Shown piece after piece: positions 1-64,000 of a stretch of DNA of 64,000 bases. The DNA comes from Thuidium tamariscinum (Eukaryota > Streptophyta > Bryopsida > Hypnales > Thuidiaceae), in contig OX344756.2 of the NCBI GenBank assembly GCA_947034885.2, forward strand, positions 15,310,098 through 15,374,097. The letters are read 5' to 3'. Numbering within the stretch: the first letter of the stretch is position 1; the number at the start of each line of letters is the position of its first letter. The notes under the pieces were generated by a model, which searched no databases, was not told the DNA's origin, and was given only the letters and a program-made list of their open reading frames with translations. A program made the translations under genes and the position numbers.

Positions 1-1030
1 GGAATACCTTCTTTGGTACAAAATTGTTAGAATCATTCTCTTTCCAAACAATTGCCTTTAAACAAAAGAATTAGGATTTTTTTTTTTTGCAAAATTGCAT
101 CCAATCAGTATGAAGTTTAAATTCAATTAATTAAAAAAAATAGCTTTAATATAAAGGAGCACCTTTCTAAAACTTTATAAAGGCAGCAAGTACTTTAATT
201 TTTTTTTAAATAAAATAAAATGAAAGACTTAATTATAATGAATTGTCTACTTTCAGAAGCAAAGGTACATATTCATCTTAAAAGAATATTAGTTTTATTA
301 GATATAATTAGATGATGTCATAGGTATTTCATGTGTAGGATTTATAAGGTCACCAACCCTTCTTCATTGAGCTAAGGGAATTGCAATGCAAGAACTATAT
401 ATGGCCCAATATTAGTACAACTAAACTTCAAATTATAAAAAAACAATTAGAGTATAAAAATTATCTAGATAGTTGGAAGACATCAAGAAGATCTAAGAAA
501 GAAGATAATTTTTTTCCCTTAATGAATAGTCATTGAATAAAGTTATTTTCAAAGAAAGATACGAAATGTAATTTGATCCCTTCTTTAAAACCAAAGTGAA
601 ATGTAGCCAACAAAAGCCTTTTAATCTTTAGAAGTGGCTGAATGCTCTAAACCGTAAACAACATCAAAGGTGTTCTATGGTCAAAGAATGAGAGTACATT
701 CTGCAGTGCAGGAGCAAACTACAGGCACTCATCCACAGAGATACAATTAAAAAATAAAGATCTTCTACAAATACTTGACTTCAAATGCGCACTTTTGAAT
801 TTCACATGTCCAATGATTCCCATGGTTGCATAAAAGATGGTTTTCTTCGTGACCCCATAATCGTTGAAGGGTTAAATGGTGATTTTTTGATAAACACTTT
901 CTAGGTTTAACCCTACACCCATTAAGGGGTACACACCAGTGATCCCAAAACTGGCTAAATTTCGCTCAATTGCTACATAATTTCTTCATGTCCTCACTGT
1001 AAATTCAGAAAAAATCTTCCCAAAATGAAC
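1..1030. other. AT-rich DNA without a recognisable gene
   Basis: No long open frame, RNA gene or clean repeat boundary is visible. The end of this stretch (about 895-1030) has short phrases such as CTAAATTTCGC that recur near 27,680, upstream of the hAT pseudogene, so it is probably part of a dispersed AT-rich repeat family. That is an inference from a few shared words, not an alignment. Confidence 0.5.
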
Positions 1031-2069
1031 ATTTGGCTAAAAACCTTGAACTTGTTTTGAGAACACCATCACATACGGCTATAGGTCTCGGGCACGGGTA
1101 CCAACTCTCCACTCCCGCGGTTATAGGGTCCCGCGAAGTTCTCCTTCAGTGGCCGCGAGGGTTTACCACGACATCGTCGTGGCTCCCATTTTCTCTGAAT
1201 TATGATTGCCGCTTGTGCGTGTTTGTGCTGCTTCGCGTGTTTGTGTTTTGTTCTCTTCTGTTTCACTTCTGTTAGTGAAGTTTGTGTTTCATCTTTTGAG
1301 GCGGAGGTGGGTGCGGCATTGCGTGAGTGCTGTGCACACAAATTTGCCGGCGCGCTGGTGTTTTTGATCTGGGCCTTTGCGCACATTTCTCCACTTTTGT
1401 CATTTCTCGAGTGTGGTTGGAGCGCTTGGTTGGAGCGCGTGGTTGGAGCGCACTTTCTGTCTTGTGAAGTGTCATCGTCTTCATTTGGTTCACGCTTCGT
1501 ACTGTTGAGCAAGCGACAGATCTTTGTGGGCGCTTTGCTTTTGAGGTAAACCCTAGCCCCTCCTTGCGTTCAATGCATTCTTTTCGTTTTTAATTTCTAA
1601 TTTGGGTAATGTTGCACCTTAGGGTTTAGGGTTTTAGGGATTCTGGAAGGACGATCATCAGACGGTCTTCTTCCAGAGATTACTGTGATACTGAAGTGCA
1701 CACTGTCTTTGATTCAGTTGTGGTATTGGTCTGTTGTTTTTTTGCTCTGTTGGCCTCCGTGAACTCCACGAGTGTGGTCACATTCTTCACACAGAAGTAC
1801 TCATAGTTGCAGTGTGTAATGCAGGCGCCAGAGAGCCTGAAGTTCAAGAGTGCCTTCCACATCAAACTCAAAACCAGATAACTCGTAAGCAGGAAATTGG
1901 CAGGTAAGCTCATTCCACTTCATTTTATTTCTAACTTCTCAGAACACACAAAAATGCACAGAAAAGCAACAGTAACACACTGGATTAGGGTTTAGTACCA
2001 GTGCAACTGCTGAATACGATTCAGCCTACAGAAAAAGTAGTTCAGGTCCCTCAGAACTTTGCTTATTGC
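1031..2069 (+). promoter_or_regulatory. GC-richer upstream region of the three-gene block, with teloboxes
   Basis: Base composition shifts abruptly to GC-richer sequence at about 1,070. Two telobox-type motifs are present: AAACCCTAG near 1,548 and the TTAGGG/TTTAGGG run near 1,619-1,638. Such motifs are common in promoters of plant translation and growth genes. Open frames here (for example 1069-1512 on the minus strand) overlap each other and look like chance. The stretch lies just upstream of the palindrome cluster and of the first large gene, so it may hold that gene's promoter and 5' leader. No TATA box or transcription start could be fixed. Confidence 0.3.
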
Positions 2070-2150
2070 ATGCTACTTTTATCTTTGCGTCGAAGATAAT
2101 TATCTTCGGGTCGAAGATATTTATCTTCGACGCAAAGATAAAAGTAGCAT
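2070..2150. repeat. Compound palindrome: three abutting 21-bp units inside a larger inverted repeat
   Basis: Three copies of the 21-bp palindromic unit sit head to tail at 2079-2099, 2100-2120 and 2121-2141. Units 1 and 3 are exact reverse complements of each other, including two private variants (TTTGC in place of TTCGA). The symmetry extends outwards (ATGCTACTT at 2070, AAGTAGCAT at 2142), giving perfect 29-bp arms (2070-2098 and 2122-2150) around the middle unit, which is itself nearly palindromic. This is the largest member of the palindrome family of this block and could fold into a strong hairpin. Confidence 0.9.
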
Positions 2151-2286
2151 TCCAGCTCCCCAAATGCAGCTCTAATAAACCTTATTCTTGATAACCTTGC
2201 CTAACATTAATCATAGCTCCCATGAGTATGACCAGTACACTCGAGAATTCCTCAGAACGGAAAACAACTAACCCTCCACCTTAAAG

Positions 2287-2307
2287 TTATCTTCGAATCG
2301 AAGATAA
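2287..2307. repeat. 21-bp palindrome, upstream copy (perfect)
   Basis: TTATCTTCGA, centre A, then the exact reverse complement. All ten pairs match. It lies about 450 bp upstream of the proposed start of the ParB-like gene. Confidence 0.9.
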
Positions 2308-2470
2308 CCACAAGTCAATAGACCGTTTTGCACTTAAGGCAAAGAATCTAAATCTCAGTTACCAAAAAGCAAACCTCGCTTACTAAAGCAAATTAATTAT
2401 AACGCCAACCAGATATTCCTACAAAGAATACAAGCACAAATATATAACACAACTTCCTTCTACTATAGAA

Positions 2471-2491
2471 TCATCTTCGGCTCGAAGATAA
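2471..2491. repeat. 21-bp palindrome, upstream copy
   Basis: Left arm TCATCTTCGG, right arm TCGAAGATAA. Eight of ten pairs are intact, with mismatches at pair 2 and pair 10. Confidence 0.8.
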
Positions 2492-2680
2492 TGTAACATT
2501 ACGATACAAATTCCGGAGACGTCTGTAGTTTCTAGAGCGTGTATGCTTTCAAGTATTTCCATTCAAGAACAGAAGTAAAGAAATATGAAACCATTCATGA
2601 CTGGAAAAAAGTAAAACGATAGATCATCTAAATTTCCTTCATTGTAGTGTAGCTCCTCATGATAAAGTGAGTAGAGAAAA

Positions 2681-2701
2681 TTATCCTCGAGTCGAAGATA
2701 A
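2681..2701. repeat. 21-bp palindrome just upstream of the first ATG
   Basis: Left arm TTATCCTCGA, right arm TCGAAGATAA, one mismatch at pair 6. It ends 56 bp before the proposed start codon at 2758, so it would lie in the 5' leader or core promoter. Confidence 0.85.
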
Positions 2702-4197
2702 GTTTCTATGAGTATTGATGATCATGAGCTTCTGGATTACCGTGCAGACTGTCCAAGATGGTGGGCAACGACGGGTACGACTACTCAGCTACTCTCCCCT
2801 TCCTTGAGCCATTCAACATGTGGATTGGTGATGGATCCTTCATCACAGAAATGGAAGACCTCTATGGAGAACTATAGCAGTTCAAGTCCGTAGTTGATTC
2901 TTGGACATTCGTAGTCAATAGATTTAAGGATTACGTCCACCTTCGCTACAAAGTGAAAGGTTCTGGTCTGTATGTGACCTGGAATCTCAATGAGAAAGTG
3001 TCTCTGATAGAGGAACATCAGAAACATTTCATTGTCGTCACACTCCAAGCCATCAACGACCATGGCGACGAGCTGAGCTACACGCACTCAATCGTCCTCT
3101 ATGATGAGGATGAAAGAGTAGTCTTCAACTTCGACGAGCTCATCAAGTCGCTGCAAGAAGGAAGCCACAACGCTCTGGGAGATGAGCTGAGCGGGAAATT
3201 CCACCCATGGGTACAAAATGACGCTGTGTCTATGGCGAGGCGCATAAACCTTCTATTCCGAAGACTAGAGAAGCATGCACTCTCAAGCGTTGAGAAACAA
3301 CCCACTTCCTCCCGTGCACAAACTAAGAAGAGGAAGGAGTCCCAACAACCAACTCAGACTCCATCAGCAGGACGAGGGACGTCAGGCAGTCGTGGTAGTG
3401 GAAGGGGACGAGGTCGTGCTGAACCTCAGAAGAGGAAACCCACAGCACCTGGACCCGGGGAGACGAGTGCAAAGCGCCCTAAACCAAGCGTGGCAGGGCG
3501 AGAAACAGCAGCTGGTAGCTCTGGTTCTGCTTTGACAACTGTACTGACGGGGAGTACTAAAGACGCTGAGCCCATCAAGAAGTTTGAGGTTGCAGGCATT
3601 TACCAGAAGAGTTTCTGGGAAAAATGTAAGGAATGCTTCATTTTTGAGCCGCAGACGTTCGAGGTCTCCATCGACCAATGCTTCCTTGCAAGGCCGAAAT
3701 ATGTGATCAGGAAGTTGGAGAAAACTATTGTTGACGATGTCCAGGAATAGCTGATTAATCTCGGGGACGCGAAACAGCGTCAAACGATTTGCCTCACACC
3801 AATGGATCAGAACAAAGCCCTTCTTAGAGAGTGTCCCAAAAGTTGGGACGAAATCAAGAATGGGAATTTTTATATCATCAATGGGCAACACGGTGTAACC
3901 GCGTCCAAGCAACTCCAATAAGGCGGGGTCTGTGAGGAACGAAAAAAGGAGCTGCAAACATGGGAAGCGACAATTGTGTGGACCTTGAACGCCGAAAAAC
4001 TCACGGAGATATCCAGTTGGTATAACAAGACAAACCATCTCCGGCATAGTCAGCCAACCTGGGGGAACCAGATCTTCTCTTGCAGACAAATCTGGGGAGC
4101 AGCAAAGCGACCAACTGCCATAGAATCCGAACCAGAGAAGCGAGGCAACAGATCCACTTTCAACGCAACTACGTACGCGGTAAGTCTGTTCATACTT

Positions 4198-4218
4198 TTA
4201 TCTTCGACTCAAAGATAA
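4198..4218. repeat. 21-bp palindrome in intron 1, first copy
   Basis: Left arm TTATCTTCGA, right arm TCAAAGATAA, one mismatch at pair 8. It starts 18 bp after the GT of the donor at 4180. Confidence 0.85.
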
Positions 4219-4267
4219 TACAAGTTGTTTTATCGTCCCTCTAGTATCGATAAATGTTTCTATATTT

Positions 4268-4288
4268 TCATCTTCGACTCGAGGATAG
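4268..4288. repeat. 21-bp palindrome in intron 1, second copy
   Basis: Left arm TCATCTTCGA, right arm TCGAGGATAG, three mismatched pairs. The surrounding text (TATxTTTCAT before the arm) resembles that of the copy at 4198, so the two may be an old local duplication within the 176-bp intron. Confidence 0.75.
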
Positions 4289-5705
4289 CATAAGTTTTTC
4301 TTCTCGTCTCACTAGTTAATGAGAAGCACTAAGACTGTTTTGGTAATTGCTCCAGAAATTCGTGGACGCTGTCCTGCTTCGATATCAGAGCATCAACCCG
4401 GATAAGGATGGCAGCAACGTCAAGAAGGAGTCTGACGTCAAGAACGAACTCCAAATCATTACACTTCCGGACAATATTTATAAGCTTTGGGAGGACTTCC
4501 TAAAGAAACAGATGGAGGGGTCATTGATTGACCCTTGCACGCGCAAACCTTATCGTAGCGCAAAGACATTTAGTCTTCAATCCCATGAAGTGAAGCGAGA
4601 GTTCTTTAAGCACATGGGGCATTTCACAGATAAAGATCTGCACGAATATGTCCTTCATTTGCTTGGACGAACTCCCGGGCGCAATCGAGAGTATCCAAAA
4701 GTCTCGATTAAGAAGACTAAGTTCCTTTGCGAAGATAACATGGTGCACTCGGATTGGGTAGAGCGGCGCAAGCGGAAGAAAGTGATTGTCGAGGAGTTCA
4801 TGGCTATTGACTCGTCCCTGAACTTCAAGGACAAGAACGGAGACGTGAAGGACTTGGTCTGGAGGGCTTGGAAAATCAAGAACCTCTTCACGGCGGCAAC
4901 GTGGGACTTTCTTCTAAACGGGATCCCAAGTAACTTCTTTGTAAAGCGCCTTACAAACGAAGGGAAGAAAAAGAAAGCTGTCGACTACAAAGACACTCCT
5001 CTCCGCACAGTCTATCCACTACTGAAAAGGTTCTTGAACATGAAGAAAGAGGTTGAGCAGTCGAATGGTGAAGCGTACATTCGAGGGCACGAGTGTTATC
5101 CCTAGGCTTTTGTGACGAGTCACACCTGGCCTTACCAGTTAAGAGGTCTTCCTCTGGGGATCATCGACTTCCAAAACCTTCCCAGGCCAGACGCTGGTTC
5201 CGGTAATCCTAGCCCATTGTTGCCTTTGTTGAGATTCCTCTCTAACCACATGAGGCCAACTTTGACGGGGCCAGAGGTCTGGCTATGGATTCCTGGGAAT
5301 TCATATGAGACAAAAGAAGCTACATCCTTTGCAGAGAGGCATCTCAAGAACTATGTGATAAGGCTCTCGACCTACATTCCATGTAAAGTCGAGAAAATAA
5401 GCAACGCTAGCCGAACTGCACCAGCCCCAGTGACTTTGATTTTCCTCATCTCGAAGGACGATGCTGGCGTGCCTAGAGAGCTCGGGACAGTGAAGAAAGT
5501 GTACGATACTACGGAAAACACTTTCTACACTGGTATTCGATTCAATACTGAGGCGAAGCTGAGGGTTTATCCGAGCAAACTACGGATGGAGTTCTACATC
5601 GACCTCCTCCAGAATCTCAGGTTGAAAGGAGAGAACGTCCTCAGCGTGTACACAGGATCCAAATTTCTCCTGGCTGCTAAGGTCTGCCATTCAACTTCTT
5701 TCTAT

Positions 5706-5726
5706 TTATCTTCGACTCGAAGATAA
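5706..5726. repeat. 21-bp palindrome in intron 2 (perfect)
   Basis: Left arm TTATCTTCGA, centre C, exact reverse-complement right arm. It begins 24 bp after the donor at 5682. If the intron were retained, the palindrome would supply the TAA that ends the frame. Confidence 0.9.
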
Positions 5727-6826
5727 TTCCTTTCATTGGATTTGAGATTGTCGTTGTATTCATAGTGCATCATTTTGATCAACCACATGTCAATGTATGT
5801 CATTCCTATTTTTGTAAAATTTCTACAATGTGTTATTCTATTTGCTCGGTTTTTCTAAATTAGAATCGTTCGCTTGCAGTTGTGTGGCATGTTCTGCTAT
5901 GCCGTAGAAGACCGGCACAAAAAGGAGATGCTCATGAAAGTTGTCAAGCATGGTGATCGAGCAGACATCAGCGACTTCCAGCATGATAATTCGCCGTACC
6001 AGGCGAATTATATCCGTCCCCTTCGGTTGGGTACACCAGAACTTGATTCTAACTCTTTCCCATCGGAAGCGCATCAGAAGAGTACACCAAGGGAAACCGA
6101 AGAGGCTGAAAATCGTCAACCACAGGGAAATTTAGGGGTTGACGAGTTTGGCACAAACAGAGACGTTGTACAGAGTGGAGATCTTCAGATATCGGTGGAG
6201 GATTTCCAGGTTCAGGTTCACCATGCTGCATCTATCGCAATCGCTGATGAAGTGTCAAATGCAGAAATGGAACAAGGCATGGAGGCAAAAAACACCGCCG
6301 ATGAGGAGGAAGAAAATGAGGAGCAGGAGAAAGAGGAGCCCCGAGAAGCTGAAAAGGATGAAAGAAGATCAAGGAAAGAAGTCATTGACCTGAGTGACGG
6401 CGACTCCTATTCAGACTTGGAGGGATTTGAATTTGGCGCAGATCTTGGTGACGCAGCGAAGTCAGATGCTGTGAGCAGAATGAAGCCCCTCAATGAATGC
6501 GATCCTCAGATTGAGAGCGAGGCAGGGTGTGCTCCAAGCGCGACTGCTACGGGAGTTGTAGTAGTGAAAAAGGAAAACCGAGACTTCTGGAAGGAACGGG
6601 ACGAACGGAAGGCCAAGAAGAAAGCAGAAGACGCTCAGAAGTTAGAGCAAGAAAGACTGGAGAGAGAAGCTCTTCTGGAGGAAAACCGAATTCTAAAGGA
6701 AAAGCTTTCTCAACAGGGAGCTCTTGCAATTCCGTTGGCATCACAACAGGTACATTATGATATCAACGAAGCCGGATGCTCATCTGATGCCTTTGAACAA
6801 CGGCCTTCAATTCTTGGCGATCCTAC

Positions 6827-6847
6827 TTATCTTCGAGGCGAAGATAA
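6827..6847. repeat. 21-bp palindrome inside coding exon 3, first copy
   Basis: Left arm TTATCTTCGA, right arm GCGAAGATAA, nine of ten pairs. It is read in frame as TYLRGEDN (residues about 1232-1239 of the ParB-like protein), so it adds codons without a stop. Confidence 0.9.
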
Positions 6848-6991
6848 TTCTCCCCTAATTCGAGAATGTGTTCGTCCATGTATGTCCGAATCGCAGGACC
6901 TCTTTCTACCTCTCCACGATCCTCAGCCTCATCTGACAACGAAGATGCAGCCTCCTACAATTGGAACGGACAATGTTATCAGAGGGATCGA

Positions 6992-7012
6992 TTATCCTCG
7001 AGTCGAGGATAA
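6992..7012. repeat. 21-bp palindrome inside coding exon 3, second copy (perfect, co-varied)
   Basis: Left arm TTATCCTCGA, right arm TCGAGGATAA. All ten pairs match although both members of pair 6 differ from the consensus, that is, a compensated change. It is read in frame as DYPRVEDN, in the same frame as the copy at 6827. Confidence 0.9.
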
Positions 7013-7268
7013 TCCCATGACTCAGATTGAGGATGAAGTAGACCCGGATGCGACCCCTGAATCTAAAGGAGGTGATCAGGTCCAAGAGGAGCCAGTCCCT
7101 CCATTGAGGTCATCGCCAGTTCCGACCTTCACGATTGAGTCACAGAATCCCCCTGACGACGATGATGAACAACTAGATTACGGGGAGGGCTATGAAGACG
7201 GCGACGAGCATCTGGCATTTGGACAGGTATCTTCTCCTCAAAAATCTGACCCCTATGAATTTTCTTGA

Positions 7269-7647
7269 GTCTGTCCAAAGTCTTTCCAATGGATGTTCAT
7301 TATGCCTTCCATCCCACTTTTGTCATTGTAGTAAGAGACTCTTATACCATTTCATCCTGTTGACAGGAGGGATTGGAGAGTCAGTGAGTAGGTGGCTTCG
7401 ACAGACCTCCCAACCTAAATCGTCCATTTGTAGCATAGATGAGATTTTAGACAAAAGAGTCTTGGTAGATGTATAGAACCAATGGAGATCAGCAAAAAAA
7501 TCTACCAAATGTATGATAAATTACTTGGAAATAAATAATCGTGTACGCATTTTATTTAAAATTGTGTATAATGGATTTTTTGTCTATGTTTTGTCCAGCA
7601 CAAAGGACTTAGAGTGCACCGTCCATTGGCACGCAAATTATCCTGTA
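7269..7647. other. Spacer between the ParB-like gene and the phosphatase-like gene
   Basis: Contains the proposed last short exon of the upstream gene (7367-7387) and otherwise AT-rich sequence. No independent gene is supported; the overlapping open frames here are short and unlike known families. No palindrome copy lies in it. Confidence 0.4.
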
Positions 7648-8603
7648 ATGGAGGGACTCTATGATCGCTTAGTGGGGGTCAGTGGGGTTCGGCGTTGTAT
7701 GAGTCACCTGGTTCTGCGTTTCAACAGGTAACGCCATCTCTCTCGTGTTTTTGATTTGATCAGGTAGTGACGGGGAGCCGTAGAGAGAGAGTGCTGCGGA
7801 GTGTATCCCTGATAGTTTCCAAACCGCGGAGGAATTGGTTGAACGTTGTATTCGACCTCAATGGAGTCCTCTGTCAGTGCGAGCGTAGGTCCTCTTTTAA
7901 GGGCAAGAACACGCATCGACCCGAGGACAATGTGTTCTCGGATCGGCAACCCACGCTCATTGGGTCGAAGGCGGTCTTCGTTCGTCCCAATGTGCGGAAA
8001 TTTCTTAGAGAGGTGAACCGGATCTCAAACCGCGTTGTTTTTTGGAGCTCTATGCTCAAGATGACAGTAGAGCCCGTCGTCGCCTTCTTGTGCCAAGACA
8101 ATAGACAACCCTATGACATTCTTGGGCAAGAGAACTACAAGAAAATTGAGATTTCTCCAGGAAATTTTCTTGTGCAGGGTGGGAACCCTTTTAAGCCTTT
8201 GCGTTTGAAAGTCCTGAACGAGCATTTGTTCACATGTCCGGACGATCCCGTTCACTTTAACATAGATAATACCATTCTGATTGATGACTCCCCGCAAAAG
8301 AGTGTTTTCAATGAGAACGGAAACGGGATTTTCTTGGATACGTGGGATCGTCATGAACGTGGAGACAAAGAGTTGATGGAAACTCTTGCGCCTTGGTTGA
8401 AGCGACTCCACGAGGACTGCCAGCCAGGACGCTTGCGTGAATATGTAGACTTGAACCGGATTGGTCAATCCCCTGTGACGCCTACCTCTTACAGGGTTCA
8501 TGAACTCTTGGACGGATTTAGGGAGTCGGCCAAAAACTTTGGGACTAGTTTTGTGCTCCCCGGAATGAATTTAGTGATCAAGCCCGAGCCATGTAGGAAA
8601 TAG
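7648..8603 (+). CDS. FCP1/NIF-type HAD phosphatase-like protein with a DxN active-site variant
   Basis: The main exon runs 7764-8603 (TAG). No in-frame ATG precedes the conserved domain, so an upstream exon is needed. I propose ATG at 7648, exon 7648-7677, intron 7678-7763 (ends in TTGATCAG), which keeps the frame and gives about 289 residues. The HAD core is clear: FDLNGVL (motif I), FVRPNVRKFLREV, FWSSML (motif II) and ILIDDSPQKS (motif IV). Active FCP/SCP phosphatases have DxDx(T/V); here the second Asp is Asn, so it is probably a weak or non-catalytic binder. NIF-domain proteins act on, or bind, phospho-Ser/Thr partners in the nucleus, but no substrate can be named here. Unlike its neighbours it has no internal stop. 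A telescoped motif (CGAAG near 7964 and CTTCG near 7974) is not a true copy of the palindrome. The first exon is uncertain. Confidence 0.6.
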
Positions 8604-8831
8604 GCATTGTTTTGCAAACTCTTGGTTGTAAATATCATTGTACATGATAAGAATGTGAACAAAACTGTAAATGTCATTCATTTATAATATATAAAGTTCT
8701 TATTTTTTATGTCAATGTGTGCCCCCATTGTTATGTGATATGATGTAAGACTCAATTGCGTAATTATCCTTGGGTCGAAGATAATGTGAGGGACTTTTTT
8801 GAAATCCTTTCTTCAGGTTGATGGATCTGTA
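8604..8831. other. Spacer after the phosphatase-like gene
   Basis: AT-rich 3' flank with possible polyadenylation-type sequence (TATAATATATAAAG near 8,682). It holds one palindrome copy at 8764-8784. An AG at 8815-8816 could be an acceptor for the next gene, but I found no donor that joins it in frame to the phosphatase-like gene. Confidence 0.4.
8764..8784. repeat. 21-bp palindrome between genes 2 and 3
   Basis: Left arm TTATCCTTGG, right arm TCGAAGATAA, seven of ten pairs. It lies 47 bp before the proposed ATG of the third gene, a position like that of the copy at 2681. Confidence 0.75.
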
Positions 8832-9746
8832 ATGCACCTGCTTCGACGAGCTCAGCCACTTACAAGGAGTTTGATGTCTGGATCAGATGCAACGCTCTCC
8901 AGGAGGTCTGAATCTGATGAAGGGAGTTGTGTCCCATCCGCCTTTTCGAAGCCAATCATATTGTACTTCGCCACGGATGCGGCTTCAGCGGCCATCGACT
9001 TTTCTAAGGGGAATATAGAAGAAGGTGTAGTGGACAGTCCGCCCAGTAGGGGTCTAGTCATGACTCCCGTGTGTTCACCATCCCCTTTCAAGTGGACGGC
9101 CTCCACACCTAGTCGGTTGCGATCGCAATCGCCGGTTGTTTGTACAGAGATGACTGTGCACAGGAAGTTGTATGTTGACATGGAAGGAGATTCTGAGGAT
9201 CCTCGACGCGAGGATGTAGTGTCGTTGGCTACTACACCTGATGTAGCTGTTGGCCTCAACAATGATCTCGGAGAGGATTCTATTGCAGGTGGACGAAAGA
9301 GGAAGGTTGCATTTGCTACATGTAGTGCAGGTGAACGTCTGTAGCTTGAAGGCATTGCCAAAACTTTGCCCTCGAAATGTCAAAGAGGTGAATCTGCATC
9401 TTCTCTTGTACCTCTTTCTCGTGGAACAGTTCTTGGAGACTATCATCGATCGAACGACGCATGGTCAACTGCAGCAGCAGATCCGTACATAAATATTGTC
9501 AATACATCATTGTCAAGGCCTCCAGCTCGAATTTCTAGGTCTCTTTCAAGCTACGAACTTTTGCGAAGCGAACGCAAGTGGCGAAAGGAGGCCGACGAAC
9601 TGTTGAAGATGGGGATGTGGGGTCCTGTGCATAGTGCAGCTAAACAACCAAGACCCTCTCGCCGCGAAGATATCTTTAGAGGCTTGGCTAAGCTCAAAGC
9701 TTTGGAGGCCGCAAACAGTAGCTCTTCAACTAAGAACAATGGTTAG
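8832..9746 (+). pseudogene. Unknown Ser/Arg-rich protein gene with one in-frame TAG
   Basis: A single frame from ATG 8832 to TAG 9744-9746 encodes about 304 residues, interrupted once by TAG at 9342 (codon 171). I do not recognise the family. Visible features: a Ser/Arg start (RSLMSGSDATLSRRSESDEG), an acidic stretch with a basic GGRKRK motif that could be a nuclear localisation signal, and a C-terminal charged helix (SERKWRKEADELL). A palindrome copy at 9197-9217 is read as DPRREDV, and a half-site at about 9661-9672 as RRED. The stretch around DVVSLATTPDVAVG...RKRK loosely resembles TVVSLVADPVDAVN...KRKR in the hAT protein at 28.9 kb, which may be chance. The reading resumes cleanly after the TAG, so decay is recent or the codon is read through. 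Confidence 0.45.
9197..9217. repeat. 21-bp palindrome inside the coding frame of gene 3
   Basis: The inner 17 bases (9199-9215) are ATCCTCGA, C, GCGAGGAT: both members of pair 6 changed together as in the copy at 6992, with only pair 10 mismatched. The outer two bases on each side have decayed. Read in frame as EDPRREDV. Confidence 0.75.
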
Positions 9747-10250
9747 TAGACAGAATTATGTCTGCTACCCCAAAGCATTCATTGCTATTAATAGAATAGA
9801 CATTCGTATACACAAAGGAATTCCATTTTTGCAAACTACATTTCTGAATGAGCACATAATCTCTACATTCATACACAATATACATCCATCAATCATTACA
9901 TTTACCATGATTTCACTTCCCCTAGAAGTGAAGTACATAAACATGTGAGATATATACTTTCATATGTACATGGGTTCTCTAGGAAGTTCATGCCATCCAA
10001 TGTAAAGTGACCTTCTATAAATGTTACATACATTTTGTTCTCTCAATTTCAATTCCGTTCTACAATCTTAATTTCTTTATTGTTGTTGTCTTCTGTCCTT
10101 CTAGGTAACTTGTAATTTATAATTGCTTTGTACACACAGGCTTCCCATATTTATCTTTGGCTTCAACAACTTATCTTTGAAACGAAGAGGCTTGAAGGTC
10201 TCAAAATGACCATTTTTTCTCAATTTAACGAATATGGCCTTCATAAACTG
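9747..10250. other. AT-rich 3' flank of the three-gene block
   Basis: No gene seen. TTATCTTTG near 10,170 followed by CGAAGAGG may be a worn relic of the palindrome. The block's right boundary is not visible as a terminal repeat. Confidence 0.4.
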
Positions 10251-11460
10251 AGGAAACCAACTGGGGTGATACCCAGAGGGTCCCAATTCTGGGTTTTTTT
10301 ATTGGAAATCTTACTATCTAGTGGGATTTTTGAAAGGAGAATTGTCCCTAGAATTGGCAGTTGAGTGGAATTTAGTGGGAGATTAAAAATCCAATTAGAG
10401 TAAGCCAGGGAGAGTGAGAGAAAAGAAGAGCTCCCGGTGAGGCCAGACCGCCCAAAAATTCCAATTTACTGAAGTTGAGAGAAAGCCAGACAAGCCAGGA
10501 AGGCCAGAGCAGTTGAGAGAAAGGTGAGGGAGGTTTGATCAGGTCAAACTAAGTTGACCAGCCACCCAAACAAGCTAGTTGAGGCCAGACCATTCAAAAC
10601 TCCAATTTTCTGAAATTGAGAGAAGCCAGGCCGTTCCAAGGTCTAAATTTTCTGAAGTTGGGAGAAGCCAGAAGGCCAGAGCAACCAAGCAAGGGATAAG
10701 GAGAGGGCTGATCAAGTCAAACTGAGTTGACCAAGCCAACCCAATAAGCCAGATTGAACCAGAGCCTCTCCCCATCAGCAAGGGGGCTACTGGCTGCTCA
10801 AAAAGTCAATACAGAGGTAGTGCTGGCTCACCAGGGTCCCAAACCGCAGCCCAGCTGAGAAAACACAATCTGTTGAGGTCCAACAGAAGCCACCTTCCGA
10901 AATTCTCCCACAAAATTGCAAAAACAAGCTCCAAGATCAAGCGCGCAAGTGTGAGTGAAGAAGTGGGAGTAAGGTTTAAGCATTAGCAACTAGGGAGGAA
11001 GAAGGAATTTGGGTGGTGAGGAAAACCAAATAGAATAAGTTGACTTTTTAACCATGGATGTTTTAGATTAGAGACGAATAGAGAAAAAACAAATAGAAGA
11101 ATAGTTTGACTTTGAGAAGTTAGAGGTTTTGCCAATTTGGAGAAAAGTTGGAAAACCTTAGTTGTAATAGAATTGACTTTCAAAACCATTTAGGGACTAA
11201 TTTCAAGAATTAGATTTTATTAGGATATTTTAGAAGTTGACTTTGGGAACTATTTAAAAGAAAAAAGAAGAAGCTCGAAGGATAAAGAAAAATACAAAAC
11301 AAAGATAAGGAGAAAAGGAAGGTTTCGAAGGGAAATACCCCCTTTAACTATATTCGAACAAAAAAGCACCAAGATGGAGGTGGAACAAGCGCCAATGGGA
11401 GGATTTATCGAATCACAGGAGGACCTTGAACACGCCATGATGGAGGTTAGCCTTTGAAAT
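10251..11460 (+). mobile_element. LTR-retrotransposon LTR/leader-like sequence with internal units
   Basis: Two to three imperfect units of about 140 bp lie in 10,437-10,770, each with GGCCAGACC, a TTCTGAA/TTACTGAAGTTGAGAG phrase, and TGATCAxGTCAAACT followed by GAGTTGACC or AAGTTGACC. The region ends in a short frame from ATG 11375 (MEVEQAPMGGFIESQ...). Purine-rich leader and repeated motifs are typical of plant gypsy-type elements, but no second LTR, primer-binding site or gag domain could be confirmed. Confidence 0.3.
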
Positions 11461-12399
11461 TCTCTTGTTTCCATTTTTTTCCCATAATTTCCTTTTGGTT
11501 ATAAAATTTAGCCGTTAGTTAGAAGTAATCGAACCTAGAATTACCCAAAAGATAAGAAATTAGACAAAGTTAGGATCAACAGTAAATTTAGACTTTTAGA
11601 CTTAGGCAGTAAAAATAGAAAGTTGAAGCCATAATTAATCTCGAAGAAAAGTAATTGGCCGGGAAATTTTGGTGAACCGGATAACGGTCAAAATTTGCTT
11701 ACAATTACTTTATCCAAGGACTACATGGTGGAAATCAACTTTTGTAACTAGGAAGGATAAAAGGATAAATCCAAAAGAATTAAATTCTTTGGATAAAAGG
11801 GAATTCACAAGGTAAAATTTGGGTGAACCGGTCAACGGTCCAATTTTACCGCGAAAATTCACAATTATCCCAAGTTAAAGATTGAGGTTTTACTGTGGAA
11901 GGATAAAATTATTCCTATTAAGGTAAAACTCAAATTAACTATTTAGGTATCCAAAGTTAAGGTGGTAAAAGAATAGTTACAACAGTAAGCTAATTAGGCT
12001 AAAAGATAATTAAAGAACAAGTTAGGATTCTCTAGAGATATCTTAGAACATAGAAAACCCGAGAATACTTAGATTCTATCAACAAGCGATACTCTGGAAA
12101 AGAGTGAACCCTTAGCTAAAACCTTTGATTATTTGGAAAGGTCAATTAGGGTTGACCAAGACAAGTGAAACCTTAGAATCCTACCAATACTACAAAAGTA
12201 GAAACTGGCTAAAAGACTTATCTCAAGTTCCCAAACCTTAGAATAAGAGTTATTTCCGCCTAGCAAGAGCAAGAGGGCTGATTAGGAGTAGGAAATTAGG
12301 AAGATCCATTGCTTGGAAGGCGTAATTGGATTGCACGTAGGTTAGACACCCATTAGGAATCACTCATAGAATAGTAGAACCTGGTTGTGTACACTTTAT
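11461..12399. repeat. AT-rich stretch with a repeated GTGAACCGG motif
   Basis: TTGGTGAACCGGATAACGG at about 11,669 and GGGTGAACCGGTCAACGG at about 11,820 are two imperfect copies about 150 bp apart, each set in a similar AAATTTTG...CAAATTT frame, which suggests a local duplication in retroelement leader DNA. No coding frame is supported. Confidence 0.35.
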
Positions 12400-12763
12400 T
12401 CCAAGGGTGGGAATAAAGCGCCCACAGAAGCTTGTCAAGACCCAATCCAGATGTACGTGTTGATGATGCAAAAAGAGCTATAGTTGTTACAATGGCGACG
12501 AGTGCATTGCGATGACTTCCTCTCACATTTCTTTGCCCAGTACCTTTGCGAGATTGTTCAACACCCTCAATTCGCCCCTCTACAGAACGTCTTCTGCTAC
12601 ATTCGTGAACTGGTAGCTAATGCTTATTGCATGGAGTTGCTACAACTATGTATATAGGATTTGTATTTTCCGAAGCTCATGGAGGAGTTCTATCACAAGT
12701 AGTTGGTGTGGATGTTTTTCGCATTTGCTCATATGCTAAGAGTTCTTATAAGTAATGTTTAGC
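12400..12763 (+). pseudogene. Gene ghost read through four TAG codons
   Basis: One frame is continuous from about 12,451 to 12,759 apart from TAG at 12481, 12655 and 12700, and it ends at TAG 12760. Between stops it reads protein-like text (for example HFFAQYLCEIVQHPQFAPLQ and ELVANAYCMELLQLC). Replacing each TAG by Gln would give smooth text. Family not recognised. No TAA or TGA interrupts this frame. Confidence 0.35.
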
Positions 12764-13019
12764 TCATAAAATGTTTTCTGGACTTAGTCCTCGAAACCTC
12801 TCCACTACTTCACTACGTGTGGTCTGAAAAGCCTTAGGCGTAGAGGTCCAATTCTCTTCAAGACTACGTAGAACTCTCATTGGTTTAGAGACATCCAAAC
12901 AACAATGTGGAATGAGTGCCATCATAAACTGTTTTTGCAGCTTGAACTTTCCCACCTTCTCTTCATCCATTGTAATATTCACAAATATGATATCTAGACC
13001 TAAAGTAGTCACGGACTAC

Positions 13020-15841
13020 ACTTTCCCACTTTCACGGCCAAATGCTCCCCAATGCTAACCATTCTCAAGTATCTGATCTGTGATCCAAAGAAGTAGAGTC
13101 TCAACACTTTTTGTAGCAATCCACCATCCATGTTCTATCCAATTACTGAATGTCTGTGTAGCCATAATAATCCTGTAAATCATAATCATAAATCAAAAAC
13201 TCATTAATGATGGAAATTATGCATGAAAAAACTCTTTGGAGTAACCAAAAGATGTACAACATTACAAACAAATTCAAGGATGGATAATTGAGCAAACCTC
13301 TAAAACTCTTTCAAAATCAAAGCATTTTTGTATTTGTCTTTTCTATTTATCTTCTACTAAATTAAAATATGGTTATAAAAGTCAACTTAGTTCTAGGAGT
13401 GGATTTTCCTCTCTTTGTTTCTTTCTTAATATTAAAGATTGTCTCCTACTTTTTTAATCTTTAAATTCTAGGATTGGAATTTGAAATTGTATGAGTGCAT
13501 AGATGATACCCAAAGTTTTGGCAAATGAGCAACATCCAATATTGGAGGCTCAAAAGAGTTTAATTTGTACAATGCTCAAATGAAGCAAGTTAGCTCAATA
13601 GGTGATGAGAGCAATTAATTACTCACCCTTGGTAATTAACTTAATACAATTAGATTCTTAAATTTTTTTTAAATTACTTTACTATGAAATGCCTAGGTAT
13701 TGGTCCATCATGCTTTCCAAGCAATGAATCTTTTGTAATGCGAGAATAATTGAAGTACTGAAAATAACTCAAAACTTATGTTTAAAGTAAGTTTATTCGA
13801 GGATTTTAGTCAATCTTAAGGTTGTTGTGGTTCTTTCTTAGACTTTAAGTCAAGTTTAAACTATTGATTTAAGTTAAAAGAATATCTTTTGTCATTTTTA
13901 AAACTATGAAATTCGTCCTAATCTTACTTTTCTAATGAAGGTTATGAAAGAATGAAGTTTGACTGCTAATCGATCTTCTAAACTTCATCCATAGTTTTTT
14001 TAAGGTTTTAGCTATCAAAATCAAATGAAACTTTGTATATGACTTTTTAGGATTCACTTCTACTGATGTATGAAGTTTCACCTTATTTGGATGATTTATC
14101 TGAATTTTTATCCGATTCAAATTTAAGATATCATCTTTTACTTTTCCTCTAATTTTCTTTTAGTTTTAAGTTGTTGTTCAAATTAAATGACACTTCTAAT
14201 TTTTTTTGGATTCTTCTATGCTTCTATATCCTTAATTATTTGCTTCTAATTTATCCTAAATGTATTTAAAAGATTTAAGTTAACTTCTAAACTACAGTCT
14301 AACGATTGTCAATTTATTATTTTTAGAAGTTTATAATCTTCATTTTTTAAGTCTTAAATTTAAATTTCTAAATTGATTATAAACTTCCTCATCAAACCTT
14401 CCTACAAAAAGTTATTGGTGGATGAAGTTTAACCACTAATTAGTTATTCAAACTTCATCCCTATTTTTCTCCTAATTGATAATTTTGATTTGGGTTTTAT
14501 TTTCACTTCTGACTTTTAGATTTTCATCTTTCTCAATTTCACTCAACTTGTTCCAACTTTTCAATCTTTATCTATTTTTCATCCATTTTACTACCTAAAC
14601 TTCATCCAACTCTATCCACCTTATTTTGACTTCAAATTTTAAGTCTAATATGTTTCTAGAAAGTTAAAAATTATTTGTATACCAATCTATTTTCAAAACT
14701 AAGGAAAAATTTGATCTAACTATTTTGACTTGTACTTTTAGTTTGAGTCTTTAAGTTTAATTAGCCTACTTTAAAATTCAATAATTTTTGAAAAAATCAC
14801 AAATTTACCTCGTTTTGTGATTCTTTTTTAGCATTATGTTATATATCTTTTCATCCTTCTTTATTCTTCATCTTTACAAGCTTTTGTAATTTTTGCTCAC
14901 CACTTGAAAATAGAGTTTCTTTCACCTTGTGCTACTTGAGTACTTGGAGTATCTTTCACCTATATTTCTTTTCCTCTTCTCTCCCTATTTCAACTCCATT
15001 ATTGTATTCTAAGTATTGACTTTGAAATTTATACAATAATGTCTTTAATTCCAAGAAAATAATTAACCTCCTTCTCCTATTTAAGTTCATTATTATTTTA
15101 TTTAATTTCTAATGGTCTAAATTGTATCTCTAAGATTCCTCTTAATCCCCCTTCATCTCCAATGCTATCCTTCAACTTTGTATAATACTTTTCAACTTCA
15201 ATTTTCAACTCACACCATCATTCTCCTTGAGTTGTTGAACTTTATTTCAAAGTTCTATAGTAGTTGATAGACTAATGAATTGAAAGAGTAGAGTGAATAG
15301 GAACACTTTGCTCTACTTCTATTACTTAATTTTCCCTTTTTAATCTACAAATTCTTCTTCTAAATTCACTAAACACTCATCCCTAATTGCTAATTCTAAA
15401 TCTTCTTCCTTCTAATTTTTTCTCTTCCTCTTTTTTCTCTTCTCCCTTCCTCCTCCTCTTCTTTTTTCTAATTTTTTTTTGTTATTTTGATTTTTTTTTG
15501 TAAGTTTAAAAAAACAACTTGATGTGATTTTTTTTGGAGGGCAAGGTGATTAATTCTTCTTTCCTAACTAAGCTACCTAGGGTTTAGCTTCCCTAGCTGA
15601 TTCTTGCTGAGGATGTGCTTGCCCCACCAGAATAGCATAAGGGCTGAGCTTAGAAGTTGACCCCCAAAACTAAAAAAAATTCAGATTTCTTTTGGAAATT
15701 TTCACAACAAATGGTTGCTTTTAAGGAACACTTAAGGCTCCATTCACTTTTTCCTACTATGATTTTTGACAAAATATGCAAGGGAAGTTCAAAGCTTTGC
15801 CGATAGTTGGGGAGTAGACAAAATTCTAACGCAAACCACAC
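13020..15841. other. AT-rich DNA, no gene recognised
   Basis: Very AT-rich with TTTTCTTC-type pyrimidine runs (15,420-15,500). Two GAAGTTT...AAACTTC foldbacks (13,952-13,988 and 14,425-14,460) share text and may be relics of one repeat. Confidence 0.4.
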
Positions 15842-15972
15842 CACGTAAAGTTAAAGCTCTACCGTGATTTTGAAAATTACCAAAATACTAGCAAATTAAT
15901 CTCCACAAAGTCAAAGCTTTACCATAGTTTTGAAAATGAATAAAATACTAACAAAATCAATCTCCACGAAGT
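15842..15972. repeat. Two tandem ~62-bp units
   Basis: Units starting CACGTAAAGTTAAAGC (15,842) and CACAAAGTCAAAGC (15,904), each running through TTTGAAAAT...AAATACTA to ATCTC, followed by a truncated third (CACGAAGTTGAA). Confidence 0.6.
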
Positions 15973-16440
15973 TGAATCTTCGTCGTCAAGGAAAAATTAA
16001 AGACACAAAATGATTAATACAATATCACTATAACACAAACTAAACATCTTACAACATTAAAACATATTGGTACAAAAGTTAGTACATAAAATACTTCAAA
16101 AATGCAAACTAAAAGCTTTCTCTAAATGACATTGCTAGTCATAAGGGAAATATTCTTTTATGATTAGTACAAAGGATAATACACTTCCACAAATTTTTTG
16201 AAAACTCCAACACTTTGAACTACAACTTTTTCAAAACATACAAAATGATTAGCAAACTTTGAAGGGACTTCAGTGTCTTTCAATGTTTTATAAAAACACA
16301 AAGATGAAAGCTTAAAATGCTCCAAAATACACACATTGTGACAACTTGGCTCAAACTTGGCTCAAACTTGGCCAAAATCTTATTTGATGAACCAATGTAG
16401 ATAAGTTGTACTGTTGTAAATTCATACATAGTATACAAAC

Positions 16441-17167
16441 ATTTTTAGCCGGTATAGAGGCGTTGGTCGTATGAGAGCTGACAGAGGAGAGTTGAATGCT
16501 ACTAAAGTTAAAGAATTTTTCGAACGGTAAGAAGTGCAATTAAAGCTTACAACGACTTACAACGACTAACAATCTAGAGGTTAATGATAAGATTGAAAGG
16601 GGACATCCTCCTATCATTCATGCTCTAATAAAAGTCTGCAAAGGAAAGCCAAATTTATGGTGAAAATTGTTACTATTTGCTTTATAGACTGACAGAACTA
16701 CACATAGTACCATAACCGGTTACATGCATATAGAGCTTATATAAAGATAGAAGTCAATTATGCCAGCAGAACAAGATATTTCTACATGGATGTTTCTTGC
16801 ATGGAAGAATGACATAAGTAAAGAAAGACTATTGAAACTTTGTATTCAACAACTTAAAAGGTTACTTGAAGACTTCGGGATTGCAATTGAGAAAATGAAA
16901 GTTACAAGATTCAGTAACAAAAAGAAATTTGACAAAATACATAGATTATGGATTAAGAAGATCAGAAAAGGTGATTCAGTGCTTGTGTTTAACAGCACAT
17001 TGGAGCATCAATATAATACGATGAAGAAATTTGCAAAAAAATGGTTTGGTCCATATATTGTTGTGAAAGTATACTCAAACGATACCTATGTGGTTGTAGT
17101 TGAAAAACAAATCAAAGTTTTTCGAAGGAGTGGAAAGTATTATCTTAAAGACCTTGAAACAATATAG
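16441..17167 (+). pseudogene. Ty3/gypsy integrase remnant
   Basis: Pieces of a gypsy pol C-terminus can be followed across frames: DRGELNATKVKEFFER (end of the integrase core with its D...E spacing), then NDKIERGHPPIIHALIKVCKGKP and TGYMHIELI (family form: NGLVERGHxPIVxAL, TGYxPFELLYG). An open frame 16760-17167 carries the C-terminal GPY/F module: KIRKGDSVLVF followed by KKWFGPYIVVKV. Stops (TGA, TAG, TAA) and a frameshift break it, so it is dead. RT and RNase H are absent upstream. The element is flanked by short similar sequences (TAAATTCATACATAGTxTACAAA at 16,417 and 17,316), which may be remains of its ends. Confidence 0.7.
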
Positions 17168-17504
17168 GATCTTTAAGACATGGATGACAGTCAATAAGAT
17201 GAAGAAGATGATCAAAATCTGAATGATTCAGATGATGAGATTCAAGATATAGAAGGTGACTAAACTTAGCATATATCGGAAGACGTATAGGTTTAGAAAC
17301 GGTGAAATGTGTTGTTATAAATTCATACATAGTGTACAAATATATTATAATATGTTATATTGAATAGCTTTAAGATAACGTTGATTTTTAAGTAACTTCA
17401 AGGTGACTCTATTCTATTGAGAAGTATGACATCTATATAAGAGGATGGTTTTGTTTTAAAATTTCATTGAATTCCATTAGTGAGTTTGTTTTTTCACTTT
17501 AAGA

Positions 17505-19645
17505 TTAGAATGTCAAACTGGAGGGGTTTTTCTGAGTCTCAAGATGAAGAACTTCAATTGAAAATTGAATTTGAACTTTCACTATCACAACTACCAAATT
17601 AATGTCTTTTGCTGTGAGATCTTATATTGTTACGTGAGCATCCTCGAAATGAAGTTGGACTTTCTCGACCTCCAAAGCAACTATATGTAAAGCAATGATG
17701 ACATAAGAACTTTTAGCGTGATACTTGAGCTTTAGTGATCTTGTTGCAAGTTGGGTGTGTTGACATTGGAAGTCATAAAGTGATATTTGAAAGGTGTTTT
17801 GAGGGTTTAAATAACGAACAATATTTTGATATAATTAGGCCTATCGAAGAGAATCGCGGTCATGAATGATAATTAGATGGGTTGATCAATCCCTTAACAA
17901 AAGTGGATTGTACTGATTATGTCATTACAATAATCAAACGCATCTTTAAGTTTCTGCAAATGAAGTGAAACTTCAATTAGAATTCTAGTTTTTTACCTCT
18001 AACAAGCCATTATTAAATGTGAGTTCCTAATTTTATACTTTGAGTATTTTATTGAAATCACAGTGTGATTATAAATGTAGAATGAGAAGTTGGTAATAGT
18101 AAATTAGCTTGGAATTTGAAAATAAGAGAAAATATAAAAGGAGATGTATTTGAAATCTTAGGTGGGATCTTGGTAGGGACATAGATTGATGTGCCTCACC
18201 CCTCACTTTAGATAGAGAGGAAAAGAGAGAATATATATTTAGTTTAATATGTGAAAGAGAAAAAAAGGTATATGTGTGTTTTGAAATTTGAAGGTTGAAT
18301 TTCAAATTGAGAGATCAGAGGTTTCAACAAATTATAACTTTTGGACTGTTTGATTTCTTGACTTGAGATTTGGAGGGTGTATTGTTCTTGTTTATATCTT
18401 TTTTTTAAATATTTGACTTGTCATTTGGAGTTTGTATCAAAAAGTTATGAGGTGCTAAAGTTTGTAATGAAGATTGGACTTAAAGGAGGCCGTATCTTCG
18501 ACGCCTGTAACTTTGGATCAATTTTTTTGATATAGTTGAAATTTTGAGAGGTCCTAGATCATTATTTTACCTTTTCAAATTGAGTTTATTTGTATGAAAT
18601 GGAGTTGTGATGCAAAAGTTGTGTAGTGCAAAAGTTTGAAGAATTTCATACCTTCTTATTTGAGAAGGCCAAGATTCTACCTCTCACAACTTTTGAACAA
18701 TATCTTAGATTATTGTGATATTTTCACAAGTTACAAATATTAATTTAAATTAAACTTTTTTTTTATACTTAATATTTGAAGCTTGCAATTAAAAGTTATT
18801 GAGAATTAAATAGTAGTAGTTGGTTAGCAAGGGAAAAGAACACTTCTATGGCTCTACTTTACTCTATATTAACTTTTCGACAATATCTTAGAATAGGCTC
18901 AAATTTTGTGAGTGATTAGATTGTGCTATTAACTTTCTAAATTATTAAATCACTTAGAATTTGAGCTCTTAGAGCACTTGTGACAATAAATTGAAGGTCG
19001 CAACTAGTATGGGACTTAGTTTTTCTTAGTTTTTGTTGGGATTTCTTTAAGCTTAAGAATGAAAGAAGATTTCAAAATTCAAAATTCAAGATTTGAAATT
19101 CAAAAGGGGAGAATATTGAAGATTCGTGTGTGTAGTTTGTGGCTTGTTTTTTCTAATCGATTTTGGAGGCTCGTTATGATTTTCTTATTTTTCTTAGTCG
19201 ATTTTAAAGGCTAGTTGTTATTTTAATTTTGCGTTGTAAACTTGGTTGCAGGCCATGGTGTCATTTTTATAACAATTATTAGTTTCATTTTTTATTTGTG
19301 GCAATGAAATGGGATTGAACACCCACATGGTCGATCTTCTATGTTGTTTTTATTGATGAAAGGCGCTTTTTGGTCACCGTAGGTTTGAAGTTTTGAAGCG
19401 AATCTTTTGGATGATCAACTCGTGGTTTAATCGTCCCATTTTTCTGTTTGAGGATTTGTTTCTTATTATACACCTTTGCATTATTCCTATAGAGCCAATA
19501 TAGGATAGGCCAATGGAAGATTTGAGTGAAAATTGAAGTGAAGATTGAAGTTTTCAACATTTATCCGTCATTCATTCAACAACCTACAACTAGACATTCT
19601 GTGTGTTCTCTAAGCGCACTCCTTTCTACTCAACAACGTGTTCAA
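17505..19645 (+). repeat. LTR-like direct repeat, copy 1
   Basis: Matches 21,837-23,785 in the same orientation, with much divergence: both start GGAGGG(G)TTTTT, share TTTGGAGGGTGTxTT, AGTAGTTGGTTxGCAAGG, AAGGTCGCARCTAGT, CATGGTCGATCTT, TTGATGAAAGGCGCTT, and end near CTAAGCGCRCTCC. The repeated 'AACTTTTGGACxxT' phrase inside each copy is typical of long plant gypsy LTRs. No primer-binding site or coding part lies between them, so they may be solo or unrelated LTR insertions. Confidence 0.5.
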
Positions 19646-19672
19646 AAATGATTTCAAAAGGTGTTTTGATGC

Positions 19673-20661
19673 GGAAGCATGTCGACTCTATCTCTTCAAT
19701 GTATAATTTCTAATTTGCAAATGCACTTACTTGATTTCTCTAATTAGTAAATTATACAAGTAAATAGACTGAATTTCATTGGATAAACAAGACACAAAAA
19801 CTCAAGGACTCGACAAGAATATACAACAAACCACAATTATAAGCTTCTCGACATTACCTCAATTAATCTTGGAACTTTGCTAGACGTCGCCTTTTTCGAG
19901 ATTCCTTTCCCTGTGAAGCAACTTCTCTATAAAAAGTTACTTCTATGTTTGGATTGAGAAGTGAAAGGGATGCATCTTCTACCAAAAACCTCCCTTCTTC
20001 ATTTGGTGCAGATGAATTTGAAGCAGGCATTATTGCTAGTGTGCCTTCTGCTCCCACTCTCATACCTTTCGGAATGCTCTTAGTATTCTTTCAGTAATGT
20101 TTGATCTCAAAAGCATACCTCAAAATGTCACTTCCCCTCCAACATAGTTTTGTACCGTCTTCAAAAAATTTGATGTCCACAATTCTCTCATCCATTTCAC
20201 TAGTAAAGCGCATCTTGCGACAATAAAATCATAGTTTTTTCAAAAACTCTAGGTTCCAACGTAGTGATGGAGAACTCAAAAATTCATCCACGAACTCATT
20301 TTTACTTGGCATGAACCAACTTCGTACGATTTCTTGGTTTCTCTTCAATTTTTGATGTTGCTTCTTATAGCAATGGTGTTGCTTCAAGAAACTCTTCCCC
20401 CAACAAATCTCTTAGAGCCTTATACCTTTGGCTCTTTCTCCATACACTCTATCGTAGAGTGTTAAATTGGGAACTGAGGGTAAATACCAGAGATGTCGAA
20501 AAGATTCCTCTGTACTTATTTCCATTTCGTTTCCTATAGCATTTGCTACAACAACCTCTCCTGTCTCCTCAACTTGAAACTCTCTTGACGCTTCACACTC
20601 GCTCCACCATTTTGAGGTTGTTCTCAAATACTCGGACCCGCAATCATCACAGAACTTCATT
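19673..20661 (-). repeat. 989-bp inverted duplication, left arm (with a broken unknown gene)
   Basis: Reverse complement of 23,957-24,945 without any gap: every matched position pair sums to 44,618. Only a handful of mismatches were seen (for example near 19,705-19,728 and 20,207), about 99% identity. Frames at 20412-20702 and 19863-20063 encode the same two protein pieces as the right arm (CDDCGSEYLRTTSKWWSECE... and MRVGAEGTLAIMPASNSSAP...). Both arms share the same internal stops, so the gene was dead before it was duplicated. The family is not recognised; a Cys-x-x-Cys start and acidic Glu-rich text are visible. Confidence 0.85.
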
Positions 20662-21836
20662 GGGCATTTAGGAGTTAAGTAGTTGAAGGAGAGAATTTGC
20701 ATTACTCAATTTCATGTAAAGAATATTAAAAACTACTTTACCAGTTTTTAAAATGCATTGCTAATTTGATTTTTTTATGAAGTTTAAATGACTTTGATGC
20801 TCACTTTTTGATGAGTCCAGAAGTGATCAAATCTACTACAAAATGTAAAATTTGAAGTAAATTTTATTTGTAAAAAATGTAGATTGAAAAAAAAATAATT
20901 GTTCATTTTGAAAATCAAATTTTTTATGTTAAAAATATTTTCTTACAAAGTGTGAATTATTAAGAGTAGTAACCTAATAAACTTTACGTTTTTGTTGACA
21001 ATAGAATTATGCGGCTATTGTATGAAGGGAAGTCGTCTATGGCTTAAAATAAAAATAAAAATAAAAACAAAAATAAAAATAAAAATAAAAATAAATTGGT
21101 GACTTTGGCATTAATGGTTTAGTATGCGGCAGAAATATCACTCTAGGGTTTTCTAAATGTGGAATACTTTTAGAACTTGAAGCAGTAGTTGATACATAGA
21201 ACTGCACGCATGATCCTTATGCTCGTCACCGCTTCATCGCACTCCCACTTCATTTCAGTATAGCCGCCTTTTTCTAAAGAATTTTGCACAACATTGCGGA
21301 AGAGTCATATTAGAATTCGGGCACACAGTAATTGTAATCTTGGTTTGGTAGGTTGAATTTGCGTCTTGTACCTCTTCTTGCTTGAACGAGCTTAGTGAGC
21401 ACGATAGACATGTGCGTTTCTAAACCATCAATATGTTGTTTTTTGTATTCCTTTCGTGGCCTTGGCACTCATCGTTACTTTGTTTTCTAGGGTTGAAGTG
21501 CACTCTGTATCACCTCTCCTTGCTTGGACGAGTTTACTTTGCACAACAAAGAGGTATGATTCTTTTCAGAGAGATGTCAGGTTGTTTATTAATATTTTGA
21601 TGCAAGTCTCGCATGTTTTTGTTTGTCATTGGTGGTGTCCAGTGGGACAATTATTAGAGAACTAGTATAATTGTACTAAATCGTAGCAGTAGAAGAGGAC
21701 TGTTGACTTGAAATTTTTTTTTTAACGCTGTCGTGATGTAAATATGTACACTATTTAAAATATATACGTATTTTGTATTTAAATTAGATTTTGAAATTCA
21801 AGTTGTAGAATCTATATTTAGGTTTGAAGTTCAACA
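20662..21836. other. Spacer part of the inverted duplication, no gene
   Basis: AT-rich; includes a (AAATAA)n simple repeat at about 21,046-21,095. The open frame at 21,456-21,665 has no recognisable family. Confidence 0.4.
21046..21095. repeat. AAATAA-type simple repeat
   Basis: About eight units of AAAATA/AAACA in a row. Confidence 0.8.
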
Positions 21837-23785
21837 CTAAAGTGTTGAATTGGAGGGTTTTTATGAAGTCATGAGATTTAGAGTCTTAGGATTCTTCTTT
21901 GATTTTAGTTTTTACCTCCATTTAGTTTAGTTGAAGTTTAATATCTAATTTTAATCTTATATTTTATCTATATGTTTAGAAGATAAGATTATGAATTAGA
22001 ATTAGTTTATTTTTTAGTTTGACCTTTGAGTTTCATTGGTTTTGAAGAGTAAACTTGAAGTTATGTTTTTGTTCTTTTCCTTTGGCCAATAGTTGTTTGG
22101 AGATCCATTTGGGCATCTCCCACTTAACTTAGGGTCTAGTAGGATTGGTGAGTGATCTTCTTCCTCCTCTTACGGGGGTTTAGAGAATTTTTTCTTAAGG
22201 AGTTTTTGGGTTAGTGTGTGTGGAGACGGAGTTTTGTGTGTGAGTGTTAATGGGGTTTTGAAGCCGAATTTTGGGTTGATGTAGCTCATTGAGCATTGAA
22301 TCTTTGGAATTGAAACTTTGGCATCGAAACTTTGGCATCGAAACTTTGGCATCTGATTCCTTGTGATTAAACTTTTTCAAATTGTGCTTGCAAGTTGAAT
22401 TTAGACTTGTGAATTAAAAGATATAGAGTTTTGAAGTTGAGAGGATCTAAAGCCTTCTATTGAGAAGAGCAAAGGCTTAGACTTTGAGTCATAACTTTTG
22501 GAATATTTTTTATCTTGTCTTGAAATTTAGAGGAATTGTATATCATTGTAATAGCTTTCCAAAAAATCATCACCCATCTGGTTTGGAGTTTGGAGGAGAA
22601 AGTTATGAGCAGTTGAAGGTCTGGAGGAAAATTGGAGTTTGGAAGGAGAAAGGCTGTGACTTGAAACGACCACAACTTTGGGTGTTTTTTTCATATGTCT
22701 TTGAAAATTCTTGTGGAGTTATTTTGTAGAATTTCCTATCCATAATGAGTTCATTCACTTCATTTGAACTCTTATTGAAGAAGTTATAGAGTGTAGAAGA
22801 TAAGAAAGAGTGTTGCCTTTATAGTTTAGAGACTTTGTTCCTTAATAACTTTTGGACAGAGTCTTAGTTTATCATGGAACTTTCTGAGATTGTGGATATT
22901 AGTTTTAGGATTCTAAATTGCTATCACACTTGCAATTTGGATTTGTAGTTCAAAAGTTATAGAAAAATATAGAGGCAGTAGTTGGTTGCCAAGGAATTTG
23001 AGGAACTTCTACTTTGCACTCTAATAACTTTTGGACAGTAATTTAGATAGAGTTGAGATTTGGAGGGTGTTTTCCTTGTAAAGTTATCTTTTCAAAATGC
23101 TATTACATTAAGTATTTGGAGACTTAAGCCATCTGTAGCACTAGAAAGAAGGTCGCAGCTAGTGAGAGGAGAAGTTTTCTAATGTTCTTTGAGGTTCTTT
23201 GAGGTTCTTTGAGGTTCTTTGGGGTTCTTTGGGTTCTTTTGAATACTTGAAGATTCGAAGGCCATACATGCCAAGGACTTAGCCTTGTGTTGTGGCTTGT
23301 GGCTCGTTTTCATTTCTGTTATTCCCAGCCAATTTTGGAGGCTAGTTGAAAATTCAATTTCTGCATTGTAAACCTGTTGCGAGCCATGGTTATCCAATAA
23401 GCGTTCCATTTTGTGTTTGTGGCGACAAAGTGGGGTTAGTGGCACACATGGTCGATCTTTTATGTTGTTCCCATTGATGAAAGGCGCTTCGTGGTCATCG
23501 TGGGTTTGAAGTTTAGAGGCCCATCATCCGAACGGTCACTCGTGTTGGCCGTCCCGTTTTACTCATCCGAAGCCTTGTTTCCTATTACACACCTTCACCC
23601 TTGGCCCTATAGAGCCAGCCACAAGATAGGCCAATGAATGAACAAGTGAAGATTCAAGCAAAGATTCGAGTGAAGATTAAGAGAAGATTCGAGTTTGAAG
23701 ACTTACTCAACTTCACTCATCAACGTGCAGTCAGACCCCCTGTGTGTTTTCTAAGCGCGCTCCTCTCTATCCGACAACGCTAGAT
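21837..23785 (+). repeat. LTR-like direct repeat, copy 2
   Basis: Partner of 17,505-19,645 (see there). Contains two local tandem arrays: three GAAACTTTGGCATC units (about 22,310-22,352) and five TTCTTTGAGGT-type 11-bp units (about 23,181-23,238). Confidence 0.5.
23181..23238. repeat. 11-bp minisatellite
   Basis: GAGGTTCTTTG repeated about five times, the last units drifting to GGGGTTCTTTG. Confidence 0.8.
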
Positions 23786-23956
23786 TTTATACGATGAAAA
23801 TTTGACAATGTGAACGAGAGTGTGTTCATTTGTGATCAGCATATGTATTCAAATCACGCAGTCATGTATTGGACATTTGAAAATGCCATAGAATTGATGT
23901 TATAGTTGAAATGAAATGAACAAATGGTTTGAAATTGTTAATCTTTCATTTTTAGA

Positions 23957-24945
23957 AATGAAGTTCTGTGATGATTGCGGGTCCGAGTATTTGAGAACAA
24001 CCTCAAAATGGTGGAGCGAGTGTGAAGCGTCAAGAGAGTTTCAAGTTGAGGAGACAGGAGAGGTTGTTGTAGCAAATGCTATAGGAAACGAAATGGAAAT
24101 AAGTACAGAGGAATCTTTTCGACATCTCTGGTATTTACCCTCAGTTCCCAATTTAACACTCTACGATAGAGTGTATGGAGAAAGAGCCAAAGGTATAAGG
24201 CTCTAAGAGATTTGTTGGGGGAAGAGTTTCTTGAAGCAACACCATTGCTATAAGAAGCAACATCAAAAATTGAAGAGAAACCAAGAAATCGTACGAAGTT
24301 GGTTCATGCCAAGTAAAAATGAGTTCGTGGATGAATTTTTGAGTTCTCCATCACTACGTTGGAACCTAGAGTTTTTGAAAAAACTATGATTTTATTGTCG
24401 CAAGATGCGCTTCACTAGTGAAATGGATGAGAGAATTGTGGACATCAAATTTTTTGAAGACGGTACAAAACTATGTTGGAGGGGAAGTGACATTTTGAGG
24501 TATGCTTTTGAGATCAAACATTACTGAAAGAATACTAAGAGCATTCCGAAAGGTATGAGAGTGGGAGCAGAAGGCACACTAGCAATAATGCCTGCTTCAA
24601 ATTCATCTGCACCAAATGAAGAAGGGAGGTTTTTGGTAGAAGATGCATCCCTTTCACTTCTCAATCCAAACATAGAAGTAACTTTTTATAGAGAAGTTGC
24701 TTCACAGGGAAAGGAATCTCGAAAAAGGCGACGTCTAGCAAAGTTCCAAGATTAATTGAGGTAATGTCGAGAAGCTTATAATTGTGGTTTGTTGTATATT
24801 CTTGTCGAGTCCTTGAGTTTTTGTGTCTTGTTTATCCAATGAAATTCAGTCTATTTACTTGTATAATTTACTAATTAGAGAAATCAAATAAGTGCATTTG
24901 CAAATTGGAAATTATACATTGAGGAGATAGAGTCGACATACTTCC
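23957..24945 (+). repeat. 989-bp inverted duplication, right arm (with a broken unknown gene)
   Basis: Plus-strand partner of 19,673-20,661. The coding-like text begins at the arm's first base, with ATG at 23,958 (MKFCDDCGSEYLRTTSKWW), which fits the gene start being captured exactly at the arm boundary. The frame stops with TAA at 24,204, continues in another reading as ...KQHHCYKKQHQKLKRNQ, and a last piece runs 24,555-24,755 to a basic tail (ESRKRRRLAKFQD). Not recognised. The upstream frame at 23,916 merely extends into unique flank. Confidence 0.85.
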
Positions 24946-27780
24946 TACCTTTTCTTATTTTTGTATGATAATTTTATCACCTAGGAGTTTCATCTTAATT
25001 TAACTAATTTTGATTTTTTATATTGAATTATTGTTTAACTTTTGGAAATTAACTCCAAATCATAAATGAATTGTACTATTGACTTTAGAAGGCCATTTTT
25101 AGTCTTAAATAATCCCCTTGCTCTTTTTCCTTATGCCAAAAATTCAACAAATTCTAGTACCAACTTAACTACTTCAAAAGGTAAAAATTCAACTTTTAGA
25201 GCTTGACTTTTTGTATATAGGTAGAGGGCTTCAATTGTATCCACACCAATTAACAAGGCACAAATGATTGTTAATAAGGCTACAACAACTATCTATAGCC
25301 CTCATACACTTGTTATCACTTTCACAAGTAACATTTAAATAAATCAAACAATTTTAACAATCCCTCATATAAGATCAACTCTACAATGATGTAATTTTAT
25401 ATTTGATTGCCATTTGCTCGCTTAGAAGAAGTCGTAGTAATGTTTGCAATAGAGAATAATTTGCAACACTCAGGCTCACAGCACTAGCGCTCAAAAATCT
25501 CCCGGTGATCCGTTCAAGCACTCTAGCCGCAATATCCAATTACCATAACAGTCCAAAAACATTTTTGTTTTTGATTTTTGGTTGTTCCTAGAGTTTAACT
25601 TAGTAAGAAGGGTATTTCAGTTGATATTGTCCTTCTCTCCACTATAATTGTGAAGTACTAGGGTACAAGGACTCGCCCAGCTCCATTATTTTCACTTTAG
25701 GATTCATCCCTAATTTAGTCATTTAGTTGATAAAGGTCTAATAATGAGATTGTTTCATTGAGGATAACTGTAAATTCATAGTCTAGAGTAAATGACTCAA
25801 GAAAGGATGCGAGTAGTTGATGCATGAATTTTTTTTTAAATTTTCCCTATAGTACTCAGTTGCAAAATAATTTGTCTGACTTCAGGTGATTTTGAAGGTT
25901 GTGCATTAGTACTCATTAAATCATCCTCAAATGTGCCAAATTCCAAGATAGAGATTACAAGTATTACTAGTTAGTCCATATCGTGGCACTTGAAGGAACC
26001 AAGTTTATTGGTATTAATGTAGTACTAGCTTCTTAAGCTCTAATAAGCAAAATTACTAGTTGGATTTTGGGTTTATAAAACCCTGTAAATATTATAATCC
26101 AAATATTAATGTGGCAAAGCAATTGTCTAGGTTCTTCTAAAAATTTTTACTACAAAATCTTGTAATAAGAGAGAAAATGTATATGTTTGACAAATAGGAG
26201 CTACTTGTCCCATTTTTGACACTTAAATATGAAAGCTTGAAAAAAAAAAAAAAAAAAATTCCGTGACTTTATATATCACCATCAAATTGATCTTTTGATA
26301 GTGAGAGAAGGGTGTGGAGGGTGAAAAGTCGCAAAAAAAGTGAACTAGTGACACAATCAGAAAAAAAAATTGAAAAAATGAAAAAAAATGTTTTGAGAGC
26401 TCTAAAACCTTCTACCTCCAAAACCCCTCTCAATATCAAGAGTGATTTTGGAGGGTGATGGAGTTGTAAATTTTTTTTGAAAAATAGAAAAAAAATAGAA
26501 ATTTTCTTTTATGAAATTAAGAAAAAAAAAAGTCACAAATCTCAAATCCTACAAGGGAGTTACTAGCTATAAAAATCCTACAAGCAAGGGAATAGGTCCA
26601 CATCCTTAAAATCACTAAACATTTCACCAAAAATTCTAAGCTTATAGGTTTACAAGCTGATAGGCTTATACTCATAGACTTATAAAATAGCACCCCTGAA
26701 GATCAAGGGGATATAATGTATTTTCTTCAAATTTTCAATGGTAAATTCTTGGTAGAGTGAAATAATTCTCAATATATTATAAATTAGGATCTTGTAGAGT
26801 AACAAGTTTAGATAGTTGATGCATTGTTTAATTTCAAAATTTAAATGTGAGAATTACTTAAAAATTTGATTAGGAAATGTACTCTAATAGAAAAAGGAAG
26901 CAAACGTAATGTTTTTCCAATGAAAAGAGTAGTAGAGATGGAAAAAAAACATTTTCTTTTCATTTTTAGTCTTTATTCTACATAGATAAACACTATTTGG
27001 AAAATAATATTCAAAAATGTATTTAAAATAAAAGGTTCAATCTAATGTGATTAAGAACACAAAATAGTTTGAATGACTCCCAGTGCTTTGAAGATATTTG
27101 AAATAATATGGTAACAATATCATTTGTTAAATTTCAAAATTTTATACATATCTAAATTTATAAAAAAAAATAGGATTCAATTTGGTCAACAATTTTGGCT
27201 TTCTACTCAGGCTTTTGTGTACAAATTTGAGAGAATTTTTTATTTTTCAAAAATTTCAATAAAAAAATACTATATTTTCCTTAAATTATAATTATAATTT
27301 TATTTTATTTTATTTTATTTTTTCGGGGGGGTGGGGGGTGGGGGCATGGGGGGTTAAAAAAGCATTTTTCATCTTTTATAATATATTTTCTCCAAAATCT
27401 GCATTTTTTGCCTATGAAGTTAATTTTCCAAAATTGTTATAATCTACAAATCCAATGGTAAGAAATTTTCCACAATTAGTTTCATGCATACTATACAAGG
27501 AACTCTTTATTTTTGTATGGTTGAAATTAAAATTTTAGGCATACCTATGTGCAAAAAAATATCAAAGTGGCACAATTCATTGAAAACCTTCATTGTCAAA
27601 AAGTCATTGGGCCTTTAGGGGTTAAAGTCCCAAGTTCTTTTTTTCATCTAAAAGGACTAGCGTTTGTAAAACTAGCTAAATTTCGCCAGATTTCAACCAA
27701 AAAAAATGGGGTGCTAATTGCATATGGCAAATTTTTTTTGCAAAATGAGATTTTGAGCCAAAGTACACATTGAAATGTGC
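24946..27780. other. AT-rich intergenic DNA, no gene recognised
   Basis: Contains poly-A (26,240-26,258), TTTTA runs followed by a G-rich tract (GGGGGGGTGGGG at about 27,325-27,355), and phrases shared with 895-1030 and 47,700 (for example GGGGTTAA and CTAAATTTCGC), so probably worn dispersed repeats. Confidence 0.4.
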
Positions 27781-28744
27781 CCTCATTGGCTAGACCACCT
27801 TTCCATCCACAGAACTTCTAGCATTCATCCACTCCATTCGTCATCCAGCGATCGCGTTGGCGCTCCCTTTGCCATCGATTTTTCTGCCAATGGCGACATC
27901 CGAGCGGCTCGATTAGCGGCTAGGGTTTAGAGGGACGCTGTCTATATCTTTCCCTTATTAGCAAGCTTGCTCCCTTGATTGCTGGAGGATTTGCAATTTC
28001 GCATTAATGGCGCTGTACGTAAGTCAGTAACTCTTGTTCAGTATGGCTGCCTTGGTCGGCGATCCGCAGGTGCTTGAGTTATTCTTTGATGCCTATTTAA
28101 AATTGGTATCTTCTCGCATTTGATTTCAAGCTTCCAATGCGCCACTTCTGGGTTGCGATGAAGGAATTGGAGGCGTGCAATTTCTCTTTGTCTCAAATTG
28201 CATTCATTGCACTTCCGAATTGGAGGCTGAAAACCTGAAGTGCTTGAGAATTCCCGATTTGGGTGGCAGTGCAGAACTGCAAAAGCGTAGATCGCAGACT
28301 TGTAGAGTGAAAATCTGAGACTCTGAGAGAACTCAGAGTCAGAAACTGAAGCTGCCTTTGTGTTCTTGAGGCTTGTTGCTGTGAAGGCGTGAATGTTGTT
28401 ACTGGCTTCATGGATCGGTCCTTCGCCAAAGTGTCGCGGTGGCGATGGAAGCTTCGGATGCCACTGAATATAAGGGGTCTTTCGTTTGGTAATCGCATCT
28501 TGTCTTTCACAACTCACAAGCGCTACAATCGCTCTTTTGTCTCTGATCTGGTTCCTTCTACGCCTTTTGTTTTCAATTCGTTGTTTTCGATCTTGCTTTT
28601 GCTGCTGAACGTGTTTGTTATTTTGGTGCAGTTTTCATTTCCAATTGTGCATTGTTGCTTCTGCTATTCGACGTGCTTGTTTCTTGGTACTATTTTGGGT
28701 TTTTGTGGGTGTGTTGGGCACTTGGGCAGGTCTCACAAATCACA
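27781..28744 (+). promoter_or_regulatory. GC-richer 5' region of the hAT transposase gene
   Basis: Composition rises abruptly at about 27,830. A telobox-like CTAGGGTTTAG lies at 27,918. An ATG followed by a strong donor (ATGGCGCTGTAC then GTAAGTCAG, 28,007) suggests a short 5' exon, but I could not place the matching acceptor with certainty; CAG before 28,725 is one candidate. Open frames here are short and overlapping. Confidence 0.3.
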
Positions 28745-31700
28745 ATGCCGAAGTTGAAGCTTCCTGAGAATTTCCGCATCCGCGCATTCGGTTCTAGTCG
28801 AAATGTGAACAGCATTGGCAAATATGTTTTGCCAAACTCCAGTACTCACGATGACTTGGCGATGGGCATGTCGGAGCTCGAAGTGACCCATGTTTCGGAG
28901 ACGCGCTTGTCGCAGTCTGTCTTCCGACCTTCACCTCGCGATCCGCCTTCCGAAGAGACCGTTGTGTCGCTAGTTGCCGATCCTGTCGATGCTGTCAATC
29001 TTCCCTGCAATGTGCTCAGCGATGATGATCGTTGTGTTAAACGGAAGAGGGAGAAGGGAGGTGCTGGAAACTTACAACGCAAGAGGGTGAAAATTTCACC
29101 AGGCACCATCAACAGACGATGGCAAGAAGTATGGGCGTGCAAGTTCGCTTGGGCGAAGGGGTAGTTTGATTCAAATGGAGATCTGTCTGGTGTCATTTGC
29201 TTGAGCTGTACATCGATCACAGGGAGGAAGAAGATTCTCGTCCCAAAGGCTGATAATCTGGAGAAACATAAGGGCAAACGAGTATATCGGGAAGATGGGT
29301 GCCCCTACCGCACCTTAAGAAAGGCGACTGTTTCATGAAGGATGACTGCAAGCACGTCAAAATGTGCAAACTCTGGGCCGCTCGGAAACAAGGTGGCAGC
29401 GTGGCTGATGAATTGTATGCACGTGTCAAGGGCGAGTTTAAGAGGAAGGAGGTTCAATTTTCTATACTCTTTCAAGTTCTCAGTCATGGTCGTCCTCTTT
29501 GTGATTATGAGAGAGAATAGTTTTTGCTTAGACACTTGAAGGTCAAAAACTTGCTTAGAAAGCATTGGTCCGAAAGTACTGGGTGGGAAATGAGTGAGCA
29601 TTTGTATGGTTGTGTTCTATCTGCCTTGAAGCATGTTGTGCAGTCTGCCAAGTTCCTCTCCATTTCTGTAGATGAAGTTTCTACTGTAGACAATACTAGT
29701 TGGATTTGTGTCCATGTGTATGCCGTTGAGAGTTGGGAGAGACTGCCGCATTTGCTGCATTTGTCCTGTTTGAGTGACGGTGGGACTGCGGACTAGCTCA
29801 CTACTGTTATCATGGCCGCATTGGTAGAGGAGGGAGGTCTGAACCATATGGAAATTGCTTCCAAACTTGTCTATTTTGGAGCCGATGGAGTTAGTACTTT
29901 CCAGGGCTCCAAAAACGGCGTCACAATACAAATCCGAGATAAATGGGCTCCCTTCTTATTGGGAGCTAGTTGTGTGAGCCATAGGATAAATTTGATTGTG
30001 GAGACTCTCTCCAAATATCCCATGGTCTCTAGACTTGAGGGGCTTTTCCAATCCATCTACTCATACTTCTGCTGCAGTAGCAAACGACATGTTGAGCTGC
30101 AAAAGCTCGCAAATCTCATGGAAACTAAGGGAGCAAAGATGCTTCGTAATGTAGAAACGCGCTAGATATCCATGAGGAGTCCAGCGCAGTAGATCTTGGT
30201 TGAGTACAGCACTCTGCTTCTAAAAATGGACATCGATATGACGCCTGGTCTTGGCCACAAGTCGGTCCCTGGGGCCGCCGATAACTTTGACTTGCTTGCT
30301 GACATCGAAGTGGTTCTGTCATTGGCTTTGTTCATTCCTCTGGTGAATGCAGTGTACTCTTTGATAAAGCTTTCTCAGGCCAGAGACATTTTCGTTTGCA
30401 ATTTCATGCAAGCGATTAAAGTGTGTCAAAGTGAGTTGGCAAGACTTTTCATCGATGGTGCTTTTGCCTTCAACAAGGCCAACTTTCTTGCTTACAATGA
30501 GATCATCTCTCTTCAAAGCAAACTAGTACCTCTGCAATGGAAGGAGATACCTGGCGATACGGGACTTGCACATCTATTGTTTGATTTGTCTATTACAAAG
30601 GTCTATGGCCACTGCCATGACAAACAAACTGGCCAACATATTTTCGTAACTCAAGAGGATTTCCACTGTCTATAGGACAATATTGAACGACACTTTGCAG
30701 GTGTGGTTTTCTTTTTACTTTCCCCATTTTTTTTTTGTCTTTGCTTCTTTATATAGTTTAGAATGTGATTAAAGTATGTAAATGTGTTCAAGTTGTTTTA
30801 ATGTGTTTATACTTTCCCCATTTTTTTCCTCTTTGCTTACTTATACAGTTTAGAATGTGATTAAAGTATTTGAATGTGTTTAAGTTGCTTTTATATGTTT
30901 ATCTTTTCCCCATTTTTTTTTGTATTTGTTCTTTACAATGTTTAGAATGTAATTAAGTGTTTAAATGTGTTTGAATGTGTATGAATGTGTTAACTTTTAA
31001 GTTTGAGAACGCTTTTGAACTACTTGAAGATGTCTTAATCTTTTTGGGCTTTTAAAGTGTTTTAACAATTCACTGTGCTGTGAGTTGTGTGTGCTTTTCA
31101 TTGTGCAGTCCCGTAGTGATGGATTAACAACGCCCTAAAGCAGATTTTGAGCTGTAAATGGATTGTTAGTTGAAATTTGAAATAGATAAGTTAGTCTATT
31201 TTGAAATGCTCTCATTTGGAAGTTCAAACTGTCTTGTAATTTAGTTGCGGAACTGTCTTGTAATTTACTTTGAATGAGGAACTGATTCTGGTTTTTGCGG
31301 CTTTGGGGCAGACATAGCTCACTCAGTGTGCACAGAGTTCGATCAACGTTTTCCGCAGCAGGACCTTCTGGATGCTTTTGGCATCATATACCCGCAGTAT
31401 TGGAGGCAGGATGGAGCCGAGGCGAGCTTCTCGCACCATTTGGGGATTCTTAAAAAGTTTTACTGTGAGGCCAGGCTCGTGAACAATGGCCATTCTTTCA
31501 CGGAAGACGGCCATCCTCTTACTGCCCCGGAAGTGTTGAGTGCTTCCAATCTCGACCTGCAGCAAGGTCTATTTAAAATCACAATAAAAGCCAACTGTGA
31601 GCTGGCTTGCGGCCCACCACTGGACGTGAACCCGATGATAAAGCGCTGGCGCCGACTTTCTCAATCACGGCATCTTTGTAAATTGATTTCAGAGTACTTT

Positions 31701-31931
31701 AAGGTCGCGGAGATTAGGTGTTGCCTGGTCCTCGGGTCTGTTGAAGACGAAAGGTGTTTTTCGAGTTTAAAGTTCTTGAAGTCATGCCATAGAAATAGGT
31801 TGGGGAAGCACCTTCCCCTTGTCGTGCGCATGTTCGGCCAAAAATATTTCACTCTTGAAGATTTCCCGTATAAAGAAGCGATTAATTCTTGGAGGGTTGC
31901 CTTGAAGGTCGGCAGGCAAGGGGACGTGTGA
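28745..31931 (+). pseudogene. hAT-superfamily (ZNF862-like) transposase pseudogene
   Basis: Exon 1 runs from ATG 28745 to 30700, exon 2 from 31312 to TGA 31929-31931; the 611-bp intron has GT-AG ends and joins HFAG to DIAHSVCTEF in frame. After a Lys/Arg-rich N-terminus there is a CxxC/His-type region (ICLSC..., KDDCKHVKMC), then the hAT core (ISVDEVSTVDNTSWICVHVY, FGADGVSTFQG, CVSHRINLIVETLS, and TR*ISM where hAT proteins have a TRW motif) and the C-terminal dimerisation region (LGSVEDERCFSSLKFLKS). In-frame TAG stops occur at 29162, 29518, 29794, 30163, 30190 and 30673, plus a one-base frameshift at about 29,315-29,325. Exon 2 is uninterrupted. Some plant relatives are domesticated or multi-copy, but this copy cannot be translated. 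Terminal inverted repeats were not found. Confidence 0.8.
30712..30995. repeat. Three imperfect ~100-bp units in the hAT intron
   Basis: Each unit has CTTTCCCCATTTTTTT, then TTTAGAATGTGATTAAAGTA and AAATGTGTT text. The last unit runs into short GAATGTGT repeats. Confidence 0.65.
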
Positions 31932-34584
31932 GTCGGCCTTGAGATTAGTATCCTGTAACAACTTTTAGTATCCTTTGCATTCTATGTTTACCTTAGTTTT
32001 CATGAGGTTTTGCAAGCTTTTGAGCTTATTTTGACCTTAACATCGAGATTTTGTTGCACGGGATAAGTTCTCATGATTGAAGAATGGTGGATTTCTTTCT
32101 TGTACCTGCTGGAGTGTTGGAGTGTGCTATTGCAACACCTTCAAGGCTACCGGGCGAGGCGCTGTGAACGTGGAGCTCGGATGGTGCTGCAACAGGGCGG
32201 CTTGGCACAACTTTTTTTAAAATTCTAACTTCATGCTAATGTTGCTTGTTTGTTGTGTTTGCAGATCACTGACACTGCATATGGGCAGTCTTGCCATGGG
32301 CAAGAAGGGTTCAATCTCCTTGTCAGTGACATCCCAAAATCACTTAAACAAATTCAGAAATTACTTAAGCTTTGAAAGTGAGACAATGTGCACAAGTTAA
32401 TTGGACACAACGTCCCAACAATATGTTCTATTAGCCAATTTTTGAGATTTATAAGTATATTTTCGCATGCCTTAAGACAAAAAACCACCAATAATAGCTA
32501 GTATTCATCTCCCAAAATCTGTGTGGGGTCACAAATGGCCGCTAACGGAAAAAAAATTTGTAGACAAATTGCCAATTTTTTTTTCCAGTTTTATACGACG
32601 TTTTTTACTGGAAAAAAGTGAACTTCGCGGAAATAGCTCCCCTTTCTTGCGGGTATAGCTTTTCCACGAATTGCAAGAAAAGGGTTCTGGGAACGCTGAA
32701 AAGCACTCAAAATTGCCATTTCTATTGTAAAGAGCAAAAGAATTCTAAAATAAGTTTTCTTTTCCACATCTAACCATAAGATTTTGCACTAGACAATTAC
32801 AAAAGTGCTTAGAAGAATTTTCAAAACTTTCACTAAGTAGATTGCAAACATTTGCATTCAAAGTGAAGATGACAAGTTTTTTGCACCTTGCTTTAAAGCT
32901 AGATTTTTCAAATTTTGAATTTTCTTAAATTAAAATTTTAAATTACTAGTTTTGAGTTTTTAATTTCTTGTGTTGAAGAATTGAGTTGAAAATTGGAGAA
33001 AATACATGATTTTTGTTATATAAAAAATTGTTAAATAGAAGTAGATACAAGATAGAAGGGAAAATTAAATTGTTCATAGTTCAATGATGAAAAATTTGAA
33101 GTACAATAATCCCAATTGTGTGATAGTTTCTAGCAAGCAAAGTCAACTTGGTGGAATTTATGTTTTGGAAAATTGTAAAAATTCAGTCTAGAGATGAATC
33201 CTATAAGTTAGTTTTTGATGATGATGTGATGAGTGTTTGTGAAATAAAAAATGTGATAACTTTCATGCCCCTAATATAGATGGAATGAATCAAAGCTTGA
33301 CATGTAACAAAAATATAATCTTTCAAAAATATTAGGAATTTCTTTTTTAAAAAATTGTGATTTTTTAGTGGTGCTTTGCAAACTATTTTTTAGACTTAAT
33401 ATGCCTTTTTAGACTTGTAGTGGCATAATTTTTTCTCCTAAGAACTAATTGAAATGAAAATTATATTTCATCAAAGCAAATGTAATCTTCTATCTTCAAA
33501 AGAAGGTTCAAAAGAGATTATGTTAAAAATTGAGGTCACTTAAAGCCTATCTAAAATCCCAAGAATTCCTTAAGGAACTTTTGGTACTTTAGTAATAGGT
33601 TAAGCTTGAAGAAAAACCAATTCTGAATTCACTTTCAGAAATTGATTTTCAGAAATTGATTGTTTCCTAAAGCACAAACTCTTGAGAAGCTAAGCATTAA
33701 AATAGGTAATAATTCATTGAAGAATGCTAGTGTACTACATAACAAATTCTAATAGTGGAAGTGACTACATTGAAACTCCAAATTATGCAAGTTGCAATTC
33801 AAAATATACAAGTGGTCAATTAAAACAAATATTGAATTGTCCAAGTACTATAAACATAACAATGTATGCTAATGACACTAATATCCTAGCACTTTAGACA
33901 ATAATGGGAATCTTGTTATTGAAGATTCAAATGACCACTTCAATCAAAATTTCTAAACTAAGAGTCCCCCAATCCAGTAGACAAAATTCTTACCTAAAGA
34001 TATTTCAATCTTTAGAAAAGACCTCAAATTTATTTGGGATGAAATCTATAAGTTACATATCAGTATTTTTAGTACGCATTCTCAACTTTGTGTGAGTGAA
34101 ATCTCACAAGCTATACCTCGGCTCATTCGCCACTTATTGAAGGCATTCGCTGGCAACAGTGGAATGCCAGAAATAATCAATGTGTGGGACCCCAATTCTC
34201 TTCTAGGGCAAAATCAAAATACCAAGAAAAACAAAAGACTCACTACTAACATGAAAACAAACTCAAAGCTCAAATGTATGAATGCTTTCATCGAGTAAAA
34301 TGAAATTCATCACCAACAGCTCCAGTTGTTGCAGACACAAACTGCCACATATCACACAATTAAGCCAACATCAATACTATTTATCAATCAACTCAATAAA
34401 TCCCCCTGGCAAAATTTATCACTCAAACATTGATCACACAAAGATCCTCGTTGTCAAAATACATCATAAGAACACTAAACTTTGCAATGAATTTTAAACA
34501 AAAACATCCTAAGAACACTGATTCAACAATGTATATTCAAAACCTGTGACGTTTAAAGTAGTTAACAAAATGGCATTCAAGATC
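31932..34584. other. Downstream flank and AT-rich DNA, no gene recognised
   Basis: Includes a small foldback (TCACTGACA at 32,268 and TGTCAGTGA at 32,319) and AT-rich text that shares phrases with 47,000-47,700 (such as GAAATGAATCCTACAAATT against GAGATGAATCCTATAAGTT), suggesting one dispersed repeat family. Short open frames at 33,904-34,497 have no family resemblance. Confidence 0.4.
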
Positions 34585-34861
34585 TAAGGTAGGTACACCC
34601 AAAATGGCACCTGACCTTAAAGCGCCATCTACAATATGCATACATTTCCGAAATCAGTCATGTACCCAGACTGTAGATGGCCATTTTAGAAATAGACTTT
34701 GACCGTTAATAGCTTTTGCATACGGTATCCAAATCCTATGTTCTTTGGTGCGTTGGAACATGTTTTCACTTGCCAACAAGACTATATAAAAATCTGAACA
34801 GCATAATGACAGGAACTAGGCACAGTAAGAATAAGTGGCCATTTTAGGTGTATCCACCTTA
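34585..34861. mobile_element. TA-target miniature inverted-repeat element, copy 1
   Basis: Ends TAAGGTAGGTACACCCAAAA and TTTTAGGTGTATCCACCTTA form terminal inverted repeats of about 20 bp. The body aligns in reverse with 44,622-44,896 (shared TTTGCATA, GTATCCAAAT, CACTTGCCAA, AGACTATAT). Both copies begin and end with TA, as expected for a TA target site (Tc1/mariner, Stowaway-like). No coding capacity. It lies 263 bp downstream of the last recognised PAP exon. Confidence 0.75.
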
Positions 34862-35124
34862 GTCACAATCCCAATGAACTCAATTAATTTCTCACAAAAT
34901 GGCTCTATTCAATTTGTTTTCAAGTACTAAATGATCAAGATATTCCTTATTTACAAAAATTGGTAAGCATGGCTTTTTTTTTGGACCCATGTCCCCCCTT
35001 CTAGCATTGCTGCATAGGCCAATTTTTGGAGGGATGAACCTCATATAGAAGTGATAGAAGTCTGACAGATTCGGTGAAATTTTGCCAGAAAAAAAAGCCC
35101 TATCGGTAAGGTTTCATATCAAAC

Positions 35125-38100
35125 CTGGATATTGAGATGGTTCAAGTCCACTTGAATGTAGCCGTACCCATAATCTTTGATTCGAGCCAGACTCCATTCT
35201 GGAACCTGCAGAAGAAAACACTCCAGGAATTTTTAGTTCAAATTCAAGTACAGAAACTCCAAGTGACAACAAATTGCAAGTAGATGCCAGGATATGGCGA
35301 GATTAATTAATTAATGGCAGATGGTTTAGGGTTTAGGGCATACATTGGTTGTTGGAAAATCATCAAGAACAAAGCCTGCAGTCCCAATGACTGCGTGAAC
35401 AGGAGCTTTGAAATCTGCATTGTTGTATGTATCAATGCCGGCACTGTCCTTGGTAGGGAGTTGCAAGCATTTGCTTTGGTAAATAGCACATGTGCGCTCA
35501 TAGTTGTGCACGTGTCCCCACACGACTAAGTCTACCTGCATCAATTGGCCAATTGAATCAAAGTTATGTCCGGATGTGCACTTAAAAATAGGGTTGTTCT
35601 GTCAAACACCGTGACACGACATCAAACCCAAGAGGTCTAGTAATATGGTTGAAATGGTGGGTATTCTATATGCCATTTTTTCATTCATTTCTTCTTCAGC
35701 TCTAAAGTCTAGGACTAGTATACATTTGAGAACACACGATTTGAACGTAATAGTGCCAAGTCTGTGGAATATAGCCATTCATTTTGGTTTAGATTCTCCT
35801 TGTTTGTCTAATAGGTAGATTTTTAGAATATACTAAAAATATTTGAAAATAATCTAACAACATGTCTAACATACTAGACACATGTTTAGCACACAATACT
35901 ATTCAACAAACATCCTATAAGATAGACATGGACCAAACATGCATGGCAAGACAACTTGCCCTACTTGAAAATCATCTTGTCATTTGAGGTTTAAACATAG
36001 ATCCTATTACTAAAAGTTAGTCATACTTTGTGGTGTTGTTTAGGTTTTCTTTTTGTTTGGTATGGGCTTGTCAACAATTGAAACACAATTCCAACCAACT
36101 TGTTAGCGCCTACTTTTTGAACACTTAAATTGTGTAAACTACACAATTTCAAAGTGCTTATTCTAAGTGCATTGAAAGAATCAACTTCAACCTCTCATGT
36201 CCAGATTGAAAAACATCTCAGTCAAGAATTCATAGTTAGTGGTCACTTTTGGATATGAGTTGCAATCGTATACAGGCTTAGCTTAGCTTAAAAGAGTTTA
36301 CAACGAATGGAAATTTTGATGACTGACTAGATTATAAACAAGAACAGACAAAGAGTTGTCTGTAAAACAAAAATTGCTTGAATTGCTTGAAGCAGACAGG
36401 TCACAATGTTTGTATGGGTTGCCCATAATTAGAGTTCATTGCAAAGACAATGAAAAAATTCCAGAAAAAACGATATGCAGGAGCCACAAACTTCTATGAA
36501 AGTGAGTGAACTTACTTTGGCATTCAGAAGCAAGGGCTCAATCTCGGGTGCAAATTTATCATCCACAGCAGGTAGAACAATATTGATTGTACCCGAGTAT
36601 GATGAATACATTGGACGATGGCTGCAAGAAAGCACATTAATTTTGAAGTTTTCAACATCAATGATGTTCGGTTTCAAAAGATTCAACAAGAAGATCATCT
36701 GCGCAAATTAAAGCAGTCAATTCAAGTTGCATTATAATCTCTTAATTACAGCAGTGAGGTAGTGATTACTTAATAGAACCTCATATCTAATTGTTGGTAT
36801 TTAAATTGGCACAGCTTCAGTTTGTCGACTGTTCAAAACCTCCGAGATCTATCAACCAATTGATCCTGATTTTCAGAGCTCTCAGCAATGGAACCGGGGC
36901 TCCAACATAACAACAGTTTGGAACTTTGAAACAGGACCATGGGACGAATATTGAATGAAACATTTAACATTGATTTATGCAAGGCACATATGGACAAACT
37001 TACCCAAGAAATATGACCCATGGTGTGATGTTTCGATTGACTGCAGCAAGATCCTTTTGGATCCAATTGTACTGTTTCAGAAGAAGTAGATTCAAGCTTA
37101 GCAAAACACTGCCATAACACTTACATACTTACATATGACACAAGTTTTCACCGGTGCCGTCTCTACTTGAAAACCGTGCACATAAAGCTATGAATTCAAG
37201 GCAAAAATTCTTCGTTGAAATGTAGCAACTCTTAGCATGTTGATACGGGAAAAGAAAGGATTCCAATTCATAATCATCACGTAACCAGGTGAGACAACTT
37301 AGGTGTGGCATATAATAGATTTATTCTTGAGCAATTTTCATTAAATTATGCCATTTTTCCATTCATTTCCTCCTTTAGTTCTAAAGTCTAGGACTAGTAT
37401 AGATTTCAAAACGCATGCTATTCCTTAAGTTGTTTGGTTTTAAGGAATAGCATCGGCATGGAGATGTTGTCAGTGCCTTCAAATTATTTCAGAAACTGAT
37501 TATGGAATTCGATGAATACCTGTTCGCTGCCTCGAGTCCAGTTGTGTTCCGTCGACATGATGGTGAAATGGACCGGTCCTGAGGCATAGGAATACCACGG
37601 CTTGTCGACCCCAGCAGTCGGCATTGGGAAGTACGTCTCGTATGGAACTCCACATTCGCCTCCGGAGTCCCAATTTGTGTACACAGATCCGGAATCTTTA
37701 AAGTCCCTGCAGGTCGTTGAAATTAATTCACACGCACAGAAATGACTTAAAAGAATTCTTTAACGCAAAAATTGAATTTCCTTAACAAAATCTCCGGACC
37801 TGAAAGCTCAATTATTAGGTTTTTACAGTACCAACATCGATCATGTGTTCACCCTGCACTTCAGTAGAGAAAAGAAAAGGTTGTAATTGGTGGTTTAGGG
37901 TTGTAATCTTACTTATCCCTTGAACTTAAGGTGTCACAACATGATTTGGGAGTTCATTATGGTGTCCTGAAATTAATTTCCAACTTTGTTGACAAGGAGT
38001 ACTGGAATTTTTGTGAGATCTACGCACAAGAAATTGTTATCAAACCTCCTCAAACGACCTCAGCTCCTGGTTAGAATGTTTTTCAAACTAGATTCTAATT

Positions 38101-41100
38101 TCAGTTATAGATAATTATTCAGCTAGCGGTTCTATTCTCAGTTTCTCACTGTTATTCAGCTATTAGTACTGAGTTTTGAAAAAACACCTAATGTAATGGA
38201 AGTGGATGTTAATGTAATCCACCATAACCCCATAATCCAATGGATATTAGCCCTAGTACCTCTCGTGATTGCCGATGCTAGTCATGTAAGAGACCTTGGA
38301 AGCCACCGGGGTTATCAACTCCAAAAACGAATCCCACTCTACGAGAAATCCCGTAGCGTAGCTTATGTCTCCATTGTGGAGCACCATGTCAAAGTCATTC
38401 CTCTTTGTCAATGCATCAGCAATAAGAATTGACCCCGGCTGGAAACAAACAACAAACAACCCATTCGAGAAATTAATTTTCTTCAAGTCAATGACACATC
38501 CTCTTATGACACTAATGTTTGAAAAGAGAATGCTAAACCTTCTACAATGACACAATTTGTAAATAAACTGCACATTCTTTGTGAATCCTTGTACTCTGAA
38601 AAGTTGAATTACCACGAATTCTGTTAAGGTTGACAAAACCTTGTTTCAACAGAAAAGTATGAAAAGTGTTGAAAAGAGTGTCGAGAATATCGCCTTTTTC
38701 TTGTATCGTATAGTTAGAGAGTAGAATTGAAATCCTTACATTTGAGTAGTGAATAGAGGCATTGTCACGCTCAGCCTTGCCCATGTCCCCATAAATCACC
38801 ACTCGCACAGAACTGGCACCCACAGCCGGCGGTGTCGAGAAGTTTGTGGACTTGCTCCATCCCGCCCCATCACTAGAATCCAAATTTTGTTTCAAAAGTA
38901 TCCAAAACACACCGGAAGGTTATTTCACTTCCCTCAGCTAATCTATATTGACAAAACTTCAAAAATAAGTATGTAATGCATCAATAGAAAGAAGAAAGAA
39001 TGCTCCACAGGAATCACTCATAAGTCTAAATTTTGGAGGAGTTCCAATTACTTTTTATGATTCTTTAAAAGAGATCCTACTAATTCTCGTTAGCTTGAGC
39101 ATGTAATTTTGGGGGTGAAACAAGTACCTGCCATAGGAGTAGCTGTAAGAAGAAGATGGCGTGAGGCCTGTCATCACAGCTGAGTGGATGTACCCTGGGT
39201 CATGCCAGCCAAAATCCACGGCCGGGTTGGTTGCTTGAGCTGCACAATTCCATTACTTCACAGTTCAACCAAGTTGAATGTCTCCACAGTAGCAATGGGA
39301 TTTTAGCAATTAAATTTGAACTCAGACATAAGTTTAAGGAAACGAAGTAGGAATTGAAGCACTTACAGCACATTTGGGCTGGCGTGAAGGTAGAGACGGT
39401 GGATGAAGCTTTGACGCCATTGTAAATCACTTGCTGTGGGACGCTGTCACCACTGGTCCATGTCAATCTCAACTGCAAACATACAAAGGATGTAATCACA
39501 TGAAACGTTGTGCTTGAAAATGAGGAGGTTTGAAGTTAGTATTCCTTGATTCCAGGTTGTAGTCTTTGAGGTAGATTTGTCACTATTCCATTGGATAGAT
39601 CTCATAATTTTAATCCTCTTTTAACAGCCTTAGATTCACAAACTCTCCTACCAAACTCTCCTACTACACACGTAATGCCAGTGCATGATTATGCAGCTAA
39701 TTTTGCTGTCTCAATAGTGAGAAGAAATCAATTAGAACCCTTATCCAACCTTTCTTAACCCACAACCCACAACCGGTAAATATGGCAACTGATGAGATTC
39801 TACTTCACAATTATATCCTAAAGGTAGGGTCAAAGTTAGTGTAAAACTCAAACTTCAAACGAAGTAGAATGTAGAACTTTGATTGTTCTGACCCTCGTAA
39901 CAGAATTAGACTCAGGATGCTCTTTGCAAACTTGCAAAAATCTACGGTTGATTGGGTTGGACTTTGCAAACTTGCGAAATCTAATCTCTGATCGATTAGG
40001 TATCACTTTGCGAACTTGCAACTTATTCTTTTTGATCGATCGGTCTGCACTTCGCAAATGACTGTTGATTGTGTTGGACTTCACCAACTTGCAATGATTT
40101 ATTTTTGATTGATCTGGACTTTAAAAACTTGCAATTTAGGTTTGAAAACCGTTGCCAGTGCTGTATTCTGGTTCCTTCGTCCGTTGGAATGAGCAAATTC
40201 TAGAGCAAGAAGAGATATATGGAGCCAACCTGCGTCCCCGTGGAGTCGACAGACGAGAGGTGTCCCGAGAGCGGCGACTTGGGATTCGCCCACGACAGAG
40301 CCGGCGTGGCGGCGATCACACACGGCGCCGCCAATCCGCCGGCAAACAACACGAACTTCACGTCGGTGCGGATGTTGATCAAACGGAACGACACGGAGCC
40401 ACTACAAGTCTGCGACACGCACCTCCCCGCCACAGTGTCTCTGCAAGTGGGGTGGCTACAGGGAAGGTAGCCAGGGTCGGAATCCAGAAATTTGAACTGC
40501 GAAAGACAAATCAAATCACAGAACACACTACTGTCAGAAAACAAAACATTCAAAAGACTTACATGTTCAAAGGAAATGGGGCATGAAACGAAGGGGATCC
40601 GTCGTCATCCGTAAGCTCCCTTGGCCGTAGCCAGAAACTCCAAGCGGGAAACTGATAAATCTAATCGATATTTCTCTCTGAAAGTTATTGGAATTGTATC
40701 AAAATGAATCCATCCTTCGAATTGTAAAGCAAAAAATTCAAAAATACTTGAAGCAAATGCGATTTGAACGAAGATGATCCGTCGTCGCCCACAAGCTCCA
40801 TTGACGACAGCCAGGACTATCCCAGCCCCAAATTCACAAACCTAATATATACTTCACCAGATCAAGTTATTTGGATTGTATCTAAATGAATCCATCCTTT
40901 GAAATTTGCGAAAAATTTCAAAATACTTGAAGGAAATGGGAATTGTTCTCAGAAACGAATGGGATACGTCGTCCCCCACAAGCTAGCTCCCCTTGGCCAT
41001 AGCCAGAGATCTCCAAGCGACGAAATCAGAAATCTAATCTACACTTCACTCTCAAGTTATTTAAATCTTAACTAAGCGAATCCATCCTTTAAATTCTGCA

Positions 41101-42080
41101 ACAACGTCGATACTCGTAAAATTGGCGCATTTCAAATTACCGAAATTGTGACGATCAAATGCCCAGAGCTTTAAAATCAGGAGTCTCAAGTGCCGCAAGC
41201 TCTACATATATATATGATGGTCATGGATTTTAGGTTTTAGTAGATCAATGTTAGGTTACAATCAAGCTAATAAACTTCACCAATTCACTAAAACTTGCGA
41301 TTCTCACAAACACGAGGATTGCAGCTCAGATCCAACACATAAAATCCGACACAAACATACCAGTTTCGACCTTTCACTCATGTCGATCACCAATTTTCAT
41401 AAATTTGCTTCAAATTTCACGTGTCGGATCCCAGATTACCGCACATTGGATCAACTGGACGTACCTTGATTGGATAATGACAAAGCAGGGGCAGCTCGTC
41501 GGTATCCCCAGTCTGCAAATACAACGCTCCATTCCCCAGACAGATATCCGTACTGAATACAAATTCCACACAACCAAATCACACCAAACATCAAATTCTT
41601 CATTAATTTTTTTTGAAATGCGCCAAAACTGAAAAACATGAAGTTGAAGATGAGCACTGACTTGGAATTTGAAGGCGACAAAACAGCCACCCAGTGACGG
41701 TCAGTAGGATTCTTAATCCCACTAACAGTCACAGTAACAGTCTGCACGTCCGCTAACGCTCCCGTGGCGTCCACTTGAATGCTCGCGTTCGGATACAGAG
41801 CCGAGCACGAGGCGAGTCTGCGTCGATTGAGCGTGCTGAAGAGATCGTTTCGCAAGGAGTGGTCACCTCCAATCATCCGACTCATATTCAAAGCCACGTC
41901 ATGCTCCATATGGGACTCCTTATTCACTAAAAAATCTTCCCGTAATTTCATTCGTTCTGGGACTTTCTGCCATCTCGCTGCTTGGCATGGTGGAGTGCTA
42001 GCGCATAGAATCGATATCACTACAGTTGTGAAGAGCAGACGATGAAGCTTGAATGTCCTGCAGTCCGTCGTCATCGTCAT
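35125..42080 (-). CDS. Purple acid phosphatase, PAP2/PAP9-like (last exon not found)
   Basis: Twelve minus-strand exons join in frame: 41662-42080, 41465-41552, 40230-40496, 39367-39472, 39128-39239, 38740-38872, 38260-38438, 37520-37706, 37004-37071, 36516-36621, 35344-35535, 35125-35205; 1,938 nt, 646 codons, all GT-AG. A hydrophobic N-terminal segment (LLFTTVVISILCAS) suggests a signal peptide. Then a Fn3-like PAP N-domain (LPLLCHYPIK, TCSGSVSFRLINIRTDVKF) and the metallophosphatase core with its metal-binding motifs: GDMGKAERD, NGDISYA, GNHER, GHRPMY and GHVHNYER. GGECGVPYETYFPMPT and STEHNW match the plant PAP2/PAP9 group, which hydrolyses phosphate esters using an Fe-metal centre. That group ends in a further exon, in some members with a tail anchor. 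I see no exon after LNHLNIQ, so the 3' end is missing or lies beyond recognition. No internal stop. Confidence 0.88.
35644..35745. repeat. PAP intron repeat, copy 1
   Basis: TGCCATTTTTTCATTCATTTC...CTAAAGTCTAGGACTAGTATA matches 37,349-37,420 in the same orientation; both lie in introns of the PAP gene, about 1.7 kb apart. Confidence 0.6.
37345..37425. repeat. PAP intron repeat, copy 2
   Basis: Partner of 35,644-35,745: the phrase TCTAAAGTCTAGGACTAGTA is identical in both. Confidence 0.6.
39915..40140. repeat. Tandem ~57-bp units in PAP intron 3
   Basis: About four or five drifting units containing (GG)ACTTTGCRAACTTGC followed by TGATTGATY or TTGATCGAT, for example at 39,930, 39,958, 40,003, 40,047 and 40,120. 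Confidence 0.6.
40566..41100. repeat. Three ~175-bp units in PAP intron 2
   Basis: Each unit contains GGGATCCGTCGTC or a variant, AGCTCC...TTGxCxxxAGCCAG, AAxCTAAT, GTTATTxGxATTGTATC and GAATCCATCCTT. Units start near 40,566, 40,746 and 40,923 and are clearly diverged. Confidence 0.65.
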
Positions 42081-43077
42081 TACTTGAGCTTGCAGTTAGA
42101 TCGATACTCCAGCTCTGATCAATGCACAGACTATGTAATCTCTTGAGACACTAACTACTTCGGATCGGAGTACTTATTTGCTAGAATTGTTCTAACTGTC
42201 TAGAAATGCCTGAATCTATCCCAGCTTGAATCGATCCTCCCGGCACTTGAGTTTGCGTGCACTTGAAGGGTGTCCTGGTGTCCAATTTCCACAGCTTCTT
42301 CGAATAGAAACTCCGAATGCAGCTCCGCAGCTTGGATGCCGTCTGGGAATATGCTCTGGAAATTGCGGGTAAAGTTGGTCGGTTGAGTACAACACGAACC
42401 AATACCCCATAACTTGGAATTCCGATCGAAGCTGCGGAGTATTGGGCGGAGAGACAACGTTTCCCCAGGAAAGGTCTACCCAGTACACCCTCGCACCTTG
42501 TGCCGTAAACTTCAAACTAACTTCCATTCTAGAAACCAGGAAGAAAGACCGAAGGCGGGCCCCGAAGGTCCAAGTGAGCGGCAGCTGCTAGCTACAGTAG
42601 CTTACGAGAATATTGATATCGCTCTGGTCCACCACAAAGACAGAAATTTCGTCTACAGGTTTGTGTTTTATTAGGTCGCTTTGTCAAGTGAAACTGACCT
42701 TGCCAACAGGAGAAAAAATGAACCCTCGACTGGGCCGCAAGGCTTCGACAGACACGGCTATTTCTTTGGGGCTAGATACATGACAGTAGGGCAAGGACTA
42801 CTTCTGACAAGAAATTAAGTGTCAATATCTTGGGTGAATTTTGCACAGGACTTGCAGGTCACCAAGTTTGGCAGAAGCCTAATCCAATTTTCTATTCAGT
42901 CTAATTGTACTAGGGCCGGGTACAAGGTGGAAGTCCAATAATCGATTCATTTATTAGTTTCTGTCGTGTGGGAGGAATGATTGTGTTTGAATCTTTGCTT
43001 ATTGGTTATCTCAGTTTTTAACTCACACCTGTCAATTAAAGCTTGAATTGAAAATTTTTGAATCTCAAGATACGACA
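42081..43077. other. Upstream region of the PAP gene
   Basis: GC-moderate near the gene. Overlapping minus-strand frames at 42,181-42,527 read partly protein-like text in two frames (for example FQSIFPDGIQAAELHSEF), which could be a broken neighbouring gene, but no family is recognised. The PAP promoter is expected here. Confidence 0.3.
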
Positions 43078-43184
43078 TAAGGTGGGAACACCCATTCCCG
43101 TCCATATGTAGCAGGGGTGCACATTTTTCTTTGAAAAATGTGCACCCCTGCTACATATGGACGGGAAAGGGTGTTCCCACCTTA
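43078..43184. mobile_element. 107-bp near-perfect hairpin with the same terminal motif as the TA-target elements
   Basis: Arms of about 50 bp pair with a single visible mismatch (CCCATTCCC against GGGAAAGGG) around a loop of a few bases near 43,131. Ends are TAAGGTGGGAACACCC and its reverse complement, closely matching the TAAGGTGGGTACACC ends of the elements at 34,585 and 44,622. TA at both ends fits the same target preference. Probably a minimal foldback derivative; an active transcript would make a miRNA-like stem. Confidence 0.8.
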
Positions 43185-44559
43185 TATTAAATTGCTGTTT
43201 CTTGTACCTCAACCCCTGACTCCCTTCTGGACGAGCATGCAGTGTATTGACCCCATCACATTAAGTTACGCATATATTGTCAGCCTTGACATCACAAGGG
43301 GGTGTGTAGAGATGGGAATAGTGTCTACTCTGAATTTAGAAGGACAATTTATAAGCAATCAAGGGGTCATGTATGGAGAGTTGTGACGGCCCACTTGAGA
43401 GTTCAGTTTTTCTCTAATTTCTGGCATTGGAAGGTTCCACGTCGTCCAGGTGTCGATATATCGGGAGTTGATTTATTCAAGTTGACAAGGTCAGAGCTAG
43501 TGCTACCGTACTCTTTTACCCCATGCATGGAATTTCAATTTTACAAGCTCGTCTAGCTATAATTTGTCTGACTATACAGTACGTATCCAAGAGATCGACG
43601 ATGATCATGTCATGTCGATTAATTCCCCAAGTGACTGAATAAGTGAGCCCGAACTCTCATGTGTTCGGTGCCCGGCGTTAATATTGGGTCCGTTTAAACC
43701 AGCCAGGATGGTCGATCGTAAATATTTGTACAATGGCTTAACTATTCTATCTGCGTATCAAATACGTGACATTCAATGCCGTAGCTTCAAAATCTGGTGG
43801 TGTAAGTTAGATCGATTTGAGATTAAGTGCAGGACTCCAGTTGCTGCGGTTTCAGTTGCATTGGTTACGGACCACCTCATGTGCGTGGCCAGTGATCACG
43901 TATTTGACACATGAATGTGACGTATCAAATACTTCAATACTTGACAATATTCATGTAACACTTCTTGTCGTGGTCAGCAATATCAAGTATTCGACATGTC
44001 ACATGAATTAATGTCACTTCGGTATCAAATGCGTGATACTCATGGTCCACCTCGATCGACCAAGCTTTAAGAGGAAAAGCAGACTAATACATAAGCTCTT
44101 TACTACAATGCTTTTTCTCCTAATCGTATTGTCAATCTGGAGTGCGCGTCTTGGATACCAAGTTCATAATCAGGTGTGTCGGTCTTGAAACCTCAAAATT
44201 AGCTAGAAACAGTAATTTAGGAAATGGGCACTACTGTGCAGTAGCTTTTCAATCAGTCACTGCAGTGGTGAGCCCGTTCAATTCGACCGTACCGTACCGC
44301 ACCTTCCAGAACTCGAAACATTCAACCACCCTATACTTACGTGCGCGTGTGCAAAGAATTGAATACGCAAGGAAGTCAATCTATAAGGGCAACTTACGCA
44401 GATCGAAAATGCAAGGAATGTGCCGCTGCAGTACTTTCTCGAGTGTTCTATTGGGGAGGGTTGGGTATGGACGGTACCTAGTCTGCAGTTAATGGTAGAG
44501 CCTGCACCATGTGAAGATAGTCTCCGAATGACGAAGAAATAGGAGAAACACGAAGGAGG
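43185..44559. other. Intergenic DNA, no gene recognised
   Basis: Moderate GC, with many short frames and no recognisable product. ATACGTGACATT, GTCACGTATTTG-like and ATCAAATGCGTGAT phrases recur in both orientations at 43,758-44,036, a weak sign of an old inverted repeat. Confidence 0.35.
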
Positions 44560-44621
44560 TAGATCTCAGTTCGGCAGGGTGCTAGTGAGGTACTGTAGAT
44601 CTCAGTTCGGCAAGGTGCTAT
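44559..44621. repeat. ~35-bp tandem duplication next to the second TA-target element
   Basis: GTAGATCTCAGTTCGGCA followed by GGTGCTA occurs at 44,559 and again at 44,594; the second copy is cut by the element inserted at 44,622. Confidence 0.7.
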
Positions 44622-44896
44622 TAAGGTGGGTACACCTAAAAGTGCCACTTTTTGGACTGTGCTTAGTAACTATTACTAGTCTTATCAAATTTTCATATAG
44701 TCTTCTTGGCAAGTGGAGGCACATTCCAATGCACAAAAAAACGCAGTATTTGGATACAATATGCAAAAGTTATTAAGTTTCAAAATCTGTTTCTAAAAGC
44801 GCTCCAGCCAAATAGGTACATAATGGAATTCAGAAATGTACAACAACTATAGATGGCACTTTTAGGTGAGGTGCAATTTTGGGTATACCCACCTTA
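44622..44896. mobile_element. TA-target miniature inverted-repeat element, copy 2
   Basis: TAAGGTGGGTACACCTAAAA at the left end and TTGGGTATACCCACCTTA at the right end. The body is the reverse complement of the 34,585 copy with many substitutions, so the two are old members of one non-autonomous family. Confidence 0.75.
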
Positions 44897-47800
44897 AGGA
44901 GGGTTTGGAGTCAGGACATTCGATCCCACGGCCATAGAAGTAGACACTGCATCTGAAGCTGACACGTGTGTCGGACATGGCCAGCTGTTTGCCACGTGGA
45001 ATTCGAACTTTGGAGCGTTTTCTTTTTTAAAAGGTAGACTGCTCTAAAAGGGACTTGATTGCCTTTCGGGGAAGCTGAACTCCTTGAATCAATTTTCATA
45101 GAAAGGAAAATGGAATTGGCATCTAACTCAAGTTGTTTCATCTTTTTTGGACCTATGTAGAATTAGTTATGAATTTTCAAAGCTCAAACGCAATGTGCTC
45201 TAAAAGCGACTACGTGCTGAAATATACAGCTGGAGTATATTGCAAAAACCAAAATTTACCGTTGTGGCATGGTCGCTTTTAGAAACATAATCGCCTTCAA
45301 AGCAGTCTTGGAAAATCTTCTACCCTACGCTTGAGTCAGATTCGTTAAAAAATAATTCAAAATAAAAATATATATGGCATATTTGAAATTTTCAAAAATT
45401 ATAGCGTTATATATATGAAAAGTTTAGAAAATATTAATGACAGTAATATGACTCTTAGGAAAAAAATCCATGAAAAATAAAAAATATTAAAAATCCCCAA
45501 AAAATTGTTTTATAAATCCAAAAAATCTACTATTACAAAATAAAATGTCAAAGCATACAACTTTGCAACTATAATAAAGAGCATTGCATTTATATGGTGA
45601 TTCCGCCCATTCGGCCTCTTGCTAAAAAAATGAGCCTGAAAATCTAACATCATTGAAATGCTAATTCATTGCATTCATGCTGATTCTAAAGTTGGAAGAC
45701 CCAATACTCAAGCTTTAGCTACATTCTATTGTACAGCAAAGGAAGAGCCTCCTACTGTACAGCTAATGAAATATTCTATATCTTTAATAATGAAATTCTA
45801 AAAATTCTAAATTGAGCTAACGAAGGGGTATTTCAACCAAAATTAAATTATTTTGTATGGGGCTTAACGAATTTGACCTAAGGATACAATAGAGTCCATC
45901 TGCTGAGTGCATCAAAATGGCGTGCTCATTGATAGACATTGGAGTAGTCCCACAGGTACACTGTGAAGTAACACTGCAAAAATTTGGAAGTTGGAGCCAT
46001 TGATCTTCCTATGCGGATAGTATAAAGATCAATGGTATAGAAAGTTTACATTGTTGCTTCTCAGTGTTGCTATGGTTGCTCTCACCGAAAGTCTTGCTTG
46101 GTGGAGGGCAAAGGTGCAAATACCAAAATCTGTACAAGTAGAAAAATATTCTCCTTAATGACAAAAAAAAATATTATATTTCAAAAATATAAATGGCGAA
46201 TTTTGTTAAAACGGCAAAATGTCATTAATTTGGTAGTTTTTATAATTCAAGTCATGTTGTCTGAAATCTAAACTTGTTATAGATCTTTAAAATATATACG
46301 TGCTGTAGATCTTTGAAATCTATACCTATCCAAGATGTTTTAGACCACATGGTTTGAAATCTAAATATGTCATAGATTTCGGAAATCTACACACATTTTA
46401 AATGTCTAAGATCTATACACGATTGTCCTAGATGTTAGCTTTTAGTTTAGACCAAGCAGTTTGAAAAATAGCATAGTGAATATTGCCAATTTATTGAAAT
46501 TCGCCATACAAACATCAAGGTGCGTATTTTCTTGAAATTTTTCATTCATTTGACCTCAAAATTAATGAGGATATAGTTACTTTTCATATTTTATCGTAAC
46601 TGATTTTGAATTTTTTGAAACCCAAAGCTTTTGAACATGCCTTGCTATAGCAAATAGCAACCATTTGGCAAATTTTGGTAGGTGTTTCTTTGCAAGGATT
46701 CGTTAAAATAGCTACATTGTTGACTACCGTCTAAATAAGGATCTAAATGTTGTTTTTATTATTAAGCTATTTCTTTAGTGGGATTTATTGACAATTGAAA
46801 ATAAAATTCTTGGTTTTCTTAGTCCCTATAGGATCAAGACCATTTCTTACCAAAAAAACATTTAAAACTACGATTTCAACTGCAAAGAGTAAAAAAGATT
46901 GAAAGGGATTTTTTGAGACATTTAACCATGGGATCTTACTCCTAACTAGTATGACAATGTGAGGAATAAATTTCACAAATTTTGATTATATAGATTGCAA
47001 GATATTTGTGTTTAAAAAGAAGAAAACATCTTTTTTGTAAGTTGTGTAACTAGATTATTTAACTTTGAACCTTATTAAGTCAAATTTTTGTACAACAAAG
47101 TTATGAGCTTTAAATCTTTGTAAAGGGAAATTGGATTGAAAATCTAAGAAAAAAAATGAATTAAAAAATTTTGATTTTCATCCTTTAAAAAATTGTTTTG
47201 TAGAAATACCAGAAAGAAGGCAAATCTAAATTATTAATACCTCTAAGATGGAATTAAGATGCACTAATCCCAATGATAAGATTGTTTTAGCATGCAAACT
47301 AAACCATGCAAAACTTTTTTCTCTCAAAAATTTGTAAAAATTGCATTTAGAAATGAATCCTACAAATTATTTTTTCAAAAAGATGCTTAAATTGCCTAAA
47401 AGATAAGATTGTTTATAACTTATACATCACTTATCCAAATGAAATCAAAGTTTTCTATGTGGAAATTTTTTTAATCTATATAAAAAATTTGATTTAAAAA
47501 AATCAAATTTTTGAAATTTGTTTTTCTTGCTTGGTCTCCCCAATTTTGAACATAACTTTGTTTTTGGCCATAACTTTTGTTCCCAAGCATAAATTAAAGA
47601 TAAAATTATATTTACATGAAGGTAATCACTTTTTTACCTTCAAAAATAGTTATAAGAACTATTAAAAAAATTGAAACCATAGGTATGTGCCTAAAATCCA
47701 AGTTGTACCTTGAAGGGACAAAAGGTCCTTGAGGGGTTAATATGAATTTAGGCTTTGGAAATTTATCAATGAAATGTGAAATTTTTTATTATTAAGTATA

Positions 47801-48063
47801 AAAATATGAAAAATTGATCATGATCTCTCATTTTCAAAAGATATGCATTTTAAGCTTACAAGGATTTGTAGGGTTTCAATGCCACCATGATACAATTATG
47901 TATATTGAACTTAATATTGGCATACTTTCACTACAAGAGATGTGGGTGTTTTTAGTAGGGGATAATAGTAAGAAAATATTGAAAAGACATTGAAAGTTCT
48001 GGAAAGTCAAATTGGGAAGTGGAGTCTTGTACATTTAGTTATAAATTCTTAAGAGTCATATAA
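44897..48063. other. AT-rich intergenic DNA, no gene recognised
   Basis: Contains TAGATTTCAAA-type repeats (46,240-46,440) whose reverse complement resembles 52,845-53,010, and text shared with 32,900-33,400. No coding frame of interest. Confidence 0.4.
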
Positions 48064-48498
48064 TTGTTTTGGAAAACAGGCTTTTCGGTCACTGAGCGGT
48101 ATGCATGTTCATTTCGGTTCTTCTCTTTGTGGAGGCACCGCCTTAGAAGAGAAGAATGGAGCTTGTCGTCGAGGGCTTGCTGCATTGCTCTGTTCTTCTC
48201 TTTGTGGAGGCACCGCCTTGCTCCATTGAGGTTTTTTGCATCAAGTGGTTTGTATAGAGCATTTTGAAGGCGTAGGGTTCCTCCTCAACTTCCTTGTTCT
48301 TTCATTTGTTCGTTTGGGGTGGACTGCCTATGCTACCAAAGTAACACAATGGTGGGGTTTGGATAGAAGCGAGTGGTGTGTACAATAAGGTAACAATTAG
48401 TGAATTGGTATCTGTAATGCAAGCAAAGAGCAACAAAATTGTGAGTTCAGTTGATGTCGCAAGGTTTAGATTGAAGACAACAATTGCAGTACAAGAGT
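48064..48498 (+). other. Short coding-like stretch interrupted by a foldback element
   Basis: TTCTTCTCTTTGTGGAGGCA followed by CCGCCTT occurs twice (about 48,118 and 48,193). A frame from 48,378 reads ISELVSVMQAKSNKIVSSVD... up to the insertion point at 48,498. It may be a piece of a gene or element broken by the insertion; family not recognised. Confidence 0.3.
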
Positions 48499-49147
48499 CA
48501 GGGTTGTGCGGACGTTGGCTTTTTCCCAAAAAAGCGTCCGAAAATCGGACGTCCGGACGACCAGACGTCCAAACGCTGGCGAATGTAGCAGACGCTGGGT
48601 AAAACCGCGGTACCGCCGTCTTGGTAAGAAAAATTTACGGACCGGTTTTACTAGCGGACGGCTAGCGGACAGGTAGTTTAATGGCGAACGGCTGGCGAAC
48701 AGGCGGTTTAGTGGCAGACGACAGGGTTGTCATATCGGACGGAATGGGGTTGACCGGCTGCGAACTTCAAGCGGCTGTAATTTTTGCAAAAAGCCTTCAA
48801 ATTGGGTAAATAAGATGTTTTTTGGCATCTACAAAAACTGTAGATGCCAAAAAAACATCTTATTTACCCAATTTGAAGGCTTTTTGCAAAAATTACAGCC
48901 GCTTGAAGTTCACAGACCCTAAACCCCATTCCGTCCGATATGACAACCCTAGCGGACAGCTAGCAGACGGCCGGCGGACGAGCGGTCGGACGGGAGCTCC
49001 GACGCCGGTGGTTGGGGCAGACGGCCAGCGAACAACAAGGCCGTCCGCCTTAGTTTTTACCGGGCGGAATAAATCACGAAAAATGAAATGTCACAAGACG
49101 TCCACGGGGTGCCAGACACTGGACGTCTGGACATCCGCACAGCCCTG
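48499..49147. mobile_element. hAT-type foldback element (non-autonomous)
   Basis: Ends CAGGGTTGTGCGGACG and GACATCCGCACAGCCCTG are terminal inverted repeats of the hAT type (5'-CAGGG). The flanking 8-mers ACAAGAGT and ATAGGAGT match at six of eight positions, which fits an aged 8-bp target duplication. The interior is rich in GGACG/CGTCC and GCGGAC/GTCCGC words on both sides of a central hairpin, so most of the 649 bp can fold on itself. No transposase. Confidence 0.75.
48722..48951. repeat. Nested hairpin at the centre of the foldback element
   Basis: Arms of over 100 bp: AGGGTTGTCATATCGG at 48,723 pairs with CCGATATGACAACCCT ending at 48,950. The inner 65 or so pairs (from GAACTTCAAGCGGC to GGCATCTACA) are almost perfect. 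Its ends repeat the AGGGTTGT start of the outer element, so it may be a second element inserted into the first. Confidence 0.8.
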
Positions 49148-49302
49148 ATAGGAGTGAATGGAGAGGCTTTTTGTAGGACTTAACTATGATGCACCTTGAA
49201 TGCGTGGAACCTAGTGTTTTTCCTCCTTTAAATAGGTTGTTTTGTTTGTTTTGCTTGACAACACATGTGGTGCTCTTTACCTAGGGCATGCTCCAGGTAA
49301 AA

Positions 49303-49665
49303 AATGAAGCACATTTGATTGGGATGGCTTATTGTGGGAAGATGTTGAGTTCAGGTGTAAGCTGAAAATTTGAAGGTGAACAATTCTCAGATCAAAGATG
49401 AAGCACATTTGATTGGGATGGCTTATTGTGGGAAGATGTTGAGTTCAGGTGTAAGCTGAAAATTTGAAGGTGAACAATTCTCAGATCAAAGATGAAGCAC
49501 ATTTGATTGGGATGGCTTATTGTGGGAAGATGTTGAGTTCAGGTGTAAGCTGAAAATTTGAAGGTGAACAATTCTCAGATCAAAGATGAAGCACATTTGA
49601 TTGGGATGGCTTATTGTGGGAAGATGTTGAGTTCAGGTGTAAGCTGAAAATTTGAAGGTGAACAG
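49303..49665. repeat. 94-bp tandem repeat, about 3.9 copies
   Basis: Units begin at 49,303, 49,397, 49,491 and 49,585 (GATGAAGCACATTTG...). The copies look identical apart from the first base(s), so expansion is recent. Confidence 0.92.
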
Positions 49666-52600
49666 TTTTCAACTGTAGTTGTGGAGTTTTGAGAACCTCG
49701 TTGTCGGGCATGGGCTGACTAAATTGTCATAAGCTTCGTCCTTTGAGCGTTTCTCGCACCTCCTTCAATATGTAAAATTGTTTGGCATTAAGAACTTCTT
49801 TAAAACCCTAGTCCCTCGGTTTTGCCTTTTTTTCCTCTTTTTGTTTGTTTTCCAATCACCAATCGAGCTTCAAAAGAAATAGAAACTCAACCAGAAACTC
49901 GACTGCTCGAATAATGAAACTAATACTGTAATAATGAAACGAATGTCAATTTTTTGCAATATGTTTTGAAAGCATTGCATGACAGTTGGTTGCAAAATGC
50001 TTCTGCAATTTTGAATTGTTTAGAGTGCTTGAATTTGCGAGACAGTTGGTTCTTAAGAATTGAAGACCTTCTCCATATTCAAGGTACAGTGCCTGACTTT
50101 TGAATTACGGCGTGATTCCTGGCCCAAATAGTTTTGGAAAGGCATATCGCTACAAAGAACACCGCACAGGATGAAAGAAATTGTATTTTCTTGTTCAATC
50201 ACGTATGATTTGAAGTTGTAGTGTTCTTAGGGCTTCCCTTCTTTCAATTGTGAAACTTGTGTACTATGAACAATCAAAAGCAATCTTTGTATTAGATTGC
50301 CATAGATGTTGTTTTCAGCATAAGAGCAGATTTAAAACATCCTACCTTACTTGAATTTTGGGTAGAGCAAAGAGTTTTCTGTACCATCTCACAGTTTACT
50401 CATAACACATTAAGATCTGTTGAAGACTTGTTCACAATTTTACAATTGCTTGAGAGCAAATGATGATTTTACAGTGAATATGAGGCCTCTTGATTTTTGA
50501 TACAAGCAAGTTGTGTTTGGTTTGAGTGTAGGACTGACAAAACAGGAGTGCTTGGATTTCGAAAATGTTTCTACTATGAGAGAGAGCTGGGATGGCTTGT
50601 TGCGGGATGGTTTGTTAGAAGATTCTAGTTTTCTTTATAGATTTAGATTTGTTCTTTGATTTTAGATTTTTTTTCCTTAGATTTTAGTTTTCTTTATAGA
50701 TTTAGATTTGTTCTTTGATTTTAGATTTCTTTTTTCCTTAGATTTTAGTTTTTTTTATAGATTTAGATTTAATATTAGATTTTAGATTTTTTTTCTATAG
50801 ATATGGAATTTTCATAGATTTAGACTTCATCATATGTACATTTGGACTTCTTGTAAGAAATAAAATTTCTTATTGATTTGGCTTTCTAAAATGTATAAAT
50901 TTCTACAAAGTACAATGTCTCCTATAGAAGATTTTGTTTCTAGTTAGAGTTGTCTTTTAAGAATGTTGAAAAGACATGTCAAATTCATGAAATTGGCATT
51001 TGAGTAAGGTATAATAATACAAGTCCTAGACACATGATTTTAAGCAAATTTTACTTAAACTACTTGACCTTTCAATATGCATTTTTTGACTAAAAATCCC
51101 ACTTAGAACACCCCTTTCTCTTGTAGTGTTTAGATTATTGTGAAATGGATGAAGTTGACTTTGATTGTAATCTATTGGTAGGTTGATATAGGACAATGGC
51201 TTGGTGGAAGACTTGAGTGAATTTTGTAAAGGTAGAAACACTAATATCTTCAAAGATAGCTATTACGTGCTAGTAAATGATAAAACAATTAATTTAGTGT
51301 CACATCTTTTCCTTGGTATTCAATGAATCAACAGTGTTTAAAAGAGCACTATGAGCATTAATTTTCAAATAGGGAAATAGTTTGATTTTTTGATTTTTTT
51401 TTCTACTTCTATTAGTGCAATTTAAAAAAAATCAACCTTCTATTTTGAATTGATTGATTTTGATGCTTTCTCTAGCAAATTTAGAGTTGTCGATTCGAAA
51501 TTGAAATTTGAAATTTTGAAATTTGATCATCTACAATATATTAAAAAAAATTGTAGTTTCTACAAGATGAAAAATAAAAGGCAACATTTGAGTTTCTTTC
51601 CTATGGGTCATGCTAATAGCTCTAAAGTAAATACATCTAAAATTGTCCAATTAAGCATATGAGAATAGTTGCCACTATTAAATTATCTAAATTTTTGTTG
51701 GATATTTGTTGGATTTTGGTAGGAGTCTTTAATTTCAAAATTGTTTTGTCTATAATCTTTAAACACACAAATAAATTACAAATTTTCAAAGAGCTAAAGT
51801 AGATCAATATACCCAAATTAGACCTTTAGTATAGTAGGCTTACAATTTATGCAAGAACATAGATGGAAGGTTTTGACAAAAATATTACAATTAGGTGTAC
51901 TTGTAGGAAGGTAAATACATCTAATCACAAATTCCACCTCAATTGCAACACTATATAGTCCCCCTTTACTTTATTTTAGATCTTGTATGTATAAAATTAT
52001 CATTCTTAAGGTATGAAATTTGTGCCACATGAATTAGTGAAGAATGTCAATTCTATATTTAAATTCCTAAATGAATATGGAAATTATATTGAGATGCAAT
52101 CAGGTAGGGGATGCAATTAGGTATATTTATCTCAATTTAGACCATAGAAATTTACAAAATGCTTAAAATAGTATGTAATTCTTAATAAAAGTGAAATAAA
52201 AGTGAAATAAAAGTGATAGAAATTAAAGAATACATCATGGTGTAATTGATGTACTCCTACTCTCCTAGAGCTAACACCAAGAAAAATTTGGTGGTAAAAA
52301 TTCAAAAGAAGTATATTATGAGCTTTCAAAATGACTATCTTTAAAATGTCATAAGAATTACAATTTTCATAATTAAAAAACAAAACTTAATTGGATACAA
52401 AGTAGATTATTGAAGCACATTTTCTTAGTTCATCTTGAAAACATTTAAATTCAAGAATTATGTGAAATTTAGGTTTTGAAATAAAAAATGCATGTGAGGC
52501 TTATAATTTTTTCTTAAATCAATGAATGAATAAACCTTATATTGTGTTTTGTCCAATTCTTGCTATTTACAATTGATGAACCTTTCACCTATAAAAAAAT

Positions 52601-55532
52601 GTTTTTAAAATTCAAGTCTTCCTATTCAAATAAAGATTATGCCAAGTGTACTAAGGTGTACTTGAATATCAAATATTGAAATTTATAGCAAGATGGACGG
52701 TTTGTACTCAACCATGGTTTGTTTATTGTTTAATTTTGGAATTATGTAGTAACATGGTGAATTTTATTATAATGGTAGTATTTCATATGGTTTCATTTTC
52801 CAGACTATGGTTTGAACTAAAAGATGACATTTAGGACAAATATAGATTTTTAGACTTCTTGGATATATAGATTTCAAAATTCTACAACCAATTAGATTTC
52901 AAACTACATGATTTAAAACATCTTTGAAATATATAGATTTCAGACGTCTATGGCTTATATAGATTTCAAAATTTTATGACAAGTTTTGATTTTAGATTGC
53001 ATGGTCTAAACTATAAAAAGTATCAAATTTGATGGAATTTTGCCATTTCAATGAAATTTGCCATTAACTTTGTTTTATACTATAACTATGATGTTTTACT
53101 ATATGTCATATACGTACAATGAAAATTTATTATTCTTTGAGGACACATTAAATGTTTTTAAGCCCCATAGGAGAGTGTTTCAAGGTTGTTTACCGAAATT
53201 GTTCATTGTTCACTGAACCAGTGATTGTTGGTTTGGATTTTTGGAAAAAAAATTAATTTAAAAAAAATTCTAGAATGTATAAAAAACCCTTAAAAACTGA
53301 TTTTTTAACTATGATTTTTTAATAAAAATAATTAGTTAAAAAAATTAGTAAAATCTGATGTGGCACTTTCTTGACCACGTCAAATTGCTTACATGGCAAT
53401 GTTCCCAATGTTCCCACAGTTCAAGTACTTACAATCTTTTAAATGTCTAGAAAACATCTAATGATTTTATATTTCTACCATGTTTTAGACATATGACTTA
53501 ATGTTTATAAATTAAATACAATTTTTTTCATTCATACCCTTTCTTTCTTACATTATATTACATTATTTGTCTATTTTGTTTGTATTGGTAAGACCTCTTA
53601 GATCATAAGTCATTACAAATCTTGTTCTTGGTACTAGACAAATTTTATTTCATTTTCAAAGATATATTGGTTAATATGTCTACTGCAATTTCTAAAAATT
53701 TATAGGTTTTTTATTTTATTTTTTTGGAAAACAGCAATGAAAATTAAAACTAAACATCAAAAACCTTTTCCTAATTTGTAAAGTATATGGTGATGCTTTG
53801 GAACCAATTGTTCACAATACACAACTTATACTCTTAAAGGGAAGAGAGAATATAAACTCGAGGGATAAACTCCCGATGCAATAGAAAGTGGCATGAGATA
53901 AAAAGTAGGGTCAATCTAATTTATTGGAGGAAAAATTTATATTTTTGGTAGATGTACCATAGCATTGGTAATATGTCTTGGTTGGGTTTATATATAAAAT
54001 AGGGTGGTGAGAAATTCCTCCTTTTTTTTGAGCAATAGAAAAAAATAAGATATCCAATTTTTAATCCCCCTAGAAGTGCTTAGTAGGTTCAAGGTCACAT
54101 TTACTAGCTTTGGTAAGTAGGCTATAAGTTAATCTAATGGATTTGAATTAGGTACCTTTAGAGGTTGGTAGGAAATGTGTTGGCAACTTGACATGATGGT
54201 GTGGGAGTTTGAACTATTGTCAAGGTTTTGGAGTTTTGTAGCAAATTCTCTAGCAAGTGCTGGGTTGTGAGTTTCTGCCTTGTCAGAGTCATTACAATAT
54301 TTAGAAGTCTCCACAACTTAAATACGTGAGTAAATCCTTTGAAGAACCTACCAAAAAAGCCCTCCTCCATTCCTCTAGATTGTGACATTAAAGAAGTTTG
54401 AGAGTGAAGAACTTGAAACCTATAAAAATGACCTACATCAACTCCAACTACGGAATACATCTGAGAGCTTTTCCAATTGTCCCTTCAATGAACATTTCTA
54501 AAAAAAAACTAGGATTCAATCCACAACATCACTAATAACACTATTCTTTAAAATGGATGTTGAATAGGAAGAGAATCTGTCGAGTTGTGAACTTGTACTG
54601 TATCGTTTTTCATATGGCCTTTTCAAAGGTATACCAATGGTATCACTAACTAGGATTCAATGCATTGGAATGTTAGTAGTTCTCAACTTCTCAAGTTTGC
54701 TTTTGCAATATATTGCAAGTCTTTTGAATACTACTTACTTTTTGAATGTAGAAAAAAAATAGGATGCCCAAAAATAGGCCCTCCAAGACTTTACAAAAGA
54801 AAATAGGGTATAGAAAAATATGCACTAGTAGCTTTTTATCTACTAATAGGGAGGAGAGAAAAAACTGGGAAGAGATAAATACCCCCCCATTAAATACCCC
54901 ATTATTGCACGTGATTTTGAATTGTATAGGAGAGTTTACCCCTCAAGAATATAAAAGAAAATCTCATTCAAATCTATAACCTCTAAGTATGTAGTGACAC
55001 TTTGAAACCAATTGTATACAATGCACATTTCATACTTTTGAAGGATAGAAAAAATCCTAAACAAAAAATAATGAATGAATGTATACACAAGAGTATAAGA
55101 TTATATAAAAATTTATATAAAAGTATAAATAAAGATTCTATAAATATTAATATGTACGTGTATATGTAATAGATATGTATGATATACAAGATATTTATAT
55201 AAAAGTAAAATTAAAGATCCTATAATCATTAATAAATACACATATATGTAATGGATATGCATAATGAAAAAGATAATGCTTTTACTCTTAACCTTTTAGT
55301 AATGTATTCTTGTGGGCCTAAAATTGATTCAAAGCTCATTACAAAGCACTACAATGGCATCTCTATGTAACTTGATGCCTCAATGGTAATTGAAAAATGA
55401 TAACCCAATTTGGTAGCAATAGTTGGGCAGCTATGGCACGACCTCATCTAATGAGGCAGTATCTCACATTCTACTTATTGATGCTATAGTCATTTGGAGA
55501 GCAAGTGGTGGCAAACTAGCAATGTTCTTATG
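49666..55532. other. Long AT-rich stretch, no gene recognised
   Basis: No coding frame above chance. Contains an array near 50,622-50,800 and scattered T-rich and TATAGATTT motifs. Probably worn repeats. Confidence 0.4.
50622..50800. repeat. ~65-bp tandem units
   Basis: Three units of TAGTTTTCTTTATAGATTTA followed by GATTTGTTCTTTGATTTTAGAT, the third degenerate. Confidence 0.75.
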
Positions 55533-56455
55533 GAGCCTTCGGACATACAAAATTTTAGCAACATCTTCTCTAGTTTGAACCAATTTGAATAGACAATAAG
55601 CTAGTCAACCCCTTCTGATTAGTCCTTCATTTCAAAAGTTTTAACTATTCTATTTCTGAACATAGGAAGTGGGAGTAATTGGCCTATTATGATGCACTAT
55701 GAACTCTTGATTTCCTTTGCAATTCCTAACCAACCCATGATTTGAATCCTACATACCTATATGTCAAAAATAGGTTTCAAAAAATCTTAACAAAAAAAAT
55801 AATTGTAATTTAGTTTTTGGGTGGAAAAATATGGAAAAATTCCAAATCTATCTTAAATCTATTTCTCACTGGAAACCCCCCCCCCAGCCCCCCACCAAAT
55901 TCAACTAGGAGCTATGCTGAATCCCTTAAGTGATCGGAAATGGGTTGCAAGCTTTACTTGTAAAAGGACGATGGCAGGAACCTTTACACTTACACTTTTT
56001 TCTGAGCTTCAGGGCTCCCATCCCATCATCAACAGCCACGTGTACATCCACGTCAGCCTTTCAGACGTGGGCGCGTCGTTGGGTTTCCACAGCAGAGCTC
56101 GCTCCGTCCGAAGGCGGGCTCCTCGCCTTCCTGGTTCTCCTCACGTGCTTGTCTTCGGAGACATCTGATAAAATTGGAACGATACAGAGGAGATTAGCAT
56201 GGCCCCTGCGCAAGGATGAGGTCACCCACTCCACAGATTGGAGTTGTTGGGGTGATGCTACTCAAGCTGGGTTGCTTTCAAATTCGTTGATTTGGAGGAG
56301 CTGGGTGAGGATTTGCGGTCGTAGAGAATATTGAATACTGTTCCCAGGAGTGGCTTTCGAACGAATATGTTTGACTCGAGTGCCTGTTGAATTCATGCAT
56401 TTTTTCCTGGTGAAATTTCTATAGCCGAGTATTCTCATGAATTACTGCCTCGAAT
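55533..56455 (+). repeat. Duplicated upstream segment, copy 1 (before the dehydrogenase gene)
   Basis: Matches 59,240-59,755 in the same orientation: shared AATTTTAGCAACATCTTxTC, CACGTGTACATCCACGTCAG, CAGACGTGGGCGCGTCGTTG, GGAGCTGGGTGAGGATTTGC and TTTTTCCTGGTGAAATTTCT. Copy 1 has two extra pieces: about 357 bp at roughly 55,600-55,956 (ending in a poly-C tract and AT-rich text) and a U6 snRNA fragment at 56,151. The shared ACGTG-containing boxes are G-box-like, so this is likely promoter DNA. Confidence 0.85.
56151..56219 (+). ncRNA. U6 snRNA 5' fragment (pseudogene)
   Basis: About 69 nt match the 5' two-thirds of plant U6: a short 5' stem-loop (GTCTTCGGAGAC), GATAAAATTGGAACGATACA, the ACAGAG box, AGATTAGCATGGCCCCTGCG and CAAGGATGA, where it stops. 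The 3' part is absent, as are the U6 TATA box and upstream element at their usual distances. The paralogous segment at 59,500-59,515 lacks this piece (CACGTGCCTGGGTCACCC), so it was inserted after, or lost from, one copy. Not a functional U6 gene. Confidence 0.88.
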
Positions 56456-56638
56456 CACCTTTGCCGATGATCGCGCCGCTGTGAGAGAAGATCTCGGCCG
56501 TTTAGTAGATTAGGGTTTAGGGTGCGAGTTGAGCTGATTAGGGGTAGGGTTGCTGCACGCGACATTGCTGTAATGCTGTCGCTGTACTAATTAGAATCTC
56601 CGGCTGGCAGCATTGAAACTCAGGGGCGTGTTTCGAAA

Positions 56639-58833
56639 ATGGGTGTGTTTCCAGATGTGTTCCATCTAGGAAATATACTTCGGATGGGTGTGCTGTGGGT
56701 TTTGTGTCTCATTTACTCCCACCTCTCTTATCTCATTCTTCGTCTACGATTTCCACATAGAATGCAAGGGATCAATGTCTTTGATGGTTTTGAGCTTCGT
56801 TCTTCTTCGCATTCCAAGCCTGCGTGTATCGTCACAGGGGTATGAGCTCAAACCCTGTGTACACAATTCTTTTCAGTTCCCAAGTGCGCTCTCGATCTGA
56901 AGTGTAATGAATCTGATTTAGTCAGGGTAATTTGCGTGGTTACGAGAATTTGTCACAATCTTTCCTGGGGTTTAGGGTTTAGGTAGACGAAATTATTAAG
57001 CATTGTAGTCAATTGGTAGGAGTATGCTTGCATGGACGATTCCATTGGATAGATCACTTCGGGTACAAGAGCCGAACTCTGTTGAGATCAAAGTGTTTTG
57101 TCACTTAATGTATTGGATGATTTTGTATGCAACCTTTTAAAGTGGGAGGTTCTAGATCACTATTGAAGGGACAGTAGAGAACTCCATTTCCATTCCGAGA
57201 TCAGTAGTCTTAGACATTGAGCGAAGTCATGCTCACAGCTAACTTGCTAATTGAAGCAACTAAGTGTGCGAATAGATGAGTTGCTGTTGGTGATTGGAGA
57301 CAATTTGAGAGACTAAGGTTTTCTTGTCCTGTTCCTTATTTTGTACATTAATTTGTACATTAATGCTGATACAGAAGGTGTGCAATTGTGCTAGAAGGCT
57401 TCTTCTGGAATCGGCCGGGCAACGGCTTCAGCACTTGCACTGCGGGGTTTCCATGTGATTTTGGCTGGTCGGTCACTTGAGCGTCTGGAGGTTGTCCGTG
57501 GTGAAATTGAGGCAGGGAGTTCCAGTTCCTCCTGTCAGGCTTTGGAATTGGAGTTGTGTTCCGTGCCATCAATCTTGCGCTTTGTGCAAATTGTGAAAGA
57601 GCTTTTTGAGGCACAAGATGCACCTGGCACCTTACAACTTCTTGTGAACAATGCAGGTACATTGGGTTCCTTCTATTGCGAGGTTCTCTCTTGTTTTTGT
57701 TTATTTAATCATTTTTCATTGTGTTGATCAGTTGAAGGGTGTGCTAAACAAGAACGGCAGGTAGAGAACGTTCTGGTAACCAGAGATGATGTAATCAATG
57801 GTTGGACGCTAACTGAGGTTTTTGTGCTTAATTCTCAGTCCAATCTTTTGAAAGATATCTTGTTGAAGCTACTGAAAATGCGCATCTAATGAGCTCTAAT
57901 ATGCCTCCTAACTTGACAGCCCGAGATAATGGCAGCCTACAGAGAGCCAACAGAGATTCTTTAATCATTGTGGATCAATTCATGCGAGTATTAGCTTGTT
58001 GGAAGACTCTGAACAATGTGCTTCTATCAAGCCATTACTGGTGTCCTGATTCTCAGTATTCAGATAACCGCAATTGAGTGAACCGAGTGAAATTTGAGTA
58101 CATACCTGCCAGACTAACATACCTGCCCATCGATTTATTGTGATGCGTATCATCAATTCTGAGGCTGTCATTGAATATGCGTCTTGTGGCATTGTTTGAA
58201 GCAGGAATCTTGGCAGCGTCACAAAGGTGGACTGAAGATGGTTTCGACGCCATGACGGCAAGCAATTACCTGGGACCCTACATTCTAACTCACGAGCTCC
58301 TCCCGTTGCTTCAAAAGAATGCACCCCAAGCTCGAATCGTGAATTTGGTCTCCTTCACACACCGTGCTTCACATCGTAATCAAATCGATCTGACTCACCT
58401 CCTTAGTGGTGGTATACGGCTGAATAGGGATATGTATCCCCTAGCCAAAATTTACGAGACTTCCAAGTTGTTCATGATCCTTTATTCTTATGAATTACAC
58501 CAACAGAATCTCAACCGTGTTTCAGTCATGGCTGCCGATCCTGGAGCTGTGAGCACCAACATTCTGAGGGAGCTGCCCTCTGGGCTTGCTCACTTGAGCA
58601 GCATTGTGTTGAGGCTACTTGGTTTGTTGCAGTCTCCATCAGCTGGTGCGAAAGCAGTGGTGGCTGCCGCATTGGCACCTTGGGAAGTCTCAGGCAAGTA
58701 TGTTTTTGGCAACCACGGCTACTTCTGCAAATCTTCCGCCATTACCTACGATGCACAGTTGGGGCGTCGGCTCTGGGAAGCCTCTGAATCTCTCTGCAGT
58801 CACGTCATTGACAAGCATAAAAAGCGGGATTAG
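56639..58833 (+). CDS. Short-chain dehydrogenase/reductase, DHRSX/FEY-like
   Basis: Three exons: 56639-56839, 57398-57656 and 58205-58833, 362 residues. Exon 1 has a hydrophobic helix (MGVLWVLCLIYSHLSYLI), probably a membrane anchor, and ends in CIVTG. Exon 2 supplies ASSGIG, completing the TGxxxGIG nucleotide-binding motif, and NNAG. Exon 3 holds the YETSK catalytic Tyr-Lys, the PGAVSTN segment and a C-terminus (GKYVFGNHGYFCKSSAITYD...LWEAS) like that of DHRSX/FEY-type plant proteins, which are membrane-linked NAD(P)-dependent dehydrogenases; substrate not known from sequence. The acceptor of exon 2 is a TAGAAG tandem: the second AG gives the standard motif, the first adds one Lys. A telobox lies upstream (TTAGGGTTTAGGG near 56,510). 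All key residues are present, no stops; likely functional. Confidence 0.85.
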
Positions 58834-59239
58834 TTCACAGAAGGCTCCCAAACTCATGTTTGCATAATTCATAAACGTGTTTACATAACTCATGTTGTCA
58901 TCAAGGGGCAATTACACTCAATGTTTACATAACTCAATGTTCAATTTTTGGAAAGGACCAAGTCTCTTGATCTTTTCCTGCAAGCTCAGTCAATGATTTG
59001 CAGACCTCGGAGGTCTTGGATGTGACACAAGGCAAGCTGCGGAATAGGGCCTACAGCCTATCACAGGTTCGCAGATTTGCAAACTGTCCTCCGTCAGCAC
59101 AATCCATGTCCCAGCTCCTCTATAGTACTTAAGCCCTGTAGAGTATGTTAATATCGAGTATGTTAATGAAAAGGGAAGCCATGTCGCTGAGCTTATGACT
59201 TTGGGTTGGACTTAACGTACACATGAAGTGGGCCTCAAT
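58834..59239. other. Spacer between the dehydrogenase gene and the second duplicated segment
   Basis: Likely 3' flank of the dehydrogenase gene. Short repeats (TGTTTACATAACTCA twice, about 58,878-58,940). No gene. Confidence 0.5.
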
Positions 59240-59755
59240 GAGCCTTCAGACACACGGAATTTTAGCAACATCTTGTCCGGTCTGAATCAATTTGAACAGA
59301 CGATAACTGTAAAAGGATGATGGCAGGGATCTTTACACTTTTGATTCTGAGCCTCAGGGCTCCCATCCCATCGTCGACCCCCACGTGTACATCCACGTCA
59401 GCTTTTCTTATCCACTCAGACGTGGGCGCGTCGTTGGGTTTCCACGGCAGAGCTCGCTCCGTCCAAGGGCGGACTCCTCGCCTTGCTGGTCCGCCTCACG
59501 TGCCTGGGTCACCCACTCCACAGAGATTGGAGTTTTGGGGGTGATGCAATTCAAGCTGGGTTGCTTTCAAATTTGTCGACTTGGAGGAGCTGGGTGAGGA
59601 TTTGCGGTGGTGGAGAATGTTGAGTACTGTTCCAAGGAGTGGCTCTCAAACGAATATATTTGACGCGAGTGCCTGATTATTTCATGCATTTTTTCCTGGT
59701 GAAATTTCTATAGCCGAGCATTCTCATGAATGTTGGTGCGTCACTATCTCGAATT
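59240..59755 (+). repeat. Duplicated upstream segment, copy 2 (before the KEA3 gene)
   Basis: Partner of 55,533-56,455 without the U6 fragment and the 357-bp extra piece. Contains the same ACGTG boxes. It ends about 1 kb before the proposed KEA3 start. Confidence 0.85.
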
Positions 59756-60757
59756 TTCTGCTTGAATTTCTTTTCTGGTTTTTCCAGGTGTTCGAATTGG
59801 TATGAGGATTGTAGTCGCTGTTTTTTCCCTTGCAGATTGCAATGTGCCAGCACGACATATGGCAGATCTCAGTTTGATCCTCAATTCGGAAATGTGAATG
59901 CGAAAGCGCAATTAGAATCAGTTGACTTAAGTTGCAAGAAAATGATTTACTTGGCTCCGAGGCTATACGATGGACAAGCTGATGACATGTTTGGTTTCGA
60001 AAAAGTTGTATAGTCTTTGAGAATAGGGATCTTAGAGGATTTTCCTATTTTCTCTGCTGTAGGGGTTAATCCACTTATAGAATCCTCCTCCGTGTATTAG
60101 TGAAAACCTAAAACCTGCTCAAATTACAACACTCTTGAAGCAGTGTCTAACGGATAGAATTTTTGCGGGCTTGGACTTAGGGGTGGGTTCTTCATTTGTG
60201 AATGTTTAAGTTCCAGGTTCAATCTTGTTATTCTTTCAATTTTCCATTGCCGATGGATCTCGGGGAATGCGTGTGAAATGTTCTTCTGATTTGTGTTTGA
60301 GAGGCAGCTTGCTCTGGAATTTTACCTTAATTTTGGCATTTGTCGCTGAATATGCAGGTCGTATGAATCGGGATACTTGTTTCACTCATTCCAGTTCTGG
60401 GTGGATCTCACTTTCAGTTGTGCAAGTTTGTCAACAAATTCCTGAGCTATCATTAGAAGAAATTTGAGAAGGAATTGGCGAGGTCACTGACCTCTACTAC
60501 CAGGGAAGTTGGAATAGATTGTGTCTGGACACGCCCTAGGGTTGAAGATCGAGTTCTAGCTTTCAGTGGCTGTTGCTAAGCGTGTTGAACTGTGAAGACC
60601 TGAGTGCAAGGGCAACATTAAATAATCTCCTACTCTTGAATTGATCAAATTCTTTTTGATCAAATCGCCTTAAGTCCTCGCCAGGGTTTAATGCATTTGG
60701 GAATGAAGTTTTGAACAGCGGTGGAGAAACTCAATGTAATTACAGCAAAGGAGGGGC
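59756..60757 (+). promoter_or_regulatory. KEA3 upstream/leader region
   Basis: Between the duplicated segment and the proposed start codon. The frame at 59,726-60,013 ends in LAPRLYDGQADDMFGFEKVV; I do not recognise it and it may be chance or a small gene. Candidate leader splice sites (TTTTTCCAG at 59,780) exist but cannot be confirmed. Confidence 0.3.
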
Positions 60758-63700
60758 ATGGCTGCATATGCGGGGCTCGTGGCAGGCGTTCCCCACATGG
60801 CATACTGCTCTGCTGGAGCTCACCCGAGCTCATGGGTAAGATTCTTTTCATAGTCACTCTTCAAGTTTTGACCTAGATTTTTCGAATGAGAATCAATAGA
60901 TTTGTCCTTTAAGTAATGGTGTTTCATCCCTCTTTTGCCCTTACTTTGAACACATGCTTATTCTTTTTCTGAATTGTGTTTAAATTCTCCTCCTAATTAC
61001 GAAGACAACAATTTATAGTTGCATATAATCTATTGACAGTGTTGACTTCTTATGCAAATCGCGATTTAGATCCCACACTTGCAACTCCGAGTTGAGACTT
61101 CCGCCCAAAGGGTTTTCAGCACCTCAATCAGTGCTGAAAATATTAGAACCTTCGTTACTTTTTGTCTAGAGTCCAAACACTTGGAGGATAGCTTCAATTC
61201 CATTGGTTACATGCATTCAAAATGGGGGTCAAAATAAGGGTGATATACCATTACTTACAATATTACTCGAATGACTGCCCTACTGGGTGCCAAATTTAGA
61301 AGCCTTTCTTGCTACTATGTCTATTTGCGAACTAAGTGTGACAATTCCAGGTTCTGGATACACGAAACCTGTTATGCGCTCCTTGGGCTGCGTATGCTCG
61401 TCATCCCTTGTGTGGAGCCACTGCCTCATTGCCCAAGTGGATAGGCCCTTCACCCTCCTTGGCACTTGGAAGTCGAAGGACCAATGATCAGCTGCTCCGC
61501 AGCTCTTCGAGCTTATGTGGTGTAAAACTTATATGCCCTCAAAGCTCCCCGTCCAGATTGCATCGTAAGTCGTATATTGTTCAAGCCCATGTGACAGAAT
61601 TAGCCTCAGGCGTAGAAGTAATCAACAACCTGGGGCTCGATACTCTGACATTTCTTGGGGCCACTGTGTTGGTTATTCCCGCATTCAAAGCTATCAAACA
61701 AAGCCCTGTAAGTGAACTTCAGCACCGTGTTTTAAGCTTTACAATTCTGAAAGGATAGGAAGTTCAGGCACAGATTACCCTAGGAAAGACTTTTATTATG
61801 AATTTCCTGACCAGTTGGTTATGTTTGCCAGATTTTGGGTTTCTTATTGGCTGGCGTTGTGCTGAATCAACTGGAATTGATCCGAAGCGTTACAGATGTC
61901 AAGGCCTTAGCTGAGCTCGGAATCCTCTTTCTTGTAAGTATCTTACTGTAAACGTCTTTTCCTGATCAGTTGTGTTCACACTTTAGAGTCTTAACACACT
62001 AGAGAAAGTCCGGAGGAAAGGCAATTGATGCGGAAGCATGTTTTTGTCGTGATACAGCAAGTGGCTACCGCTTTAGAGGAACAACAAGCAACACTGAGAA
62101 GTCTCTGTTTTCATTTGGGCAGTCGGGCATTCTTCAAGCATCCTTTGTGGCACATGAAAGATGATATATCAATGAATATTCACGTGCTTTTGTTTCAAGC
62201 ACTATTGCTCAGAAGTCCATGTCATAGGGAAATGGAAGAGCTTTCTATTTTTTTTTTTGTTTACTTATACCATGTGTTGTGGACGTAACGAAAGTTGTGC
62301 GCTGCCTGCCTCTGCTGAAGTTTTCTACCGTAGTTGGTGTTTCTTCATGTGCGGCATTCAGGCCATGTCGGATTGTAACGTTTGGAATGTCTGTCTTGCA
62401 GCTTTTTGAGATGGGTCTGGAGCTGTCCTTAGCACGGCTTAAAGCTCTGGCGAAATTTGCTTTTGGCATAGGTCTTGCACAGGTCTGTTTCCAATACAAT
62501 TGCAAATGTAACTGCTGACATTTAAGTATTATTTCATATTGTATATTGCATTGTGCCATTTTCTCAGCAGAGCTGTATTAAGAAAGGTTCTTCATTGGCT
62601 TGCGTTTCATCTGCAGGTAGCCCTGTCCACGTTGGCATTCACGGCCTTCGAGCTTCCTCCAAATAAGGCGCTTGGCACTCAAATCCTGGAGTTTCTTTTT
62701 CACGCGAGGCCTGATCTTGTGAGTAAACATCAATTCGGAAATGTACCTTTGTACGAATCTAGGTCGCCAACTTGTGACTTCATATCTTGCAATCGGTGCC
62801 TACCGTATTCAACCGGTCACCTTGTTCCTGAGAGTCAGAGGGACTTGGACCTACAGCTCTTGAATGTTAAGTCCTTTCCGTTTGACTGAATCCTTCGCTG
62901 TGCGTGTCTACAGGTTAATATTAGATCCGTAGACGAAGCTGTGGTCATTGGTGCTGCCCTTTCTCTCTCTTCGTCTGCTTTCGTGCTGCAGGTTTGTCGA
63001 AATTTTTCTTTGTTCTTGACACTCTTCTCTGGTATTCAGGAAATGTAGCTAAAATTCTTTTTTTAGGAACTTGGGTCCACCTCAATGGTGCGAGTCCCTT
63101 TAATATTATTTGAAAGATTGTTGAGTTTTCGCGATAGACATTCAGAATTTCAGACATGAGCTCAATTATTCGAGATTGATCTTCGGTGTTCCATGTGGGC
63201 AGCTTTTAGCGGAGAAGGGAGAGCTACCGACACGATTTGGGTCTGCAACTCTGGGTATTTTACTTCTGCAGGTGAATGTCTGCATTATTATTTCTGAGCC
63301 TGAACCTCTGTTTACATACACCAAAATTTTGATGACTATGTGACCTTTTTTAGCAAAAGAATCACGAGGTCATAAATAGGATGACTTGCACGACTTTGCA
63401 GCCTTTTTGACCGTAGTACAAACCCTTCTCGCTCTGTGTAAGGTTTTCTGGTTTAAAAGGTCTTCAAACAGTCCCGGAAGCCAAGATCAAGGTTTTTCAT
63501 CTTGTAGGGATCTTCAGAACATTTGACTGGAGGAAGAATCCTTATAATGTGCTGGATTTCCTCCTCTGGGTCCTTCATTATACAAATTAGCCCGCTTTTT
63601 CATTTTACAAGCTGAGTGATCAATCCGCTTTATCATTTCGGTTTTGACTTGTTGAGGTTATATTGACAGGATATTGCTGTTGTACCATTGTTGGTGATAC

Positions 63701-64000
63701 TCCCAATCTTGGAAACTGGGGTATGTTGCTACCAAACCTAGTTGCTTTTGCATGTGTGGTATTTATGCCAACTCTAGAGGTCATACAATTTGCAATTCGG
63801 CCGAGAACCATGTTAGGATGGCTACACAACAACCAGTGGTTAAATTTTTAACACAGCTTCTATTTCCATTCGCTGGGTGCTTCCATATAGAGCAGTCCAA
63901 TAGAGTAGATTTTTAAGGTTGAAAACAGCATTGTATACCTGAACCATTCTAATGAGTAACGCGGCTGTTGTGCAGAATATTGCAGATAAAAATCTTTGGC
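60758..64000 (+). CDS. KEA3: Chloroplast K+/H+ efflux antiporter, KEA3-like (runs off the window)
   Basis: Nine exons seen: 60758-60835, 61351-61707, 61832-61933, 62402-62482, 62617-62718, 62914-62991, 63203-63271, 63670-63720 and the start of another at 63976. The first eight give 306 codons, and every one is a multiple of three with phase-0 junctions. The Ser/Arg/Ala-rich first 110 or so residues fit a chloroplast transit peptide. The antiporter domain follows: INNLGLDTLTFLGATVLVIP, GFLLAGVVLNQ, LFEMGLELSLARLKALAKFA, FELPPNKA, ALSLSSSAFVLQ, LLAEKGELPTRFGSATLGIL and LLQDIAVVPLLVILP, where the Gln-Asp pair stands at the ion site of the KEA/KefB branch of CPA2. KEA3 of the thylakoid adjusts the proton gradient to light changes. 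The C-terminal membrane helices and the KTN regulatory domain should lie beyond 64,000. No stops or frameshifts. Exon 1 is a prediction. Confidence 0.9.

Follow-up and report, generated by a model that had tools for sequence, protein, structure and literature searches.

Palindromic sites of a 17-kb moss DNA transposon as putative self-recognition marks bound by an element protein

The dispersed palindromes found in a stretch of 64,000 nucleotides from the moss Thuidium tamariscinum (hereafter, the window) are lineage-specific marks of one transposon family. With a probability of roughly 0.6, we interpret them as self-recognition sites of a 17-kb DNA transposon with terminal inverted repeats (TIRs) that would be bound by a protein of the element itself.

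The block carrying the 13 palindromes of the window is the right part of a DNA transposon of 17,237 bp (C8:15303102-15320338), of which the left 6,996 bp fall outside the window and the right end lies at window position 10241. An earlier sequence-only reading had described a block of three genes and missed this host because the transposon lies partly off the window. The 24 bp of the right terminus recur identically at the left end (C8:15303102-15303125), and all six transposon copies examined have 24-bp TIRs at both ends with 0-1 mismatch as well as perfect 4-bp target duplications (CATA, ATAT, CTAG, ACCC, AAGA, and CATC). The TIR search returned 472 ends, compared to 0 for the control. Element stretches were picked via listed palindrome places or listed exon-2 matches, and round numbers were taken arbitrarily as the six control places. 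By its TIRs and the fixed-length 4-bp duplications, the element fits a cut-and-paste TIR DNA transposon, with the following parts and genes in the window:

1-10241, plus strand: right part of the transposon (ends from copy comparison and TIR search)
2758-4179, plus strand: gene A exon 1
4180-4355, plus strand: gene A intron 1 (GTAAGT donor, CAG acceptor)
4356-5681, plus strand: gene A exon 2 (45 homologues, alignment A1, structure models, fold searches)
5682-5879, plus strand: gene A intron 2 (homologues read through past the same donor)
5880-7268, plus strand: gene A exon 3
7767-8603, plus strand: gene B, NLI-interacting-factor-like (FCP1-type) phosphatase domain (PF03031, E 1.1e-15)
8817-9743, plus strand: gene C (exon model made in this analysis)
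10218-10241, minus strand: right TIR, 24 bp, AAGGCCATATTCGTTAAATTGAGA (copy comparison and TIR search)
10242-10245: target-site duplication CATA, same as the CATA preceding the left end (copy comparison)

A fourth gene of the transposon, gene D, lies off the window; considered as a source of a transposase with a DDE/D catalytic triad, it matched DUF7869 (E 3e-47) and nothing among PDB sequences. TIRs and 4-bp target duplications are shared with Kolobok and piggyBac elements, which duplicate TTAA according to PMC9587614, and the moss termini start with two purines just as those of Kolobok do in the same source. Identity with either group was nevertheless rejected, since the TTAA duplication described there is found in 0/6 copies, which show six other tetramers.

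All 13 palindromes of the sequence-only reading are real, each with the reported sequence at the reported place:

2079-2141: upstream of gene A, three palindromes in 21-bp tandem contained in an inverted repeat of 81 bp (2070-2150)
2287-2307: upstream of gene A, ten of ten pairs complementary
2471-2491: upstream of gene A
2681-2701: shortly 5' of the gene A start
4198-4218: gene A intron 1, 18 bases past the first intron base
4268-4288: gene A intron 1, in a 52-bp duplicate of the 4198 site that has diverged
5706-5726: gene A intron 2, 24 bases past the first intron base, ten of ten pairs complementary
6827-6847: gene A exon 3, translated YLRGEDN
6992-7012: gene A exon 3, translated YPRVEDN, pair 6 C-G, ten of ten pairs complementary
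8764-8784: between genes B and C
9197-9217: gene C, translated DPRREDV, pair 6 C-G, the weakest copy (pairs 1, 2, and 10 non-complementary)

When up to 3 mismatches to the 21-mer were allowed, the window yielded 12 matches (expected 0.02; 0 of 100 shuffles), while the inner form ATCNTCGNNNCGANGAT with at most 1 mismatch gave exactly these 13 copies (expected 0.06) and no other in the window. Confinement to the three-gene block, as originally claimed, holds inside the window but not beyond it: five further palindromes lie 2.7-3.5 kb left of the window start, upstream of gene D of the same transposon, and the genome contains the palindrome at 2304 places, compared to 36 for a control pattern. 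The sites are thus frequent but not randomly placed, because 37 of 50 exact sites listed (50 of more) are within 17 kb of a listed gene-A exon-2 match, a zone that makes up 0.87% of the genome; clustering of copies with paralogues of the block's genes, which the sequence-only reading had proposed to test, was borne out. The other 13 of these 50 sites have no listed gene-A match nearby. This remainder could be accommodated if the palindromes were minute mobile or duplicating elements in their own right, multiplied by chance in the transposon, and the 21-bp tandem triplets and the diverged 52-bp duplicate indeed speak of local copying. Such autonomy is hardly credible, given that diverged copies show the sites upstream of gene A in identical order and at similar places and that the class of arm tracks the gene A tree (see below); the sites are retained while neighbouring upstream DNA diverges. 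The analogy to Rickettsia palindromic elements, drawn earlier on the grounds that palindromes of both kinds also sit inside reading frames, finds no support because the moss palindrome (19-23 bp) is mostly tied to a single transposon family, not dispersed through unrelated genes as Rickettsia elements are, and is depleted in coding DNA, which holds 3/13, 0/8, and 0/8 of the sites by the exon models made in this analysis.

Sites are positioned upstream of genes, in introns, and rarely in exons. In the five copies compared, the start codon of gene A follows the first base of the inner 19 bp of its nearest palindrome by 73-76 bp; the sixth copy is without a pattern-found start. Intron 1 of gene A has an identical position in L001 and L002; there and in the window copy, the first site of either gene A intron follows the donor by 18-25 bases. 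This spacing and the good folding of some copies would be expected of RNA hairpins in transposon transcripts that steer splicing near donors or feed small-RNA production. We consider hairpins unlikely: among mismatches, those preserving a G-U pair number 8, close to the 6 of A-C; at pair 6, several copies frequently show non-pairing combinations (AG, CT, CC, AC), with no clear excess of pairing over shuffles made within each copy; and site clusters are also found upstream of genes D and A. It is instead quite likely, we infer, that the self-recognition sites act at the level of DNA and not RNA.

Dispersed short motifs that are common to the copies of a TIR element might also be transposase sites serving transposition itself, comparable to the subterminal repeats that CACTA elements have. 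This is very improbable for the moss palindromes, of which the nearest lie, in the window copy, some 3.5 kb inside the left end and some 1 kb inside the right end, their clusters being found 5' of genes and within introns. Furthermore, the TIRs listed differ by single letters, whereas pair 6 of the palindrome differs between subfamilies.

Among relatives, the places of the sites are kept while their arms have changed to TATC(t/c/a/g)TCGA, TTAGCTCGA, or TTCAGCTCGA; a palindrome scan behind these results also gave unrelated palindromes. Arm class tracks the gene A tree, in which 17 of 48 rows are labelled by arm, with several labels read from peptides and those of P0040 and P0056 uncertain (P0059 was omitted from alignment A2). 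The symmetry, which the earlier reading had taken to be kept in itself, is meaningful between families but not demonstrable within the 13 copies, where double-sided changes are at shuffle level (3 cells vs 1.8 in shuffles; 116 of 500 shuffles reach 3). The refuting outcome named by that reading, a lack of excess co-variation between arms, thus applies to the 13 copies but not across families. The existence of other subfamilies with different arms is a point absent from the earlier reading.

Across 211 palindrome sites in 16 element copies, pair 6 varies between subfamilies, while nearly every site in this genome retains TATC/GATA (206-208/211 for pairs 3 to 5), a constancy that is partly built in because the search pattern, with at most 2 mismatches allowed, left free only the centre and pairs 6 and 10. 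Conservation of these letters would suit host GATA-type transcription factors that bind the AGATAA half-sites, to which the sequence-only reading had pointed, and drive the transposon genes. The WGATAR consensus has A or T before GATA. As a general account, this proposal is unsupported and quite improbable because G or C precedes GATA in 73/211 right arms and because relatives keep the palindrome without GATA: those with TTCAGC, TTAGC, or TTAAG arms still retain TCGANTCGA, and the sites of L001 and L002 are without GATA as well. In addition, the near-invariant letters in 29 copies of two families (T7, C8, G9, C13, G14, A15, and A20) fall outside the GATA part, A20 apart.

If the palindromes are indeed self-recognition sites, their binder is probably an element protein, and we would give the gene A product about even odds of being this protein. 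Its exon 2 encodes a helical domain at the N-terminus, in which the basic segment WVERRKRKK is nearly invariant, followed at residues 235-442 by a fold that models and fold searches identify as that of beta-class DNA methyltransferases such as CcrM, M.RsrI, M.BceJIV, and bdelloid N4CMT. Exon 3, for which the protein search found no homologue, comprises by inspection the end of this fold and then a low-complexity tail. Beta-class DNA methyltransferases have DPPY or SPPY as their catalytic motif. In gene A, D271 is present in 46/46 rows and followed by L or F in 37/46 and R in 38/46, so that the DPPY position reads D-(L/F)-R-x-x-P; the catalytic PPY residues are absent after D271 in the 46 rows aligned, and motif I is altered to (F/Y)xGxK in most rows. 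With the fold present and the catalytic motif not, assignment as an active beta-class enzyme appears doubtful from the sequence. The window copy contains in-frame stops in exon 1 (TAG 2875, TAG 3748, and TAA 3919) and exon 2 (TAG 5103). A GQHxVxASK motif in exon 1 is reminiscent of ParB/Srx proteins, and ParB/parS likewise combines sites of inverted-repeat form with a nearby gene for their binder; Pfam and PDB sequence searches gave no match to a ParB nuclease/CTPase domain.

Under the self-recognition reading, each palindrome would consist of two half-sites in inverted orientation (TATCnTCG-NNN-CGAnGATA for this genome, TTCAGCTCGA-N-TCGAGCTGAA for more remote relatives), located 5' of both transcription units of the transposon, within introns, and at times within exons. 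A protein of the element, for which the gene A product with its helical domain, basic segment, and altered methyltransferase fold is the likeliest candidate, would bind these sites as a dimer and act on its own element family only. Its most plausible effect would be to keep the transposon genes free of silencing or to control their expression, and our choice of anti-silencing over plain transcriptional control is a tentative one that we rate somewhat below even.

Such action would be like that of VANC proteins on the VANDAL elements of Arabidopsis, with unrelated parts. According to PMC5735166 and PMC10398659, VANDAL elements have element-specific short motifs in introns and in intergenic and terminal noncoding DNA, and VANC is, in the literature considered here, the one well-described plant DNA transposon case in which such motifs are read by the element's own anti-silencing protein. 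Both systems share enrichment of the motif in noncoding DNA of the element, changes in its tandem copy number, and divergence between related families in step with the element protein. Differently from VANDAL, the moss motif is an inverted repeat that also occurs in exons, its transposon combines a 4-bp duplication with TIRs and a DUF7869 gene, and a methyltransferase fold characterizes the candidate binder. In the pieces of genes A-C and of gene D that were scanned, Pfam lists no Mutator transposase nor, in so far as it models VANC, a VANC-like protein. It is conceivable, if rather less likely than not being so, that the element represents a new transposon superfamily with independently evolved self-recognition, in which a non-catalytic methyltransferase-fold reader and a palindromic address in promoters, introns, and exons diversify jointly, with only the own subfamily protected from silencing and several addresses coexisting in a genome. 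If there were a second self-addressing system, made of unrelated components and with numerous subfamilies within a single genome, this would suggest repeated origin. It would also supply matched readers and addresses from nature in which the co-evolution of DNA-binding specificity and sites could be studied, and point to a use for the methyltransferase fold without its catalytic motif.

As for genes B and C, TAG 9342 interrupts the modelled frame of gene C in the window copy, and gene B has 32 homologues.

All thirteen copies of the 21-bp palindrome that the sequence-only reading had placed in a three-gene block were verified at their positions. In the window, the 21-mer with up to 3 mismatches gave 12 matches (0.02 expected), while the inner motif ATCNTCGNNNCGANGAT with up to 1 mismatch gave 13 matches that are exactly these copies (0.06 expected), with zero further matches across the rest of the 64 kb. 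The block lies in a copy of a 17,237-bp DNA transposon with terminal inverted repeats (TIRs), laid out as follows.

Features of the window copy (positions in the window; C8 is contig OX344756.2, and the window is C8:15310098-15374097)
C8:15303102-15320338, window copy of the transposon, partly left of the window
Left of the window, minus strand, gene D (DUF7869, E 3e-47)
2079, 2100 and 2121, palindromes forming a 21-bp tandem within an 81-bp inverted repeat
2758-7268, gene A, three exons (our gene model)
4180-4355 and 5682-5879, gene A introns, with three palindromes inside
7767-8603, gene B, NLI-interacting-factor-like phosphatase domain (PF03031, E 1.1e-15)
8817-9743, gene C, no Pfam family matched

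Ten of the 13 palindromes are noncoding, whereas coding sequence makes up about 77% of the block under our gene model, and the three exonic ones have one common reading frame relative to the palindrome. The palindrome core TCGANTCGA (window 2079-9217) contains GANTC, which we take to be the CcrM site, and the fold of gene A is CcrM-like; this is perhaps a coincidence.

When copies of the transposon were compared, homology stopped on both sides with AAGGCCATATTCGTTAAATTGAGA inverted at both stops, and perfect 4-bp duplications (CATA, ATAT, CTAG, ACCC, AAGA, CATC) flank 6 of 6 copies. The TIR with up to 2 mismatches occurs 472 times in the genome compared with 0 times for a control. Gene D, which we infer to be the transposase, has a frame interrupted once in the window copy and a single open frame of 954 residues in another. 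The window copy has five palindromes upstream of it, and copies L007, L010, L014, and L019 have five or six; L012 and L017, in which no gene D start was located, have six at the matching place. Gene A exon 2 has at least 96 matches in the genome at 41-100% identity (95 of 461 candidates scored). Contig C11 (17.5 Mb, 4.8% of the genome) holds 30 of the 96 listed matches, a share that rests on the best-scored candidates, and is possibly a non-recombining chromosome.

Across the 363-Mb assembly, the palindrome with up to 3 mismatches was found 2304 times versus 36 times for the reversed control, and a search of 16 element copies for TATCNTCGNNNCGANGATA with up to 2 mismatches found 211 sites. Such sites were absent at the same threshold from six arbitrary 10-kb stretches and from window 10242-64000, which is weak evidence because 2304 sites in 363 Mb predict only about 0.7 per 114 kb. 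Clustering by gene-A matches is stronger evidence: of the 50 exact sites listed, 37 are no more than 17 kb from a gene-A match on the list, a zone that covers 0.87% of the genome. A motif-free palindrome scan detected family members, positioned either in the introns of gene A or in its upstream DNA, in 8 of 8 additional subfamily copies, along with unrelated palindromes.

A search with gene A exon 2 yielded 45 homologues, and some of their ends extend beyond the exon borders, presumably into intron sequence, and spell the palindrome. Counting TCGANTCGA with symmetric arms and at most one unpaired position, these past-border ends (766 residues) contain 15 core palindromes in 14 of the 45 proteins, compared with a mean of 0.585 and a maximum of 4 in 200 shuffles; the exon part gave 8 matches per 18,032 residues. 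Two distant DNA relatives, L001 (CADCWO010000243.1) and L002 (CADCWO010000269.1), are filed under a Synechococcales cyanobacterium MAG, yet appear to be eukaryotic contamination because they hold intron-bearing genes of the transposon family. Their gene A is 29% and 27% identical to the window copy, respectively, and gene B of L001 36%. In each, a different palindrome, TTCAGCTCGANTCGAGCTGAA, occurs eight times (0.00 expected), and in the two taken together these sites fall in the region upstream of gene A, both introns, and intergenic DNA. The window form was not found in either with up to 6 mismatches, nor their form in the window with up to 5. In 6 of 6 introns compared, the first intronic site lies 18-25 bases past the donor (window intron 1 starts at 4180).

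Over 29 copies (24 distinct), both-side changes occupied 43 cells (shuffles, 20.0) and the covariation score was 0.460 (shuffles, 0.186), values reached by 0 of 500 shuffles, with no excess of pairs changed on both sides (5 versus 5.3) or of further pair types (10 versus 10.1). This signal reflects change between two families. The 13 window copies alone give 3 cells versus 1.8, so that the matched changes in 6992 and 9197, from which kept symmetry had been suggested, are not significant by themselves. On the gene-A tree (17 labelled of 48 rows), two changes account for the arm classes TATC, (T/C)AGC, and TTAAG, and the TATCg rows fall into a single 9-row clade also containing one TATCt row. 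Among the 16 copies, pair 6 is typical of the subfamily: the six copies with 84-100% identity to the window mostly have T-A, two others have C-G, two have A-T, and the remainder are mixed or unpaired. Pair 6 is complementary at 132 of 211 sites, compared with 73.2 (largest 97) under cross-copy shuffling and 124.7 under within-copy shuffling, where 176 of 2000 shuffles reach the observed value. The pair 6 letter is a property of the copy's lineage, not clearly of site-by-site pairing. This favours recognition of two half-sites by a dimer and counts against the palindrome being an RNA stem. Mismatch types agree with this (in the window, 8 G-U, 6 A-C, and 6 of other types; in the relatives, 0, 1, and 6, respectively).

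In the mechanism that we propose, a dimer of the gene A protein binds the palindromes and would act on its own subfamily, keeping gene D and genes A-C expressible. The nearest analogue is the VANC/VANDAL system, in which VANC has been shown to bind short motifs in noncoding VANDAL parts and remove methylation (PMC5735166, PMC10398659). The palindrome system may work like VANC, a likeness that does not by itself imply membership. Over the 900 bases upstream of gene A, 76-82% of site columns are retained in three diverged copies, compared with 47-59% of the other columns, and the sites follow a similar order. The closest copy lacks one 21-bp unit, and its values are 0.82 for site columns and 0.99 for the others. 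VANC motifs are also described as losing and gaining tandem units (PMC5735166).

The window copy is damaged by in-frame TAG at 2875, 3748, 5103, and 9342 and TAA at 3919. Four of the five stops noted in genes A-C are TAG, a pattern that methylated CHG sites decaying from CAG to TAG might leave. Gene B (window 7840-7880) and those inspected relatives that include this part have DLNGVL or DLNGIL where active phosphatases have DxDx(T/V), and by this motif gene B may be catalytically altered. Thirteen gene-B relatives chosen from proteins P0013-P0031 lie on long contigs with a median mutual identity of 82% and belong to sequence clusters of up to 146 members, which suggests that another genome carries the family in high copy number. 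Elsewhere in the window, the ORFs at 31326-31931, 41451-42080, and 58171-58833 look like the end of a hAT transposase, a purple acid phosphatase, and a short-chain dehydrogenase, respectively.
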